Assembly: GCA_030684395.1 (NCBI GenBank)
Contig: JAUXTT010000008.1
Span: 248,001 to 312,000, forward strand
Direction of reading: 5' to 3'
Source: Bacteroidota bacterium
GTDB lineage: Bacteria > Bacteroidota > Bacteroidia > B-17B0 > Aurantibacillaceae
Length of the DNA: 64,000 nucleotides
The translations under genes were made by a program, and so were the position numbers. The notes beneath the pieces are model-generated. The model saw only the letters and a list, made by a program, of their open reading frames with translations. It had not been told where the DNA came from and did no database searches. Shown one piece after another: positions 1-64,000 of the stretch (position 1 is its first letter; every line of letters starts with the position of its first letter).

Positions 1-103
1 ACAATCAGAGAACAGAAACAACAGTACAGTATTAATGATGAGTTCCGGTAATTTTGATGGGATCGACTTTGCTAAATTAGCGGAGGAATTGGAGATCTCT
101 TAG
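1..103 (+). CDS. 3' end of a Mur-ligase-like protein (partial)
   Basis: The frame starting at base 2 is open to a TAG at 101-103 and encodes about 33 residues, including the stretch MMSSGNFDGIDFAKLAEEL. I recognise this as resembling the C-terminal tail of Mur ligases of the Mpl/MurC type (UDP-N-acetylmuramate peptide ligases), where a '(M/L)SSGxFDGL' motif lies near the end. The gene begins outside the window. The other two frames hit stops early. The assignment rests on a short tail only. Confidence 0.5.
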   Translation, partial: QSENRNNSTVLMMSSGNFDGIDFAKLAEELEIS

Positions 104-146
104 TTTCAACACAGGGGCGCAGAGGAAAGAGAGTTGCACAGAGTTT
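104..146. repeat. left arm of an inverted repeat flanking the next gene
   Basis: Bases 130-143 read agagttgcacagag. The exact reverse complement is at 1008-1021, just outside the 5' end of the gene at 147-974. The wording (gcgcagagg, gcacagag, and cctttgtggttaa at 1058-1070) resembles the cgcaaag/cacagag intergenic repeats that are scattered in many Bacteroidota genomes. Confidence 0.45.
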
Positions 147-974
147 TTATTTAAACCTTATTCTCTTTAGATTTGAAATCTGATTGTTTTTATTGATTTT
201 TTCCGCAATGCTCTCAAGATTTTGCACGTCTATTTTATATTCTTTATCTCCATAGGTTTCAAAATCAATTGTATTATGATTAACACCTATGATATAGGTA
301 TTTTTACTCTTAAATAGTTTATGAACAAAAACAGTTTTGTATTTCTCTTTAAAATCACTCAGTTCCTTTTCTAAAGCATTCAAGGTCTTTTCAGTTGGAA
401 TCCCTTCAAAATCAAAACAAATAGCAACATCAGGGAAAGTATACAGATAATATTGAATATCAAATTTATACTTTGATTCCTCCTTATTCACAGTTTTTGT
501 CGGCTTTAATCCAATTAAAATATCTTCTTTCGGAAAGTCGGTACACCATGTAAATTCAACCTTTTTATTCGTTAAATCGGATTTATGGATCTCCAGTGGA
601 TCCTTAAACTCATCTGATGCCCAACCAATTGTTATATAATAACTGCTGGCAAATTCCGTAGTTAATGTTGCAAGGATAAAAACATAGCCATTACTTTCCA
701 TCATCTTCATATCCATAAGTCCAACATGCATTCCAAAATCAAATTCCTCGCTTGACACCTTTCCATCTAACATCAAATAAATCTTTGGATACAAATCTTC
801 CGCCATTTTCTTTTTGAAGCTCTCAGAAAATCCTTTGGTTTTTTCTGAATCAAACATTATCCAACTAGTATTTTTCATCAAAGAGTCTGTTTTGCATGAA
901 TTAATCTCTACGCCTCCCTTAACTGAGACGCAAATAGAAATTAGCAGAAATATTAAACCGAATGTTTTTTTCAT
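147..974 (-). CDS. secreted hypothetical protein
   Basis: Product of 275 residues. I start it at the ATG at 974, because the longer frame begins with nine residues ahead of a clear Sec signal peptide (MKKTFGLIFLLISICVSVKG). The mature part is charged, Lys/Glu rich, and has alternating strands and helices with no motif I recognise. It is a single gene bracketed by a 14-bp inverted repeat (130-143 and 1008-1021). Function unknown; probably periplasmic or outer-membrane associated. Confidence 0.6.
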   Translation of the reverse strand: MKKTFGLIFLLISICVSVKGGVEINSCKTDSLMKNTSWIMFDSEKTKGFSESFKKKMAEDLYPKIYLMLDGKVSSEEFDFGMHVGLMDMKMMESNGYVFILATLTTEFASSYYITIGWASDEFKDPLEIHKSDLTNKKVEFTWCTDFPKEDILIGLKPTKTVNKEESKYKFDIQYYLYTFPDVAICFDFEGIPTEKTLNALEKELSDFKEKYKTVFVHKLFKSKNTYIIGVNHNTIDFETYGDKEYKIDVQNLESIAEKINKNNQISNLKRIRFK

Positions 975-1007
975 AACGCTTAAGTAAAAAAAGAGTCGCA
1001 CAAATCT

Positions 1008-1072
1008 CTCTGTGCAACTCTTACCTTTTCTTAGTGTTTCTTCGTGAAACCTTTGAGTCCTTTGTGGTTAAA
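1008..1072. repeat. right arm of inverted repeat plus dispersed intergenic repeat
   Basis: Bases 1008-1021 are the reverse complement of 130-143. The following bases (cttagtgtttcttcgtgaaacctttg and onward to tttgtggttaa) have the typical look of Bacteroidota intergenic repeats. No open frame of interest lies here. Confidence 0.4.
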
Positions 1073-1073
1073 C

Positions 1074-2246
1074 TTATTGTTTTATCCCCAACTTCTTAGC
1101 TAACTCCGCACTCAAAGCTTTTTTGTGAACCATGATGCTGATGGTTTTGTACTTCACATAAGCTTCTGAAGCGTAGAAATATCCATCGCATTCGTTTCTA
1201 TCAACACCCCAACTATTTTTTACTATATAGTAGTTCGTGTTATTTTGGTCTTTTGCCATCCCTACAATGTGCATTCCGTGATCATCCTGCGTTTCGTAAT
1301 TATCAAAAGCTTCCTGACGAACCTGTTGATTGATCTCCATTTGTTTGCAAGGTTTATCAAAACACTTGTCTTTATCCATTGCACTCATTGTATTCCAGGC
1401 TTCCGGCATCAAAGCTAAACCATCTTTGAAACGGAAATACTTTTCGCTTACATCGGCTGCCCAGCCAATTCCGAATCCTTTATTGATTGCTCCGCTCATA
1501 GTTTGCATCAATTCATCCAAAGGAACATTGTATGCTTGCTGCCAGGCCCAATTGTCAGGAATCTCAATAACAAAAGGCTGATAAAACGGATGATGAGTAA
1601 AAGACGTGATATACACATAATCATCTGCATTAATTCCTAACTCTTTTGCATATGATTGAGGCGTGTATTTTTTTCCTTTGTATTCAAAATTTTCAGGAGC
1701 TTTACCTAAGTAATTGTTCAAGGTCTCTTCAAATTTCCCTCTCCACTCTGCCGGTTTGATAGTTTCATTTTTCGGATCAACAACAGTTGTTAACTGAGAA
1801 ACCAAAGTAGAATCCATTGCCTTGTGGTCGTATGGAAATTTACTTGTTGCCTGATAGCTTCCGTTATAAACTTCAGTTGGAACCATTCCGTAATTTTTCA
1901 GCACATAAGCTACATCATGAAACTCTCCTCCCTCTGCAAACTGGGCTTTCCCATGCATACGAACATAATTCTCCGCTTTTAAAGGATAAGCTGTTCTAAC
2001 CACAAACATCTCACTCAAATCCATATCCTTTCCTTTTCCCATTCTGATCAATTCTGATTCAAAAAATGACAAGGAAGAAAAAGTCCAGCAGGTACCGGTT
2101 TTTCCCTGGTTCTTTACAGAAGTAGCTTCAATGTTTTTTGTTACAGTAAATTTGTATTCGCTGTTCTTTTTGTTGGTTTTATCCTGTGCGTTTGCACCAA
2201 GTGCCATTACTACAACAGCAGCAATATGAATATATTTTTTCATCAT
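1074..2246 (-). CDS. secreted papain-like (C1/bleomycin hydrolase family) cysteine peptidase
   Basis: Product of 390 residues with a Sec signal peptide (MMKKYIHIAAVVVMALGANAQ). The C1 active-site block NQGKTGTCWTFSS puts the oxyanion Gln near residue 47 and the nucleophile Cys near 53. The catalytic His is in DDHGMHIVGMA and the Asn in YYIVKNSWG. This order and spacing fit the C1B (aminopeptidase C/bleomycin hydrolase) branch common in Bacteroidota. It is likely a periplasmic or surface peptidase; known C1B enzymes have aminopeptidase activity. The start overlaps the stop of the AtpI-like gene (ATGATGA), so translation is probably coupled. Both ATGs at 2246 and 2243 are usable. Confidence 0.85.
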   Translation of the reverse strand: MMKKYIHIAAVVVMALGANAQDKTNKKNSEYKFTVTKNIEATSVKNQGKTGTCWTFSSLSFFESELIRMGKGKDMDLSEMFVVRTAYPLKAENYVRMHGKAQFAEGGEFHDVAYVLKNYGMVPTEVYNGSYQATSKFPYDHKAMDSTLVSQLTTVVDPKNETIKPAEWRGKFEETLNNYLGKAPENFEYKGKKYTPQSYAKELGINADDYVYITSFTHHPFYQPFVIEIPDNWAWQQAYNVPLDELMQTMSGAINKGFGIGWAADVSEKYFRFKDGLALMPEAWNTMSAMDKDKCFDKPCKQMEINQQVRQEAFDNYETQDDHGMHIVGMAKDQNNTNYYIVKNSWGVDRNECDGYFYASEAYVKYKTISIMVHKKALSAELAKKLGIKQ

Positions 2247-2629
2247 TGGTTGGTTTGTTTGTCTTTTTTGAGTTGTTTAAATAATATCATAGTTTCAAAT
2301 ATGGTGAAGGCGAAATACAAAAACAAAAACAATACCGCAAAAGGTATGAGTCCTGCCTTATTTACAAAACTATACACTACAATAAAAATAAGGCTAAAAA
2401 AAAGCTTGATTCCTGTTGCTCCCATAAAACGCATGGTAAAAGCATTTTTGTTCTCATCTTTCAAAGCTTTGGTTAAACTTAAATGCGTAAGGTATGAATA
2501 CACAAAAAAGAATGGGATAATAAAATATGCATGCAGTGAAATGTATTCTTTAGGAATAAACATATTCCATACTACAACGCAGGCTGTTATCACTAAAGAG
2601 AATACAATAAGTTTAAGGAAATACGACAT
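2243..2629 (-). CDS. small four-helix membrane protein, AtpI-like ATP synthase accessory
   Basis: Product of 128 residues with four hydrophobic segments (about residues 5-22, 32-50, 72-92, 94-116) and a Lys-rich C terminus. In Bacteroidota a protein of this size and layout usually sits between AtpZ/AtpI and atpB at the head of the F1Fo ATP synthase operon. Here it follows AtpZ with a TAATG overlap but is followed by a C1 peptidase instead of atpB. The role as an Fo assembly or ion-handling helper is inferred from position, not from a motif. Confidence 0.6.
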   Translation of the reverse strand: MSYFLKLIVFSLVITACVVVWNMFIPKEYISLHAYFIIPFFFVYSYLTHLSLTKALKDENKNAFTMRFMGATGIKLFFSLIFIVVYSFVNKAGLIPFAVLFLFLYFAFTIFETMILFKQLKKDKQTNQ

Positions 2630-2850
2630 TACTTTTTTGGTTTCAGAAAATCTTTGATGGATATATAAATAGCTCCTGCTACAGAAACAAGGCTCAAAAC
2701 CAAAGTAAATATCGGGGTTTCAAGCCCCAGCCATTCATCCAGTTTTTTACCTCCCAATACTCCAATGGCAATAATGGCTCCCATTTGAAAAGCCATTCCT
2801 GTATATTTCAGGTAGCTGTTAGACTGCTGCGACTTCTTCTCTTGCTTCAC
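2629..2850 (-). CDS. atpZ: AtpZ/AtpI family F0F1 ATP synthase assembly protein
   Basis: Product of 73 residues: a polar N terminus and two transmembrane helices (about 15-35 and 46-65), with the family motif GGKKLDEWLG between them and FTLVLSLVSVAGAIY in the second helix. AtpZ/AtpI proteins help assemble the Fo c-ring or conduct Mg2+/Ca2+. The start lies inside the 3' end of the bactofilin gene (32-nt overlap) and the stop shares one base with the next start, so the three genes are tightly coupled. No ATP synthase structural genes are adjacent. Confidence 0.8.
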   Translation of the reverse strand: MKQEKKSQQSNSYLKYTGMAFQMGAIIAIGVLGGKKLDEWLGLETPIFTLVLSLVSVAGAIYISIKDFLKPKK

Positions 2851-3241
2851 TTTCTACTAGTATGTTTTTTACCACACCACCCATGCTGCAAGTACCGGTA
2901 AACTGTGCTTCAGGTTCAATAGCAATTTTTCCGGTAATAATATCACCGTGCAAACGTGCAGTTGATTTTAGCACCAATAATTCAGAAATAGTGATCCTGC
3001 CTTTTATTTCTCCTGAAATATCGGCATTCTGGCATTCGATTTCACCTTCAATGCTTCCTGAAGGCCCAACAACCAATTTACCCTTTACAGAAATAGTTCC
3101 TTTTAAATGGCCATCTATTCTGAAATCACCGTTAGAGCGAACATCACCAACCAGTTTTGTTCCGTTACCAATTAAATTGATAGAAGGATTTTCGCTCCCT
3201 GCATTTTTTCCGCTCCCTTTACTAAACATGCCTGAACTCAT
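2819..3241 (-). CDS. bactofilin (polymer-forming cytoskeletal protein)
   Basis: Product of 140 residues. It has the bactofilin (DUF583) beta-helix pattern: NLIGNGTKLVGDVRSNGDFR, IDGHLKGTISVKGKLVVG, GSIEGEIECQNADISGEIKG and ARLHGDIITGKIAIE. These are regular turns of a right-handed beta-helix that polymerises without nucleotide and scaffolds envelope proteins. Flanks (residues 1-20 and 120-140) are disordered, as usual. It is first in the bactofilin-atpZ-atpI-like-peptidase run, an arrangement that in relatives precedes atpB. Confidence 0.9.
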   Translation of the reverse strand: MSSGMFSKGSGKNAGSENPSINLIGNGTKLVGDVRSNGDFRIDGHLKGTISVKGKLVVGPSGSIEGEIECQNADISGEIKGRITISELLVLKSTARLHGDIITGKIAIEPEAQFTGTCSMGGVVKNILVESEAREEVAAV

Positions 3242-3307
3242 TTTAAAAATTTTGATGCAAGATATAAAGAATCAACTGATTATGCAAAAACGATTTACCG
3301 GTTTTTT

Positions 3308-3422
3308 GCCGCAGATTTCACGGGTTTTCACAGATTATTCCTATAAAATCAGAAATTACGTTAAAACAGTAAAATTGGTCATCTAAAAATTAAAACCTGC
3401 GCCATCTGCGTGAATCTGCGGC
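3308..3422. repeat. intergenic inverted repeat of the cgcagatt family
   Basis: Bases 3308-3321 (gccgcagatttcac) pair with 3410-3422 (gtgaatctgcggc). The same vocabulary (atctgcg, cgcagat) recurs at 57167-57230. It lies between hpt and the bactofilin gene, both on the minus strand, and could fold in RNA from either strand. Such elements are widespread in Bacteroidota intergenic regions. Confidence 0.55.
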
Positions 3423-3425
3423 TAA

Positions 3426-3959
3426 CTAAGCCAACACGTAAATATCTTTCAGGTTTCTGCCCTGACCGTCATAATCCAATCCGTAGCCCACAACGAAGTC
3501 GTTAGGGATTTCAATGCCTGCATAATTAACCGGAATTGGTTTCTTGTATGCATCGGGTTTTAATAGCATGGTTGCTACTTTTATCGCTTTCACACCTCTT
3601 TTAATAAGAATAGCGTGCAATTTTTCTAAAGTAGCACCTGTATCTACAATATCTTCTACAATCACAACGGTTCTATTAGTTACATCTTCTGCTAAACCAA
3701 CCAATTCTGTAACCGTACCTGTACTGCTCGTTCCGTGGTAGGATGCCACTTTAATAAAAGAGATCTCGCATGGAATATGCACCTCTTTTAACAGATCAGC
3801 AGCAAACATAAAAGAGCCATTTAACACTATCACAAACAAAGGAAATTCATCACGCAGGTCAATATTTATATTAACAGCCAAACCTTTTATAGCCGACTGT
3901 ATTTTATCTTCGCCAATATATGGCTTAAACTGTTTGTCTTTTACCGTGATGAGTTCCAT
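3426..3959 (-). CDS. hpt: hypoxanthine phosphoribosyltransferase
   Basis: Product of 177 residues, the normal length. The PRPP-binding motif VVIVEDIVDTGATL (about residues 97-110) has the two acidic residues followed by DTGxT. The flexible-loop SYHGTSSTGTV and the C-terminal purine-binding segment DFVVGYGLDYDGQGRNL are also present. It salvages hypoxanthine and guanine to IMP and GMP with PRPP in the cytoplasm. The gene is monocistronic, with an exact -7 element (tacatttg) at 3980-3973 just upstream. Confidence 0.95.
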   Translation of the reverse strand: MELITVKDKQFKPYIGEDKIQSAIKGLAVNINIDLRDEFPLFVIVLNGSFMFAADLLKEVHIPCEISFIKVASYHGTSSTGTVTELVGLAEDVTNRTVVIVEDIVDTGATLEKLHAILIKRGVKAIKVATMLLKPDAYKKPIPVNYAGIEIPNDFVVGYGLDYDGQGRNLKDIYVLA

Positions 3960-3972
3960 AAAATAAATTTCG

Positions 3973-3980
3973 CAAATGTA
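3973..3980 (-). promoter_or_regulatory. Bacteroidota -7 promoter element for hpt
   Basis: The minus strand reads tacatttg, an exact match to TAnnTTTG, 13 nt before the hpt ATG. No good TTTG was found 19-20 nt upstream, so only the -7 half is supported. The transcript would have a very short leader. Confidence 0.5.
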
Positions 3981-4092
3981 AGAATTTTTCGGCTAAAAAT
4001 TCCATTCACCCTACAAATCAACCATTGGTAAAATAGCTCAGGAGCCAAAAAAAGAAAATGACTATTTTCACCACAGATTTAAAATCAGAACT

Positions 4093-6267
4093 ATGTATAA
4101 AAAAATATTTGCCGCTTTACTGTTGTTTATTTCAGTAAACTCTTTCGCTCAAAAAAAGCAGGTTACTCTCGAAGATATTTGGAAAAACTACAGCTTCTTC
4201 CCGGGTATGTTTGGTGGCTTTAACTCTATGAAGGATGGTATCAGCTATTCACAAATGGAAGAAAATGGCGACATTAATAAATACGAATTTAAAAGTGGTA
4301 AATTATTAAGTAATGTTGTGAAAGCAACTGAACTTATACCGGAAGGAAGTAAAACTGCCATTACTCCCGGCGATTATTATTTCAGCGATGATGAAAGTAA
4401 GATCGTTTTCCCCATGGATCAGGAAGGGATTTATCGTCGTTCAGCCACTGCAACCAATTACGTGTTCGATCTAAAAACACGTAAACTGAAAAGTCTTTCA
4501 GAAAAAGGAAAACAAATGTTTGCTACCATTGCACCTGTTGGGAACAAAGTTGCTTTTGTACGTGACAATAATCTTTTTGTGAGAGATCTGGATAATAATT
4601 CAGAAACGCAATTAACCAATGATGGTGACTACAACAAAATTAAAAACGGTTGGGCCGACTGGGTGTACGAAGAGGAATTCAGTAAGGCAGAAGCCTTTAC
4701 CTGGAATGCAACCGGAACAAAAGTAGCTTACATTAAATTTGATGAAAGCAAAGTAAAGGAATACGAAATGACCATGTATGATGGCTTGTATCCTTCTCAA
4801 TACAAATTCAAATATCCAAAAACAGGCGAAGGCAATTCAATTGTAAGCGTGCATATATATGACCTTGCAAGTGCAAAAACCACTACTGTTGATATTGGAA
4901 AAGAAACTGACATCTACATTCCACGTATCATTTGGACAACGGATGCAAATACACTTTCTGTTCAACGCATGAACCGTTTACAAAATAAAGTAGAGTTATT
5001 GTTTGCCAATGCAACTGATGGAAGCACCAAAGTTATTTTAACTGAAGAAGCTAAAACCTATATTGATATTGCAGATAATCTTCGTTTCTTAAGTGCTAAC
5101 AAAGGATTTATCTGGAGTAGTGAAATGGATGGTTACAATCACTTATATTATTATGATATTAACGGAAAGCTGATCAACCAGATCACTAAAGGAAACTGGG
5201 ATGTGATGGATTTTAAAGGTTTCGATGAGAAATCAAAAATATTGTATTATGTTTCAACAGAAGTTTCTGCAACTGATAGAGATTTGTACAGTGTAAGTTT
5301 AGATGGGAAAAAGAAAACAAAACTATCTACTAAAAAAGGAACAACGGATGCAAGTTTCAGTGCTAGTTTTAAATTCTATGTAAGCACCTGGAGCGATGCC
5401 AACACACCTTATGTTTCTGAATTGCACAGTGCAGATGGTAAACTGATAAAAGTATTAGAAGAGAACAAAGAATTCAATGAAAAATTAAAAACATGGGATT
5501 TCACTAAAAAAGAGTTCTTCACTTTCAAAACTTCGGAGAATGTAGAATTGAATGGATGGATGATGAAACCAACATCATTTGACGCAACAAAAAAATATCC
5601 TGTATATATGTTTGCTTATGGCGGACCGGGAAGCAACGAGTGCAACAATCAATGGGAAATTTATGATTATGCATGGCATCAGTTATTATGTCAGCAAGGA
5701 TACATTGTTGTATGTGTAGATGGCAGAGGAACTTTAGGACGTGGACGTGATTTTAAACACAGCACATATATGCAATTAGGTAAGTTAGAAACAATAGATC
5801 AAATCGAAGTTGCAAAATACTTAGGCAATCAAACTTATGTAGATAAAACACGTATCGGATTCCAGGGATGGAGCTTTGGAGGATATTTAGCTTCATTGCT
5901 AATTACAAAAGGAGCTGATTATTTTAAATCAACCATTGCAGTAGCACCGGTTACTAACTGGAGATACTACGATAATATTTACACAGAGCGTTTTTTACGT
6001 ACACCACAGGAAAATCCTAAAGGTTATGATGAGAATTCTCCCATCAATTTCACTAAAGACATAAAAGGTAAATTCATGTTGATCCACGGAAGTGCTGATG
6101 ACAATGTGCATTTGCAAAACAGTATGGAAATGACAAAAGAGTTAGTGAAAAACAATATTCCATTTGAACAATTCATTTACCCGAATAAAAATCACGGTAT
6201 CTACGGTGGTAATACAAGATTGCATTTATATACTAAAATGCTGAAGTTTGTGAAAGAGAATTTGTAA
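4093..6267 (+). CDS. prolyl oligopeptidase family S9 peptidase, DPP-IV type
   Basis: Product of 724 residues with a signal peptide (MYKKIFAALLLFISVNSFAQ). An N-terminal DPP-IV beta-propeller (about 80-450) is followed by an alpha/beta hydrolase domain. The nucleophile motif GWSFGGY puts Ser at 594, the Asp is at 669-670 (GSADDNVH) and the His at 701 (KNHGIYG). The propeller carries WADWVYEEEF, where the double Glu that binds the substrate N terminus in DPP-IV is found. It removes N-terminal Xaa-Pro dipeptides in the periplasm. It is monocistronic and ends at a strong terminator. Confidence 0.92.
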   Translation: MYKKIFAALLLFISVNSFAQKKQVTLEDIWKNYSFFPGMFGGFNSMKDGISYSQMEENGDINKYEFKSGKLLSNVVKATELIPEGSKTAITPGDYYFSDDESKIVFPMDQEGIYRRSATATNYVFDLKTRKLKSLSEKGKQMFATIAPVGNKVAFVRDNNLFVRDLDNNSETQLTNDGDYNKIKNGWADWVYEEEFSKAEAFTWNATGTKVAYIKFDESKVKEYEMTMYDGLYPSQYKFKYPKTGEGNSIVSVHIYDLASAKTTTVDIGKETDIYIPRIIWTTDANTLSVQRMNRLQNKVELLFANATDGSTKVILTEEAKTYIDIADNLRFLSANKGFIWSSEMDGYNHLYYYDINGKLINQITKGNWDVMDFKGFDEKSKILYYVSTEVSATDRDLYSVSLDGKKKTKLSTKKGTTDASFSASFKFYVSTWSDANTPYVSELHSADGKLIKVLEENKEFNEKLKTWDFTKKEFFTFKTSENVELNGWMMKPTSFDATKKYPVYMFAYGGPGSNECNNQWEIYDYAWHQLLCQQGYIVVCVDGRGTLGRGRDFKHSTYMQLGKLETIDQIEVAKYLGNQTYVDKTRIGFQGWSFGGYLASLLITKGADYFKSTIAVAPVTNWRYYDNIYTERFLRTPQENPKGYDENSPINFTKDIKGKFMLIHGSADDNVHLQNSMEMTKELVKNNIPFEQFIYPNKNHGIYGGNTRLHLYTKMLKFVKENL

Positions 6268-6292
6268 GTCCGCCGCGGCGGATTGAATTGAA

Positions 6293-6320
6293 GCGCCTCG
6301 ATAATATCGGGGCGTTTTTA
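6293..6320 (+). terminator. intrinsic terminator after the S9 peptidase
   Basis: Stem cgcctcgat / atcggggcg (one T-G pair) with loop aat, followed by ttttta. It lies 26 nt after the stop codon. A 12-bp palindrome ccgccgcggcgg is at 6270-6281 between the stop and the terminator. Confidence 0.8.
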
Positions 6321-6364
6321 TTTTGGAAAAAGAAGTATATTTACAGTACAAGCTAATTATTCAA

Positions 6365-7360
6365 ATGAACGAGTCTTTATTAGAAAGGTATAGTAATTAC
6401 CACCCGGATATTATTATAACACTAGATCATTTCGACTCTTCCAATAAATCAAAAATATTAAAAAAACTAAAAAAAGAGAAGGACAAAAATAACTTTCTCT
6501 CCACCGTGTCCGAAATAAAGTTTGGCAAACTATTTATGAATTCGAACTTTAAAATTGAATACGACAGAGTTTTTCAAACCAACCAAACGCCTGATTGGAC
6601 AATATCAATAGATAACGCATTTGCAATTTGCGACGTATATTGTTTAGGGAAAAGTAAAATTGATCAACTTCGAAGCGATTTCGAAAATCAATTAATCGAG
6701 AAAATAAAAAAAATTAAAGGTAATTATTGCATACGAATATCTTTTATTAAAGAGTACTTTGATTCTGCTAAATATAATACTGATGAAATTTTAACCCACT
6801 TTAATGAATGGTTAATTAGTTCCCGAAAAACAAAAGGCGAAAGCATTTTGATAGAAAATAATTTTAAGTTTGAAATCTTCCACGACAATACTAAGTATGA
6901 TTATTTAGCCTGGGTTGGAAACATTAGTTCTATTGACTTTAAACCGAGCAAATTAAAACAGCCCACAGAACTAAAACCCAATGAAATAACAAAAAAATTA
7001 TTTAAATACAATAACCTAATTGAAAAGCTTAAAACACCCTATTTAATTTGTGTTGACATTGACTTTACTAGTGGTTATGAGCCTGCAGATTTTGAGGAAT
7101 ATTTTAGAGGTCATCAAATAGAATTTGTTGATTATGGGGATAAGTTAGTTAGCGACGAAAAGTTTAATCATCCAGGAAACTTTTGGACTGAATTAGGTGT
7201 TTTCTACGACACGCCACAGCTAAGTGGTATTATTACATTATACAATGGAGAATATAAACTATTAATGAATCCAAAACAAACTCAGGTAATATATGAGAAC
7301 AGATACATAAGCCTATTAAACATTCTTTCGTCGATCAACACTAAAACAGATAAATCTTAG
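6365..7360 (+). CDS. hypothetical protein with a possible PD-(D/E)XK-like nuclease core
   Basis: Product of 331 residues from the ATG at 6365. The longer frame starts with TTG inside the T-tract of the upstream terminator and is unlikely. Residues about 50-100 contain SEIKFGKLFMNSNFKIEYD, then TPDWTI and AICDVYCLGKS. The order Glu/Lys helix, hydrophobic 'F.IEYD' strand, 'xPDW' and a following acidic strand resembles the nuclease-like core seen in many uncharacterised proteins (GKLL...TPDF...VEVK), but the canonical ExK is replaced by DVY. No signal peptide or membrane segment. Base composition is more AT-rich than its neighbours. Function unproven. Confidence 0.55.
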   Translation: MNESLLERYSNYHPDIIITLDHFDSSNKSKILKKLKKEKDKNNFLSTVSEIKFGKLFMNSNFKIEYDRVFQTNQTPDWTISIDNAFAICDVYCLGKSKIDQLRSDFENQLIEKIKKIKGNYCIRISFIKEYFDSAKYNTDEILTHFNEWLISSRKTKGESILIENNFKFEIFHDNTKYDYLAWVGNISSIDFKPSKLKQPTELKPNEITKKLFKYNNLIEKLKTPYLICVDIDFTSGYEPADFEEYFRGHQIEFVDYGDKLVSDEKFNHPGNFWTELGVFYDTPQLSGIITLYNGEYKLLMNPKQTQVIYENRYISLLNILSSINTKTDKS

Positions 7361-7380
7361 CAGTATTATCTAAAACAAAT

Positions 7381-7411
7381 TTTCACAATACGCATCAATC
7401 GGCTAATTTTG
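7381..7411 (+). promoter_or_regulatory. promoter for the orphan antitoxin/HTTM operon
   Basis: TTTC (7381-7384), 19-nt spacer, taattttg (7404-7411). The -7 element matches TAnnTTTG exactly and the -33 differs by one base. It sits 17 nt before the ATG of the 58-aa gene at 7428, which supports that gene being expressed. Confidence 0.6.
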
Positions 7412-7427
7412 CAACATATACCAAGCT

Positions 7428-7604
7428 ATGAATAACAAGCTCAGATTAAAACTAGACAAAGACATAACCAAAAAAACTAAAGCGTATAATAAATCTAAAG
7501 AGATCACTCCGCTTGTCAAAAGTCTTTCAGATATTGTTGAACTCCCGAAAGATTACAATCATAAAAAGGAATACACTAATTATTTAATTAATAAATATAA
7601 GTGA
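7428..7604 (+). CDS. orphan, shortened DUF6364-type (ribbon-helix-helix) antitoxin
   Basis: Product of 58 residues. It begins MNNKLRLKLDKDITKKTKAY, matching the N-terminal strand and helix of DUF6364/VapB-like antitoxins (typically M.TKLTL.ID..I..KAK.YAK), and continues with TPLVKSLSDIVELPKDY, matching the toxin-contact tail of that family (LVKSLKG.F..P.D). The middle helix containing the usual SLS.LVE.YL block is missing, so about 15-20 residues have been lost. A PIN-domain toxin would be expected next; instead the GTG of a membrane protein overlaps this stop by 4 nt (GTGA). Likely a degraded toxin-antitoxin remnant, though a promoter precedes it. Confidence 0.6.
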   Translation: MNNKLRLKLDKDITKKTKAYNKSKEITPLVKSLSDIVELPKDYNHKKEYTNYLINKYK

Positions 7605-8710
7605 AATCCCCCCTAACCTTCATCCACAAAACAAGCATCATTGGATTCCTACTATCCATGTTGGTTTGTTTTCCTTTATGGCATGGCTTTAGGGAATTCC
7701 CTTGCATTCCTGTATTTGATATTTTCGAGAATGTGCTGCCAATTATTGGAAGCATAGTTTTAGGTGTTTTATTGCTTTCTTTAGTAGCTTCTTTATTTAT
7801 CAAGAACCAAAAGGTATTTACTCCGATAATCCTTCTCTCTTATTTTGTTTTAATTCTGTTTGATGTAAATCGTTTTCGTCCAGAGTTTTATTTTTTTGCA
7901 TTGGTATTGTTGATCGTTTATCTCAGTGAAACAAAAAAAGTGAACGAGGCAGATATGTTTCTGATGCTTCGAATCCTTGTGAGTGCTGTTTATATTTTTG
8001 CAGGCCTAAATAAATTGAGCGATTCTTTCCTTCCGAACTTATATGAACCAATAATAAGGCCTCTCCAACAGGTTCTTTCAAAACCATTCTACAAACTCTT
8101 TATGAGTATGAGCATACTGGTTCCTCTCGTTGAAGTGTTTCTTGGAATTGGATTATGGGTTCCAAAGCTTAAGAATTTGACATGGAAAATTTCTATTGCA
8201 CTCCATGCGGCTGTCCTTATTTTATTGATCACACATAATTTTAATTACTCTGTTTACGCATGGAATATAGCAATGGTGCTTCTTTCTTACATCCTGTGCA
8301 AAAAAAGTATTGAAGGCAAAGTAATGGATCGCGTTAAACAAAGTACTTACCTCAAAATTGCAGTGTTTCAATTGGTGCTCATTCCTTCAACTCACTTTGT
8401 TGGGCTCGCTGATAGCAAAGTCTCTTTTGATGTTTACTCAGGAAAATATGCTTATACCTATGTGTATCTGAATCCAAGAATGTATACGCTTTTACCTGAA
8501 CATCTTCAAAAATGCAGTGTGCGCTTAGATGCAGAGCATGATGATTACAAACTCTTTATTGACATTTGGGCAGAAAGAGAAATGAAAGCTTCCATCTATC
8601 ATGAAGATTGGGCCTTAGTGAAATACAAAAAGTATTTTGAGAAGTATTCGGAAAGTCAGCCTGTAAAAATAGTAGCTCTTAAAAATAACAAAGAAGAATT
8701 GATCGAATAA
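7601..8710 (+). CDS. HTTM/DoxX-like multi-pass membrane protein
   Basis: Product of 369 residues starting at GTG, which overlaps the upstream TGA. About eight hydrophobic segments occupy residues 10-245, followed by a soluble C-terminal domain (about 250-369). The segments with VSAVYIFAGLNKLSDSF and MSILVPLVEVFLGIGLW resemble the DoxX/MauE and HTTM (vitamin-K-dependent-carboxylase-like) helical fold. The C-terminal part has no motif I recognise. An ATG at 7658 would remove the first helix, so GTG is preferred. The substrate is unknown. Confidence 0.6.
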   Translation: MKSPLTFIHKTSIIGFLLSMLVCFPLWHGFREFPCIPVFDIFENVLPIIGSIVLGVLLLSLVASLFIKNQKVFTPIILLSYFVLILFDVNRFRPEFYFFALVLLIVYLSETKKVNEADMFLMLRILVSAVYIFAGLNKLSDSFLPNLYEPIIRPLQQVLSKPFYKLFMSMSILVPLVEVFLGIGLWVPKLKNLTWKISIALHAAVLILLITHNFNYSVYAWNIAMVLLSYILCKKSIEGKVMDRVKQSTYLKIAVFQLVLIPSTHFVGLADSKVSFDVYSGKYAYTYVYLNPRMYTLLPEHLQKCSVRLDAEHDDYKLFIDIWAEREMKASIYHEDWALVKYKKYFEKYSESQPVKIVALKNNKEELIE

Positions 8711-8831
8711 TTTTCAAAATAAAAAGTCAATTTTATTTTATTGATTTGTAGTTATTTACAATAAAATATAGTTTCACAAAAATCTGAACAAGAAACTCCA
8801 GCGTAACTATTGTAAATAAACAATCAACATC

Positions 8832-9230
8832 ATGAAAAAAATAATTTTAGCAGTGGTTCTTTTATCAATGAGCCTTGCAGCAGAAGCAAAAACTACTTTA
8901 TTAAATGAACCAACAACTTCTGTAGATGGACTTAAATGGGCAAAATCAACAGCAGGAACCTGGATGGGCTCTGACAAAACCTGGTACAAACTAAATCCTA
9001 AAGATGCTTCTATCTGGTGGTCTAAAGACGGAAAAAAATGGGAAGCAGTAAAAGACGGGATGTGGCAGGACAAAGAAGGCAAGTGGTTAAAAATCGTTGA
9101 CAAAGATCTTAAATGGTCAAATGACGGTGGCAAAACTTGGTCACAGGTTCCAGATTGGACCTGGGAAGGTGCTGACGGTGTTTGGAACAAATTTGATAAA
9201 AACTGGAACTTATGGACTGCTAAGAAGTAA
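8832..9230 (+). CDS. small secreted Trp-rich protein with Asp-box-like repeats
   Basis: Product of 132 residues: a Sec signal peptide (MKKIILAVVLLSMSLAAEA) and a mature domain of about 113 residues with 15 Trp (about 13 %). Repeating units end in W, for example WWSKDGKKWEAV, MWQDKEGKWLKI, LKWSNDGGKTWSQV and TWEGADGVWNKF. Two units match the Asp-box (S-x-D-x-G-x-x-W) found in sialidases and other propellers, but the protein is too short for a full propeller. No paralogue or partner is nearby. It could be a carbohydrate-binding or matrix protein; function unknown. A strong terminator follows. Confidence 0.7.
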   Translation: MKKIILAVVLLSMSLAAEAKTTLLNEPTTSVDGLKWAKSTAGTWMGSDKTWYKLNPKDASIWWSKDGKKWEAVKDGMWQDKEGKWLKIVDKDLKWSNDGGKTWSQVPDWTWEGADGVWNKFDKNWNLWTAKK

Positions 9231-9254
9231 TGAGCAATAAAACAATTAGTAATA

Positions 9255-9289
9255 AAAAAGCAGATGGGTAATGACTCATCTGCTTTTTT
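9255..9289 (+). terminator. intrinsic terminator after the Trp-rich gene
   Basis: Stem aaaaagcagatg / catctgcttttt with a 10-nt loop and a trailing T-run, 25 nt after the stop codon. Confidence 0.85.
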
Positions 9290-9323
9290 GATCTATATCA
9301 AAAGATCTTTGACCTGACTCAAA

Positions 9324-9331
9324 TACATTTG
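9324..9331 (+). promoter_or_regulatory. -7 promoter element
   Basis: tacatttg is an exact TAnnTTTG match, 18 nt before the ATG at 9350. It lies inside the longer TTG-started frame, which argues for the ATG start. No clear TTTG at -33. Confidence 0.45.
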
Positions 9332-9349
9332 TCTGCAAAACCGGAACAA

Positions 9350-10402
9350 ATGAAAAAGCTTTTTATCTTATTAGGAATCTTATCGCTGTCTGTATCACAG
9401 GCTCAGAAGTACAACACTTATAACAATGATAATGCCGACTTCCCTTCTGCCAATGTTTTAAAGTACAGTATTTACTCAATCGAATATAAAATTGGCAAAA
9501 CAAAAATCGAAGAGTATATCAAAGTAAAAGGCTATACCGTAATAAACCAGCACGAAACCAAAGATTCGCATCACTATGAATTTTCGGTTAACGATAAAGA
9601 AATTACTCCCATTGATTCGTTTTGTGCTACACTTGGATATGTCAGTAGCAAAAACCTGAATTCATATAACAACGAATCAAAGCTTTCTGAAACCCGTTTA
9701 GAGTTGGAACGCTTAGAGAATAAGAAAATTGAATACGAAAAAATGTTGATCAAAATTGATTCTGTAAAATCGGAGAAGTATTACCAGCATTGGGAAAAGA
9801 TACGTGATATTGAAACGGAAATATACAATGCAAGGAAAAAGATCAACAAACTGGAATCCGTAAAAAACATGTACACTGTTTCCATTGATATGAATGATGA
9901 TCAAAGCAGTCCATCCAGTTCAAAAATCAATTATGTGCACATGCCGGGAGCGGAATACGTTTATCAGTTTACAGAGACCCCCAAACAAGGCGTGTCTTAT
10001 GCTGCATACAGTGGAGTGTATTTGAAATATTTGTTCACCAAAGGAAAAAGTTATTTCTCTCTTGGAGATCTAAAAGCGATTGATCCTGTAAAGACGGACT
10101 CCACTGCCATTGATGAGATCTTTACCTTTACATTCGGGCAGGATTGGTACAGCCGTCATTTGGGAAGAGGTAACAATAAATTCTGCAATTTGTATATCGG
10201 ATATCAGGCGGGTTATTCAATAGCATACAGTAATCGTGCAACTAAAGGAATTCCATTTGCCAGCCCAAGCACGGGTATCGAGTTATTTAAGAATAAGTAT
10301 TTACTGTTTGACACTAATGTAAATTATTACTTACCTATCAGCTCCGACAATAGAAATTTAAGAGGCTGGAGACTTGGAGCTTCATTGAATTTTACCTTTT
10401 AA
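9350..10402 (+). CDS. secreted coiled-coil/outer-membrane-type hypothetical protein
   Basis: Product of 350 residues from the ATG at 9350, with a signal peptide (MKKLFILLGILSLSVSQAQ). Residues about 105-170 form a charged coiled coil (TRLELERLENKKIEYEKML and following). The C-terminal half has alternating aromatic strands and ends in GASLNFTF, the terminal-aromatic signature of outer-membrane beta-barrel strands. I do not recognise the family. Probably an outer-membrane protein with a periplasmic helical region. Confidence 0.6.
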   Translation: MKKLFILLGILSLSVSQAQKYNTYNNDNADFPSANVLKYSIYSIEYKIGKTKIEEYIKVKGYTVINQHETKDSHHYEFSVNDKEITPIDSFCATLGYVSSKNLNSYNNESKLSETRLELERLENKKIEYEKMLIKIDSVKSEKYYQHWEKIRDIETEIYNARKKINKLESVKNMYTVSIDMNDDQSSPSSSKINYVHMPGAEYVYQFTETPKQGVSYAAYSGVYLKYLFTKGKSYFSLGDLKAIDPVKTDSTAIDEIFTFTFGQDWYSRHLGRGNNKFCNLYIGYQAGYSIAYSNRATKGIPFASPSTGIELFKNKYLLFDTNVNYYLPISSDNRNLRGWRLGASLNFTF

Positions 10403-10426
10403 CTGAGCATTTAAGTTAACCCTTCC

Positions 10427-10458
10427 CGGGGCATTTTATTGATGACCCCGATTTTTTT
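10427..10458 (+). terminator. intrinsic terminator
   Basis: Stem cggggc(at) / (at)gaccccg followed by a run of seven T. It is located between the barrel protein gene and the arsR promoter. Confidence 0.7.
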
Positions 10459-10477
10459 GATTTTTTATTTCACACTA

Positions 10478-10524
10478 TTTGCGTAACCGAATAGTTACAC
10501 ATATATTTGTAACCGAATAGTTAC
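10478..10524 (+). promoter_or_regulatory. arsR promoter with two identical 16-bp operators
   Basis: -33 TTTG (10478-10481), 20-nt spacer, -7 tatatttg (10502-10509, exact TAnnTTTG). The 16-mer gtaaccgaatagttac, itself an interrupted palindrome (GTAAC/GTTAC), occurs twice. Copy 1 at 10483-10498 fills the promoter spacer; copy 2 at 10509-10524 covers the expected transcription start. Centre spacing is 26 bp. Position and symmetry fit autorepression by the ArsR-family protein encoded 5 nt downstream. Confidence 0.85.
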
Positions 10525-10529
10525 AGATA

Positions 10530-10874
10530 ATGAGAAGAGATGTTTTTCAGGCAATAGCCGACCCAACCAGGAGAGCCATCATCAGTATGATAGCCAAGGA
10601 ATCGATGAACCTGAACGCGGTGGCGGAGAATTTTGACATTAGCAGACCGGCCATCTCAAAGCACATCAAAATTCTGACAGAATGTGGTTTGATTGTGATA
10701 AACCAACAGGGAAGAGAAAGATATTGCGAGGCCAAACTGGATAAACTAAATGATGTGTCAAAATGGGTAGAACAATACAGAGAGTTCTGGAACACTAAGC
10801 TTGATTCTCTTGATACGTACTTAAACACTTTGACAAAAAAGAATAAATCAAAAATAAAAAAGCATGGGAAATAA
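10530..10874 (+). CDS. ArsR-family winged-helix transcriptional repressor
   Basis: Product of 114 residues: RRDVFQAIADPTRRAIISM is the classic N-terminal ArsR block, followed by the recognition helix FDISRPAISKHIKIL and the wing INQQGRERYCEA. There is no CxC metal-binding motif in helix alpha3, so it is not an arsenic/cadmium sensor; this subtype is usually paired with SRPBCC/AHSA1 proteins. It overlaps the next gene by 11 nt and is preceded by two matching palindromic operators, indicating autoregulation. The inducer is unknown. Confidence 0.9.
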   Translation: MRRDVFQAIADPTRRAIISMIAKESMNLNAVAENFDISRPAISKHIKILTECGLIVINQQGRERYCEAKLDKLNDVSKWVEQYREFWNTKLDSLDTYLNTLTKKNKSKIKKHGK

Positions 10875-11292
10875 TTCAATAATAGTGGAGCGCACATATA
10901 ACGCAACTATAGAAAAAGTATGGAATGCAATCAGCAACAAAGAGGAAATGAAAAAATGGTATTTCGATCTCGCCGAATTTAAAGCAGAAGTAGGGTTTAA
11001 ATTTCAGTTCACAGGTGGTCCTCCCGATGGTGTGCAATATTTACACCTTTGCGAAATAACAGAAGTGATTCCGGAAAAAAAGCTTACTTATAGCTGGAAG
11101 TATGATGGATACGAAGGCATTTCGTTTGTTACATTTGAGTTGACCCCAATCGGAAACACTACTAAATTAGTGCTCACTCACTCAGGAGTAGATTCATTTC
11201 CTAAGAGTAACAAAGATTTTGGGAAACACAATTTTGTGGAAGGCTGGACACAAATTATTGGCATGGCTTTACCGGAATATTTAAACAAATAG
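10864..11292 (+). CDS. SRPBCC (AHSA1/CalC-like) family protein
   Basis: Product of 142 residues with the START/AHSA1 helix-grip pattern: SIIVERTYNATIEKVWNAISNKEEMKKW at the start (interrupted here), KLTYSWKYDGYEG in the middle and the C-terminal helix HNFVEGWTQIIGMALPEYL. These proteins bind hydrophobic ligands in a cavity. Translationally coupled to the arsR gene, so expression should follow the same repressor. The ligand cannot be inferred. Confidence 0.85.
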   Translation: MGNNSIIVERTYNATIEKVWNAISNKEEMKKWYFDLAEFKAEVGFKFQFTGGPPDGVQYLHLCEITEVIPEKKLTYSWKYDGYEGISFVTFELTPIGNTTKLVLTHSGVDSFPKSNKDFGKHNFVEGWTQIIGMALPEYLNK

Positions 11293-11323
11293 TTTGTTAT
11301 CGGTTAAACCTTTCATAAATTTG
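11293..11323 (+). promoter_or_regulatory. consensus promoter for the T9SS esterase
   Basis: TTTG (11293-11296), 19-nt spacer, taaatttg (11316-11323): both elements match the Bacteroidota sigma consensus exactly. The ATG is at 11355. Confidence 0.75.
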
Positions 11324-11354
11324 AGTATCCAATGACAAATTAAAACACAAGCAC

Positions 11355-12437
11355 ATGAAAAAAGGACTTACCCTCTGTTTATTTTTTCTTATAACAAGCA
11401 ACTTCATTCGTTCTCAGTCGTTGCCGCCCGTAGCACAAGCTTTATATGATGAAGCCTTTCTCCACGACTCACTGGCAGTACAATATGCTATTAATCAAGG
11501 TGCCGATATACTACCTACACCAGATGGTAATTCATTTTACATTAAGTGGTTTCCGGTTGGGAGTACACCATCGTCCACACCCCTGATAGTTACTTTACAT
11601 GGATCAAGTGGATATGCTTTCCCTGAATTCTTCGATTGGCACTCGCAAGCAATACAACACGGATGCGGGATTATTGCGCTTCAATGGTATAGAGGTGACT
11701 CCGCGGGTTTTCCAAATGATTATTTCAACGATACAACACTTTATTCCTACATTGACTTTGCTTTAAGTGAATTTAACTATCCTTCCGCAAAAGCATTTTT
11801 ACATGGTTTCAGCCGGGGATCGGCCCGTTCTTATGCTCTTAATTTTTATGATTCCCATGGCGGCAAAAATTATTTTTGCACAACACTATCCAATGCCGGT
11901 GGTGCTGAACCATCTTATCCATTATATAGCGACATAACTTTGGGTGTACACGGAACAAATGTATTTGCCGGTATACATTTCAATTTGTTTTGTGGAGGCA
12001 ACGACCCTAATCCAAACCAGTCAGGATGTATAGGAATGAACAACACTAAAAACTGGCTGCAAGCACAAGGAGCAACTGTAGATATTTTTATTGAAGATGA
12101 TACGCTTGGGCATGACGGATTTCATACTATTCCGATGTATATGGACTCTATACTCGATCAATACCTCACATGTTATAGCTCCCAGGTAGGAATAAAAAAA
12201 ATTCAAACTGTCAATAAAGTAACTATTTTTCCAAACCCCGGAGCTGATTTTATTGAGTTAAGCACCAATGAAAATGTTTTTAAAATCAGTATAATAAATG
12301 CTATAGGTCAAACCTTACCTAACATTACCATCAGTAATTCACGAATAGACATTTCAGACTTAGACAACGGACTTTACTTTGTAGTAATTGAAATGAAGAA
12401 TAGGGAAACAGAAATCCATAAGGTAATAAAAAACTGA
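11355..12437 (+). CDS. T9SS-secreted alpha/beta hydrolase (esterase/PHB-depolymerase-like)
   Basis: Product of 360 residues: a signal peptide, an alpha/beta hydrolase domain (about 45-275) and a type A T9SS sorting domain (about 285-360: TIFPNPGADFIELSTNE, DNGLYFVVIE, KVIKN). The oxyanion region is VTLHGSSGY and the nucleophile elbow is HGFSRGSA (G-x-S-x-G). A late His is in GHDGFHTIP. The fold resembles LpqC/esterase-D/PHB-depolymerase-type serine hydrolases; the substrate is unknown. Expected on the cell surface or in the medium. Confidence 0.8.
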   Translation: MKKGLTLCLFFLITSNFIRSQSLPPVAQALYDEAFLHDSLAVQYAINQGADILPTPDGNSFYIKWFPVGSTPSSTPLIVTLHGSSGYAFPEFFDWHSQAIQHGCGIIALQWYRGDSAGFPNDYFNDTTLYSYIDFALSEFNYPSAKAFLHGFSRGSARSYALNFYDSHGGKNYFCTTLSNAGGAEPSYPLYSDITLGVHGTNVFAGIHFNLFCGGNDPNPNQSGCIGMNNTKNWLQAQGATVDIFIEDDTLGHDGFHTIPMYMDSILDQYLTCYSSQVGIKKIQTVNKVTIFPNPGADFIELSTNENVFKISIINAIGQTLPNITISNSRIDISDLDNGLYFVVIEMKNRETEIHKVIKN

Positions 12438-12460
12438 CACTGTTTTGGAAAGTGTTTTAT
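12436..12460. terminator. possible bidirectional terminator between convergent genes
   Basis: acact / agtgt stem with a 9-nt loop and tttt, in the 19-nt gap between the esterase stop and the convergent propeller gene. The stem is short, so this is tentative. Confidence 0.35.
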
Positions 12461-13494
12461 TCAAAAAAAATGCTTCCCGGAATAATACCAACAGAGAAAC
12501 TGCTTTTAAAAGTTCCCTGCTTATCATAGATCATTACTTTTCCGTTTTGTATATAGTTAATGGCATCTGCAACATAAATATCTTCATTGTTCGGATTGAT
12601 CCCTATACCGTAAAACACTTTGTTTCCCTGCAATACAATGGGAGAGAATGATAAAGTACTTGCCGTAATATCCAAACCATATACGTTTGAATTGAGATAA
12701 TAAAGCTTATCCCCTGCTCCATTTATCTTTATATTGGAAGGAGAATCATTGTAATGAGAAAATGTAAAGCTTTGTTCCACTACATTTGAAACGGGGTCTA
12801 TTCTCACAATACATGGTAAACTTGACTTAGCTGAATCTCCTGAACAGGCAACCCATAATTTTTCATTCTTGTCTTTTACTATAGAAGAAGATCCGTAGCC
12901 AACATAAATACTATCTGTAACCACATTGCTGATAGAATTTATTACATAAACATAAGCGCGCTTTATGTTGCAAACAAATACCTTCCCGTAAGACAAAGCC
13001 ATTTCTTCCGTCCAACCATTGCATGGAATGCTCCCTGTTTTTGCATTGGTAGAAAGATCAATAACACTAATAGCGTTTGCATAAATATCAGACACATAGG
13101 CTTTACTATTGCTTACCGGCAAAAAATAACGGGGCGATTGCAATCCACTAATGGTTGCAGTTCTTTGAAAAGTTTCCTTATCAAGTACAACTACCTTATT
13201 TGAATTATTCACTACCCCATATAAAGAGTTGTTATGAATATATACTGATTGACAAACATCTCCCAGCGATTGATTATTGTTATTAGGCCTGTAAATATCT
13301 TCTACAACATTTCCTGTTGTTGGATCATACAATGAGATTGCCGCTTTGTTTTGAGGAAAAGTACCTTCGCAACTAATAAACACTCGTTGCCCCGATGTAA
13401 TAGTTCCGTTAAATGTTGATTTAACAGGAGGTTGATCTTTTCTACAGGAAATAAAAAAAACAACGCCAATCAATATAAAAACAATACTTCTCAT
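12457..13494 (-). CDS. YncE/DUF5074-type beta-propeller lipoprotein, BtuG-like
   Basis: Product of 345 residues. The N terminus MRSIVFILIGVVFFISCRKD has a lipobox Cys, so it is a lipoprotein. The rest is a run of propeller repeats such as VVVLDKETFQRTATISGLQ, AISVIDLSTNAKTGSIPC and VYVINSISNVVTDSIYVG, as in YncE and DUF5074 proteins. In Bacteroides, BtuG is a surface propeller lipoprotein that binds cobalamin very tightly on top of BtuB. Position as last gene of a cobalamin-riboswitch operon behind a TonB receptor makes a BtuG role the best inference. The gene starts 9 nt after the previous stop. Confidence 0.8.
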   Translation of the reverse strand: MRSIVFILIGVVFFISCRKDQPPVKSTFNGTITSGQRVFISCEGTFPQNKAAISLYDPTTGNVVEDIYRPNNNNQSLGDVCQSVYIHNNSLYGVVNNSNKVVVLDKETFQRTATISGLQSPRYFLPVSNSKAYVSDIYANAISVIDLSTNAKTGSIPCNGWTEEMALSYGKVFVCNIKRAYVYVINSISNVVTDSIYVGYGSSSIVKDKNEKLWVACSGDSAKSSLPCIVRIDPVSNVVEQSFTFSHYNDSPSNIKINGAGDKLYYLNSNVYGLDITASTLSFSPIVLQGNKVFYGIGINPNNEDIYVADAINYIQNGKVMIYDKQGTFKSSFSVGIIPGSIFFE

Positions 13495-13503
13495 TTACTT
13501 ATT

Positions 13504-14478
13504 CTATTGAACAATAATTTTTTTAACTGATTTTTTTTCTTGTGAATTTACTTCCAGAAAATATAACCCTTTTTCCAATAATGTTAAATCAAACCTATAT
13601 TTACTTTTTACATTACTTTGAAACAAGATCAATTGCCCAACAGAATTTTTCAAACTCACAGAAACATCATCTTGACTCCCTAATACTATGGTAACATTAT
13701 CAATTACAGGGTTCGGGAATATTGTAAAAACAATATCCTTTTCAACATTTTTCACATCAACACTTGCAGTGTGAATAACACCTAGGGCATCCAGGTCAAA
13801 GCCCGAAGAACCAAAAGGCGTAGGCCAGGGGTCATTTACTTTATTTCCCTGCGAATCATATGTTGCATACAATGGGTCTATATTTCCAACCACATCAATG
13901 ATTTTCACATGAGTAATTGCGTTTACATCTAATCCCGAAATTCCATTTAGATCCTGAAGATCAAAAGGTGTTCCGAAGCCATATCTGTATTTACCCGCGA
14001 GGTTATTTATTTTAGTTGCATCTGTATATCCAAACGAGCCTACCTGAACAGAATCTTGAGTATTACTTATTGCAGGAAACCTAAAAAAATTGATTCCATC
14101 GCTGCTCGCTTCCACAAATGCCAGCTCCAAAAAATCATCACTGAATGAATTTTCAAATACGGCGAAATCTGCTCCGGGACCATCCATAATTGGCGCGTCA
14201 AAAGTAAGAACAGCACTACCTCCATCACCTAAACTAACCGTTCCATTCGCTCCGGCTATTCCAACAGCCATGGTGTTGTCGCCCACGTTAGCATAACCTG
14301 CAGAAGGATTAGAAATATCCTGATATTCCTGCACAATGCTACAGCCACTTGCCCAGGCAACAAATACCGAACTATCCATATGCATAGCACTTGTACCCAA
14401 CTGACCTGCAGGTGGTGCAAACTGAGCCACAGATCTCAATCCGCAAATCAAAAACAAGGATCCAAAAAACAGCTTCAT
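13504..14478 (-). CDS. T9SS-secreted cell-surface protein of the cobalamin operon
   Basis: Product of 324 residues: a signal peptide ending SVAQ, a globular domain (about 20-240) and a T9SS sorting domain (about 250-324: FTIFPNPVIDNVTIVLG, LEKGLYFLEVN, KKIIVQ). The globular domain has motifs recurring in annotated 'cell surface protein' families: VAWASGCSIVQEY, GPGADFAVFENSF, FVEASSDG and a late DPWPTPFGSSGFDLDALGVI. Its ATG overlaps the DUF4465 stop (TAATG). As part of a B12-responsive operon it is a candidate surface B12 or corrinoid handling factor. No biochemical function is known to me. Confidence 0.75.
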   Translation of the reverse strand: MKLFFGSLFLICGLRSVAQFAPPAGQLGTSAMHMDSSVFVAWASGCSIVQEYQDISNPSAGYANVGDNTMAVGIAGANGTVSLGDGGSAVLTFDAPIMDGPGADFAVFENSFSDDFLELAFVEASSDGINFFRFPAISNTQDSVQVGSFGYTDATKINNLAGKYRYGFGTPFDLQDLNGISGLDVNAITHVKIIDVVGNIDPLYATYDSQGNKVNDPWPTPFGSSGFDLDALGVIHTASVDVKNVEKDIVFTIFPNPVIDNVTIVLGSQDDVSVSLKNSVGQLILFQSNVKSKYRFDLTLLEKGLYFLEVNSQEKKSVKKIIVQ

Positions 14479-15464
14479 TATTCTTTAATTATTTTCTTAC
14501 TGATAATCTCATTACCATTAGTAATTCTCACAAAGTAAACACCCCTTTCCAGATTCTCAATAGTTAATTTGACAGAAGATACGCCTTTGCCAAAAGTTCC
14601 AGTCAATACTTCCTTTCCAGTAATATCAAAAACTACATAGTTTGCTTTATCGCTCAATGTGCCAGCCATGTGAATAGTAATATTGCTTTTTGCCGGATTC
14701 GGATATAAAGAAACATTTTCATTTCCAGTCTCCTTTATTCCAATAAAAACATCCAGACTTTCAAAATTGTCCATACAAAAATATGCAGGTGTATTCATCC
14801 CCCAGGCACCCACATCTGAAGATTTTAATTCGAAAACAAGACTATCTACAACTCCTAATGGAGAAAGATTAACGTACTCCCATGTTTTCAATATATAATC
14901 CTGACTATTATTTGCAAACCTGAAATCAGCTAAATAAAACTCAACGCTATCATTAGTTAAAACTCCCTGACTATATCCACGCACAAGTAATTTGAACCAA
15001 TCCTGATCATCGCCGGATGTGCCTCCAAATTTTTTACCAAAAGCATCGCCATCTCTCATGCTATTGTATGCATAAGTAGAATTGGTAACATAAAATCCAA
15101 GTGGAGCTTGCCAGGCCGAAAAAGTTGACAACTTGATCATGGAGAAATTTTGTGATACGGCATAATTTGAAGAGTTGTTGTAACCGATTGCTGCTTTAGT
15201 ACTGTATGGATTCATGTAGCCCGAAGTAACACTATCTTTCATATTAGAATACGAAAACCCACCGCTCCAATAGTCTCCCCATTGACTTTGTGTCCAATCA
15301 TACTGAAAAGTAGAAATTCCACTCACAAAATCAGCACTGGTTGTATCCAAATAAAAAGAATCTGTTGGTAAAGTGAAATTTTCAAAATCTACAACATTTG
15401 TTTGGGCCTTAATACTATTTGTCGCCAGTATTAAACCGGCAGTTACCATCATTATTTTTTTCAT
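14478..15464 (-). CDS. DUF4465 protein with T9SS sorting domain, BtuH-like candidate
   Basis: Product of 328 residues from the ATG at 15464, which leaves a clean signal peptide (MKKIMMVTAGLILATNSIKAQ); an ATG five codons earlier is possible. DUF4465 hallmarks: DAFGKKFGGTSGDDQDWFKL, DSVEFYLADFRF, DSLVFELKSSDVGAWGMNTP and AYFCMDNFE. The C-terminal 75 residues are a T9SS domain (SLYPNPAKSNITIHM, LERGVYFVRI, KKIIKE). In gut Bacteroides, DUF4465-type surface proteins occur in cobalamin operons and, as I recall, BtuH belongs here; this needs a database check. Here lipid anchoring is replaced by T9SS export. Confidence 0.8.
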   Translation of the reverse strand: MKKIMMVTAGLILATNSIKAQTNVVDFENFTLPTDSFYLDTTSADFVSGISTFQYDWTQSQWGDYWSGGFSYSNMKDSVTSGYMNPYSTKAAIGYNNSSNYAVSQNFSMIKLSTFSAWQAPLGFYVTNSTYAYNSMRDGDAFGKKFGGTSGDDQDWFKLLVRGYSQGVLTNDSVEFYLADFRFANNSQDYILKTWEYVNLSPLGVVDSLVFELKSSDVGAWGMNTPAYFCMDNFESLDVFIGIKETGNENVSLYPNPAKSNITIHMAGTLSDKANYVVFDITGKEVLTGTFGKGVSSVKLTIENLERGVYFVRITNGNEIISKKIIKE

Positions 15465-15485
15465 ACTATTTTCACTCATTATTTG

Positions 15486-17399
15486 TTATTTATTAAATTC
15501 AATATTTATTCCTGCTTTAAAATACCTTAATGGCATCGGATTAGACGGTACAACCATATAATTTCTGTTTAATACATTATCTATTCCTACAAACACATTG
15601 GCTTTTATTTTCTTTTTTCTGATCTGATAATTCAAACTTGCGTAATGAAGAAAATAAGGAGACAAGTAACCGTAATTATCTGAAGTAGTATAACGATAAC
15701 CAGTATAAGTTATATTATACAAAATACTCAACTCCTTAAACGAAACAATTGTAGCGTTTGCACCGCTGTACATGGGAGAATAAACCAATTGGTGTCCAAC
15801 CGACTCGTCATTCTCATTAATTGCTTTTTGGTATGTTGCAACAACATAATTGGTTGTTAGCTTATTTTGAATTTTGAATTTCTTAAAAGACCAGAAAATA
15901 GTTGATTGTGTTTCGCATCCTCTGCTCCATACTTTCTGAATATTTACAGGACTTGAACCACCCGATCCGGAAGGGAGCCACGTGATCATATCTTTAATTT
16001 CGCGATTAAATCCTGTTATATCAAAAAAGAAATTCCATTGCATCACTTGCTTCTTTATTTCCAGTCCAATCTCTTCTGCATAACCATATTCAGGTTTTAA
16101 ATTTTGGTTCCCTCCGTTGATCCAATACAGGTCATCCAAAGAGGGTAAACGAAATACTCTGCCAACATTACCATGAACAGTAATTGAAGAGAATGGTTTG
16201 ATTGCAAAGCCTGTATTCCAGGTAAAAGGTGTTCTGCCCTGTACCACAATTTCTTGCCTAAGGCTTACATTAGAGGAAAACCATTTCTGAGTATTTTCAA
16301 ATTGCCAGGATGTAAATACTGCATACCTCAATTGATCGGGGTTAGAAGCGTAGTTTGAAGTGATCCCCTTCATGATGGTTTGGTTAAGACCTACATCCAA
16401 TAAATGATTCTTATGCAATTTGATCTTTGATTCTAATTCTGTTATGGAAGAAAGTGATCGATTTTTTGAAAAATCTGAAGCATTCGAATCCACATAAAAT
16501 ATCTCTTCATAAAATACTCCACTCCGTGCGAAAAGCGAGAATGATTCCTTTGTTAATTGCCAATCGGCACTTGCACGTATACTTGCATCCTGTTGCGATT
16601 TACGACTGATTATTCCAACCACACCGGACGGAATCTGTTTATCACTCTTTTGGAGCCATGCGTGAATTCCAATTTTTTGATTTCTATTTATTTTAAAAAC
16701 ATTCTCCTGCAGTAACCCAAACTGCAAAAGTTTACTATGTTCCAACCGCTGCTTTCTATAAACTCCCTCAATGGTATCTCCAAAAACATAATCGTTCTTT
16801 CCTGCATTTATGAATACTCTGGTAGTGTTCACGAACTTATTGGTACTTATTTTATATCCTGCACCGGAACGAGTAAGTCCAAAAGACGGGGAAGATGTAA
16901 ATGCATTTATTTTTATTCCTTGGGAAAACGCAGTATTATTCTTTAAAAAGATAGTACCCCCAATAGCACCGGATCCACCGAGGCTGGCATTGCCTCCATA
17001 CACAGTAGTAACATCATCAAAAAAGAAGCCCGGAAAAATAGAAAGGTCGCTTTGTCCAAGCATCGCACTATTTATATTAAAACCGTTCCAGTTAACAGCA
17101 CTTTGAGCAGAAGTTCCGCCACGAATGGAAGTAGTAGCAATTCCATTTCCTCCGTAAGATTTCACAAAAAAAGAGGAATTGAAAGAGAGCAGGTCGGATA
17201 AATTCAGCCCGTTAAATTGTTCTTTAATAAAAGAATCGGGTATGGAAGATTTATAGCCAACAGGTTTTACATCATATCTGTTTTGAAGGATCATCGCTTC
17301 ATTGAGCGTATGAGCACTAGTATCCTGCGCATAAACATGAGGTGCAAATAGCATAAAAAACACTATACTCAAACAATATATGTTGGCCTTTTTGGACAT
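15486..17399 (-). CDS. btuB: TonB-dependent outer-membrane receptor, BtuB-like
   Basis: Product of 637 residues from the ATG at 17399; a GTG five codons upstream is possible. It has a signal peptide ending VYAQ, a plug domain (about 30-150) with LSDLLSFNSSFFVKSYG, TTSIRGGTSAQSAVNWNGFN and VYGGNASLGGSGAIGG, and a beta-barrel ending in YFKAGINIEFNK. No long N-terminal carboxypeptidase-regulatory extension is present, so it is the short transporter type and not SusC. It lies directly behind a cobalamin riboswitch, so the substrate is most likely vitamin B12 or another corrinoid, with energy from TonB-ExbBD encoded elsewhere. Confidence 0.9.
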   Translation of the reverse strand: MSKKANIYCLSIVFFMLFAPHVYAQDTSAHTLNEAMILQNRYDVKPVGYKSSIPDSFIKEQFNGLNLSDLLSFNSSFFVKSYGGNGIATTSIRGGTSAQSAVNWNGFNINSAMLGQSDLSIFPGFFFDDVTTVYGGNASLGGSGAIGGTIFLKNNTAFSQGIKINAFTSSPSFGLTRSGAGYKISTNKFVNTTRVFINAGKNDYVFGDTIEGVYRKQRLEHSKLLQFGLLQENVFKINRNQKIGIHAWLQKSDKQIPSGVVGIISRKSQQDASIRASADWQLTKESFSLFARSGVFYEEIFYVDSNASDFSKNRSLSSITELESKIKLHKNHLLDVGLNQTIMKGITSNYASNPDQLRYAVFTSWQFENTQKWFSSNVSLRQEIVVQGRTPFTWNTGFAIKPFSSITVHGNVGRVFRLPSLDDLYWINGGNQNLKPEYGYAEEIGLEIKKQVMQWNFFFDITGFNREIKDMITWLPSGSGGSSPVNIQKVWSRGCETQSTIFWSFKKFKIQNKLTTNYVVATYQKAINENDESVGHQLVYSPMYSGANATIVSFKELSILYNITYTGYRYTTSDNYGYLSPYFLHYASLNYQIRKKKIKANVFVGIDNVLNRNYMVVPSNPMPLRYFKAGINIEFNK

Positions 17400-17502
17400 T
17401 GCTAAACAATCCACTCATAGCCTTATGCATAAAATAATGAAGCTTAAAAAACAACACTATCGAACGCCTTTCTTCCCGAAAGCTACGAATGTAAAATGTG
17501 TT

Positions 17503-17640
17503 TGGCAGGTCTTCTGACTTATCTCACTTTGCGAACCTTCCCGTTGCATAATAATGCGACAGTGGTATTGAAGAATGCAAAGCTGTTTTGAGACTTACAG
17601 CAGCGGGAACTGTTCACGAATTACACGTGATTCCCTTTTA
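17503..17640 (-). ncRNA. cobalamin riboswitch
   Basis: Read on the minus strand from 17640: a GGGAAT block, cacGTG, then the conserved GTTCCCGCTGCTGTAAG core region, later ccactgtcgcattattatgc with acgggaagg (B12-box region), and finally gtcagaagacctgcc. These elements in this order are the cobalamin (AdoCbl-type) riboswitch. It sits about 105 nt before the btuB ATG and would turn the four-gene operon off when cobalamin is plentiful. Confidence 0.95.
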
Positions 17641-17681
17641 ATTTTTTTTTCTCTATTGAGGAATAAAAACCAAATACGCCA

Positions 17682-17689
17682 CAAATGTA
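17682..17689 (-). promoter_or_regulatory. -7 promoter element for the cobalamin operon
   Basis: The minus strand reads tacatttg (exact TAnnTTTG), about 40 nt before the start of the riboswitch core. No convincing -33 TTTG. Confidence 0.45.
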
Positions 17690-17752
17690 ATGAATTAATC
17701 TAAATGCTTAGAAAGATATTTTGAGGAAATTAGATTTAGAAAAACAGCAAGG

Positions 17753-18013
17753 CTATTTACAGGCGCCAACATAGCTCTTGTAATTTTCACCAACCCACTT
17801 TTTAAAATCTTCGTAGGACGCAACCGCTTCAACATGTTCATCACCCATTCTTAGAATAGTGACATTACCTGTTGATTTTTTAATTTCCTTAGAAAGTGTT
17901 TCAAACTGTGTGAAACCCTGATCAAAAGATGCTCTTTTATCAGAATAATAATGAGGGCCGTATATGCTACCTGCACACTTATTATCTATAAATACTTTAT
18001 ATACTACTTCCAT
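17753..18013 (-). CDS. 86-aa hypothetical protein downstream of the trp operon
   Basis: Starts MEVVYKVFIDNKCAGSIYGP and ends YKSYVGACK. Mixed alpha/beta composition, no signal peptide and no family I recognise. It is on the same strand, 35 nt after the DAHP synthase gene, so it may be the last gene of the trp transcript. The next feature downstream is the cobalamin-operon leader. Confidence 0.5.
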   Translation of the reverse strand: MEVVYKVFIDNKCAGSIYGPHYYSDKRASFDQGFTQFETLSKEIKKSTGNVTILRMGDEHVEAVASYEDFKKWVGENYKSYVGACK

Positions 18014-18048
18014 TGAATAATTATCGTATGCAAGATAGCAAAATATAT

Positions 18049-19065
18049 TTATCCCCGCATCGCAATTCTCGCTTCATAAGCTATTTTAAGTTTTCGGTTC
18101 AATTCAGCGGACTCAATAAAATTTAAAGTTTGCTGCCCGTCTGATAAAGCCTCTTCCGGTTTTTCATGAATTTCAATACTTACACCATCCGCTCCCGCCA
18201 TTAATGCAGCCAAGGACATTTGTTCTACATGCTCACGAATTCCAATTCCGTGCGAAGGATCAACCACCACAGGCAAATGCGTTTTTTCTTTTAAGATAGG
18301 AACTGCATTTAGGTCCAATGTATTTCTATATGCCTTTTCGTACGTACGGATCCCTCTTTCGCATAAAATGATCTTCTCATTTCCATTGCTGTATATGTAT
18401 TCTGCTGATTGTAATAATTCCTCAATAGTTCCTGAAAGCCCGCGTTTCAAAAGAATAGGTTTATCCACATTTCCCAACTCGTGTAGCAAATTAAAGTTTT
18501 GGCTGTTTCTTGCGCCTACCTGAAATACATCCACATAATCATGCATCTGAGTGATCTGCTCAATTTCCATTACCTCGGTAACTATTTTTATTCCATAATC
18601 TTTAGCAATGGCTGAAAACATTTTTAACCCTTCAATGCCCAGGCCTCTGAATGCATAGGGAGAACTACGAGGCTTAAATACACCACCGCGCATTAGTTTC
18701 AAACCTTGCTGACGCATATGTTCTACTATCTTCACAATCTGCTCTTCGCTCTCTACTGAACAAGGTCCGGTGATCACACTGAAATTACTCTCGCCAATTT
18801 CAACTCCATCTCCTAATGAAATAGTTGTGCCGGAAACTTTTCTTTTTCTGTTTACGAGTTTGTAATCATCTGTCACTCTGTGAACATCATGAACTCCCGG
18901 AAGTATGCCGATAGCCCTGATATCGAACTCCTTTTTCCCAACCCCAATAATATATTGTAAAGATTGCGTTTTAACGATAGAAGCTTTATAACCTACCCCA
19001 TTTACCTTTTCCAGAATATGTTGCACTGCTTTATTTTCTATATTTTTTTCTAATTGTAAGATCAT
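18049..19065 (-). CDS. aroF: 3-deoxy-7-phosphoheptulonate (DAHP) synthase, class I-beta
   Basis: Product of 338 residues. An N-terminal ferredoxin-like regulatory domain (about 1-75) precedes the (beta/alpha)8 catalytic domain with VITGPCSVESEEQIV, RGGVFKPRSSPYAFRGLG, DVFQVGARNSQNFNLL, LLKRGLSG and VVDPSHGIGIREHV. This architecture is the AroA I-beta form, as in Thermotoga. It condenses phosphoenolpyruvate and erythrose 4-phosphate, the first step of the shikimate pathway. It lies 6 nt after trpA, so tryptophan attenuation can also tune entry into aromatic synthesis. Confidence 0.93.
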   Translation of the reverse strand: MILQLEKNIENKAVQHILEKVNGVGYKASIVKTQSLQYIIGVGKKEFDIRAIGILPGVHDVHRVTDDYKLVNRKRKVSGTTISLGDGVEIGESNFSVITGPCSVESEEQIVKIVEHMRQQGLKLMRGGVFKPRSSPYAFRGLGIEGLKMFSAIAKDYGIKIVTEVMEIEQITQMHDYVDVFQVGARNSQNFNLLHELGNVDKPILLKRGLSGTIEELLQSAEYIYSNGNEKIILCERGIRTYEKAYRNTLDLNAVPILKEKTHLPVVVDPSHGIGIREHVEQMSLAALMAGADGVSIEIHEKPEEALSDGQQTLNFIESAELNRKLKIAYEARIAMRG

Positions 19066-19071
19066 GATAGT

Positions 19072-19863
19072 TTAGAGTATTGAGTTGTGAGTTAATTGTG
19101 CCTGATCTTTTATGCTACTAATGAATGTGTTTACTTTTTCCTTTAGCAAGCCTTCACCACTAATTGCATTAATGAAGGAGGTCCCAATAATAGCTCCATT
19201 GGCATATTTGCAGGCTTCCTCAAAGGTATTTCGATCCTTGATCCCAAATCCAATAAGAACCGGATAGTTCAATCCTTTTATTCTATGAAAATAATTTTCT
19301 TTGCTTTCCTGCATTCCATTTTTATTTCCTGTGGTGGAATTGGAAGAAACAAAATAAAGAAATGAATTACTGGCTTCATCAATTTTCTTCAAACGTTCTG
19401 CAGAAGTTCCCGGACTAACAAGAAGAATATTAGAGAGTTCGTATTCTTCAAAAATCGATTGATACCGTTCCAAATATTCATCCAAAGGAAGATCAGGAAT
19501 GATCACACCATCAATACCGGCTTCTTTGCATTTGGCACAAAATTTTTCTACTCCGAATTGTAAAACCGGATTAAAATAACCCATCAATACCAAAGGAATA
19601 GTAACGTGTTTACGAATGTCTTTCAATTGTTCGAACAATAAGTTCAAAGTCATACCGTTTTCCAAAGCTACCTTACTACTTTGCTGGATCACAGGCCCGT
19701 CTGCTAAGGGATCAGAGAAAGGAATTCCAATTTCTATCATATCAGCTCCGGAAGCCTGTAACTCTTCAATAATACGAGATGTATCATTCAGATTTGGGTA
19801 TCCGGCTGTGAAATAAATATTCAGTAAGTCTTTTTTCGTGAGTGTATTTTTTAAACGTGTCAT
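19072..19863 (-). CDS. trpA: tryptophan synthase alpha subunit
   Basis: Product of 263 residues. Catalytic Glu in MIEIGIPFSDPLADGPVIQ together with the Asp of DPLADGP; the phosphate-binding GFGIKDR and GAIIGTSFI segments are in place. It cleaves indole-3-glycerol phosphate to indole, which is channelled to TrpB. It is 38 nt downstream of trpB on the same transcript. Confidence 0.96.
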   Translation of the reverse strand: MTRLKNTLTKKDLLNIYFTAGYPNLNDTSRIIEELQASGADMIEIGIPFSDPLADGPVIQQSSKVALENGMTLNLLFEQLKDIRKHVTIPLVLMGYFNPVLQFGVEKFCAKCKEAGIDGVIIPDLPLDEYLERYQSIFEEYELSNILLVSPGTSAERLKKIDEASNSFLYFVSSNSTTGNKNGMQESKENYFHRIKGLNYPVLIGFGIKDRNTFEEACKYANGAIIGTSFINAISGEGLLKEKVNTFISSIKDQAQLTHNSIL

Positions 19864-19901
19864 ATCTTAGTTATTAATATTTTAATTTTTTACTTGAAAC
19901 A

Positions 19902-21107
19902 TTAATGTTGCTTCACGGCATTCAAGTGTTTAATATATGTTTCCAGGTCCTTGTCTCCCCTGCCCGATAAGTTAAGCGCTACTACATCGGTAGTTTTGAA
20001 TTTCATCTTGTCTAATGCAGCAAACGCATGGGCACTTTCCAAAGCTGGAATTATTCCTTCCAATTTTGTCACTTCCAATGCAGCACCCAATGCTTCTTCA
20101 TCTGTAACACTTATAAATTCAGCTCGCCTTGTTTCGTGCAGATGTGCATGAAATGGTCCTATTCCCGGATAATCCAAGCCTGCTGAAATCGAATGTGCTT
20201 CGGTAATTTGTCCGTCTTCGGTTTGCATCAAAAGAGTTTTGCATGCATGTAGTACTCCTATCTTACCCAATACACTTGTTGCAGCTGACTTACCCGAATG
20301 AATCCCTTCTCCCGCAGCTTCAACTGCAACTAATTTTGTGCGCTCGCTTTCAAGGAAATGATAAAAAGCTCCGGCTGCATTGCTCCCGCCTCCAACGCAT
20401 GCTATCACATAATCAGGTTCTTCGTTACCTGTTTTTTCCAACAATTGTTTTCTCATCTCCTCACTGATGACAGATTGAAACTGCATCACCATATCAGGAT
20501 AAGGATGTGGGCCAACTACCGAACCAATAATGTAATGTGTGTTATCAATATTATTGATCCAGTCCCTGATTGCTTCATTGGTTGCATCTTTTAATGTTTG
20601 GCTACCACTCAAAGCAGGAACTACAGTTGCGCCTAACAAACGCATACGTTCTACATTAGGTAATTGACGCTGCATATCTACTTTTCCCATATATACTACG
20701 CATTCAATTCCCATCAGGGCACACACGGTAGCTGTTGCAACACCATGCTGCCCCGCCCCTGTTTCGGCAATAATTCTTTTCTTTCCTAATCGTTGAGCTA
20801 ACAGAATCTGGCCTATTGTATTGTTAATTTTGTGAGCACCGGTGTGATTCAGGTCTTCACGTTTGAGATAAATATTGGTATTGTATTTTTTCGACAACCG
20901 CTTTGCATAATACAATGGAGAAGGTCTTCCCACATAATCTTTCAAGAGATCGTGAAACTTTTTTTGGAAAGAGGCTTCATTAATGATCTTCAGGTAATTT
21001 TGATTTAACTCGTCAACATTGGGATATAATAATTCCGGAACAAATGCACCGCCAAAGTTTCCGAAATATCCTTTTTCATTCACATAATAATTTCGTTTAG
21101 TTTTCAT
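19902..21107 (-). CDS. trpB: tryptophan synthase beta subunit
   Basis: Product of 401 residues, full length. The PLP lysine is in [24 protein letters not shown], the phosphate-cradle [10 protein letters not shown] and the closing [10 protein letters not shown] are all present. It joins indole and serine to give tryptophan. The start overlaps trpF by 11 nt. This is the TrpB1 form that works with TrpA. Confidence 0.97.
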
Positions 21108-21720
21108 TTATTAGTTGTTTTACTTTTTTAATAAGCGCTATATCTTTTATTCCTGTTTGCGTTTCAAATCGACTATTGATATCTATCCCATATACTTTAG
21201 GGAATTCTCTTTTTATTTTCCGTACGTCCGCCAACGTAATGCCACCGCTTAAAATTACAGGTCGACCGAATTCTTTATTCTTCAATAGTCGCCAATCAAA
21301 CTGCTCACCGCTTCCGCCATGATGTTCCGTTTTGGTATCAAACAAAAAGTAATCGCTCACTTGCGAAAACAAATTCACCTGAGAGAAATCAAATTGCTCA
21401 TCAATTCCAAAAGATTTAATCACTCCTGCTCCCAGTTCCTTGACGGATTTGCAAAAGCCGGGGGATTCACCGCCATGCAACTGAACATAATCCAATCCAT
21501 ATTTCTTTACCTGTTTTTGGATCACAGCAAAAGGCGCATTTACAAACACTCCCACCTTCTTTATTTCTTTAGGTATATTTTTGATAACATCCACCTGAGT
21601 TAATTTACCAATGTATCGGGGCGATTTTTCATAAAAAATAAAACCCATGAAATCAGGCTTTGATTCTACGATCTGTCTGATATTCTCATCGTTGTTTAAG
21701 CCACATACCTTTAGTTTCAT
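21097..21720 (-). CDS. trpF: phosphoribosylanthranilate isomerase
   Basis: Product of 207 residues. KVCGLNN near the N terminus holds the catalytic Cys (residue 5), and [13 protein letters not shown], plus GIDINSRFE with the catalytic Asp, lie near the C terminus. [12 protein letters not shown] and YVQLHGGE are family motifs. It is a separate protein here, not fused to TrpC. It overlaps trpC by 4 nt and trpB by 11 nt. Confidence 0.95.
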
Positions 21721-22523
21721 ATCACTGTCTCTTTTGTATAGTTTTTAATCTGACGAATTAGATCAGCACAGGGCTTTTCGGGGCGCGCATGTTTCATAAA
21801 TGTTTCTCCAATTAAAAATCCGGAAAAGCCAGCTCCTTTTAATTCATGGATCGCTTGAGCTGAAGCAATTCCACTTTCTGAGACCTTTGGGAATTCTGCA
21901 GGAATTTTATTCGCTAGCTCAAATGAAGTTTCAATTTTCACTTCAAATGTTTCCAGGTTACGATTATTCACCCCTATCACATCTACAAATTCATTAGCAT
22001 GGTCTAATTCCTTTTCTTCTTTTATTTCCATTAGCACTTCCAAATCCAAGCTTCTTGCAAAGGATGCTAGCCTTTTTGTTTCTTCTTTTGTAAGAGCTGC
22101 TGCAATAAGCAAGATTGCATCAGCGCCAATTGACTTCGCTTCCGTAATTTGATATTCATCTACCATAAAATCTTTTCTAAGTATCGGACAATAGTTGAAT
22201 TTACGTGCAACCGTAAGGTCCTCATTTTTGCCTCCAAAAAAATGGGCATCGGTAAGCACAGACAAAGCGGAGGCTCCTGCCTGCATATATCCGACAGAAA
22301 GTTTTTCAACTGAAATGTGATTATTGATAATGCCATTTGAAGGAGACTTCCGTTTAATCTCTGCAATGATCCCGCTAAGGTCTCTCCGATTCAAGTACTT
22401 TTTAAACGACACAGTAGGTGTTTCGAAATAAATACTTTTCTCTAATAATTTAGTCGGGTACAGACTTTGTCTTTCCAGAACTTCCTTCTTTTTATGTGCA
22501 ATTATTTTTTCTAAAATATTCAT
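21717..22523 (-). CDS. trpC: indole-3-glycerol phosphate synthase
   Basis: Product of 268 residues. Motifs: IAEIKRKSPSNG (catalytic Glu/Lys), ILRKDFMVDEYQI, DAILLIAAAL, VIGVNNRNLETFEV and SESGIASAQAI with GFLIGETFM. Converts carboxyphenylamino-deoxyribulose phosphate to indole-3-glycerol phosphate. 51 nt separate it from trpD. Confidence 0.96.
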   Translation of the reverse strand: MNILEKIIAHKKKEVLERQSLYPTKLLEKSIYFETPTVSFKKYLNRRDLSGIIAEIKRKSPSNGIINNHISVEKLSVGYMQAGASALSVLTDAHFFGGKNEDLTVARKFNYCPILRKDFMVDEYQITEAKSIGADAILLIAAALTKEETKRLASFARSLDLEVLMEIKEEKELDHANEFVDVIGVNNRNLETFEVKIETSFELANKIPAEFPKVSESGIASAQAIHELKGAGFSGFLIGETFMKHARPEKPCADLIRQIKNYTKETVI

Positions 22524-22574
22524 ATTAATTTAGGCTATTGATTTTTGGTTATTTTTTACTGGCATCAATGCTAA

Positions 22575-23567
22575 TCATGATAATAAGATTAGTTTTTTGA
22601 AACTGCTGAATGCCTTTCTTGAAAAGAGTGAATCCCTTGCCTTTTCAATGCATTCATCTATGGTAAGCTGTTTGTAATAACATTTTAAAGCTAGTGCAGA
22701 ATTCACAAGTACCACATCGTTTTGTTGTTTGGTGCCTTCTCCGTTCAACACCTTGATGAAAATATCAGCAGCTTCTTTTACAGTACTTCCACCATAAAGT
22801 GCATCGCCACTAATTCGTTTGAACCCCATATCCTCTGGACTAAACAGATCTTCGCTTTCTTTTTTAATAACCTTAAAAAAGCCCGTCAATGAAACTTCAT
22901 CATACCTGTCAAGAGAATAAACAATAGAATAATCAGTAGTGGATTGTTGCAGCAAATATGAATACAAACGAGCCAATTCCAAACTAAAAACACCTGTGAT
23001 CTGTTTCTGCGGCTGAACAGGATTTACCAAAGGGCCTAGCATATTAAAAAAAGTCCTTACTCCCAATTCTTTTCGAACAACTGCTACGTTCTTTAAAGCG
23101 GGGTGAAAAAGCGGAGCATGCAGAAAACAGATATTGCTTTCTTCCAATTGTTTTTTTAGTAAGTCTTCATTATTAGAGAAGCTAAGCCCCAAATGCTCCA
23201 ATACACTCGAAGAGCCACAAATTGATGACACTCCATAATTACCGTGTTTAGCAACCTTCGCGCCTGCCCCTGCAACAACAAATGAAGACAGAGTAGAAAT
23301 ATTGAATGTATTTTTTCCATCGCCACCTGTTCCACAAAGGTCAATGGTTTCATATTCTTTTAGCTCCACTCTGATACAAAGATCCAACAACGCATCTCTA
23401 AATCCTTCCAATTCTTCTATTGTTATTTTACGCAACATAAATACAGTAAGAAAAGAAACGATATGACTTTGACTGTATCTGTCATCTGTAATTCTCTTCA
23501 ACACCTCTTTGGCTTCTTCTTTAGAAAGTGTTTTGTATTCCAGTAAGTGATTTAAAATATTTTTCAT
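22575..23567 (-). CDS. trpD: anthranilate phosphoribosyltransferase
   Basis: Product of 330 residues. The PRPP/Mg loop CGTGGDGKNTFNIST, then KHGNYGVSSICGSSSVLEHLG and FFNMLGPLVNPVQP are all typical. It transfers phosphoribose to anthranilate. Not fused to TrpG; five nt separate it from trpG. Confidence 0.96.
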   Translation of the reverse strand: MKNILNHLLEYKTLSKEEAKEVLKRITDDRYSQSHIVSFLTVFMLRKITIEELEGFRDALLDLCIRVELKEYETIDLCGTGGDGKNTFNISTLSSFVVAGAGAKVAKHGNYGVSSICGSSSVLEHLGLSFSNNEDLLKKQLEESNICFLHAPLFHPALKNVAVVRKELGVRTFFNMLGPLVNPVQPQKQITGVFSLELARLYSYLLQQSTTDYSIVYSLDRYDEVSLTGFFKVIKKESEDLFSPEDMGFKRISGDALYGGSTVKEAADIFIKVLNGEGTKQQNDVVLVNSALALKCYYKQLTIDECIEKARDSLFSRKAFSSFKKLILLS

Positions 23568-23572
23568 AGTTA

Positions 23573-24145
23573 TTAATCATTTATCCAGTTAAACATCATC
23601 TCTTTTCCAAATTCGGTGAGAATACTCTCCGGGTGGAATTGCAGGCCTTTTACATCATATTGCTTGTGAGCTAAAGCCATTATTATTCCATCCTTATCTT
23701 CAGCAGTTATTTTTAGTTCTGCTGAAAATGTTTCTCTGTCTGCCTGCCATGAATGATACCTTCCTACCGAAAATGAATCGGGAATGCCTTTAAAAATTTC
23801 ATCTCTCTCATCCGAAAGATTTATTGGTGTAGCTACTCCGTGAAATACTTTTTCCAGATTGCTTAATTTTCCGCCAAATACTTCTGCAATAGCCTGATGT
23901 CCGAGACAAATTCCCAAAATACTTTTTATAGATGCGTAATGTTTGATCACATCCTTAATAATTCCTGCTTCACTTGGTATTCCTGGTCCAGGAGAGATCA
24001 GTATTTTACCATAAGCATTCACTTCCTGCAAAGAGATCTTATCATTTCTTATAACATCTATTTCAAAAGAGCTTACACTCTTCATCAGGTGAACCAAATT
24101 GTAAGTGAAACTATCGTAGTTATCAATTAATAAAATTCTGTTCAT
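23573..24145 (-). CDS. trpG: anthranilate synthase component II (glutamine amidotransferase)
   Basis: Product of 190 residues, class I GATase. ISPGPGIPSEAG, nucleophile elbow LGICLGHQAIAEVFGG (Cys about residue 79) and the C-terminal LQFHPESI carrying His-Pro-Glu are present. It supplies ammonia to TrpE. Four nt separate it from trpE. Confidence 0.95.
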   Translation of the reverse strand: MNRILLIDNYDSFTYNLVHLMKSVSSFEIDVIRNDKISLQEVNAYGKILISPGPGIPSEAGIIKDVIKHYASIKSILGICLGHQAIAEVFGGKLSNLEKVFHGVATPINLSDERDEIFKGIPDSFSVGRYHSWQADRETFSAELKITAEDKDGIIMALAHKQYDVKGLQFHPESILTEFGKEMMFNWIND

Positions 24146-24149
24146 GATC

Positions 24150-25550
24150 TTAGTTTAATTCGTTAGCTAAAACAAGTGCTTGTCTTAATACTCTTATTTT
24201 ATTATTTACTTCTTCCAGTTCATTTTCTATCACCGACGATTCAACCAATCCTGCTCCAGCCTGATAATGTAAAGTATTGTCTTTACTCAAAAAAGAACGA
24301 ATAGTAATGGCATGATTAAAATCTCCTTCGTTATTCAAAAAGCCAATACAACCTCCGTAAAAACTCCTGGAAGTATTTTCATACCGATCAATCAACTGCA
24401 GGGCTTTATATTTAGGCGCACCGGATAATGTTCCTGCAGGAAAGGTGTCTGAAAGGATATCCAGCACCCCCGCATTTTCTTCCAGTTCTGATGTTACCTC
24501 AGAAACAAGATGGATCACGTGAGAGTAATATTGAATCTCTTTGTAGTTAACAACCGAAACATTAGTACCACTCTTACTCAAGTCGTTCCTTGCCAGGTCA
24601 ACCAGCATAACATGCTCTGAGTTTTCTTTTGGATCATTCTTTAATTTCTCAGCAAGGAATGCGTCCGCTGCTGCATCCCCTGTACGACGGAAAGTCCCGG
24701 CGATCGGGAACAGCTTGGCCTTATTGTTTTTTATTTGTAATTGCGCTTCAGGCGAAGAACCGAAGATTTTATAACTTCCAAAATCAAAGTAAAAGAGATA
24801 TGGTGAAGGATTAATAGAACGTAATGCTCGGTAAACATTAAAGTCATCGCCTTTGAATTTAGAAGTAAACCTCCTTGATAAAACCAATTGAAAAACATCT
24901 CCTCTGAAAATATGTTGCTTGCCTTTTTCTAAAACACTCAGAAATTCTTCATCTGTATAATTGGAAACCTCTTCACTGATGGTTTTGAACGGATAGCTCG
25001 CAGGTGATTGTTGTTTCAGGAAAGAAAGAACAGATTGGATCTCTGACTCCTGTTGTTCCTGCAGCAATTCAACTACATGCATTTCATTTTTAAAATGGTT
25101 GATAGCTATTATGAACTGAAAGAAAGAATAAGACATATCAGGAATTTCTGATTGAACATTCGCAAAATCAATTTCTTCAAAACAAGTAACTGCGTCAAAA
25201 GTAATATAGCCGAATATCCCTCCGGGAATGAAATCGGTTTTACCATCCTTTTCAATAGTGAAACCCGAACTAAACACCTTTAATGCATCCAACACTCCGG
25301 CCTTGCTTTTCACTTCATAGGAGCGTTCATCTTGCCCCAATTCCGTTTCTGTTATCTTGCTTTTGAAATAACGAAAGTTAGCTATAGGTTTAAAACAGAT
25401 ATAAGAAAAGCTGTTAGCATTCCCATGATAATCGGAACTTTCAAGCAAAAAAGCACCCGGGAATATATCACGTAGTTTCAGGTAAATATTTACCGGAGTT
25501 GTTGTGTCGGATAACATTTTAATATGGTTTTTTTTAAATGAGTACTTCAT
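24150..25550 (-). CDS. trpE: anthranilate synthase component I
   Basis: Product of 466 residues. The N-terminal LLESSDYHGNANSFSYI contains the LLES motif that binds tryptophan in feedback-inhibited enzymes. The chorismate-binding domain has RGDVFQLVLSRRF, NPSPYLFYFDFG, GSSPEAQL, PIAGTFRRTGD, ENSEHVMLVDLARNDL, GTLSGAPK and FYGGCIGF. First structural gene of the operon; a leader peptide and attenuator lie just upstream. I use the ATG at 25550; an ATG at 25517 is an alternative. Confidence 0.96.
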   Translation of the reverse strand: MKYSFKKNHIKMLSDTTTPVNIYLKLRDIFPGAFLLESSDYHGNANSFSYICFKPIANFRYFKSKITETELGQDERSYEVKSKAGVLDALKVFSSGFTIEKDGKTDFIPGGIFGYITFDAVTCFEEIDFANVQSEIPDMSYSFFQFIIAINHFKNEMHVVELLQEQQESEIQSVLSFLKQQSPASYPFKTISEEVSNYTDEEFLSVLEKGKQHIFRGDVFQLVLSRRFTSKFKGDDFNVYRALRSINPSPYLFYFDFGSYKIFGSSPEAQLQIKNNKAKLFPIAGTFRRTGDAAADAFLAEKLKNDPKENSEHVMLVDLARNDLSKSGTNVSVVNYKEIQYYSHVIHLVSEVTSELEENAGVLDILSDTFPAGTLSGAPKYKALQLIDRYENTSRSFYGGCIGFLNNEGDFNHAITIRSFLSKDNTLHYQAGAGLVESSVIENELEEVNNKIRVLRQALVLANELN

Positions 25551-25582
25551 GTGTAAATTTTGTTTTTGGAAATATTAGAAAT

Positions 25583-25615
25583 AAAAAAAGGCCTGACGAT
25601 CGTCAAGCCTTTTCG
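25583..25615 (-). terminator. trp attenuator hairpin
   Basis: On the minus strand: aaaggcttgacg / cgtcaggccttt with loop at (one G-U pair), then ttttttt. It stands between the leader peptide stop (25640) and trpE (25550), the place expected for a transcription attenuator. I could not identify a convincing competing antiterminator by eye. Confidence 0.85.
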
Positions 25616-25639
25616 GATATTGTTAGATATACAAAATAG

Positions 25640-25708
25640 TTAAGCCATCTGAGCGTCCCACGAGGATTTCAGAAACCACCACCAATTTTGTACATTAGAA
25701 AAATTCAT
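25640..25708 (-). CDS. trpL: trp operon leader peptide
   Basis: A 22-codon frame beginning MNFSNVQNWWWFLKSSW. Three consecutive Trp codons are at positions 9-11 and a fourth at 17, followed by DAQMA and a stop. A terminator hairpin begins 24 nt after the stop, followed by trpE. Four Trp in 22 residues immediately upstream of a trp operon is the signature of ribosome-mediated attenuation: stalling at Trp codons would favour read-through into trpE. Confidence 0.92.
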   Translation of the reverse strand: MNFSNVQNWWWFLKSSWDAQMA

Positions 25709-25730
25709 TTCTTTTGAAGAATTATGCCAG

Positions 25731-25762
25731 CAAAGCAAGTGCATTTTTTTCAATTCACCAAA
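25731..25762 (-). promoter_or_regulatory. candidate trp operon promoter
   Basis: Minus strand: TTTG (25762-25759), 20-nt spacer, ttgctttg (25738-25731; one mismatch to TAnnTTTG). It is 23 nt before the trpL ATG. The 20-nt spacing matches the arsR promoter in this window. Confidence 0.5.
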
Positions 25763-25901
25763 TAATTTTTAATTAAAACCCCAAAAGCCAACGTTTACAA
25801 TACTTTCAAAGTATTTTTAATTTGTTAAATTATCCTATTAACTTATCCTACTCATTAAACTCTCCCATTTTTAATTACATTTATATTAGAAAATAACAAC
25901 T

Positions 25902-27116
25902 ATGCATCCATTTAGTATTACAGAAAACATAAGTGAATTGAACTTTTTGCTCGAACAAAAAGACATAAGTAAAGCAAGCAGAAAAATGCTGGACCTCACC
26001 AAGGAGTTTGACCTTCCTCAGGAAATAGAACTACTTGCTCACGAGGTAAGAATCCATCATAACAGTTTACAAACTGAAACGCAACTGGTGGATGAAGTTG
26101 TTGTTGAAAAATGCAAATACTTCCTAGCATATATCGAACAACATAAAGAACAGTTTGAGTCCTTCATTCAACAAATAGATCATGGAACTTCAACAGTATA
26201 CTATGCAAAAGGGATAAGTAAACGTTTTTGGTCGGGTAATTCACCGTTTTATTTACAACCTTCCGATCTGGAATTAAGAACGGGGCAAATTACTGGGGTA
26301 GTAGGCGAGAACGGAAACGGTAAGACCACTTTATTAAGAATTGTAGCCGGTGAACTTATGAGTGATACAGGAGAAATTACTTATCCCTTGTTGAGTTTAA
26401 AAGCTGGGCAGTGGTATGATATTAAAAATCAAATTGCTTTTATTCCGCAACGCTTAAGCAAATGGCATGGTACATTACTGGACAATCTTCGTTTTTACGC
26501 AAACATACATGGGATCAAAGAAGAGGAGAATGAGAAGCAGGTTGCTTATATTTTACATCGTTTAGGTCTCGACAAATTCAAACATTTGAAATGGAGCGAA
26601 ATATCCAGTGGATACAGGCTACGTTTTGAATTAGCGAAAATGCTAATGAGAAGACCCAAGTTGTTAGTATTGGATGAACCTCTTGCCAATCTGGACATTA
26701 ATGCGCAACAGCTATTTCTTCAGGATTTGAAATTCATTATTAAATCGATACGTTATCCATTATCTATCATTTTAAGTTCACAAGCTTTACATGAAATTGA
26801 GAGTGTTGCCGACAATATTATCTTCATCAAACAAGGGCAAACTATTTACAGTGGCTCTCAAAAAGCATTCGGTCAGGATAGAAAAGTAAACACTTTTGAG
26901 GTCTCAGGAAATTTTACCCGCGAACAATTGGTACAAGTGATGCAGTTGATACCTGGATCAAAAATAGAGGACAGCGGAACCATCTATTTTATTTCTGTTC
27001 CAACAGACTTCAGTGCGGAGGAGTTTTTACAGACTCTTATCATGAACAAGATCCCGCTGACCTATTACCGCGACATAAGTTTCTCGACCCGTAAATTATT
27101 TAAAAAAGATTTTTAA
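25902..27116 (+). CDS. ABC transporter ATP-binding protein with N-terminal helical domain
   Basis: Product of 404 residues. About 100 N-terminal residues are helical and acidic with no motif I know. The ABC domain follows: Walker A GENGNGKTT (about 135-143), a Q-loop region (FIPQRLSKWHGTLLDNL), signature SSGYRLRFELAKM where the usual LSGGQ is degenerate, and Walker B LLVLDEPLANLD. After it comes a C-terminal 75-residue tail. One nt separates it from the membrane partner. It is probably an ABC-2-like exporter; substrate unknown. Confidence 0.82.
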   Translation: MHPFSITENISELNFLLEQKDISKASRKMLDLTKEFDLPQEIELLAHEVRIHHNSLQTETQLVDEVVVEKCKYFLAYIEQHKEQFESFIQQIDHGTSTVYYAKGISKRFWSGNSPFYLQPSDLELRTGQITGVVGENGNGKTTLLRIVAGELMSDTGEITYPLLSLKAGQWYDIKNQIAFIPQRLSKWHGTLLDNLRFYANIHGIKEEENEKQVAYILHRLGLDKFKHLKWSEISSGYRLRFELAKMLMRRPKLLVLDEPLANLDINAQQLFLQDLKFIIKSIRYPLSIILSSQALHEIESVADNIIFIKQGQTIYSGSQKAFGQDRKVNTFEVSGNFTREQLVQVMQLIPGSKIEDSGTIYFISVPTDFSAEEFLQTLIMNKIPLTYYRDISFSTRKLFKKDF

Positions 27117-27117
27117 T

Positions 27118-28656
27118 ATGATAAGTGTTTTAGTTCCCGGATTTCTAAAAAGATTAGATGCCAAGTTATTAGTAAAATATCCAATCCTCTGGGGGAGTAA
27201 ATTGCATTTTGTAGCATATTACTCCTTATTGCTTTGGGTCCTCACTTCACTCATTGCTTTAGTGATCCCAATCGACCTCACTGATATGGTTGGCAATGGT
27301 TTGTATTATACATTCTTTACCATTATCTCCATTGTTTTACTATGTGTATGGTTGTACCGGAATGCTTTATTCAATATAGAGAGTGAATATGGCAACAGAA
27401 AAAAGACAGATGAGTACAAAGTATTCTTCGTTAATTTTCTATGTGTATTCCTGCTTTTTTCATTTGCTTACCCTTTCTCTTATGTTTATAACATAAGGGT
27501 AGCGAACAGTATGAGCAAAGAAGAATTAAAAACAGAAATCAATACACTAAATATCGCAGAGCCATTTTTTGTAAGAAGTTATTATGACTACTCTGAAATT
27601 CAGATCCAAAAAAATGACACTACCATTGCAGATAGTACGGAAGAGCAATACCCACAGTACATATACAAGCATGATATTACTCAGTACAGGGCATGGAACA
27701 AATATACTCCCTATCGCTTTGTTACCGATTCATCAGAAGCTTCTTATGGTATCTTAACTTCAAAAGAACAGGAGACAGCCTTTAATCAGTTAAGAAACAA
27801 TGATTCTAAAGCTTTACAAGCGATACAAAACTGTATTAATATTCTAAAAAAGCATGACCAGAAATTTGATTACGAAGCCACTTATGTTTTAAGCAGGTAC
27901 AAATCAATGTGTAAAGAACCCATTGAATATAATAATTTCAATGATTTGTATGATGGGCAGTTTAATGGTAATCCATATAAAATGGAAACCATTTTACGAA
28001 ACGTTGCCGATGCACAGTATGATAACATCTTTATTTTTATGTGGGGGTTTAATTTAGCTATGTTTTACTTTGTGTTTTACATTACCTTATTTTTTATGCT
28101 GTTCAAAAGCGTAAAGTGGCAGTATTTTTTGCTTACGCTTGTTGTTTTTATAGTGTTACCTATACTCCTGTTCATTTTTGCTATGATGTTCAGTTGGGGA
28201 GCAAACGGGGCATTCGGACCAATATACATGACCGGAATTTTGCTTTTATACCTGATAGCTTTGGTAGTTTCATTGACCTTTATTTTCCAACCGAAGAGAT
28301 TTAATGGATTTAAAAGTATTTGCATGCAGGTAGTATATATATGCACTCCCGTTGTTTTTCTGTACTTCATTTTTTATCTCGATGAGAATACTAATATTTT
28401 TTGGAGAGAATATTATACAAATATGTACCAGCACGAAATTCAGGCAGCAGTGAGCACCGCAGATAACATGAAACAAGCCGCTTCTATTCAGGCTCAAAAC
28501 ATGGTATATGAAGCAGATTATAAAGCTCACCGGGAGTTGTATGAAAACTTCTTATGGGGCAGTATAGCTTTTGGAATCTTGTTTCACATTTCCTTTTTCA
28601 TGGTGTTTATGAAAGAGCAATTCCTGAAAATGAAATCGCTTCCGAAGAATAAGTAG
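27118..28656 (+). CDS. membrane partner of the ABC ATPase (permease-like)
   Basis: Product of 512 residues with two N-terminal transmembrane helices (about 35-55 and 62-83), a third (103-123), a large soluble loop (about 125-300), then about four more helices (305-325, 335-358, 365-385, 395-415) and a last one near 480-500. This layout is unlike classical ABC permeases but fits ABC-2/FtsX-style proteins with a large extracytoplasmic domain. The pairing with the upstream ATPase is from their 1-nt spacing. Confidence 0.65.
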   Translation: MISVLVPGFLKRLDAKLLVKYPILWGSKLHFVAYYSLLLWVLTSLIALVIPIDLTDMVGNGLYYTFFTIISIVLLCVWLYRNALFNIESEYGNRKKTDEYKVFFVNFLCVFLLFSFAYPFSYVYNIRVANSMSKEELKTEINTLNIAEPFFVRSYYDYSEIQIQKNDTTIADSTEEQYPQYIYKHDITQYRAWNKYTPYRFVTDSSEASYGILTSKEQETAFNQLRNNDSKALQAIQNCINILKKHDQKFDYEATYVLSRYKSMCKEPIEYNNFNDLYDGQFNGNPYKMETILRNVADAQYDNIFIFMWGFNLAMFYFVFYITLFFMLFKSVKWQYFLLTLVVFIVLPILLFIFAMMFSWGANGAFGPIYMTGILLLYLIALVVSLTFIFQPKRFNGFKSICMQVVYICTPVVFLYFIFYLDENTNIFWREYYTNMYQHEIQAAVSTADNMKQAASIQAQNMVYEADYKAHRELYENFLWGSIAFGILFHISFFMVFMKEQFLKMKSLPKNK

Positions 28657-28659
28657 TAG

Positions 28660-28736
28660 TTTGCTGATTTGTTAATTTGAAAATGTTAAAACATGCGTTT
28701 ACAATTATCAAATCTTCAAATTAACAAATCAGCAAA
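28660..28736. repeat. perfect 22-bp inverted repeat (hairpin)
   Basis: Left arm 28660-28681 and right arm 28715-28736 are exact reverse complements (tttgctgatttgttaatttg plus aa). It begins 3 nt after the ABC permease stop. The aaatcagcaaatt vocabulary is common to Bacteroidota intergenic repeats. It may act as an mRNA 3' end or stabiliser; there is no T-run. Confidence 0.8.
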
Positions 28737-28785
28737 TTAGAATTTGGAACAATTTTTGTAAATTTAACATTCAAATTAATTTAAT

Positions 28786-29748
28786 ATGAAAAAAGTAGCA
28801 TTCCTATTTGTTCTCCTTTCTCTTATTGTTTCATTGGATTCGTGTAAGAAAAAAAAGGCGTTTAAAAATGAAGACGGTCAGGCTTCCGAAGATAACCGCA
28901 ATGTTCAGCAACAAACCGATAACGCCGTTAGTGATGGCGATAATGTTGTTACCTCCTACCCTTCACTTACCGGTAAGCAAATAGCACCTCCCAAAAACGA
29001 GATCTTCGCGGCACAATGTGGCTTTACTGTTGACCTAACTGATTCATCTGCCGGAAGTATAAAGTTAAACTATGATGGCGTAACTGTTTGCAGCAACAGA
29101 AAAAGAAGTGGGTCGATTAAACTTACCATACAGAATTATTCGCAAGGAGTGCGCTGGTATGATACCGCTGCTGTGTTACAAGTTGATTATATCGATTATA
29201 AAGTAACCCGTGCAAGTGATGGCAAAAGCATTAAGTTTAACGGAACACACTATGTTACAAATGTAATTGGTGGTAATATCTGGACATTGATCATTTCAGG
29301 AAATCCGGTTATCCGAACCATTACAGGAAGCAATTTGCAGGTAACATTTGATGATGGAAGTGTATCGACATGGAACATTAACAGAAAATATACTTATACC
29401 AAAACAAATGTAAACGGAACTGATGTATACACTTGTACAGGAGAAGGTATTGGATCATACAACGGAGAATCAAATTTAGAGAACTGGGGAACAACGCGTG
29501 ATGGAGATGCATTTACAAGTAAAGTAGAATCTCCTGTTATTTGGAATACAACCTGCGGATGGTGGGCACCTGTTCAGGGGAAACTAAACATTAAAGTGTC
29601 CGCAAAAGATTTTTCTTTAGTAGTAACCATGGGAATCAATTCTTCCGGAGATGTTGTAACTCCTTCAGCCAATAATTGCCCTTGGGGTTGGAAAGTAGAA
29701 TGGAGTTACAAAAACAAAACCAATGATAAAAAATTTGCATACTGGTAA
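28786..29748 (+). CDS. lipoprotein of unknown function
   Basis: Product of 320 residues with a lipobox (LIVSLDSCKKKK). A polar linker (about 25-60) is followed by a beta-rich domain with paired Cys (AAQCGFTVDL, VTVCSNRKRSGS, YTCTGEG, NTTCGWWAP, NNCPWGWKVEWSY). The C-terminal Trp/Cys-rich region and the many short beta strands suggest a surface beta-sandwich. Family not recognised by name; similar lipoproteins are frequent in Bacteroidota. Confidence 0.65.
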   Translation: MKKVAFLFVLLSLIVSLDSCKKKKAFKNEDGQASEDNRNVQQQTDNAVSDGDNVVTSYPSLTGKQIAPPKNEIFAAQCGFTVDLTDSSAGSIKLNYDGVTVCSNRKRSGSIKLTIQNYSQGVRWYDTAAVLQVDYIDYKVTRASDGKSIKFNGTHYVTNVIGGNIWTLIISGNPVIRTITGSNLQVTFDDGSVSTWNINRKYTYTKTNVNGTDVYTCTGEGIGSYNGESNLENWGTTRDGDAFTSKVESPVIWNTTCGWWAPVQGKLNIKVSAKDFSLVVTMGINSSGDVVTPSANNCPWGWKVEWSYKNKTNDKKFAYW

Positions 29749-29810
29749 GTAGAAGTTAAAAGATTTATGTTCCTATAGTATAAAAAAGAAGTAAAGATTT
29801 ATATTATCAA

Positions 29811-29856
29811 AAAAATGCCCCGCTCTTCGACAAGCTCAGAATGACGGGGCATTTTT
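29811..29856. terminator. bidirectional terminator built on a dispersed repeat
   Basis: Stem aaaaatgccccg (29811-29822) / cggggcattttt (29845-29856) with a 22-nt loop. On the minus strand the loop reads tcattctgagcttgtcgaag followed by ag. The genes on either side converge. The same loop (21 of 22 bases) occurs in the terminator at 44675-44718. Confidence 0.85.
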
Positions 29857-29935
29857 ATTATGATCCGCGCATCTGCCAATCATAAGCCATTCCTTTTATT
29901 AAATGGTGCTGGTCAGCAAATGGAAAAATACTCTA

Positions 29936-30583
29936 TTAAAACAACTGTGGAAGGTCCTTAGTGTTTGTTTCGTACAACTTTGAATGTTTACTAACCAGCT
30001 TGTAGGCCAGAAAAGCAAATAAAGGTGCTACTATTACATCGTAACTGTAATGTATATGTTGTAAAACAACAGCTACAGCTACGCATACTGCGCAAACAAA
30101 AAATACCCATTTCAGAATGATATTTTTTGAAAAGAAGAAGAAAAGGAATAATGTTGCTGTATGCCCTGAGAAAAAAAGATCTTTTAAATTACCCGCTTCA
30201 TTGTAAAAAGTGTTTTGTAAAATGGCATCGCGTAACGGAATTATTGTACTTGGCGGATCCATCGGAATAATAAATAAAGTGATAATCCTGAAAATAGTGA
30301 GTAAGGTATACATCTGACAGAGGTGAATGGTTCTGTACGGACTTGTAAATGCATAAATTAAGGCGAGCAGGGAAGCGCCGTAAGTAGTAAAAAAGATAAT
30401 ATCCGAAACATCACGGGGGCGCAAAAAGTTAAGTATCGGGTCGTAAAATACATGCCCTTGCCTCTGTTCTATGTAGTTCAGAAACCACGCAAAGAAATAC
30501 ATCAACGCAAATAAAAACAGAAACGATGCAATAAACTTTGCAACAAAATGTTTGTTCTTAAATGCCAGTTTCCAATTTAACAT
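29936..30583 (-). CDS. PAP2-type phosphatase/sphingomyelin-synthase-like membrane enzyme
   Basis: Product of 215 residues with about six transmembrane helices. The catalytic motifs are DLFFSGHTATLFLF (first His) and QHIHYSYDVIVAP (second His and Asp), the His-His-Asp triad of the PAP2_C/sphingomyelin synthase family. Such enzymes transfer phospho-head groups between lipids. In Bacteroidota, which often make sphingolipids, a role in ceramide or phospholipid head-group transfer is plausible but not shown. Confidence 0.78.
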   Translation of the reverse strand: MLNWKLAFKNKHFVAKFIASFLFLFALMYFFAWFLNYIEQRQGHVFYDPILNFLRPRDVSDIIFFTTYGASLLALIYAFTSPYRTIHLCQMYTLLTIFRIITLFIIPMDPPSTIIPLRDAILQNTFYNEAGNLKDLFFSGHTATLFLFFFFSKNIILKWVFFVCAVCVAVAVVLQHIHYSYDVIVAPLFAFLAYKLVSKHSKLYETNTKDLPQLF

Positions 30584-30650
30584 TCTATGGATTTGGGAGC
30601 TAAATTACGGCTAATGTAAATATAAAGGGGAAAAAGTTATTAATACCCTG

Positions 30651-32309
30651 TTAATCTATTTTTATGAGCTTTTTCAAGGGTGAGACTGAGGTATCTGTTC
30701 GTAATCGGATAAAATATACGGCACTTTGAAGATTATTACAATCCATTATTAGTTCATTGTTTCCCAGTACATCAGGCAAAGAAAATACCTTCACCACTCT
30801 CCCGACAATATCAATTACTTCCAAATAAAAACCAGGGACATCTGAAACATAATTTAAATGCAGCAAACCCATTGTAGGATTTGGAAACATGTTTTTTACA
30901 CCAAATACCATTTCCTTTGGCATCTCCTGATTTAATCCAACAGAAGAGCAATTACCATATTGCTGAACAGCCTGAACTGCGTTAAACACATTTAACCTTC
31001 CTCCAGTAAGGAACAAAGTATCAAAACCATTTTTTGGGTCAACTGAATTCATAAGAAAATCACGCATCACAAGTGCAAAGCTATCCGGAAACAATTTATA
31101 ATCCTGTATAAATGTATCGCATGCTGCAGAATACATCAAAGCAACAGAACCTGCAACGTGGGGTGAGGCCATTGAAGTGCCGGTTAATGTAGTATAGGTA
31201 TTAGATGGATAAGTAGAAAGTATCTGATGTCCGGGAGCACCCAAATCAATTGTATTTATGCCATAACCTGCATTCAACACTTTAGTATCGTTTCTTCCGG
31301 TGCATGAAACCGTAAGTAAATAATTACTATTGCATGAGCACGGAATATCTCCAACTACATCAATGTTCCAATTATTATTTGCAGTTGCTGCTGCACTTAA
31401 AACACCTACTTTACCTAATGAATCGTAGTAAGCGCACCAGATCGGGAAATTGGAAGGCTGCCCCATATCCACACCAAAAGAAGAATTGCTTGCAACAACA
31501 AAAGCACCTTTAACTCCATTAGTCTCGTTGTATAAACGGCGGCATTCTAACACATAACTATAAGCTTCTATTGCTTCGCTTTCCAATTCAGTTGCACCAA
31601 CAACCGGCATTAGTTTCACGTTCCAGTTTACGCCACTTACTCCCATTGCATTATTCCCCTTTGCCCCTACTATTCCGGCCACATGTGTTCCGTGCTGTGC
31701 ATTTGAAATATTGCCATTGTGAGTAAAAACATTCCATCCGTTAACGTCATCAATAAATCCATTACCATCGTCATCTGTGCCGTTTGCAGCAATCTCATTA
31801 TAATTCTTCCAGAAAGCAAGATCTGGATGTGTTAACTGAAAACCATCATCCACTATAGCAACAACAATAGTATCTCCCTGAACAGTTAAGCCTCCCGTTG
31901 TAATATCCCAGGCTTCAGGGGCGTCAATATCTGCATCAACTGTTCCTCCACTCTGTCCGGTATTATTTAAAGCATACTGAGTTCCAAACTGAAGATCATC
32001 AGGAATGCCGCGCAAATGCACAAAATGATTAAACTGAGCAATGGCAACAGTTTCATCTTCTTTTATTTTTTTCAGGAGAACATCTTCATTTATAACAAAC
32101 GGGTCGAATTGAACTAAATAAATTCCGGAACGTTTAGCCAATACCTGCACGCGATCTAAAGAATAATTTTGTTTTAATGATTCAACAGATTGCCCTGCTT
32201 TTAGCATCACAATAAGTTGCCCGCTTTTATGCGGAGAATTGTCACCAAAAAGAAGTGTAGGCAACAATCCAAAAAGTAAAAAAAAAGCTATAATTATTTT
32301 TTTCGACAT
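30651..32309 (-). CDS. T9SS-secreted subtilisin-like (S8) serine protease
   Basis: Product of 552 residues: a signal peptide, a propeptide (about 25-95, I9-like) and an S8 catalytic domain with Asp in VAIVDDGFQLTHPDL, His in QHGTHVAGIVGA and Ser in LTGTSMASPHVAGSVAL. The C-terminal T9SS sorting domain has MFPNPTMGLLHLNY and LQSAVYFIRLR. Expected cell-surface or secreted endoprotease. Monocistronic, divergent from the helicase gene. Confidence 0.93.
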   Translation of the reverse strand: MSKKIIIAFFLLFGLLPTLLFGDNSPHKSGQLIVMLKAGQSVESLKQNYSLDRVQVLAKRSGIYLVQFDPFVINEDVLLKKIKEDETVAIAQFNHFVHLRGIPDDLQFGTQYALNNTGQSGGTVDADIDAPEAWDITTGGLTVQGDTIVVAIVDDGFQLTHPDLAFWKNYNEIAANGTDDDGNGFIDDVNGWNVFTHNGNISNAQHGTHVAGIVGAKGNNAMGVSGVNWNVKLMPVVGATELESEAIEAYSYVLECRRLYNETNGVKGAFVVASNSSFGVDMGQPSNFPIWCAYYDSLGKVGVLSAAATANNNWNIDVVGDIPCSCNSNYLLTVSCTGRNDTKVLNAGYGINTIDLGAPGHQILSTYPSNTYTTLTGTSMASPHVAGSVALMYSAACDTFIQDYKLFPDSFALVMRDFLMNSVDPKNGFDTLFLTGGRLNVFNAVQAVQQYGNCSSVGLNQEMPKEMVFGVKNMFPNPTMGLLHLNYVSDVPGFYLEVIDIVGRVVKVFSLPDVLGNNELIMDCNNLQSAVYFIRLRTDTSVSPLKKLIKID

Positions 32310-32357
32310 GGAGACGAATCTTAAGCAATATTAGTAAATTTAAGGGTTTTAAACAAG

Positions 32358-35300
32358 ATGGCAATACCGGCAAACAATTTTGTAATTTATAAATCTTCTG
32401 CAGGGTCGGGGAAGACCTTTACTTTGGTAAAAGAGTACCTGAAAATTGCCTTGTCGGATACACAAAACCCGCCTCAACATTACAAACGCATTTTGGCCAT
32501 TACCTTTACCAACAAGGCGGCGGCGGAAATGAAAGAGCGGGTATTAAAAGCTCTCAAAGATCTTTCGGAAAACAATCCTGATAGTAATCGGGATGAAACA
32601 CTAAGAAATTTACTTTGTATTGAAACAAAACTTACGGCAGAAGAACTACAAAAACGTTCACACACATTGTTATTTGAGATCCTTCACAACTATGGAAATT
32701 TTGCAATAAGTACGATTGATAGTTTTACACACACCATAATCCGTAATTTTTCGCATGACCTTAATCTTCCCGTAAATTTTGATATTGAAACGGATGAAAG
32801 GGAGATTATTGGTAAATGCACTGATCAGCTTATCGCCCGTATCGGGATGGATGAAGAATTAACTCAATTGGTATTAGAATTTTCGAAAAGCAAAACGGAT
32901 GAGCAAAAAAGCTGGCAGGTTGATACGGAGATCAGAGCCTTTGCAGAAAAGATCATAACCAATTCGGATATTGAAAAAACCGGCATGTTGCGTTCTATGA
33001 GCATTGCCGATTTTAAGGAAATACGAAAAGAACTTTACGCTAAAAATAAAAGTATTGAGAAAGAACTGAAAGAAACCGGAGATGCTTTTTTTCTGCTCCT
33101 CAAAAAGAAAAACATTCCTGACTCTGGTTTTTACTACGGAAGTAAAGGATTGCCCGGGTACTTCAAAAAATTAAGTGAAGGGCGTTTTGATGAAGAAGGT
33201 TTACTTGGTTCTTATGTTCAGGCTACCATTAATGAAGATAAATGGTACGGACCGAAAACAGATGAATCAATAAAAGACTCTATTGATGACGCAAAGAATG
33301 AATTACTTGCTTTATTTACAAAAGCTCAGAAGATCGTAGAAAATGAACTGAGTAATTATATCATTCATGGTTCCATCCTGAAGGATCTGTATTCATTAAG
33401 CCTTATCAATGAGATCGACAAACTCATTCAGACATTTAAAGAGGAAGAAAATATTTTGTTCATCTCTGAATTTAATCAACGTATTGCTGCTATAATAAGT
33501 ACAGAGCCTGTTCCATTTATATACGAAAAAATAGGTGAGCGATACAAACACTTTTTGCTGGATGAGTTTCAGGATACTTCTGTTACGCAATGGCAGAATT
33601 TATTACCGCTATTGGATAACTCTCTTGCCGAAGGAAATTTTAACCTGATAGTTGGTGACGGGAAACAATCTATTTATCGCTGGCGTGGTGGTGAAGCGGA
33701 ACAGTTTGATGCTTTGCCTGAATTGCCTTTGATAAAAGATAGTATCAACAGAGAGTTTTGGGAAGAAAGTTTAAAACGGAATGCAGAAGTAAGACAACTG
33801 GAATATAATTTCCGCAGTTTAAAAAATGTAGTAGAATTTAACAATGACTTTTTTAACTGGATAAGTAATGAACAATTACATGAAAACTGGAAAAAGATCT
33901 ATAGCTCCGTAAGCCAAAAAGCACAGGAAAAAGCAAATGGCGGATTGGTAAGCATTGATTTTTTAGCTAAAGATGTAGAAGAGAATGCCGGACTTCAACT
34001 CTCTCTTCAACAAATTGAAAACAGCCTGCAGCGGGGTTATAAATACAAAGACATCGTTTATGTGGTTCGTTTTAATTACGAAGGGAACATAGTTGCTGAT
34101 TTTTTAAGTGAACATGGTATTCCGGTAATTTCATCCGATTCATTATTATTAAAGAACTGTAAGGAAATTTCTTTCCTGGTTGATGTATTTAACTTCCTTT
34201 CTCAGCCCGATAATGCAGTAAGAGCATCAAGTATTTTAAATTACTTATGCGACGAACATATAATTGGCAAACGAACAAAGAACGAATATCTATTGGAATT
34301 GAATACAGGTAATTTGAGCAGGAATTTTGAAGCTCTGTTGAACAAAGAAAATATCTTATTCAAGGCTTTGGATTTTGTAACTTTACCATTACTGGAATGT
34401 GCAATCCAATTGATCAACCTTTTTCAATTAAAGAACAATAAAAACTACTTACAGTTTTTTTTAGATGAGATCATTTCCTTCACTGCTTTTAACACCAATA
34501 GCATTAGCGCCTTTTTAGAATGGTGGGATAAAAAACAAAAAAACGCTTCACTTAAAATTTCGGAAGGAAGCGATGCTGTGAGAATCATGACCATTCATAA
34601 ATCAAAGGGACTGGAGTTCCCTGTTGTGATAATGCCTTTTTGTAACTGGAATTACGATAAGGGTGAATACATCTGGATAGAACCTACTGATTCATTACCT
34701 GTGGCTTTAATAAAAACCTCCAAACAAATGGAGCGGACCCAATTTGCAGGGCAGTATGATGCAGAGAAACAAAAACAATTATTAGACAATGTGAATTTGT
34801 TGTACGTTGCATTTACACGTGCAGCAAATCACTTACACATCATTTCTCAGGAGCCTAAAAAAGGAGGATCAAGTGTATATTCTTTCCTTCGTGTGTTTGC
34901 AAGTGAAAAATGCAACCTACCTGCAAGCGAGCAACACATAAGTATTGGTGAAGCAACTAAAAATACACATGAAGAGAAAAAGATCAATACCTATCCTTAT
35001 CAATTTGAACTGAACAACTGGAACCGTGTAATTAGCATTAAATCGAACGCTGAACTGGCAGGTAGAAAGCAAGATAACGAAAACAAAGAGCTCGGAATTT
35101 TAATGCATTATATTCTCTCCAAAATAAAAACACAAAATGACCTTCCTACTGCAATTAAACAATGTGTGATGGAAGGATTACTGAATGAGGCTGATGCTAA
35201 ACGAATGCAAACAGAAATTCAGGAAATTGTAAGTTCCGATTCAATAAAGACCTTTTTTGAGAATAATGCAAACAGCGCAAACGAAATTGAGATCTTATCG

Positions 35301-35498
35301 AAAGAAGGAAATGTATTGCGCCCTGACAGATTGATCTTTGAAAATGACCTGGTTAAAATTGTTGATTTCAAAACCGGTAAGCATTCCGATAAATACATTG
35401 AACAGTTGGATACATACGAAAGAGCTTTAAACGATATGGGCTACAAGTGTAAGAAGTATCTTATTTATTTGAGTGATAAAAAAGTAGTGGAATGTTAA
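32358..35498 (+). CDS. AddA/RecB-type UvrD helicase-nuclease
   Basis: Product of 1046 residues. Superfamily 1A helicase motifs: Walker A SSAGSGKTFTL (Lys 19), Ia ILAITFTNKAAAEMKERV, II HFLLDEFQDTSVTQW, III LIVGDGKQSIYRWRGGE, IV LEYNFRSLKNVV, V MTIHKSKGLEFPVVI, VI LLYVAFTRAANHLHI. The C-terminal PD-(D/E)XK nuclease has RPDRLIFENDL and VKIVDFKTGKHSDKYIEQL. This is the AddA/RecB layout used in double-strand-break end resection. No AddB/RecC-like partner is adjacent. Confidence 0.92.
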   Translation: MAIPANNFVIYKSSAGSGKTFTLVKEYLKIALSDTQNPPQHYKRILAITFTNKAAAEMKERVLKALKDLSENNPDSNRDETLRNLLCIETKLTAEELQKRSHTLLFEILHNYGNFAISTIDSFTHTIIRNFSHDLNLPVNFDIETDEREIIGKCTDQLIARIGMDEELTQLVLEFSKSKTDEQKSWQVDTEIRAFAEKIITNSDIEKTGMLRSMSIADFKEIRKELYAKNKSIEKELKETGDAFFLLLKKKNIPDSGFYYGSKGLPGYFKKLSEGRFDEEGLLGSYVQATINEDKWYGPKTDESIKDSIDDAKNELLALFTKAQKIVENELSNYIIHGSILKDLYSLSLINEIDKLIQTFKEEENILFISEFNQRIAAIISTEPVPFIYEKIGERYKHFLLDEFQDTSVTQWQNLLPLLDNSLAEGNFNLIVGDGKQSIYRWRGGEAEQFDALPELPLIKDSINREFWEESLKRNAEVRQLEYNFRSLKNVVEFNNDFFNWISNEQLHENWKKIYSSVSQKAQEKANGGLVSIDFLAKDVEENAGLQLSLQQIENSLQRGYKYKDIVYVVRFNYEGNIVADFLSEHGIPVISSDSLLLKNCKEISFLVDVFNFLSQPDNAVRASSILNYLCDEHIIGKRTKNEYLLELNTGNLSRNFEALLNKENILFKALDFVTLPLLECAIQLINLFQLKNNKNYLQFFLDEIISFTAFNTNSISAFLEWWDKKQKNASLKISEGSDAVRIMTIHKSKGLEFPVVIMPFCNWNYDKGEYIWIEPTDSLPVALIKTSKQMERTQFAGQYDAEKQKQLLDNVNLLYVAFTRAANHLHIISQEPKKGGSSVYSFLRVFASEKCNLPASEQHISIGEATKNTHEEKKINTYPYQFELNNWNRVISIKSNAELAGRKQDNENKELGILMHYILSKIKTQNDLPTAIKQCVMEGLLNEADAKRMQTEIQEIVSSDSIKTFFENNANSANEIEILSKEGNVLRPDRLIFENDLVKIVDFKTGKHSDKYIEQLDTYERALNDMGYKCKKYLIYLSDKKVVEC

Positions 35499-35518
35499 TA
35501 TTCTATTTCTCAGCGACC

Positions 35519-36298
35519 TTACATCTTATTTAATATCTCCAACACTTCCTCTTTTTTTCTTCTGGATACCGGAACTTCAACGTCGTCTATCATCCTCACA
35601 AATCCTCCCTCTCTTTTTATGAAGGCTTTTATATATTTAATATTTATCAAATGGGATTGATGAACTCTGATAAATCCAAAATCCTTTAGAAGTTCTTCGT
35701 AGTCCTTTATGGTTTTTGATATTAAAATGGGTTTATCCTGTATAAAATAAAAGGTAGTATAATTATGCTGCGATTCACATCTTGTTATATCGCTAATTGA
35801 ATAAATCTTAAGTTCATCGAAAGTTGCGAGGCAAATCTTTTTTTCTGTGTCAACTTTCAGTAAATTATTAATTAGCACCTCATGCTGATTAACTCCTTCA
35901 CTCTTGTTTGCTGCTTTTAGTTGAGTTACTCTTTTAACAGCTTCTTTGAGTTCAGAAGAGATAATCGGTTTTAGTAAATAATCAACAGCACTAAACCGAA
36001 ATGCCTGAACCGCATGCTGATCGGAAGCTGTGGTAAAAACAACATGGAAACCAGTCAGATTACCCTGTTTTTTATCTTCTTCCAACAACTGTAAAAGATG
36101 AAACCCATTACCGTCATTTAATTGAATATCTAAAAAAATAATTTCAGGTTTTAATTTTAAAATAATATCCCTGGCTGATTCCACACCTCCTGCTTCCCCA
36201 ACAATTCTGATCTCAGGGCATGCATTAGAAATGATCTCTTTTAAAAAAGTTATATTTCTTTTTTCGTCCTCAATTATAACAGCTGCTAAAGTTGTCAT
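35519..36298 (-). CDS. LytTR-family response regulator
   Basis: Product of 259 residues. Receiver domain 1-125: acidic pocket IIEDE, phospho-acceptor Asp in IIFLDIQLNDGNG and the conserved Lys in DYLLKPI. LytTR DNA-binding domain about 150-259 (IYSISDITRCESQHNYTTFY, FIRVHQSHLIN, VEVPVSRRKKEEV). It is 48 nt downstream of its likely kinase. Target promoters cannot be deduced from the window. Confidence 0.93.
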   Translation of the reverse strand: MTTLAAVIIEDEKRNITFLKEIISNACPEIRIVGEAGGVESARDIILKLKPEIIFLDIQLNDGNGFHLLQLLEEDKKQGNLTGFHVVFTTASDQHAVQAFRFSAVDYLLKPIISSELKEAVKRVTQLKAANKSEGVNQHEVLINNLLKVDTEKKICLATFDELKIYSISDITRCESQHNYTTFYFIQDKPILISKTIKDYEELLKDFGFIRVHQSHLINIKYIKAFIKREGGFVRMIDDVEVPVSRRKKEEVLEILNKM

Positions 36299-36346
36299 TG
36301 GCTTAATTTAAAAATTTGTCCATTATGCATGATTGTAAATATAAAG

Positions 36347-38311
36347 TTAAATGTACTTCAAAGGAAATATTATTCTTACCCGGGTTCCTGCAATTTCATT
36401 TTTTTCATTAAAAACATCAGAAGTATGAATCCTTATTTTTTCCTTGTTTAAAGAATTGATCACTTCCACCCTTTCTTTGGTTATTTTCATTGAAAGCGAC
36501 TTGTGATCACTTTCAATTCCCACTTTTCTTTTTAGTGATTCAGTAATTCCAATTCCGTTATCGGTTAATTCGCATATTAACTCCTGCTGATCATTTATAA
36601 AAAAGCGGATAGAAATTTTTCCCGATCCCCTTTCAGGCGTAATTCCATGTAAAATAGCATTCTCAATAAATGGCTGAATAATCATTGGAGGCACAGCAGT
36701 TGAAGTATCTATAGACTCATCAACAGCAAAATCGTATTCAAATTTCCCTTCATGACGCATCTGCTGTAAATGCATATAGGACTTCAACATTTTAATTTCA
36801 TCAAAAATCAGGATCAAACTCTCTCTCGAATGCTCCAGGTTAAACCGGATTAATCTGGAAAATACTGCCAAATAATCCAATGCAGCCATTTTATCATTTT
36901 CCGCAATAAAACCACCAATAGATCCTAATGAATTAAAAATAAAATGCGGGTTCATTTGAGCTGACAACGCATTCCGCTCCAATTCAAAATTCTTTCTTTC
37001 AAGTATATTTTTCCGCTTTAATTGCTTTCTGTTATTTAAAAGAAAAAGCAAAACTACAATCACCACAAGTGAAAATACGCCAAAATAAATATATTGCATT
37101 TTACGGCGGTATGCAGCATCTTTAATTTCCTGATTCTTCTTCAGAAGTTCAATTTCTTTCTCTTTCTTTTCTGTTTTATACTTTATTTCCAGCTCTGCAA
37201 TAGCTTTATTTGTCGACTCATTCTGAACGCTATCCTCCATCTCTTTATAAAGCTTATAATATTCAAATGCTTTACCAGGCTCTTTCATTTTTTCATAAAC
37301 GCTTGAAATACCTGAATATGCGTTTTGTTTATCCAATTTACTATTGATTTCTTTCCCTATGCTTAATTGCTTATTGAAATAAAGTAAGGCATTTTCGCTT
37401 TCATTGAGCGCAACATAAACCATAGCGATTTGAGAACTGGTTTCTGCGATTTCCTTTTTTGTACCAATTTCATTCAGTATATCCAAGGATTTCAAAAGTA
37501 ACTCCAGTGCTTTTTGATGGTTCCCGTTTAATGTATGAATAGAACCAATGGCTCCGATACAAATTGCAACGCCTTGTTTGTCGCCTATCTCTTCAGAAAT
37601 TTTCAACGACAAATTAAAACTCTCAAGGGCTTGGTGGTAATTATTTAATTGTTTGTGCGTTAAGCCAATGTTATAATAAATAAGTGAAAGAAAAAATTTG
37701 TTTTTTTGATCTGCTTCTGAAAACAAATGGCTGTAATATTTTAATGCTTCCTTAAAATTATTTTGTAGAAAATAAATATTAGCTATGTGCATTAATGAGT
37801 TTGCCTTACCCGCCTCATCTTTAATTTCTTCTCTGATTTTTAATGCTTCAAAGTAATTTTTTAGTGCTCTTTCATAATCGCCCTGATCACTATACATTAC
37901 GCCCATATTACTAATGACATCAGCAATTCCCTTCCTGTCATTCATTTCCTTTTTGATCTCCAGAGCCTTTAAATAGTACTCTTTTGCCTCATAATAACTT
38001 CCTGTATTCTCATAATAGATCCCAATTCCAATTAATGAAATTGCTTGCCCCCTTCTAAAACCAAGTTCATTAGCCGACTTTTGAGCTTTCACTAAATACT
38101 TAAAACCAATATCATAATCCCCTCCCGACAAATACGAACTCCCAATTTCATTTAATTTATTTACCAGATTTGTATCATTGGGCATTTTATCAAGTACCTT
38201 TCTTAATGAGTCTTCATTGTACTTTACTTTACCAAACAGGAAACCTGCATTTAGCATAAAAACAAAAATGCTAAAACACAGTACAATCCTATTTTTATTT
38301 AAGCTCATCAA
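36347..38311 (-). CDS. TPR-containing LytS-type sensor histidine kinase
   Basis: Product of 654 residues: a signal peptide (about 1-25), about seven TPR repeats (about 70-360; units such as AISLIGIGIYYENTGSYYEA and ADVISNMGVMYSDQGDYERA), a coiled coil, a transmembrane helix (about 400-420) and a His_kinase domain with the phospho-acceptor in LSAQMNPHFIFNSLGSI and an ATP-binding region ending in DNGIGITESL. The periplasmic TPR domain suggests it senses a protein partner. Paired with the LytTR regulator downstream. Confidence 0.9.
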   Translation of the reverse strand: MMSLNKNRIVLCFSIFVFMLNAGFLFGKVKYNEDSLRKVLDKMPNDTNLVNKLNEIGSSYLSGGDYDIGFKYLVKAQKSANELGFRRGQAISLIGIGIYYENTGSYYEAKEYYLKALEIKKEMNDRKGIADVISNMGVMYSDQGDYERALKNYFEALKIREEIKDEAGKANSLMHIANIYFLQNNFKEALKYYSHLFSEADQKNKFFLSLIYYNIGLTHKQLNNYHQALESFNLSLKISEEIGDKQGVAICIGAIGSIHTLNGNHQKALELLLKSLDILNEIGTKKEIAETSSQIAMVYVALNESENALLYFNKQLSIGKEINSKLDKQNAYSGISSVYEKMKEPGKAFEYYKLYKEMEDSVQNESTNKAIAELEIKYKTEKKEKEIELLKKNQEIKDAAYRRKMQYIYFGVFSLVVIVVLLFLLNNRKQLKRKNILERKNFELERNALSAQMNPHFIFNSLGSIGGFIAENDKMAALDYLAVFSRLIRFNLEHSRESLILIFDEIKMLKSYMHLQQMRHEGKFEYDFAVDESIDTSTAVPPMIIQPFIENAILHGITPERGSGKISIRFFINDQQELICELTDNGIGITESLKRKVGIESDHKSLSMKITKERVEVINSLNKEKIRIHTSDVFNEKNEIAGTRVRIIFPLKYI

Positions 38312-38587
38312 ATTTTGGTATTAGATTCAATGGCCCTAAATTAATTAATTTATAAAGCAAAAAGGACAATTAACTTTTGTAATAAAGGTTCTCTCTTTTC
38401 TGGTGTTTACGTTAATAGTAAATCTCAAACAAATTAGTCTTTCGGGAATATAAGAGGATTAAATAGTTGCTCAAATGAACCAAAATGTAGAACAGAGCAG
38501 CCGAATTGTAAAAGTCCCTGTTTTTTCTATTAAGTGGTGGTAAATTAGAAGAAGTTATTTCTCACTATTCACTTAAAACTAAAAAAC

Positions 38588-40189
38588 ATGAAAGTACTTT
38601 TTACTCTCTTTATTACACTTTGCATACATACCATAACGTGTGCCTCTGGTCATGTTGTAACGGTTTCTTCAAGTATAAATGAAACTTGTCCCGGCACCTG
38701 CGATGGTCAAGCTACTGTAAGTGTATCGGGTGGAACAGGTTCCTTTGCTTTTTCCTGGCTTCCTTCAGGTGGAACTGACTCTATTGCTGTTAATTTGTGT
38801 GCCGGAAGCTACACTGTTACGGTTACAGACAGCAGCGACATGTCAACTGCCACAGTAACGGTTACCATTTCTCAACCCGTAGCTCCGGTAATTTCTCTTT
38901 CTCCCTCTTATTTCATGTGCCATGGTGATTCTGTTAGTTTGGTTACAACCATTGACGGAGGGGGAGCCAACGGGTATTTTTTGAATTGGAGCCCTTTCGC
39001 ATGGATGAATTCGAATACTGTACTTTCTCCAAAATGCAGTCCTGATATTACCACTACCTACACAATTACCATTGTAGATAGTGTTGGTTGCACCTACTCG
39101 GCTTTTACAACCGTTGATGTTAACCCATTATTGACTATCGCAACAAGTGTAAGTAACCCTACTTCATGCGGGATTTGTGACGGTTCTGCAACGGTTACTC
39201 CAACGGGTGGTACTGCTCCCTATTTTTACTCCTGGGTAGGAGGTATCACTACTCAAATTAATAGTGGATTATGCCCCGGTACTTATCAAGTGGATGTAGT
39301 AGATTTAAACGGATGCACAATTGCTGCTTCGGCAATAATTAACGAACAACAATCAGCAAACCATGCTAATTTCACCATGGTTCCTGACTCTGCAAGCGCA
39401 AATACCTTTTGGGCCTTCAATACATCCGGTGGCAATGGAATAACTTATTCATGGGATTTTGGCGATGGAGGTTCTTCCACTTTATTTAATCCAACACATA
39501 CCTATGCCATCTCCGGGGTGTATAATGTGTGTTTAATTGTTTCTTCGGCAAGCAGTTGCAATGATACTCTTTGCCAATCGGTAACTGCCAGTGGAGTTAC
39601 GAATCAATGCCTTGCGCTCTTCAATATTGCAAGTGACACTACGAGCCAAAATGCATTTACATTATATAATTTTTCATACGGTACTTCACTATCGTATTTA
39701 TGGGATTTTGGTGATTCATCAACTTCCACACTTTCAAATCCAACACATACATACTCCAGCGGTTCCGGATCCTATGAAATTTGTTTAACTGTAAACAACG
39801 GAAATGGTTGCACAAGCACTTATTGCGATTCCATTTTCTCTGTTGATTCATTGGGTCGTACAAACAATTTATTATCCTTAACAGTAATTGATGTTCCTTA
39901 TGGTGTTTTAACAACAACAGGGCTAAGCAGTAATTCATCAGAAAACAGAATTGATATATACCCAAATCCGTTCACCACCATAACAATAGTGAAAATTCAA
40001 ACAGATCAACTAAATGAAATTTACTCATTTGAAATGCTTGATGAATTGGGAAAAACAGTAAAAGTAATTAGCGGAATAACCGGTAATGAATTCAGTATTT
40101 CACACGACGGTTTAAAGGGCGGAATCTACTTTTATAAAATCTATAGTTCAAAAAAATTCATTAAAGCAGGTAAGTTAGTCGCAGAGTAG
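38588..40189 (+). CDS. T9SS surface protein with SprB-like and PKD repeats
   Basis: Product of 533 residues with a signal peptide. Two SprB-like repeats (ETCPGTCDGQATVSVSGGTG, SCGICDGSATVTPTGGTAP), two PKD domains (YSWDFGDGGSSTLFNPTHTY and YLWDFGDSSTSTLSNPTHTY) and a T9SS sorting domain (DIYPNPFTTITIVKI, LKGGIYFYKIY, KLVAE). Likely a surface adhesin or gliding-related protein. It is followed after 27 nt by another T9SS gene in the same direction. 276 bp without a gene lie upstream. Confidence 0.85.
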   Translation: MKVLFTLFITLCIHTITCASGHVVTVSSSINETCPGTCDGQATVSVSGGTGSFAFSWLPSGGTDSIAVNLCAGSYTVTVTDSSDMSTATVTVTISQPVAPVISLSPSYFMCHGDSVSLVTTIDGGGANGYFLNWSPFAWMNSNTVLSPKCSPDITTTYTITIVDSVGCTYSAFTTVDVNPLLTIATSVSNPTSCGICDGSATVTPTGGTAPYFYSWVGGITTQINSGLCPGTYQVDVVDLNGCTIAASAIINEQQSANHANFTMVPDSASANTFWAFNTSGGNGITYSWDFGDGGSSTLFNPTHTYAISGVYNVCLIVSSASSCNDTLCQSVTASGVTNQCLALFNIASDTTSQNAFTLYNFSYGTSLSYLWDFGDSSTSTLSNPTHTYSSGSGSYEICLTVNNGNGCTSTYCDSIFSVDSLGRTNNLLSLTVIDVPYGVLTTTGLSSNSSENRIDIYPNPFTTITIVKIQTDQLNEIYSFEMLDELGKTVKVISGITGNEFSISHDGLKGGIYFYKIYSSKKFIKAGKLVAE

Positions 40190-40216
40190 AGTCAATAAAT
40201 ACTTAAAAAAACAATC

Positions 40217-43003
40217 ATGAAAACATATACTTTTAAACTACCTGTATTTCATCCAATTGTGCTTTGGTTGTTTTGCCTTGCACCTTTCGGACTTTTTTCC
40301 CAACCTTCCATTCAATGGCAAAAATGTTTTGGAGGCGCTTCACATGATGACGTGAATAAAATAATCGGCACTTCCGACGGAGGTTACATTGCTATTGGAG
40401 GAAGTAGTTCAACAAACGGAGATGTAACTGGCGGGCATGGAGGCGAAGATGTTTGGGTAGTTAAACTTGACGCTTCCTTTGCTATCCAATGGCAAAAAAC
40501 TTTTGGCGGAACAGGGAATGAAACAGGAATCTCCATTATTCAAACAAACGAAGGAGGCTATTTATTTACTGGTGCTACTCAAACAATAAATGATGGCGAT
40601 GTGGTAGCCAGTAATTATGTTTTTTCAGGTCCTTCAGGACCGGGACTTTTTGATGCATGGATTGTGAAGATCGACAATACCGGTACCATTCAATGGCAGA
40701 AGCGTTTAGGTGGAGGTATGTTTGATTGTGCAGAAACGGCTGTCCAAACTGTTAATGGCGATTACCTGATTGCAGCGTCTACTAATTCATGGAATGGAGA
40801 TATTACAGATAGTCATGACGATACAACAGATAACGCTCTTAGTTCAGATGTATGGTTGATAAAACTGGATGTAAGTGGAGGTTTATTATGGAAAAAGAGT
40901 TATGGTGGAAGTAAGGTGGAAGCAAAAAATTCCCTGCTATATTATACGAACTTGAGTTCATACAAGGGAAATTTTATAAGCCTTGATACAACATCAACCG
41001 GCGGGTTCATCATTGGCACTGCATCTGCTTCCGCCGACGGAGATGTAATTAATCATCATGGACCAACAACTTCATCTGATTATTGGATCTTTACAATAGA
41101 TGGAGCCGGAACTATTCAATGGCAAAACTCTTTTGGAGGAGATGGAAATGATGCGTTCAAATCAATCATCCCAACCGCTGACGGAGGCTATTTAGCTGTT
41201 GGATCTTCCACGTCAACTAACGGAAATGTTACAGGGAATCATGGAGGCGGAGATGGATGGATCATGAAATTAGACGCAGCCGGGCAGTTACAATGGCAAA
41301 AATGTTTTGGAGGCACTGCAGCAGAAACAATTAACTCCGCATTCATTACCGGCGATGGTGGTTACTTTTTATCAGGAAACAGTTTATCTGCAAATGGAGA
41401 TGTTTCAATAAACCTTGGAATGGAAGATATATGGATCATCAAAACTGATGCATCAGGAAATTTACAATGGCAAAAAGTTATGGGTGGAACACAAAAAGAT
41501 TTGGCAAGTTCTTCTGCATGGCAAACATCTGATAACGGCTTTATAGTAACAGGGCTTACCGCTTCAAATGATTTTACCGTAAACGGAATCAATCATAATA
41601 GCGGCGGCACCAATTACGATTTTTGGATTGCAAAGCTTTCTCCGATGCCAACTCATATTATCTCAGGCGTAGTGTACGGAGACTTAAATGGCAATTGCAT
41701 AAAGGAAGCGGGTGAAGTTGGTTTACAGGGAAAAATTGTAAAAGCAATGCCGGGTTACTACTACACAACTACAGATGCCAACGGTAATTATACCTTATTT
41801 GTTGACTCAGGATCTTATGTTGTGGATCATACTCCTTCATCATATTATAGTCAATCCTGTCCGTCTTCTTCCGGAAATTATAATGTAACCATTAATTATA
41901 TAACACCAAACTCTTACGGAAATAATTTTTCGGATACAATAATTTCAAATTGCACTGACCTTACAGTCTCTATTGCATCAGGCTTAATCAGGCCTTGTTT
42001 TGCTACTAATTATGCTATTGCCTACGCCAACACAGGAGTTTCCACAGCAAACAATGTAAGTGTTAGCCTAGATTTGGATCCATCGATTGTTCCTCTCAGC
42101 AGTAGCATTCCATGGACTATAGTAGGAACACAATATATTTTTAATGTAGGAACAGTTCTCCCCGGACAAACTGGTTCTATTACACTTACCAATTCAATTT
42201 CTTGTCAGGCTGTATTAGGATCGTTAAAATGTGTTAGTGCGGATATTACTACAACAGATTTTGACTGTGACACTAGCAATAACTTAAATAACTATTGCAT
42301 ACACGTAACAGGGTCTTATGATCCCAATACATTAGAAGTTGAATCACAAATAGCCACCAATGGTTTTTTAATTCAGGAGGATATTTCAACTAACGACACA
42401 TTAAATTATCTCATTCAATTTCAAAACACCGGGACTGATACTGCCTTTACAGTTGTGGTAAGAGATACATTAAGCAATTACCTTGATGGTTCTACCATTG
42501 AAATGGGAGCAACAAGTCATCCCTACACTTTTAGGATATACGGGCAGGGGATTTGCGAATGGACATTTGAAAACATTTTACTCCCTGATAGCACAACTAA
42601 TGAAGTGGAAAGTCATGGGTTTATTAGATTTAGTATAAAACAAAATCCTGGCAATTCACCCGGCACCACTATTCAAAATGGATCCGCTATCTGGTTTGAT
42701 TATAACCTACCGGTTGAAACCAATACTACTATTAATTACATACCGGTTCCGGTAAATATTGAATCTCAAATAGTAGCTCAATCAATAAATGCTTATCCTA
42801 ATCCAACCAATGGTTTATTCACTCTTGAGCTGGATACCGATGCTCAAATAATGATTACCAACGTTTTAGGAGAAACAATTTCAAGCACCACACTTTCAAA
42901 AGGTGAAAATAAAATCGATCTCCAAAATAACACGAATGGAATTTACTTTATAAAAATAATGCAGTACAATAAACAAGAGGTTATTAAAATAATTAAGCAC
43001 TAA
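40217..43003 (+). CDS. T9SS surface protein with seven tandem IQWQKxFGG repeats
   Basis: Product of 928 residues: a signal peptide, then seven repeats of about 57-77 residues (about 30-480), each opening with (I/L)QWQKxFGG and closing with DxWIxKLDxxG. A short SdrD-B-like domain follows (GVVYGDLNGNCIKEAGEVG), then a DUF11/DUF7619-type region (SYDPNTLEVESQI, LNYLIQFQNTGTDTAF, IWFDYNLPVETNTT) and a T9SS tail (AYPNPTNGLFTLELD, TNGIYFIKIMQ). Seven repeats strongly suggest a seven-bladed propeller. Probably a large cell-surface protein. Confidence 0.85.
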   Translation: MKTYTFKLPVFHPIVLWLFCLAPFGLFSQPSIQWQKCFGGASHDDVNKIIGTSDGGYIAIGGSSSTNGDVTGGHGGEDVWVVKLDASFAIQWQKTFGGTGNETGISIIQTNEGGYLFTGATQTINDGDVVASNYVFSGPSGPGLFDAWIVKIDNTGTIQWQKRLGGGMFDCAETAVQTVNGDYLIAASTNSWNGDITDSHDDTTDNALSSDVWLIKLDVSGGLLWKKSYGGSKVEAKNSLLYYTNLSSYKGNFISLDTTSTGGFIIGTASASADGDVINHHGPTTSSDYWIFTIDGAGTIQWQNSFGGDGNDAFKSIIPTADGGYLAVGSSTSTNGNVTGNHGGGDGWIMKLDAAGQLQWQKCFGGTAAETINSAFITGDGGYFLSGNSLSANGDVSINLGMEDIWIIKTDASGNLQWQKVMGGTQKDLASSSAWQTSDNGFIVTGLTASNDFTVNGINHNSGGTNYDFWIAKLSPMPTHIISGVVYGDLNGNCIKEAGEVGLQGKIVKAMPGYYYTTTDANGNYTLFVDSGSYVVDHTPSSYYSQSCPSSSGNYNVTINYITPNSYGNNFSDTIISNCTDLTVSIASGLIRPCFATNYAIAYANTGVSTANNVSVSLDLDPSIVPLSSSIPWTIVGTQYIFNVGTVLPGQTGSITLTNSISCQAVLGSLKCVSADITTTDFDCDTSNNLNNYCIHVTGSYDPNTLEVESQIATNGFLIQEDISTNDTLNYLIQFQNTGTDTAFTVVVRDTLSNYLDGSTIEMGATSHPYTFRIYGQGICEWTFENILLPDSTTNEVESHGFIRFSIKQNPGNSPGTTIQNGSAIWFDYNLPVETNTTINYIPVPVNIESQIVAQSINAYPNPTNGLFTLELDTDAQIMITNVLGETISSTTLSKGENKIDLQNNTNGIYFIKIMQYNKQEVIKIIKH

Positions 43004-43077
43004 TAATTTACGACCTTCCTTCATACTCTTAGGAATTAAAAACCCTCAGTGTATGAAGGAAATAAAAAGCAATAAGA

Positions 43078-43539
43078 ATGAAAATACAGGGAAGCTACAC
43101 TTACATCTATAATTTATTTGGGGATTTTTTCTCAAAAATAAAGGAACATCAAATCCCAAAAAAATTTACCATAAATTTTTTAAATGATCTTGGATATAAA
43201 TCAAATAATCACCGTGATTTTATAAGCCTTTTAAAGAACCTTGGTTTTTTGACACGTAATGGATGTCCAACATTAAGGTACTATAGGTTCCAATCTGATA
43301 CAAATCCGGGAAAAATAATGAGCGAAGCAATTATAGAATGTTATACTGAAATTTTCCTCATAAGGCCTAAACCGGCTTTAAAAGACAAAACAATTATTGA
43401 ATCGGTATTAAAGAATTACCACAATTTAAGTGACCTATGTGCCAGATTATTGGTTGACACATTTTATTCGCTGTTGGATCTGTCAGATATAAACTCTTAT
43501 GAAAATAATCTCCCGGAGCGCGAAGGCCTTACTGCCTGA
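43078..43539 (+). CDS. DUF5343 family protein
   Basis: Product of 153 residues. The order YTYIYNLFGDFFSKIKEHQI, PKKFTINFLNDLGYKSNNHR, ISLLKNLGFL and GCPTLRYYRFQ matches the DUF5343 family, in which a winged-helix-like core is repeated. Function of the family is unknown to me. Not linked to its neighbours by spacing; a 355-bp gap follows. Confidence 0.7.
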   Translation: MKIQGSYTYIYNLFGDFFSKIKEHQIPKKFTINFLNDLGYKSNNHRDFISLLKNLGFLTRNGCPTLRYYRFQSDTNPGKIMSEAIIECYTEIFLIRPKPALKDKTIIESVLKNYHNLSDLCARLLVDTFYSLLDLSDINSYENNLPEREGLTA

Positions 43540-43894
43540 TTTATTTTAGTATGCATATAAACATAAGAGAAAACCTATGGGTAAAAAGGGTTCATTAAGA
43601 AAAATACACTCATTATACTGTTTACACATTCATTTTTTCTTCCAACTTTTGAATCCTTTTAGCAAATCCAAAAATCTTTCACAGAATTTATAACTAACTG
43701 AGAATCAAAAGTCACCTGTCTTCCCTTCTGCTTTTCAATTGTTAACCCAACATTTCGAATATTAAGATTTCATTAAATCAAAGAAATAATTTTTGCTGCT
43801 TGGTTAAAATTACATACATTCGTATTCGATTCACACTTAAAAAACCTTCATTCATCTTAATTTCTTAATGTTTAATCTAAAATTTTAACAAAAA
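43540..43894 (+). promoter_or_regulatory. 355-bp gap holding the promoter of the phasin-like gene
   Basis: TTTG (43792-43795), 19-nt spacer, tacattcg (43815-43822; one mismatch to TAnnTTTG). The ATG is at 43895, so the leader is about 65 nt. I saw nothing else convincing in the gap; the longest small frame is about 28 codons and looks random. Confidence 0.55.
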
Positions 43895-44656
43895 ATGAAA
43901 ACTGAAAAAATCCACCAATCTACTGAAGCATTCACTGAGAACGCTAACATTTACATGAAATGGTTCCAAGACTATTCTGCTTTAATGCTTGAAGTGCAAA
44001 GCAAGCAAGTTAAGTTTGCTACCGAATTATTTAACAACGCATTCACTTCTTCTTTCACCTCTTTTGGCCAAGGCGGTAATTTCGGAGCTAACTTTGGTGG
44101 TTCAGAAAAGATCACTGAAATGGTACAGAAAAACATGGAGACCGTTTCAAAAATGTCTCAGGAAAACATGAAAACCCTTATGGCATTAAACATTGAGGCC
44201 ACTTCTAAGCTTTTTTCAAAAGAAGCGTTGCAAAAAGCTGCTGATGCTTATGCAAAACAAGTAGAAGAAATTACTGCGTTCAATAAAAGTTCATTGGAGG
44301 CTTTCACTAAACAAATTGAGCTTACCAATTCTTATGCAAAACCACTTACTGAAAATCTGAAACATCAATTCGAAGCGAATTTTCAGCAGCTTAATACAAC
44401 CATGAAAGAATTTATGGGTTCATTAAGTAGCTTTACTCAACCTTCATTTGGAACCAGTACAAACATCTTCAGTACCTTAACTGAGCAAATGGGAACTGCA
44501 TTCAGCAATAACATGAAGCTATGGTCGGATCTGATGAACAAAACTCAACACGCTGAAACCTCTTTCATAGCTGAGCCTGTTTATAATGAAACAAAAAAAG
44601 CTGAGCACAAAGAACACCATGTAAGCAAAAGTAAGCTACAGCCTGTTCACGCCTAA
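43895..44656 (+). CDS. phasin-like protein
   Basis: Product of 253 residues: amphipathic, helical, Lys/Glu/Met rich with no signal peptide. Segments such as NIYMKWFQDYSALMLEVQS, MVQKNMETVSKMSQENMKTL and FNKSSLEAFTKQIELTNSYA are in the phasin style, coating polyhydroxyalkanoate granules. A Gly/Phe-rich spacer (about 52-66) interrupts the helices, and a His/Lys-rich tail ends it. No PHA synthase, thiolase or reductase genes are nearby, so the family call is structural only. Confidence 0.6.
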   Translation: MKTEKIHQSTEAFTENANIYMKWFQDYSALMLEVQSKQVKFATELFNNAFTSSFTSFGQGGNFGANFGGSEKITEMVQKNMETVSKMSQENMKTLMALNIEATSKLFSKEALQKAADAYAKQVEEITAFNKSSLEAFTKQIELTNSYAKPLTENLKHQFEANFQQLNTTMKEFMGSLSSFTQPSFGTSTNIFSTLTEQMGTAFSNNMKLWSDLMNKTQHAETSFIAEPVYNETKKAEHKEHHVSKSKLQPVHA

Positions 44657-44674
44657 ATAAACTATAATTAGAAT

Positions 44675-44718
44675 AAAACGCCCTGTCATTCTGAGCTTGT
44701 CGAAGAACGGGGCGTTTT
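44675..44718 (+). terminator. terminator built on the same dispersed repeat as 29811-29856
   Basis: Stem aaaacgccctg / cggggcgtttt (one T-G pair), 22-nt loop identical in 21 of 22 positions to that at 29823-29844, with a T-run as part of the stem end. 18 nt after the phasin-like stop. Confidence 0.8.
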
Positions 44719-44753
44719 CATTTATGCAATTTTCATCATCCTGTTGGAAGCTG

Positions 44754-44784
44754 TTTCAAAACTTAGTGAAAATAGTTATATTTG
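44754..44784 (+). promoter_or_regulatory. promoter of the TPR-SpoIIE gene
   Basis: TTTC (44754-44757), 19-nt spacer, tatatttg (44777-44784, exact TAnnTTTG). The ATG at 44790 is only 5 nt further, so the mRNA is probably leaderless or nearly so. Confidence 0.65.
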
Positions 44785-44789
44785 GAAAT

Positions 44790-46904
44790 ATGAAGATCGG
44801 GCATTACCTGTTTGTACTATTTTCCCTATTGTTTGTTTTAAGCACAAGTGCTCAGAATGGAACAATTGATTCCTTACTAAAAATTTCGGAAACAGCAAAG
44901 GAAGACACTAGCCGGCTAAACGCACTTATTGAGATCAGCAATATTTGCGAAGAAGCTGACATTAAGCTATACTCGGAAAAAGCCTATAAGTTATCCCAAA
45001 AACTTCTTTCCAACCCTGACAAAAAAATCAAAGAACTTGCCAAACGAAGAATGGCTGATGCTTGCAATAATATTGGATTTGCCTTTCAAACAGAAGGAGA
45101 AATAACATCAGCTATCAATTATTATAAAAAAAGCCTGGAAGTAAGAAAAGAGATTGGCGACAATTACGGCATTGGCGAATCACTTAATAATATTGGATAT
45201 CTTCTGGAACAAAAAGGAAATATTCCGGATGCTCTTGAAAATTATCATGAATCATTAAAACATTACGAGCTAGCCAAAAACAAGCGTGGTATGGCCTACG
45301 CGTTAAACAATATTGGTTTTATTTATCAAAAGCAGGGAGATCACAGCAAGGCCCTGGAGTATTACCTGAAAAGTAAAAAATTAAGGGAAGAAGCCAACGA
45401 CAAGCACGGCATTTCCCAATCGTTAACCAACATTGCGGCCATTTATAAATTACAGAAAAATTATAAAGAGGCATTGAAGACGCATTTACAAAGTTTAGAA
45501 ATCCAAAAAGAGATCAATGATAAATCAGGAATTTCCAATTCATACAACAACATTGGTTTTCTTTATGAAAATGATAATGATCTCACAAATGCATTACTAT
45601 ACTATCAAAAAAGTTTGGAAATAAGAGAGGAGTTGGGAGAAAAAAAAGGAACCGCTAATTCATTAAACAATATAGGACGACTTTATTTACTTAAGAATGA
45701 TATGAAAAAAGCTCTTGACTGTGCCTCCCGTTCCCATGCACTGTCAACATCTCTGGGCTTTCCTGAAAACATTCGCAACTCTTCTAAACTATTAGCAAGC
45801 ATTTATAAAAAACAAGGCAAGTATAAAGAGTCGACAGAAATGCTGGAGCTGTTCTTTAAAATGCACGACAGTTTAAATAATGAGAGTATCCGTAAAAACA
45901 CCGCTAAACAGCAATTACAATATGAGTTTGGTAAAAAAGCAATTGCCGACAGTGTTAAACATGCAGAATCGGAAAAAGTAAAAGATGCTCAAATACAGCT
46001 TCAAGAGGGGCAAATAAAAAGTGATAGGAATAAACGCTGGGGGCTTTTCGGTGGCTTATTTCTTGTAATCGTGTTTGCCGTCTTTATGTATAACCGGGTA
46101 AAAATTACCCAGAGGCAGAAAAAAATAATTGAAGTGCAAAAAGAAATTGTTGTTGAGAAGCAGAAAGAAATTGTTGATAGTATTAATTACGCCAAGCGTA
46201 TTCAATATACTTTGCTGGCACATCAGGACCTGCTGAAACAACACTTACCTGAATATTTTATTATGTTTCAACCCAAAGATATTGTAAGCGGAGATTTTTA
46301 TTGGGCAACACAAAAAGAAGATATGTTTTTTCTGGCAGTATGTGACTCAACCGGACACGGAGTTCCCGGCGCTTTTATGAGCTTGCTAAACATTTCGTTT
46401 ATGAACGAAGCTATTACAGAAAAAAATATTTTAGAGCCCAACAAAATTTTTGATTATGTGAGAGAGCGCCTAATTGAAAGCGTATCTAAAGATGGTGCAC
46501 AAGACGGAATGGAAGGAATACTTATTTGTTTTGACAAAAAAAATAATTCCATTACATATGCTTCTTCACAAAATGTTCCCGTGTTGGTAAGAAATAAAGA
46601 AATAATTAAACTGCAAGCCGACAAAATGCCAATAGGAAAAGGAATACTCAGTGATCCTTTTAAATTATACGCAATAGATGCTCAAAAAGATGATATGTTG
46701 TATTTATATACCGACGGTTTTGCCGATCAGTTTGGTGGACCAAAAGGAAAAAAATTCAAATACAATCAGCTCAACAGTATGTTAATAGAACAGGCAACAC
46801 TTCAGCCTGATGAACAAAAAGAAATGATTACCTCTACTTTTGGTAAATGGAAAGGTGGTATGGAACAGGTGGATGACGTTTGCATTATAGGTATTCGCTT
46901 GTAA
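44790..46904 (+). CDS. TPR-SpoIIE (PP2C-type) serine phosphatase
   Basis: Product of 704 residues from the ATG at 44790, with a signal peptide (MKIGHYLFVLFSLLFVLSTSAQ). The longer frame starts with TTG inside a terminator. About six or seven TPRs (about 60-360; SLNNIGYLLEQKGNIPDALE type), a coiled coil, a transmembrane helix (about 430-450), a second coiled coil with IVDSINYAKRIQYTLL, and a SpoIIE phosphatase with FQPKDIVSGDFYWAT, CDSTGHGVPGAFMSLL, DGMEGILICF, LYTDGFADQFGG and VDDVCIIGIRL. Metal-binding Asp residues are present. It likely dephosphorylates an anti-sigma-antagonist-type protein in response to periplasmic input. Confidence 0.9.
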   Translation: MKIGHYLFVLFSLLFVLSTSAQNGTIDSLLKISETAKEDTSRLNALIEISNICEEADIKLYSEKAYKLSQKLLSNPDKKIKELAKRRMADACNNIGFAFQTEGEITSAINYYKKSLEVRKEIGDNYGIGESLNNIGYLLEQKGNIPDALENYHESLKHYELAKNKRGMAYALNNIGFIYQKQGDHSKALEYYLKSKKLREEANDKHGISQSLTNIAAIYKLQKNYKEALKTHLQSLEIQKEINDKSGISNSYNNIGFLYENDNDLTNALLYYQKSLEIREELGEKKGTANSLNNIGRLYLLKNDMKKALDCASRSHALSTSLGFPENIRNSSKLLASIYKKQGKYKESTEMLELFFKMHDSLNNESIRKNTAKQQLQYEFGKKAIADSVKHAESEKVKDAQIQLQEGQIKSDRNKRWGLFGGLFLVIVFAVFMYNRVKITQRQKKIIEVQKEIVVEKQKEIVDSINYAKRIQYTLLAHQDLLKQHLPEYFIMFQPKDIVSGDFYWATQKEDMFFLAVCDSTGHGVPGAFMSLLNISFMNEAITEKNILEPNKIFDYVRERLIESVSKDGAQDGMEGILICFDKKNNSITYASSQNVPVLVRNKEIIKLQADKMPIGKGILSDPFKLYAIDAQKDDMLYLYTDGFADQFGGPKGKKFKYNQLNSMLIEQATLQPDEQKEMITSTFGKWKGGMEQVDDVCIIGIRL

Positions 46905-46943
46905 TTTGCAAAACCGTAGATGATGACATTCCTAGTTATTGTT

Positions 46944-46970
46944 CCGATCCCAACTACTCGTACAGATCGG
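46944..46970. repeat. hairpin between convergent genes
   Basis: ccgatc (46944-46949) / gatcgg (46965-46970) around a 15-nt loop, between the SpoIIE gene and the convergent lipoprotein gene. No T-run. The stem sequence recalls short Bacteroidota intergenic repeats. Confidence 0.4.
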
Positions 46971-46990
46971 ACGTGTATTATACTACAAAC

Positions 46991-47419
46991 TCATTGTCTT
47001 ATTCTGCAAAACTCTATTAAATCGTTGGAATTAAAAATGGTGGTCTTTAAAACCATCCGCCTGTCAACAGGGTATATTGTATCTCTCAATGTTTTATAAT
47101 CTTTTGTAGAAACAAATAATATATCATTCATATCACCGGTTAACCATTCCTTACATTTAAATTTGGTAGTACCCACCCACATCTTCAATTCAAAAACACT
47201 ATACTTAACTTTTCCACTTATTATTCTGTCATCACTCACCCCTTTATAAGTTCTGAATTCACCATTTCCATCATGTTTTACAGTGAACCAATAATACGCA
47301 CTGTCCTGCGGATGACTAACCCAGGTTCCTTCTAACTCAGGATCGTACTTTATGGCTTTTTTCTTAACGCAGGCAATCAAACAAAGAACAGATAAAGCAA
47401 GAATTATTATTTTTTTCAT
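46991..47419 (-). CDS. small lipoprotein
   Basis: Product of 142 residues. Lipobox LCLIACVKKK, then a beta-rich domain (LEGTWVSHPQDSAYYWF, VKYSVFELKMWVG, KFKCKEWLTG) of lipocalin-like appearance. Monocistronic. Function unknown. Confidence 0.65.
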   Translation of the reverse strand: MKKIIILALSVLCLIACVKKKAIKYDPELEGTWVSHPQDSAYYWFTVKHDGNGEFRTYKGVSDDRIISGKVKYSVFELKMWVGTTKFKCKEWLTGDMNDILFVSTKDYKTLRDTIYPVDRRMVLKTTIFNSNDLIEFCRIRQ

Positions 47420-47471
47420 CAGCTGAATTTTAGGTTTAATACACTACTATTTTGTTTGAGAATGGAAATAA

Positions 47472-48206
47472 TTAATTGGTTATATTATACATATCAATTA
47501 CCTTATCATACATCTTGTCGCTCTTTCTCTTCAATATTTTTGCAGTGATTGGAAATGCGGCAGTACCAACTAAGCTTAGCCCCATGTTTATAAACGTTTG
47601 AGGAGTGGCCCTGCCTCTTTGTACCAATTGATAACCTCCCAACACGGTAAACAAACTTGTTATGCCTCCCGCAATGGTAGTTGGGTACGAAGTTATCTTC
47701 ATTATTTTTTGAGCACTTGCAGTAGCCTTAGTAGATTTTAATACAAGTTTAATTGCAGGGTTGGTTGATTTCTCCAAATACCTGTTTACATCTTTGCGAG
47801 TGGCTTTTTGACCATTTATGGTAAATTTATTATCGAGCATTTCAATTTTATTCTTCACTTCAGGCACTTGCTGGTCAGCATTAATTTTAGCTATGCTATC
47901 CGCTGAAGAATTCGTGGTTTTAATTGGATTATTGGAAGGTTGATTAAACGGAGGTTCGGAATCAAAAAAATCCTGTACTTCCCCATTGCTGTATTTAATA
48001 AATATTATTTCCTTTTTATCTACAACAAATGTAGGGCCGTCGGGCATGCTACTTTTTTTATAGGACACCGTATTAGTGCCTACCTCCATAACTTTAGCTA
48101 TTATAGTATCTCCTTTGGCTCTCACTATTAAATCCTGCGACTTTAATTGAAAACAGATCAATGAAAGAATAAATGAGACTACTATTACGCTTATATTTTT
48201 TTTCAT
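47472..48206 (-). CDS. secreted hypothetical protein
   Basis: Product of 244 residues with a signal peptide (MKKNISVIVVSFILSLICFQ and following). An N-terminal beta segment DLIVRAKGDTIIAKVMEVG..VSYKK..PDGPTFVVDKKEIIFIKYSNG is a pattern common in Bacteroidota secreted proteins of unknown function. A linker and two hydrophobic stretches (about 170-205) follow. An 8-bp inverted repeat lies upstream at 48221-48246. Confidence 0.6.
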   Translation of the reverse strand: MKKNISVIVVSFILSLICFQLKSQDLIVRAKGDTIIAKVMEVGTNTVSYKKSSMPDGPTFVVDKKEIIFIKYSNGEVQDFFDSEPPFNQPSNNPIKTTNSSADSIAKINADQQVPEVKNKIEMLDNKFTINGQKATRKDVNRYLEKSTNPAIKLVLKSTKATASAQKIMKITSYPTTIAGGITSLFTVLGGYQLVQRGRATPQTFINMGLSLVGTAAFPITAKILKRKSDKMYDKVIDMYNITN

Positions 48207-48220
48207 AATTTTAAAATTTA

Positions 48221-48246
48221 TTTAGATTGATTTAAATTAATCTAAA
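48221..48246. repeat. 8-bp inverted repeat upstream of the 47472-48206 gene
   Basis: tttagatt (48221-48228) and aatctaaa (48239-48246) with a 10-nt spacer, 15 nt before the ATG. Could be an operator or just AT-rich chance. Confidence 0.3.
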
Positions 48247-48335
48247 ACAAGCAATCACAGTAAGCGATTCGAGCGACCCAAAAATAATATTTATAACTAA
48301 ATTGCCAAATTTTCTTCACCGCAAACATTTAATGT

Positions 48336-48584
48336 CTATACAACTATTTTTTTATTGGTGTTTATGAAAACATTCACTCTTTGAACTATTTCAAAGGCAA
48401 ATTGTTCTAATAAATCAGCTTCTGTCTTTTGGGGTAATTCCCTATAATACGGTTTTCTATCTGCAACTTCTTTTTGTATCCTGTCAATGAATGCCCGCGT
48501 TTGTTCAATGGAAGAATACCTGAAATCTTCAAGGTATGTATTTACCCTATCGTCTGAACGGATAAGAAAAAAACTCTTCACCAT
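48336..48584 (-). CDS. 82-aa hypothetical protein
   Basis: Starts MVKSFFLIRSDDRVNTYLED. Helical, charged and without a signal peptide. A short acidic/basic helix region (TRAFIDRIQKEVADRKPYY) is the main visible feature. Family not recognised. A 171-bp gap to the next gene holds nothing I could identify. Confidence 0.45.
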   Translation of the reverse strand: MVKSFFLIRSDDRVNTYLEDFRYSSIEQTRAFIDRIQKEVADRKPYYRELPQKTEADLLEQFAFEIVQRVNVFINTNKKIVV

Positions 48585-48755
48585 CGCTTATTTCAAGTTG
48601 TTTAAAACCAAACGACTAGTTGTTAAGACAGGAAAAGGGAAGTGAAATTTGTTTCAACCACTTGCCGTTTCCTTCTACTTGTGTAAAAGTAATTAAGTCT
48701 TTTGCATTGGTGTTAATGCTTAGCAGGTGCCAGATTTTTCAGTTTTTTTCTGCTT

Positions 48756-49469
48756 TTATTTTTTTGCTGCCAATAAAAATAATGTCCCAATAATTATTAC
48801 GTCTTGAATAAAATGAATTATCCAGACCCAAAAGAAACCATTTGTCTCGTGAAATGATTTGGCTAAAACAAGTCCTAAAATTCCTGCCATAGTTGCTCCA
48901 ATAAAACCACTTGGCATTCCTGCTAAGTGAGGCAGTCCAAACAAAATAGCCGAAATTATGTAGATTGTCATTGGTGGCAAAAGTCCTTTGAGAGGCGATA
49001 CAATTCCCATTCTATAAATCATTTCTTCGCCAAAAGAATTGGTTAACGAAAAAAGTAAAATCCATAAAATACCATTTTGCAACAATGTCCAATCAACCAG
49101 TACTTGTTTGAGTTGAAAAAACATAAAAAGCCCTGTGGCTAAACTTATAATAATAGTTAATGAAATTCCGGTTTTTGCCCAACTGTCATTTGCATTAATA
49201 CCAAAGAGTTTCATTTCCTGTGCCGGTGCAGAAATGTTACCCATTGAACAGTAATTTAAAAAATTTTCTTTATTCAAAAAATAGGTAATAGTCAACGAAA
49301 TAATTGTTATACCTAAAAGTAAAAGCTGATAATTGGCATGAAAGTTCACAAGCTCATTTTTCGAAATTGAAAATAATTTTGTTGTTTTTAACTGATTGGA
49401 AGCCAATAAAATTAATCCTGTGTATAGTATAACAAGAATTATTGGCAATGTTATTTTGAATTTATTCAT
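48756..49469 (-). CDS. CPBP family intramembrane metalloprotease
   Basis: Product of 237 residues with about seven or eight transmembrane helices. CPBP/Abi motifs: GEEMIYRMG (EExxxR), FGLPHLAG (metal-binding His) and a late VWIIHFIQD (His in the last helix). Members cleave or process within membranes, for example in CAAX-like or bacteriocin-immunity roles. Ends 1 nt after the barrel-protein gene, so the two are co-transcribed. Confidence 0.85.
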   Translation of the reverse strand: MNKFKITLPIILVILYTGLILLASNQLKTTKLFSISKNELVNFHANYQLLLLGITIISLTITYFLNKENFLNYCSMGNISAPAQEMKLFGINANDSWAKTGISLTIIISLATGLFMFFQLKQVLVDWTLLQNGILWILLFSLTNSFGEEMIYRMGIVSPLKGLLPPMTIYIISAILFGLPHLAGMPSGFIGATMAGILGLVLAKSFHETNGFFWVWIIHFIQDVIIIGTLFLLAAKK

Positions 49470-49470
49470 T

Positions 49471-50766
49471 TTATTTATCTCTTTTGTTTTTTACATTTTT
49501 ATATCGTGAAGGGTAAAAAACTGCTTGAATTACATTGTATTCCATTTGTTTTTGGCTAAATGCCTTTCCGTTTATGTCAATTTTTGAAAACGGATACCAA
49601 CGCAAATTTGTTCTCAATACAAACCATTGCTCTGTTTTTCCCGGCAGTATGTCCCAGCCAAAGGTAATACCCGGATTTATATTTTTACAAGTTTTATTAT
49701 ATTCCGTTGTGTTCGTTTTCTCTGAATATTCAATATTGTCATAAGCCAGGTTTAAGCCCAAATAAGGCGTGAACCCGCTATAATCAGTCAAAAATTTATA
49801 TACTTCCAATGCGATAGAGTTTTTCTTTATTATTTGCTTTGCGCCATAAGCTTCGTTTGTAAATTTGGGGTTCCTATATGACAATGCTGTAACAATTCCA
49901 GCTTTGTTGAATTGGTAACCCAAAGCAATATCCACATAAGTATTTGAAATTGGTTTTTTATTGAAGTAGGGAAAATTTACTTCGTTATAATCGGACTTTG
50001 CTAACATAAAGGAAGAAGAAGGGCCGATCCCAAAAAACCAGTCTCCTTTTTTTAATGCATTCAATGCTGGTTTAGATAAGCCTGCATATTTATTTAACCT
50101 TGCATTTTCGGTTTCCATATTTTTAGAACGGGTAGTTTCAATAGTATAAATCAACCCAATATATGCACTCCAATTCGGTGTTTGTATTTGTTGAAAACTG
50201 CTTTGAGTAATGGGATAATTCCATTTGTTTGTGAAAAAAAAATTTACGCCTAATCTTGCAATAAAATTACTTTTGCCATATAATAATCCTGCATCAAGAA
50301 GCAATTTATTTTTAGAAAATAGTGGTTGGTTTCCGTTTGGCTTTATGCTTTGCTTAAAATTTACAACTGCCCAACTTGCACCAATAAAAGGTCTTATTTT
50401 TTTGTCTCGATAAGCCCATGGTAAAAATCTTGCTCCTGTTACAACCGAATGATTTAATTGAAAATGCGTACTGTCGTTTTTCTTAAAATTTAATTGAGCT
50501 AAAGGAATAGAAATATAAAAGTCAGCGTGACCCCAAAAATGTATTCCGCCAATATTTAAGTATGGAACTATTGACGCCGAATTCTCAAAACTTTGAATTG
50601 AGCTTCCAGTGGGTTTCTTGCTTAAGAATGTTGGCGAGTACTGTCCGCCTAGCTCAAAATAAGTCTTTGCAAAGTTTAGTCGATTTTTCCCTTCTGCCAA
50701 ATATTCTTGTGCAAAGTTTTTTTTTGAGGTGCAAAATACCAGTAGAATAAAAATAACCTGTTTCAT
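49471..50766 (-). CDS. outer-membrane beta-barrel-type hypothetical protein
   Basis: Product of 431 residues, signal peptide ending NFAQ. Two halves of alternating amphipathic strands (about 30-210 and about 240-420) with typical porin-like segments (PFIGASWAVVNFKQSI, FTPYLGLNLAYDNIEY). Linked by a helix with TENARLNKYAGLSKPALN. Possibly two fused small barrels. It forms a unit with the CPBP gene downstream. Function unknown. Confidence 0.6.
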   Translation of the reverse strand: MKQVIFILLVFCTSKKNFAQEYLAEGKNRLNFAKTYFELGGQYSPTFLSKKPTGSSIQSFENSASIVPYLNIGGIHFWGHADFYISIPLAQLNFKKNDSTHFQLNHSVVTGARFLPWAYRDKKIRPFIGASWAVVNFKQSIKPNGNQPLFSKNKLLLDAGLLYGKSNFIARLGVNFFFTNKWNYPITQSSFQQIQTPNWSAYIGLIYTIETTRSKNMETENARLNKYAGLSKPALNALKKGDWFFGIGPSSSFMLAKSDYNEVNFPYFNKKPISNTYVDIALGYQFNKAGIVTALSYRNPKFTNEAYGAKQIIKKNSIALEVYKFLTDYSGFTPYLGLNLAYDNIEYSEKTNTTEYNKTCKNINPGITFGWDILPGKTEQWFVLRTNLRWYPFSKIDINGKAFSQKQMEYNVIQAVFYPSRYKNVKNKRDK

Positions 50767-50844
50767 TTTTGAATGATTTAAAATTCATTACAAAAATGGG
50801 AACTCCTTTTACTACAAAACATACCATAGGGTAAGAAATGAAAT

Positions 50845-51420
50845 TTATGTAATTTTTTTTCTTATTCTGCTAAAACTCTCCGGTGTAATCCCCAGGTAAG
50901 AAGCTATGTATTTGTTAGGTGTTCTTTGTACAATGTTAGGGTGCTTTTCGAGCATTTCAATATAGCGCTGCTCTGCAGTTTTTGAAAGTAGTTCTAGCTG
51001 TTGTGTTTGTTTATGTATATACAGGCTTTCTGCAGCAGTTTGACAAATTATTCTTCCATATTCGGTATTAGCCAATGCCTGGAAGTTTTTTTTATCCATT
51101 CTGAAAAGAGTTGATGGTTCAAAACAAATCACTTCAAAGTGGGTCGGCTGATTGGTCAAAAAAGAGAAGTAGTCGCCAAAAAAATCTCCATCATAGCAAA
51201 GATCAATGCATAAATAATTGTTATTTTGGTACAACATTATTCCACCCGATCCCTTTAAGATAAAATAAAAATATTTTTCTCTATCACCATATTTTTTAAT
51301 GATTTCATTTTTTGCAGTTTCAATTGCTTCTCCGCTTTGAGCAAACTTCTCCCAAATGTTTAATGGTGCATTAAAATAAGGGTCAAAAGCTGTTTTAAAT
51401 ATTTTCGCTAAATTGTTCAT
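50845..51420 (-). CDS. Crp/Fnr family transcriptional regulator
   Basis: Product of 191 residues from the ATG at 51420 (an in-frame ATG six codons upstream is possible). A cyclic-nucleotide-binding-like domain (YFYFILKGSGGIMLYQNNN, YDGDFFGDYFSF) is followed by an HTH with NKYIASYLGITPESFSRIRKKI. The family in Bacteroidota often regulates detoxification or starvation genes. Ligand residues are not the cAMP-binding set. Divergent neighbours absent; 78 nt downstream is the barrel-protein start, so it may control it. Confidence 0.88.
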   Translation of the reverse strand: MNNLAKIFKTAFDPYFNAPLNIWEKFAQSGEAIETAKNEIIKKYGDREKYFYFILKGSGGIMLYQNNNYLCIDLCYDGDFFGDYFSFLTNQPTHFEVICFEPSTLFRMDKKNFQALANTEYGRIICQTAAESLYIHKQTQQLELLSKTAEQRYIEMLEKHPNIVQRTPNKYIASYLGITPESFSRIRKKIT

Positions 51421-51679
51421 ATCAAAGTATGTTATCATTCGTTGAGTGCCTCAGTAGGCATGCAGATGTAGCGTTCCCGCGGCTTGTTTTGTTTGGGGTT
51501 TGAAACAATGTCTACCGAAATATTAATAACAAAGCTAAATGTTTAATGGACATTTTCAAAGCAAAAATTAAAAACCTTTCCGCCCTCTAGCGGACAATAT
51601 TTGCAAATGCCGAAGCCGAATGCCCAAATAGAACAAGCCGTGTGTTATAGGCTTTAAGTGCCACACAACTTCACCCTAT

Positions 51680-52336
51680 TTATTTTGTGTCTTTTTTATT
51701 TAAAAATAATATGTAATAGTCATCTTTTTCAAATGAATCTGTTTTCGTCCATTTTCGATCAAGGTCAATAGAAATTAAATTTGCAGCATTTTCTTTTGCC
51801 ATTTTCTTTAACATTTTAATATCCTGTCGTTTTATGTTATTAATGTTAGATGGATTATGTTTTAGTTTTACTATTGCTTCGCCTAATGTGTCTAAAGTGT
51901 TTTTTGTTTCGATTGAATTCATAGAAATAATTTTAATAGCATTTATTTCACAACTGTTTCTTTTAAAAGCAATATCGGTCAATTCCCCTGTCGTGTCCGC
52001 ATAGTACCATATATTACCATTATAAAACTTAAAGGCACGAGATGTCTCTGCGCCAAGTTCGCTTTTTGATAGGTCTTTAGGGTTTAGTTTTAATATAGAA
52101 TGATTAAAAGTCCAACGTCCCTTTTCACTTGTCTTATGTTGTCTTCCATGATTAATACCAATATACGTTAAACGGTATGATGAATCGCTTTCCAATGCCA
52201 AATTGGTGATACAGCACTCACTACTTCGAAAGCATATTGTGTCCGAATACTTTCCGTTAATACTTATCTGCGCAAAATTCTTACAAGGAAAAGAAATTAA
52301 GACACTTAAAAAAACATATAGAATAATTTGTTTCAT
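51680..52336 (-). CDS. secreted hypothetical protein
   Basis: Product of 218 residues from the ATG at 52336; the longer frame begins with GTG two codons earlier. Signal peptide (MKQIILYVFLSVLISFPCKN and onward). The mature part has paired Cys (CFRSSECCITNLALES) and a lipocalin-like pattern EKGRWTFNHSILKL. Function unknown. The gap 51439-51679 holds nothing I recognise. Confidence 0.55.
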   Translation of the reverse strand: MKQIILYVFLSVLISFPCKNFAQISINGKYSDTICFRSSECCITNLALESDSSYRLTYIGINHGRQHKTSEKGRWTFNHSILKLNPKDLSKSELGAETSRAFKFYNGNIWYYADTTGELTDIAFKRNSCEINAIKIISMNSIETKNTLDTLGEAIVKLKHNPSNINNIKRQDIKMLKKMAKENAANLISIDLDRKWTKTDSFEKDDYYILFLNKKDTK

Positions 52337-52464
52337 TGTCACAATATTATGAGTGTCCGCACTTATTGCCTATAACTTATCGCTAAGCGCATGTTTCAAT
52401 TACAAGCGTTTGTAAGCACTTAAATCGTTTGTTGCATGCGTATTCAAATATACCCATTTCCTCC

Positions 52465-52499
52465 AAAACAAAAAAGCAAGACCTTTCGATCTTGCTTTT
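52465..52499. terminator. hairpin, copy 1 of an exact 35-bp direct repeat
   Basis: Stem aaaagcaaga / tcttgctttt with loop cctttcga. These 35 bases are identical to 53059-53093. The hairpin works as a terminator in both directions. It follows the DUF2442 stop by 18 nt in the minus direction. Confidence 0.85.
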
Positions 52500-52517
52500 C
52501 ATGATTCCTATTAATAA

Positions 52518-52748
52518 CTATTCTGCCATTTTTAATAAGGCATCTACAGATAGATCTTCATCAATCAATGGCCAGTGAATACCATAACCTGAAGGTGAAA
52601 TTTTAAAAAAATTCCTCTGAAAATCATCGGCAGATTTCAATTTAGCTGAAACTTTATCCAAAGAGATTTTTAACTGCTTTCCATCTATCATCAATTGAAT
52701 AAAATTATCGTGAAAAGCAATATCTTGTATTTTGTGAGTTACTATCAT
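52518..52748 (-). CDS. DUF2442 family protein
   Basis: Product of 76 residues from the ATG at 52748, 4 nt after the DUF4160 stop. The longer frame would overlap that gene. Motifs: HDNFIQLMIDGKQLKISLD and FKISPSGYGIHWPLIDEDLSVDALL, typical of DUF2442, a small protein usually found next to DUF4160 in predicted toxin-antitoxin-like pairs. Role unproven. Confidence 0.85.
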   Translation of the reverse strand: MIVTHKIQDIAFHDNFIQLMIDGKQLKISLDKVSAKLKSADDFQRNFFKISPSGYGIHWPLIDEDLSVDALLKMAE

Positions 52749-52752
52749 GGCT

Positions 52753-52999
52753 TTACCTTTTAAAGTGATTATTCCAGGCATCTACTATCAGGTCGAAATG
52801 TTGATATATTATTTTCTTGATTTCTTTGTTTGCAGCAGGCGTTAGGTTAAAACTAAACTCCTCCTTAATTTCAACTTCTTCTATTAAAATCCAAAACTTA
52901 CATTCCATATCTCCTTTTTCAGCATGAACATGTATTGGTTCCGAACCTTCATTTGAATAGAAAAAAAGCCTCCATCCAGATAAATAGTATTGTTGGCAT
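52753..52999 (-). pseudogene. DUF4160 protein, apparent single-base frameshift
   Basis: The canonical DUF4160 start M-P-T-I-L lies at the ATG at 52999, but the family core SGWRLFFYSNEG..EPIHVHAEKGDMECKFW is one frame away. Removing one T from the TTT at 52984-52982 restores MPTILLSGWRLFFYSNEG and a full-length product of 81 residues ending WNNHFKR. In the uncorrected frame the only upstream starts are TTG-type, with a foreign N terminus. It is thus either a frameshift mutation, an assembly error or a slippage site. Confidence 0.75.
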
Positions 53000-53058
53000 A
53001 AATTACAAGTCAAATATAATGATTTTAACGATTTTTTCAATTGGTCATATATGTCCCA

Positions 53059-53093
53059 AAAACAAAAAAGCAAGACCTTTCGATCTTGCTTTT
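53059..53093. terminator. hairpin, copy 2 of the 35-bp direct repeat, downstream of ftsH
   Basis: Identical in 35 of 35 bases to 52465-52499. It follows the ftsH stop by about 20 nt and terminates ftsH. The DUF4160-DUF2442 pair sits exactly between the two copies. Confidence 0.88.
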
Positions 53094-53113
53094 TATATTT
53101 CAGTTTTTATTTC

Positions 53114-55273
53114 TTAATCAATCGGCTTAGGTTGCGTTTTGATTGTTGTTGTTGTATCTGTAGTGTCGGTGCTAACTGTTGCATCTGTTGGTGGTACAAT
53201 AATGTTATTATCCGTATCATTTGTATTTTCAACCAAAAGTTCTTCCTTATCAAAAGGACGTTTACCAAAAATTACTTCTAAGTCGTCTCTAAAAATAACT
53301 TCCTTCTCTAACAATTGTTCAGCTAGTTTGGTCAGTTTATCTTTGTTGTTCATCAAAATTTCTTTGGTTCTGAAGTAAGCTTCATCAATCATTTTCTTTA
53401 CTTCAAAATCAATCACCTCTGCCTGATGCTCGCTATATGGTTTACCAAATGAGTATTCTGATTGCCCGGTAGAATCGTAATAACTTACGTTTCCAACCTG
53501 ATCATTCAATCCATAATAAACAATACTTGCATAAGCTTGTTTAGTAATTTTTTCCAGATCACTTAATGCACCTGTAGATACTTTACCGAAAATAATTTCT
53601 TCGGCCGCTCTTCCACCTAATGCAGCACACATTTCATCCATGATTTGTTCGCGTGTTGTGATCTGACGCTCATCAGGTAAATACCATGCAGCACCTAAAG
53701 AACGTCCACGAGGAACAATAGTTACTTTAACCAATGGAGAAGCATGTTCTACTAACCAACTAACTGTAGCGTGTCCTGATTCGTGGAAAGCTATCACACG
53801 TTTTTCGTGTGGAGTAATGATTTTGTTTTTCTTTTCTAAACCTCCGATGATACGATCAACTGCATCCAGAAAGTCTTGTTTCTCAATAAACTTCTTATCC
53901 TTACGTGCTGCGATCAATGCTGCTTCGTTACAAATGTTAGCAATATCAGCTCCACTGAATCCCGGAGTTTGTTTAGCTAAGAAATCGATATCAATGTTCT
54001 GCTCTAATTTCAATGGTTTTAAATGCACTAAGAAAATTTCTTTACGCTCATTTACATCCGGAAGATCAACAAAGATCTGTCTGTCGAAACGACCCGGACG
54101 AAGCAATGCTTTATCCAAAATATCAGCACGGTTGGTTGCAGCTAAGATGATCACACCGCTGTTAGTACCAAAACCATCCATCTCCGTTAACAACTGGTTC
54201 AAAGTATTTTCACGTTCATCGTTTGCACCCTGAGCAGGATTTTTACCTCTTGCTCTACCGATAGCATCGATCTCATCAATAAATACAATACAAGGAGCTT
54301 TTTCTTTTGCCTGACGGAACAAGTCACGTACGCGTGATGCACCTACTCCAACAAACATCTCCACAAAATCAGATCCTGATAAAGAGAAGAAAGGAACTTT
54401 AGCTTCCCCTGCAACCGCTTTAGCGATCAAGGTTTTACCGGTACCCGGAGGTCCGATTAACAATGCACCTTTTGGAATTTTTGCTCCTAGGTCGGTATAT
54501 TTCTTCGGGCTCTTTAAGAAATCAACTATCTCTTTGATCTCCACTTTTGCGCCTTCTAAGCCTGCAACATCATTAAATGTAATTTGAACATTGGTGTCTT
54601 TATCAAACAACACAGCTTTCGAACGGCCTATATTGAAGATCTGTCCTCCTCCTCCACCGCCGCCCATACGGCGCATGATTACGATCCAAATAACAATCAT
54701 CAAACCAATAGGAATGATCCAACTGAATAGATGGTCACCCCAATCGGTACGCTTTTCAGCCAATGGCCAAACTTTTAAATTTTCAGGAATGTTCTTTTGG
54801 TCTTCTTTTATCTGGCCCATAAAAAAATCCTGACTTGCAAAAACCAAGTGGTAATGCGGTCCCGGATGTTCATTAGGAAACAATTGTTTGCTGCCTGCAT
54901 CTACAATTTTAGATAAACTATCCTTTTTGATATAGATCTCAGCAAACTCTTCGTTAATGATCTTTATGGTACTGACCCATCCTTTGGAAAGCATTTGATC
55001 GAATTGCGATTGCGTTAAAGCGCTTGTACGCGCATTACCAAAACCACCTCCAAACATGGTAAATGCCAATAACCCAACAACTACAATGGCATAGATCCAA
55101 TAAAAGTTGAATGAATTTTTAGGTCCTCCGCCGCTGCCAAGAGGCCCAGGTCCTTTTTTTTGAGAGAAACGTTCGCGCATCTTTTCGAACTGCTGCTTAC
55201 GCTCATCTTGATTATTTTGATCATTCGGTTGATCAGTATTCTTCTCTTCCGAATTTTTTTTCTCCTCGCTCAT
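53114..55273 (-). CDS. ftsH: ATP-dependent zinc metalloprotease FtsH
   Basis: Product of 719 residues: two transmembrane segments (about 54-75 and 165-185) flanking a periplasmic domain, an AAA+ domain with Walker [17 protein letters not shown], Walker [12 protein letters not shown], and [11 protein letters not shown], then a zinc protease with HESGH ([12 protein letters not shown]). The C-terminal tail is Thr/Asp rich. It degrades membrane and regulatory proteins. Normal length for Bacteroidota. A 219-bp spacer separates it from rsfS. Confidence 0.97.
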
Positions 55274-55285
55274 TTTGCTATTTAT

Positions 55286-55490
55286 TATTTCGGGTTTCAG
55301 GTTTCTTGTTTGAATTACTCTCTTTAAGATTGTAAAACTCCAATTTGAAAATCAAAACCTCATACTTGTAAATTTAATTTATTTTCGGTTTCTTGTTCCC
55401 CGTTTCCAGTTGTTTCATAATTACAATTCGAAGATAAATCTAGATGAAACCTCTAGACCGAAACCAGAAACTTGCAATCTCTAACTTGTA
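55286..55490. repeat. gaaac-rich intergenic region between ftsH and rsfS
   Basis: The minus strand repeats units such as gaaacc, gaaacggggaacaagaaacc and gaaacctgaaaccc, with an internal tctaga/tctaga hairpin near 55440-55460. Such degenerate 'gaaacc' runs recur in Bacteroidota intergenic DNA. No open frame of note. Confidence 0.4.
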
Positions 55491-55492
55491 CC

Positions 55493-56266
55493 TTAATCAA
55501 TAGTTGTAACCTCAGCATCTGCCCACAAAGCTTCGATATTGTAAAAATCACGGATCTCTTTTTGGAAAACGTGAACAACAATATTGATGTAATCAACCAG
55601 TATCCACTCACCTACCTGATGACCTTCGCTGTGGTATGGTTTTTCACCTGTTTTTTTCTGAACAACATCTTCTACTGAATCGGCAATAGCATCAACGTGT
55701 GTTCTTGATTCGGCATCTGCTATCACAAAATAATCGGTAACCGGATTAGTTAAACCTGTAAGGTCCATCACGGTAATATTTTTTGCTTTTTTCTCCTGTA
55801 AACCATCAATGATGGCATCCAGTAAAGCATTGTTTTGATTTTTGCTTCTGCTGATTGTTGGTTTTTTACCTGATTTTCCCGCAGCTTTACCTTCAACACG
55901 GGTAAATTTAGGAGCAGAGTTCACAATGTTATTTGCTTCTCTTTCCGCCAGCTGTCTTTCAGTAAGAACTTTTTTAGGAGCTTTACCTGCAGCCTTTTTA
56001 GCAACTGCTCTCTTTCCTTTGTTGGAAGGAGCTTTACGCCCTAAACCTGCTTCAGCCTTTTTTGGCGCTGCTTTTTTAGGTGCTGCTGCTTTTGCTACTT
56101 TGGTAGCTGAGCCTGTTGAAGCTACCTTTTTAGGTGCTGCTTCTTTCTTGCCAACCGAAGTTGACGATGCGGGTTTTGCAGCTACTTTTTTAGCTGCTAC
56201 TTTCTTCGGTGCTGCTTTTTTTACTGCAGCCTTTTTAGGTGCTGCTTTTTTGATGATCTTTGCCAT
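55493..56266 (-). CDS. rsfS: ribosome silencing factor RsfS with histone-H1-like N-terminal extension
   Basis: Product of 257 residues. The RsfS/Iojap domain is about 143-257 (ALLDAIIDGLQEKKAKNITV, TDYFVIADAESRTHVDAIAD, EGHQVGEWILVDYINIVVHVF). Ahead of it is about 140 residues of Lys/Ala/Pro repeats (KKAAPKKAAVKKAAPKKVAA type), like bacterial H1/Hc1-like DNA-binding tails. Normal RsfS is about 105-125 residues. RsfS binds ribosomal protein L14 and blocks subunit joining in starvation. Divergent from birA and upstream of ftsH, a neighbourhood typical of the phylum. Confidence 0.92.
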   Translation of the reverse strand: MAKIIKKAAPKKAAVKKAAPKKVAAKKVAAKPASSTSVGKKEAAPKKVASTGSATKVAKAAAPKKAAPKKAEAGLGRKAPSNKGKRAVAKKAAGKAPKKVLTERQLAEREANNIVNSAPKFTRVEGKAAGKSGKKPTISRSKNQNNALLDAIIDGLQEKKAKNITVMDLTGLTNPVTDYFVIADAESRTHVDAIADSVEDVVQKKTGEKPYHSEGHQVGEWILVDYINIVVHVFQKEIRDFYNIEALWADAEVTTID

Positions 56267-56370
56267 ATATGTGTGAAGCGATTGTCGCTTAAATAAACCT
56301 TAAATTAAGGCATTTTTATTGGTTTGTACAAAAATAATTAATTCTTTTGTTGTTCGGTTATCTAAATTAA

Positions 56371-57138
56371 ATGGAGACTCTTTTCGTAGGAAATAATATC
56401 GTTCACTTAACTGAGGTTGACTCGACCAATAGCTATGCCAAGGCCCTGTTAAAAGACGTTAAACTACCTGAAGGCACAGTAATAAGCACCGATAATCAAA
56501 CCAAAGGAAAAGGTCAGAGAGGGAATATATGGGCTACTGAACCCGCTGCAAACATTACCTGTTCGGTAATCCTGTATCCTAAATTTTTAAGCGCTTCCGA
56601 TCACTTTTTTTTAAGCAAAGTAATTTCTTTAGCTGTACATGCTACTTTGGCAGAGCTTTTGGATTCGGGCAATTATGACATAAAAATCAAATGGCCAAAT
56701 GACATTTTGGTGAATAATAAGAAGATCTGCGGAACATTGATTGAAAATGCATTCAGACACGAGAAGCTTCAGGAATCAATTATTGGTATTGGATTAAACG
56801 TAAATCAAGAAGATTTTGGAGAATTATCGGACAAGGCAACATCTCTGAAACTATTGTGTAACAAAGGATTTGACAAAGCAGTTGTTTTAAAAAGATTACT
56901 GAAACATATTGAAGTACAGTATCTGCAATTGAAACAAGCAAAAGAAGCAAGCATCCATGAAAATTACCTGAAACATCTTTTATTATTCGGTAAGACTTCA
57001 ACATTTAAAGACCTGAAAAACGATGGGGAATTTAAAGGAAAAATCGTTGATGTGCTTCCAAACGGGCTCCTGATAATTGAAACAAGTAAAAAAGAGAGAA
57101 GGAAATTTGATATGAAGGAAATCGGCTTCGGTTACTGA
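56371..57138 (+). CDS. birA: biotin-[acetyl-CoA-carboxylase] ligase
   Basis: Product of 255 residues, lacking the N-terminal HTH, so it is ligase only (group I). Motifs: STDNQTKGKGQRGNIWATEP (adenylate-binding loop), IKWPNDILVNNKKICGTLIE and IIGIGLNVNQ. It attaches biotin to carboxylase carrier domains. Divergent from rsfS. Confidence 0.95.
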   Translation: METLFVGNNIVHLTEVDSTNSYAKALLKDVKLPEGTVISTDNQTKGKGQRGNIWATEPAANITCSVILYPKFLSASDHFFLSKVISLAVHATLAELLDSGNYDIKIKWPNDILVNNKKICGTLIENAFRHEKLQESIIGIGLNVNQEDFGELSDKATSLKLLCNKGFDKAVVLKRLLKHIEVQYLQLKQAKEASIHENYLKHLLLFGKTSTFKDLKNDGEFKGKIVDVLPNGLLIIETSKKERRKFDMKEIGFGY

Positions 57139-57166
57139 TTTTACAGATTCAAATACGCAAAATGTT

Positions 57167-57230
57167 TCCCGCAGATATCGCTGATCCACGCAGATGCATT
57201 TTTCTGCGTTAATCTGTGAAATCTGCGGGA
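57167..57230. repeat. nested hairpin of the cgcagat repeat family
   Basis: tcccgcagat (57167-57176) pairs with atctgcggga (57221-57230); inside, cgcagat (57189-57195) and a second tctgcg (57203-57208) pair. The same words form the element at 3308-3422. It lies between birA and guaA, and may act as an mRNA 3' end. Confidence 0.6.
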
Positions 57231-57261
57231 CAAAAACTGTATCTAAACTTCGAATAATTTC

Positions 57262-57269
57262 TATCTTTG
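57262..57269 (+). promoter_or_regulatory. -7 promoter element of guaA
   Basis: tatctttg, exact TAnnTTTG. Its last G is 4 nt before the ATG at 57273 and 16 nt before the ATG at 57285. No clear -33 TTTG 19-20 nt upstream. The position suggests a leaderless transcript or use of the second ATG. Confidence 0.5.
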
Positions 57270-57272
57270 CGC

Positions 57273-58805
57273 ATGCAAAACGAAATGATCCTGATCCTTG
57301 ACTTTGGATCGCAATACACACAGCTGATTGCGCGTAGAGTAAGAGAACTGAACGAATATTGTGAGATTCATCCTTACAACAAAATTCCCGAAATAACATC
57401 GAATATTAAAGGTGTTATTCTTTCAGGAAGCCCGCATTCGGTAAGAGAAGAGAATCCACCAAAACCGGATCTTTCTATGATCAAAGGGAAAATTCCTTTA
57501 TTGGGTGTTTGCTACGGAGCTCAATACCTTTCTCACTTTTTTGGTGGCGAAGTAGGAAGATCTTCTTCCAGAGAATACGGACGTGCCAACCTGAATTTTG
57601 TAAATAAACAGAACCCTTTATTTAAAACCATTTCCGACAATTCACAAGTTTGGATGAGTCACGCCGATACTATTTTAAGTGTTCCTGATACTTATGAAAT
57701 TGTTGCAAGTACTCATGATGTAAAAGTTGCAGGTTACCAGATCAAAGGCGAAGAAACATACGGAATTCAATTCCATCCGGAAGTATTTCACTCAACCGAA
57801 GGGTCGCAATTACTGAAAAATTTCGTTTACGATATTTGTGGGTGCAAAGGAACCTGGACTTCTGAATCATTTATAGAGACTACGGTTTCTGATCTAAAAA
57901 AACAATTGGGTGATGACAAAGTTGTTTTAGGTTTATCTGGCGGAGTTGATTCGAGTGTTGCAGCAGTATTATTAAACAAAGCAATTGGTAAAAATCTGTA
58001 TTGTGTTTTTGTTGACAATGGCTTGTTACGTAAAGATGAGTTTGAAAATGTATTGGCATCCTACAAACACATGGGTTTAAATGTGATTGGTGTGAATGCT
58101 AAAAAACAATTTTACGATGCGCTTGCCGGAATAAGTGACCCGGAGAAAAAACGTAAGGCAATCGGCAAAGTTTTTATTGATGTATTCGATCAGGAATCAC
58201 ATAAAATTGAAGATGTAAAGTGGTTAGGACAAGGAACTATTTATCCTGACATCATTGAAAGCATTTCTGTGAAAGGGCCTTCAGCTACTATTAAATCACA
58301 TCATAACGTTGGCGGTTTACCTGACTATATGAAATTAAAAGTTGTTGAGCCTCTTAAATCATTATTTAAAGATGAAGTAAGAAGAGTTGGAAGAGCTTTA
58401 CATATGGATGAAGCATTGATAGGCAGACATCCATTCCCGGGCCCGGGGTTAGCAATTCGTATATTGGGAGATATAACTGAAGATAAAGTAAAATTACTTC
58501 AGGAAGTAGATCATATCTTTATCAGCGGATTAAAATCGGCAGAATTGTATGATACAGTTTGGCAAGCGGGAGCAATTTTCCTTCCTGTTCAATCCGTTGG
58601 TGTAATGGGCGATGAACGTACTTATGAAAACGCTGTTGCATTAAGAGCTGTAAGTTCAACAGATGGTATGACGGCAGACTGGTGTCATTTACCTTATGAG
58701 TTCCTGGCAAAAGTATCTAACGATATTATCAATAAAGTAAAAGGTGTTAACAGGGTTGTTTATGATATCAGCTCTAAACCACCTGCTACTATTGAGTGGG
58801 AATAG
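57273..58805 (+). CDS. guaA: GMP synthase (glutamine-hydrolysing)
   Basis: Product of 510 residues, normal length. I use the ATG at 57273 ([20 protein letters not shown]); ATG at 57285 is an alternative. GATase class [16 protein letters not shown] (nucleophile Cys), [12 protein letters not shown]-PPase: [16 protein letters not shown] (PP-loop), and the C-terminal dimerisation domain with [16 protein letters not shown] and [13 protein letters not shown]. Converts XMP to GMP. Confidence 0.97.
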
Positions 58806-58931
58806 CTTCGACTTCGCTCAGCCACCTTTTAATTTCGTTAAGGAAAGATGTTCAGGTGGTTGAGCGGAGCCGACCTCAGCTTTTGATTTCGTTGTAAGTT
58901 GTTCAGGTGACTGAGCGGAGCCGAAGTCACC
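58806..58931. repeat. dispersed repeat array (three copies of the cttcgctcagcc element)
   Basis: Copies: cttcgacttcgctcagccac (58808-58827), ggtggttgagcggagccgac (58855-58874) and gtgactgagcggagccgaag (58906-58925). The first is inverted relative to the others, giving a gctcagccacct / aggtggttgagc hairpin. Located between guaA and the TSUP gene; the third copy is inside the falsely extended frame of that gene. Confidence 0.65.
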
Positions 58932-58942
58932 AAATTGAAAAC

Positions 58943-59743
58943 ATGAACCTCGAGCAACTCATAACAGATATCGGATATGCAAAATTATTGCTGATTCTTA
59001 TCCTGAATTTTGTTGCCGGATTTATTGACTCTGTTGTTGGCGGTGGTGGTTTAATTACAATACCTGCATTACTGATCAATTTACCTAAAACTCCCATTGC
59101 TACTATATTTGGAACAAATAAAATCGCTGCTTTATCAGGAACAAGTGTTGCTGCTTTTCAATATGCCAAACGGATAAAATTTGATTATAAATTACTTTTA
59201 GCTGTAGTTTTTTTCGCATCGGTCTCTTCATTTGTAGGTGCAAAGCTTGTCTCCTATATTAATGTAAATACATTCAAACCTATCATTTTAGTGATCCTTA
59301 TTTTGATAACGATCTATACGCTTATTAAAAAAGATCTCGGCTCGGTACAAACTAAATCTCTTGAACTAAGAAAAAAAATATTGTATGGTTCACTCATAGG
59401 TTTACTTGTAGGTTTTTATGATGGTTTCTTTGGTCCGGGAACAGGAAGTTTTTTAATACTGGGTTTTGTTCTCATACTCGGATTTGAATTCGTACAGGCA
59501 TCAGCCTACGCCAAAGTAATTAATTGTTTCACTAATATTTCTGCTCTTGTTGTATTTATCCGGCAGGGTAATGTTATTTGGGGCTTAGCTATTTTAATGG
59601 CTGCCTTTAATATTTTAGGAAACATAGTTGGGACACGTATAGCATTTAAAAAAGGAAACAAATTTGTAAGAATTGTTTTTTTGATCATTGTTACGTTGAT
59701 GATTATAAGATATAGTAACGATGTTTTCTTTTCTGCTGGTTAA
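58943..59743 (+). CDS. TSUP (TauE/SafE) family sulfite/anion exporter-type membrane protein
   Basis: Product of 266 residues from the ATG at 58943; the longer frame begins in a dispersed repeat. About eight transmembrane helices, with the TSUP motifs GFIDSVVGGGGLITIPAL, IFGTNKIAALSGTS in the first half and GFYDGFFGPGTGSFLIL, ASAYAKVINCFTNISAL in the second. Substrates in the family include sulfite, sulfoacetate and other small organic anions. Substrate here unknown. Confidence 0.88.
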   Translation: MNLEQLITDIGYAKLLLILILNFVAGFIDSVVGGGGLITIPALLINLPKTPIATIFGTNKIAALSGTSVAAFQYAKRIKFDYKLLLAVVFFASVSSFVGAKLVSYINVNTFKPIILVILILITIYTLIKKDLGSVQTKSLELRKKILYGSLIGLLVGFYDGFFGPGTGSFLILGFVLILGFEFVQASAYAKVINCFTNISALVVFIRQGNVIWGLAILMAAFNILGNIVGTRIAFKKGNKFVRIVFLIIVTLMIIRYSNDVFFSAG

Positions 59744-59761
59744 TTCAAATATCGAAACTAA

Positions 59762-59824
59762 CGTAATGTCAGGTCGCGAACATTCGGAGAGTAGTGCATC
59801 TAAGTCTCGACTTCGCTCGACCTG
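59762..59824. repeat. degenerate copy of the cttcgctc repeat
   Basis: gtcaggtcgcgaacattcgg (59768-59787) and tcgacttcgctcgacctgaa (59807-59826) share the aggtcg / cgacct arms and the cttcgctc core of 58806-58931. It lies between convergent genes and can form a hairpin. Confidence 0.5.
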
Positions 59825-59867
59825 AAATTGCGGGAAAAAATTGTAAATGTTTCCTTTTCAAAAAATA

Positions 59868-60911
59868 TCAATTAGGATCTTTGAAACGATCATCGTTAAT
59901 GAAAGTATAATCCGTTAGTGTGAGCAGAAATGCTTTCAGATCTGCTTTATCCTGGGCAGAGAGCGAAATTCCACCTGATAAGTTTGGGTCTAGTGTTCCG
60001 TTATCTACTATTCCTGAGGCATAATGTTCTATTACCTGATCTAAGTTACTGAACCGACCATCATGCATGTAAGGTGTTGTAAGTGCTATGTTTCTGAGGC
60101 TTGGCGTTTTAAATTTATACTTATCCAATGGATCACCTGTGATATGTGCTCTTCCTGAATCCTGAATGGTAGGATCAATACTTAGTCCGTTGTTCTTAAA
60201 TTCAAAATTGGTAAACAAAGGTTCGCGGTGACATGAATTACATTTTTGCTGAAACAATAAATAACCGTTTTGTTCCTGAGATGAAAACGATACGTCTTGT
60301 TCACCACGCTTGTATTGATCGTATTTACTGTTATATGAATAAAGCATTCCCTGAAACTGGGCAATCGCTTTTAATATGCGCTGGGTATTGATTAGGTCAT
60401 CCCCAAAAGCAAGGGTAAATAATTGCTTGTATTTATTACTTGCCTGAAGCTTTGTTATTGCGTTATTAATATCCTCATGCATTTCAATTGGATTGGCAAT
60501 TGGCCCTAAAGGTTGATTTTCGATGTGGAGAATTCCTCCGTCCCACATAAAACTGGTATTCCAGTTCATATTAAATAGCGCCGGGGCATTCCTCTTTCCC
60601 AACGAACCATCTACTCCATGACTAAACCGATGTTCCGCGTTTGCAAAAGCCACAAATCCCTGATGACAAGAACCACAGGAAATACTATTGTCTTTGGAAA
60701 ACATTTCTTCATAAAACAATTCTCTTCCTAAAATAAATTTATCCTGAGAAAGCTGATTGTCCTGAAAAGTATAAACAGGTTGAGGCCAGCCTTCGGGAAT
60801 TATTTCACGAATATCATTGGAAGGTAAAATCGGTTTTATTTTAGGATCAACGCTGCAAGAAATGAATTGACAGCAGATCACAACAACTATACTATAAAAA
60901 AGTAATCTCAT
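59868..60911 (-). CDS. MbnH/MauG-like dihaem cytochrome c peroxidase lipoprotein
   Basis: Product of 347 residues. Lipobox VICCQFISCSVD. Two haem c sites: ISCGSCHQGFVAF (about residue 76-82) and CNSCHREPLFTN. It also contains RNAPALFNMNW, PIANPIEMHED, TPSLRNIALTTPYMHDGRF and ASGIVDNGT, all typical of the CcpA/MauG/MbnH family. Translation is coupled to the MbnP-like gene (TAATG overlap). In the known MbnP/MbnH pair, MbnH oxidises a Trp of MbnP to kynurenine. Same role inferred here. Confidence 0.9.
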   Translation of the reverse strand: MRLLFYSIVVVICCQFISCSVDPKIKPILPSNDIREIIPEGWPQPVYTFQDNQLSQDKFILGRELFYEEMFSKDNSISCGSCHQGFVAFANAEHRFSHGVDGSLGKRNAPALFNMNWNTSFMWDGGILHIENQPLGPIANPIEMHEDINNAITKLQASNKYKQLFTLAFGDDLINTQRILKAIAQFQGMLYSYNSKYDQYKRGEQDVSFSSQEQNGYLLFQQKCNSCHREPLFTNFEFKNNGLSIDPTIQDSGRAHITGDPLDKYKFKTPSLRNIALTTPYMHDGRFSNLDQVIEHYASGIVDNGTLDPNLSGGISLSAQDKADLKAFLLTLTDYTFINDDRFKDPN

Positions 60912-61687
60912 TAGTTGTGAATGTGTTCAATGGTAAACATATCGGCATAATTATCAGCAATCATTTTTGATGTGGTGCTTACCGTTGTAATGTTATTAGT
61001 GGTTGCAAGACTTATGGTTGTAGGATTAATAAACCATTCTTTCAAATTACACTTAATATAAATTGTGGGTGTAACTGTGCTTGATACATTAGCGGTGCTT
61101 CCATTAAATGTTGGGCTGATTATTTTCAAAGCACTGTTTGCTCCTTTAAAACCTGCAATATGAAAAGCTACAGAATTAGACGGTGCAGTTGATTGCTGCG
61201 AAATGCCTTCCAGCTTAGCAAAAATATAACCTGTACTCCAGGTCCAAAACATATTGTTATTTGCACTCAATGCACCGGTTTGGGCTCCTGAAACATTACG
61301 TGCCGAGTCAACGCCAATCATAAATGTGATGGAAGTATAGTTTTTGATGGGAACACCTGTGATCGTAAATTTTTGGCTTGCAGGATTTGATTCATCAATG
61401 AGGTGGTAACTTTCAGTTTCGGCAAACTCTTTACCATCTGAATCGGTCAATTTTATATTGCTGATATAATACTTAAAGATAGAAACCTTGATTTTATCTC
61501 CGTTATCCAGAATGTAATTTACAGTATCTAATCCAAGATCCAATGTATCAAACATATTATCAAATTCGATCTTCAGCGAACCTGTTGGGGTTACCGGAGT
61601 TATTGGTTCTTCTTCTTCAAGAGGGTCTTTTTTGCAAGCGGAAACCAGCAACACAAAAAAAGATAGTAGTATAATAAATCGGGTCAT
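60911..61687 (-). CDS. MbnP-like copper-binding lipoprotein
   Basis: Product of 258 residues from the ATG at 61687, giving lipobox LLVSACKKD; the extended frame of 39 residues would contain the promoter -7 element. The MbnP-like domain (about 35-255): LKIEFDNMFDTLDLGL, KVSIFKYYISNIKLTD, YHLID, FMIGVDSARN, NNMFWTWSTGYIFAKLEG, FHIAGFKG. MbnP binds copper in a Trp-derived kynurenine site. Candidate Trp residues are in MFWTWSTG. Sits directly before its dihaem partner. Confidence 0.88.
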   Translation of the reverse strand: MTRFIILLSFFVLLVSACKKDPLEEEEPITPVTPTGSLKIEFDNMFDTLDLGLDTVNYILDNGDKIKVSIFKYYISNIKLTDSDGKEFAETESYHLIDESNPASQKFTITGVPIKNYTSITFMIGVDSARNVSGAQTGALSANNNMFWTWSTGYIFAKLEGISQQSTAPSNSVAFHIAGFKGANSALKIISPTFNGSTANVSSTVTPTIYIKCNLKEWFINPTTISLATTNNITTVSTTSKMIADNYADMFTIEHIHN

Positions 61688-61709
61688 TTGATCAACTGAT
61701 ATAATGTCA

Positions 61710-61717
61710 CAAAGGTA
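61710..61717 (-). promoter_or_regulatory. -7 promoter element of the MbnP/MbnH-like operon
   Basis: Minus strand tacctttg, exact TAnnTTTG, 23 nt before the ATG at 61687. No clear -33 element. Confidence 0.5.
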
Positions 61718-61817
61718 GTTCAAAAATAACGAAGATGGGAACAGGAAGAAAATGTAAATTAGGTTTCGGAAAAAGCTGCTAGCGGTAAAACAACTACTTA
61801 TCAAACTAATCGAAGGC

Positions 61818-64000
61818 TCATACTTTTACACCGATAACAAGTATATCGTCTATTTGTTCAACATCTCCCTTCCATTCTTCCATGAAATCATGAAGATAGT
61901 TGCGTTGGTCTTTCATTTCCTTTGTGCTAATCTCAATCAGGATCTCTTTGAATTTTTTTGTCATTAATTTTTTTCTGCTCACTCCCCCAAACTGATCTGC
62001 AAATCCGTCACTGAACAAATAAAATACATCTCCCTTATTCAAAGTTACCTCATGTTGCTCAAATGCCTGCTCATCCTTTGTTAACCCACCGATTGCGTGC
62101 TTGGTTGCTTTGATCTCTATCAAGTCCCGGGAATTATGCTTAATGATCCATATTGGGCGGTTTGCACCGGCAAACTTTATTGTAACCTCTTCCTTTTTAT
62201 TTATTCCAAGGGGAATGGCACACAACGCAATATCCATTCCGTCTCTTGTACTTGTTGCATTATCACCTGTTTGGCGAAGTGCAGCCTTCAATCCTATATT
62301 CAATTCCTTAAGAATTTCTCCCGGCTCAGAACTAATATCAACAGCATCTTTCAATTTTTCACATCCAACTAAACTCATAAAAGCTCCGGGAACCCCATGC
62401 CCTGTGCAATCAGCAGCTGCAATGATCACTTTTCCATTTTCTTCCTTATTCGCATACTTATCAGAGAAAAAGTAAAAGTCGCCACTTACAATATCTTTCG
62501 ATTTATATAAAACAAAATAATGATCCAGGTATTCATCAATCTCTTTCAGGGGAGGCAGGATGGCATGCTGGATCCTCTGTGCATATATAATACTCTGTTC
62601 TGTCTCAATACTCTTCTCTTCTATAACGCGACTTTTCTCCTCAATCTCATTTTTTTGACGATTGATTTCATCTGCCTGGCGAGCCAGTACCAGGTTCGCC
62701 TTTTTCTTTTGCCTGATATTTCTCCATAGCACAAAAGAAAAACCTGCTATCATCAAGAGCCCCGCCATACCTACAAAAATGATGGTACGTTTTTGTTTTA
62801 GTTCTTTACTTTGTTCTTCCTTTTCTACACTTAATACAGTTATCTCCTTTTCCTTAATCACCGCTTCCTTCTCCTTTTCGGTAAGTTCACTGGTTGTTTT
62901 AGTCAATTCCTGCTGATTTTCCTTCAACATTATCTCCTGAAGCTTTTTTGCCATGCTTAAACGCTCAATGTCACGTGCCTTTTTTTCTGCTTCCAGTTGC
63001 TGTTTTATCAAAATTGCCTCCTGCTCTTTGAACTTTAATTCTTTGATTTGCTTTTCTTTCTCAAACAAAGCCAGACTTTGTTCCTTTTTTTCTGCTTCCA
63101 GTTTCTGAGTCAATAATTCTGCTTCTTTGGCACTCAATTCAGCATCCTGCAACTCTTTATTTTTTCTCAACAACTCAATTTCTTTTAATTTATTCTCCGA
63201 CTCAACGCGTAATTTTTCTATCTCAAGTTTCTTATTATCCTCTGCAGCACTGGTAAGAAGAATTTTTGTTGTCTCACTTATATCATTTAATTGTTTTTTG
63301 AAAAGATGCTCATAAGAACCATCAGCCATGAATTGCTTTCTCTTTTTATTAAAATAGATCTTTCTGGAAGGTTTATTCAATAAAAAACCAAACAGATCAT
63401 TTGTAGCTGCTGCTGCAATGTTATCTGCATTCATGTTTATCTTCCAGTCCTTTAATTCATAAACGGAAGTATCTGAAAGATCTTTAACATCAGTATTAAT
63501 AATAAGGGATTCCTTATTTACTCCTTCTTTTGAAAATTTGAGAACATAAACATTATTCAGTTCAAGTTTTATATCAAATGATCCGTTCTTCGCCGAATAA
63601 AATTGACCGGTTTCTATTTCATTCTTCTCTATAACTATTTTAACCCCTTCGAGTGAATTTCCATTCTTAGCCACTATACCTGAAAAATTGAGACACGTGT
63701 TTTTAGGGTCATTATTTTCCCATGCTTTTTTTACAATTTTATTTCCTTTCTCATCATAGAGATAATATTCGCCTGACCACTGACCACTTCTCAGGATTCC
63801 TTCTTTTATCAATTTCCCTTTTTCGCTGTAAAACTTTGCCTTACCTGAAGTTACTCCGCCAACGTATAAAACTTCAGATTTGAGCTTATTCGTTTTTATA
63901 TGATATGTTTTCCAAACACCATTTTTCTTATCGTTTAGAAAAACACCTTCCTCTGTTATTTGGTTATGCTTTAATACCTTATTTTTTAATCCATTCTTAT
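61818..64000 (-). CDS. MORN/YwqK-repeat SpoIIE phosphatase, 5' end outside window
   Basis: The frame is open from 61818 to the window end (no ATG needed at 63812, where only TTG is found), so the gene is partial at its 5' end. From N to C: YwqK/MORN-like repeats (GVFLNDKKNGVWKTY, GVTSGKAKFYSEKGKLIKEG, GQWSGEYYLYDEKG), a CarboxypepD-regulatory/CNA-B-like domain (FSGIVAKNGNSLEGVKIVI), a long coiled coil, a transmembrane helix (IIFVGMAGLLMIAGFSFVL), a second coiled coil with IIYAQRIQHAILPPL and a SpoIIE phosphatase (YKSKDIVSGDFYFFS, ADCTGHGVPGAFMSLVG, LFSDGFADQFGG, IDDILVIGVKV). Signalling phosphatase. Confidence 0.9.
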   Translation of the reverse strand, partial: KNGLKNKVLKHNQITEEGVFLNDKKNGVWKTYHIKTNKLKSEVLYVGGVTSGKAKFYSEKGKLIKEGILRSGQWSGEYYLYDEKGNKIVKKAWENNDPKNTCLNFSGIVAKNGNSLEGVKIVIEKNEIETGQFYSAKNGSFDIKLELNNVYVLKFSKEGVNKESLIINTDVKDLSDTSVYELKDWKINMNADNIAAAATNDLFGFLLNKPSRKIYFNKKRKQFMADGSYEHLFKKQLNDISETTKILLTSAAEDNKKLEIEKLRVESENKLKEIELLRKNKELQDAELSAKEAELLTQKLEAEKKEQSLALFEKEKQIKELKFKEQEAILIKQQLEAEKKARDIERLSMAKKLQEIMLKENQQELTKTTSELTEKEKEAVIKEKEITVLSVEKEEQSKELKQKRTIIFVGMAGLLMIAGFSFVLWRNIRQKKKANLVLARQADEINRQKNEIEEKSRVIEEKSIETEQSIIYAQRIQHAILPPLKEIDEYLDHYFVLYKSKDIVSGDFYFFSDKYANKEENGKVIIAAADCTGHGVPGAFMSLVGCEKLKDAVDISSEPGEILKELNIGLKAALRQTGDNATSTRDGMDIALCAIPLGINKKEEVTIKFAGANRPIWIIKHNSRDLIEIKATKHAIGGLTKDEQAFEQHEVTLNKGDVFYLFSDGFADQFGGVSRKKLMTKKFKEILIEISTKEMKDQRNYLHDFMEEWKGDVEQIDDILVIGVKV

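Follow-up and report, generated by a model that had tools for sequence, protein, structure and literature searches.

The window analysed here, a DNA stretch of 64,000 nucleotides from a Bacteroidota genome, carries a trp operon on its minus strand. The genes of the operon were assigned on the basis of Pfam domains, together with operon position in the case of trpG, trpD and trpB:

25550–24150, minus strand: trpE, anthranilate synthase component I (PF00425, PF04715)
24145–23573, minus strand: trpG (PF00117)
23567–22575, minus strand: trpD (PF00591, PF02885)
22523–21717, minus strand: trpC (PF00218)
21720–21097, minus strand: trpF (PF00697)
21107–19902, minus strand: trpB (PF00291)
19863–19072, minus strand: trpA (PF00290)
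19065–18049, minus strand: DAHP synthase gene, likely the last gene of the operon (PF00793)

TrpE is patchily distributed in the family of the window, with a match at E ≤ 1e-100 in 30 of 87 genomes, among them that of the window. Among the best 80 of 592 matches, the TrpE of the window shares up to 59% identity with proteins from other families; within its own family, the identity does not exceed 53%, with 56% in one partial match. In a TrpE tree of 64 rows, the window sits on a long branch without a resolved place, and the tree bears neither way on horizontal gain of the operon. A cobalamin riboswitch (RF00174; 100.4 bits) is located at 17689–17487 on the minus strand, and the 642-aa ORF found 3' of it (17414–15486) resembles, by eye, that of a TonB-dependent receptor, perhaps for vitamin B12 uptake. 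In the genome of the window (98.9% complete), chorismate synthase and a full trp operon are present, and no HisG (PF01634), prephenate dehydratase (PF00800) or prephenate dehydrogenase (PF02153) was detected at E ≤ 0.001. Judging by this gene content, the organism may possibly need external His, Phe and Tyr while making Trp.

The region upstream of trpE contains the following elements:

25762–25759, minus strand: candidate −33 promoter element TTTG, recognised from the sequence, 20 nt from the −7 box
25738–25731, minus strand: candidate −7 promoter element TTGCTTTG, with one mismatch (second base) to TAnnTTTG
25708–25640, minus strand: leader ORF (trpL), MNFSNVQNWWWFLKSSWDAQMA, 22 codons and a TAA stop
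25695–25685, minus strand: segment 1 (AUGUACAAAAU), paired with 25637–25627 in the minimum free energy (MFE) fold
25684–25676, minus strand: three consecutive Trp codons (9–11), the presumed sensing site, from the sequence
25660–25658, minus strand: fourth Trp codon (codon 17), a possible second stalling point, from the sequence
25646–25627, minus strand: segment 2, with segment 1 or segment 3 as alternative partner; overlaps the last codon and the stop of the leader ORF
25620–25606, minus strand: segment 3, the 5' part of the terminator and the AUAU upstream of it; weak antiterminator partner of segment 2
25614–25583, minus strand: intrinsic terminator (3:4 hairpin at 25614–25585 and T run at 25589–25583), from sequence and folding

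The 22-codon frame with Trp at codons 9–11 and 17, which an earlier sequence-only reading had described, is present at these positions, and the hairpin said to separate it from trpE lies where expected, with trpE starting at 25550. The hairpin had been called G+C-rich, which is generous, as 5 of its 13 pairs are G–C by scan; the seven T reported after it do exist, but five of them are paired with an A-tract. A longer reading of the leader ORF from the ATG at 25744 was rejected, because this codon is positioned directly 5' of the −7 box and the longer frame is therefore probably untranscribed.

The arms of the terminator hairpin (25614–25602 and 25597–25585) form 13 pairs with an energy of −18.2 kcal/mol, a stability that none of 200 shuffles equalled. 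Terminator-like sites as such are not rarer in shuffled DNA (three sites in 18000–26000 vs. a shuffled mean of 4.8), and the leader hairpin has the longest stem of the three. Folding of the whole leader resulted in a z-score of −4.85 (0/200 shuffles equally stable). In the best fold, the terminator is kept intact, and segments 1 and 2 are joined by a helix of 11 consecutive pairs (25695–25685/25637–25627), so that a protector hairpin (1:2), the competitor of an antiterminator, is part of the MFE structure.

The run of Trp codons is by itself no proof of regulation, since TGGTGGTGG, which occurs once in the window where 0.20 copies are expected, appeared at least once in 20 of 100 window shuffles. 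Genome-wide, on both strands, there are 111 such sites, as compared to 99 for the pattern read backwards. A small ORF that stands before an ordinary terminator by chance would be in line with these frequencies. We nevertheless consider such a coincidence hardly credible in view of the folding z-score of the leader and, above all, the conservation of the frame 5' of trpE in other loci, which was assessed with controls.

The comparison included 104 trpE loci from Bacteroidota: the window, 23 loci from related genomes, and the best 80 of 592 matches, a choice that biases the sample towards trpE genes resembling that of the window. The 592 matches came from an alignment-based scan; an earlier contig scan with a single TrpE protein gave 22 pattern matches, none of which was confirmed. 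The first locus set (30 loci, L002–L031) yielded 24 loci, the window included, after removal of L025 (trpE cut at the contig end) and of the paralogues L027–L031 (28–33% identical); the second trpE copy in genome G047 is outside the set. At least 100 nt of upstream sequence was available for 102 of the 104 loci, L129 and L140 being without upstream sequence. A leader was accepted when a small ORF with two Trp residues no more than three residues apart was followed, at 30–170 nt, by a T run, the 45 nt before which had to fold below −11 kcal/mol. The ORF and the terminator were picked automatically, and the choice is doubtful in some rows (e.g., L006, L125, L074, L082 and L111).

By this rule, a Trp-rich small ORF and a terminator-like hairpin were found 5' of trpE in 100 of the 102 loci, including the window; the same rule accepted 5 of 510 dinucleotide shuffles and 0 of 102 reverse strands. 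The two loci missed by the rule are L007 and L014. Under a strict rule demanding WWW, 82 of the 102 loci were accepted, along with 0/510 shuffles and 0/102 reverse strands. Lack of conservation of the WWW frame in close relatives had been set beforehand as a refuting condition for the attenuation proposal; the frame is kept in these 82 loci, which are not close relatives. The Trp-rich ORF was seen in each of 15 further loci of the window's family. The general rule located a terminator in 13 of them, and a pattern composed after the first ones had been viewed located it in every one. The Trp run and the terminator are separated by 61 nt in the window, close to the median of 59 nt across loci (10th–90th percentile, 51–77 nt).

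Some leaders depart from this layout. In L074, L082 and L111 (Draconibacterium, Prolixibacteraceae), the leader reads IWLPWWGLL and the strongest terminator is located 187–193 nt past the Trp codons, about threefold the usual distance, which possibly reflects two hairpins or tandem control. In L087, L124, L134, L014 and L023, Trp alternates with or is replaced by other residues (WHWH, WHWQ, WLWQ, WCC and WWC); in L014, a single Trp codon precedes two Cys codons. Such mixed leaders might broaden what is sensed.

The promoter TTTG-N20-TTGCTTTG (25762–25731), suggested by the sequence-only reading, was borne out in part: both boxes and the 20-nt spacer are present, but the −7 box deviates from TAnnTTTG. 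The two-box consensus has four exact matches in the window (2.7 expected by chance), none of which lies at the trp leader. With the motif search at chance level, the promoter motif alone was dropped as evidence. In Flavobacterium johnsoniae, the final G of the −7 box corresponds to position −5, according to the accessible text of PMC6847099. By this spacing, transcription of the window leader is predicted to start near 25726, leaving a 5' UTR of about 18 nt. In the relatives, the start of transcription was taken as five bases past the last G of TAnnTTTG.

Of 100 loci, 75 have a TAnnTTTG box in the 45 nt that precede the leader start codon; base-shuffled sequence gave 4.5 such loci on average and no more than 11. 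In many trp leaders, this box lies 4–14 nt before the leader ORF, for which a nearly leaderless RNA is predicted. For comparison, 185 genes with free upstream DNA were taken from 20 stretches of 20 genomes, and 52 of them had a box. The predicted 5' UTR is 10 nt or shorter in 46/75 boxed leaders vs. 11/52 boxed control genes (Fisher p = 1e-5), and 4 nt or shorter in 31/75 vs. 9/52 (p = 0.006). These p-values are only a guide, given the kinship of the loci and the rule-based choice of start codons for leaders and control genes alike. A predicted 5' UTR of at most 10 nt was seen in 12 of 30 loci listed under Flavobacteriaceae and in 34 of 45 in the remainder. The window leader itself, with its predicted 18 nt or so, is outside this near-leaderless type. 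In the sections of the literature available, a 5' UTR below 10 nt is reported for about 3.7% in Bacteroides thetaiotaomicron (PMC7366714), leaderless mRNAs for 5.5% in Flavobacterium psychrophilum (PMC9723704), and a 5' UTR above 10 nt for 87% in F. johnsoniae (PMC6847099).

The antiterminator of the window was not obvious by eye, and a folding check for a structure that blocks the terminator had been proposed. The check gave a divided answer: the leader can be drawn with 1:2, 2:3 and 3:4 pairings that exclude one another, but the 2:3 pairing is weak. With segment 1 covered, it consists of 25646–25642/25610–25606, 25636–25632/25615–25611 and 25630–25627/25620–25617, and occupies 9 of the 13 nt of the terminator 5' arm. 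This pairing appeared for three ribosome positions (W9, W10 and W17); for W11, the best fold of the RNA to 25602 was another. The energy of this antiterminator is −4.8 kcal/mol alone and −8.1 kcal/mol with extra flanking RNA, compared with −18 kcal/mol for the terminator. Both the 2:3 duplex (106/200 shuffles as good) and the stalled-ribosome fold (92/100 shuffles as stable; z-score ranked 98th of 99 loci) are at chance level. With the terminator arms of all 99 loci tried in turn, the window's own 2:3 pair ranks 83rd, and with the segment 2 regions of all 99 it ranks 67th. A strong hidden antiterminator was also sought by RNAduplex, stalled-ribosome folds and arm swaps; these gave weak AU-rich pairing and the idea was abandoned. 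In every case examined, the terminator wins over other folds once its full sequence has been transcribed; thus, antitermination would need to be kinetic. The footprint of a ribosome reaches to about +13 from the A site in toeprinting. On this basis, a ribosome halted with its A site on the stop codon would cover 25639–25630 and block most of the 2:3 pairing. As modelled, the geometry of the window leader is that of a classical attenuator, in which the 2:3 pairing may tentatively be assigned the role of antiterminator.

A clearer picture was obtained from the relatives. In 99 loci, the RNA that separates the Trp codons from the terminator was paired with the terminator 5' arm and loop of the same locus (L070, which has no terminator by the stricter routine, is absent from these tests). 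In 42 of the 99 loci, no more than 10 of 200 shuffles gave a 2:3 duplex as good, where about 5 loci are expected. The own pairs sum to −1216.6 kcal/mol vs. −976.8 (sd 24.5) kcal/mol for swapped partners, and none of 5000 permutations was as low; this gap may come partly from base composition, which is controlled in the shuffle test. The own partner ranked in the top ten of 99 for 27 loci in one direction and for 25 in the other. For the RNA fold expected with a stalled ribosome, the median z-score is −1.27; 37 of the 99 loci fold so stably that no more than 5 of 100 shuffles equal them. The 2:3 sequences are highly divergent between lineages (for example, UGAAUCGG/CCGAUUCA in L004 and CACAGCAGGU/ACCUGCUGUG in L020), and GUGAACAGC/GCUGUUCAC is common to many members of the window's family.

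An alignment (A2) was made of 27 family leaders, from which L020 was excluded because its leader is unlike the others. Since the shuffles ignore kinship, the counts from this alignment are supportive and not probabilities: in the nine-pair 2:3 helix, 93.6% of cells are paired (0/500 shuffles) and seven cells are changed on both sides, which 0/500 shuffles reached; two-sided changes affect two pairs, a number matched by 99/500 shuffles, and further pair types were matched by 131/500; the terminator is 97.4% paired, with three pairs changed on both sides (14/500 shuffles). When the partner was slid by 1–3 columns, pairing fell to 26–50%, and the +2 slide has three pairs and six cells with two-sided changes. 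In the window's family, segment 2 coincides with the final codons of the leader ORF, which often read Val-Asn-Ser-stop. A ribosome positioned on the stop codon would overlap segment 2 by at least 6 nt in 39 of the 42 well-paired loci, and with the last Trp codon of the run in the A site, segment 2 would be wholly free in 40 of 42. The comparison supports an antiterminator in the relatives, in which the end of the leader ORF would pair with the 5' arm of the terminator. The window is an outlier against these relatives in antiterminator strength.

In 29 Flavobacteriaceae-type leaders (28 of the 29 loci above the Rfam cut-off considered below, and L120), the matching stretch is likewise weak, with energies from −1.0 to −10.4 kcal/mol (window, −4.8 kcal/mol). 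By eye, these leaders contain CGTGA (CGUGA in the RNA) near the ORF end in 28 of 29 and TCACG (UCACG) at the terminator loop in 27 of 29. The two motifs could possibly form a further helix, which is absent from the window.

The weakness of the 2:3 pairing raises the possibility of a decayed or constitutive attenuator, from which the antiterminator has drifted away, so that most of the RNA ends at the terminator regardless of Trp and the operon lives on leak-through. The chance-level 2:3 pairing of the window, next to the strong pairing in many family members, would agree with decay, as would the result that no trpE match at E ≤ 1e-60 was found in two other genomes of the window's genus (one of them 66% complete). 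We regard it as improbable, however, because the WWW frame, the fourth Trp codon, the 11-pair 1:2 helix and the typical spacing are all retained, the eight operon genes are intact open frames, and the 29 Flavobacteriaceae-type leaders are equally weak in the corresponding stretch. Less probable still is a scenario in which the Trp-rich ORF is incidental and the terminator serves control of some other type (through a Trp-binding protein, a T-box or an RNA switch not yet recognised). The weak antiterminator of the window would leave room for such control. Against this stand the near-constant presence of the Trp-rich ORF, so much rarer in shuffles, and the position of segment 2, which a terminating ribosome could mask in those 39 of 42 loci. 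Moreover, the cobalamin riboswitch, situated elsewhere, is the sole Rfam match above cut-off in the window, so that there is no T-box at that cut-off.

The leader of the window thus very likely controls the trp operon by ribosome-mediated transcription attenuation and follows the logic of E. coli trpL. This agrees with the sequence-only reading, in favour of which are the conserved WWW frame, the exclusive pairings that can be drawn, and the support for the 2:3 pairing in relatives. The ORF, the terminator-like hairpin and the possible alternative pairings are seen in the window, and a Trp-rich ORF followed by such a hairpin is common to most of the sampled trpE loci of the phylum. From these elements, we infer promoter use, translation, stalling and Trp-dependent read-through in the following manner. 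The RNA would start near 25726. If it is not translated, segment 1 (25695–25685) would pair with segment 2 (25637–25627), and the terminator (25614–25585) would form. If Trp-tRNA runs short, a ribosome held up at Trp codons 9–11, and perhaps at codon 17, would mask segment 1, and segment 2 would be left to pair with the 5' arm of the terminator (segment 3). With this antiterminator formed, the polymerase would go on to transcribe trpEGDCFBA and the DAHP synthase gene. An ample supply of Trp would let the ribosome get to the stop codon and cover segment 2, allowing the terminator to form.

The implied novelty of trp attenuation in Bacteroidota is not supported, as it has already been proposed in print. 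The family RF01692 (Bacteroid-trp), described in Rfam as tryptophan peptide leader RNA, is listed in PMC2864571, as far as its accessible text goes. The window scores 29 bits against this family, below its gathering cut-off of 49 bits. A search of 551 nt gave the match an E-value of 0.35, with an unrelated family at 0.17; in the genome of the window, where 150 out of 1642 candidates were scored, it is the sole match at E up to 10 (E = 0.73), and so lenient a threshold also produced matches in 7 of 14 control genomes, archaea included. The score being not significant, the Rfam match alone was dropped as evidence. In the alignment of the model to the window (positions 1–131), the AUG, the UGG codons and the start of the terminator are in register; the stem of the family aligns, as a weak match, at segment 1, with several non-standard pairs in the window.

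Above the cut-off, RF01692 was detected in 37 of 395 genomes of the phylum (under stricter filters) and in 29 of 100 trpE loci of relatives, 98 of which carry a leader by our rule; these are 100 of the 103 relatives' loci, L026, L129 and L140 having been left out. On this evidence, the family looks under-catalogued. Of the 29 loci, 25 are from Flavobacteriaceae by record title, and the others are L104, L116, L117 and L133. The breadth of the set of trp leaders indicates that the curated RNA family covers just part of a common regulator.

A broader proposal, for and against which we would give even chances, is that trp attenuation is near-universal in Bacteroidota with such trpE genes, about threefold beyond what Rfam catches, with an antiterminator at the ORF end and many leader ORFs translated without a Shine-Dalgarno site from a 5' UTR of 0–10 nt. 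If true, the attenuator would couple ribosome and polymerase from the first nucleotides. Attenuation requires early, timely ribosome loading, which Bacteroidota achieve without the help of Shine-Dalgarno sites and from a promoter type of their own. The wide set of trp leaders would then be a natural test of initiation timing in this phylum, and a candidate for the missing antiterminator is now offered, with comparative support.

In E. coli, the trpL leader carries a Shine-Dalgarno site and a pair of adjacent Trp codons. The window shares with it consecutive Trp codons, segments 1–4 and the masking of segment 2 by a terminating ribosome, but differs in having three and one Trp codons, a Bacteroidota-type promoter and, by eye, no Shine-Dalgarno site. 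Like the window, RF01692 is found 5' of trp genes in Bacteroidota and includes a start codon, UGG codons, a long 1:2 hairpin and the start of a terminator, whereas its model of 131 positions stops within the terminator 5' arm and is without antiterminator pairing. In F. psychrophilum, a member of the same phylum but of a different family, an attenuator-like Bacteroid-Trp element is conserved 5' of the trp operon, according to the accessible text of PMC6414381, and mapped 5' regions gave strong clues to leader-peptide attenuation before amino-acid operons, according to that of PMC9723704. A test of Trp-dependent read-through in this species was not found in the accessible parts of these two papers, and among the papers listed by a search mostly of non-subscription literature there was no further trp leader study in Bacteroidota beyond PMC2864571, PMC6414381 and PMC9723704. 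For the near-leaderless leaders predicted in other Bacteroidota, a precedent is the trpL of Sinorhizobium meliloti, the RNA of which starts at its ATG, as stated in the available portion of PMC7298713; this bacterium is an alphaproteobacterium, and its leader differs in this respect from that of the window, with a predicted 5' UTR of about 18 nt. The attenuator of the window is, very probably, a divergent member of a kind already in print, and ordinary in its logic.
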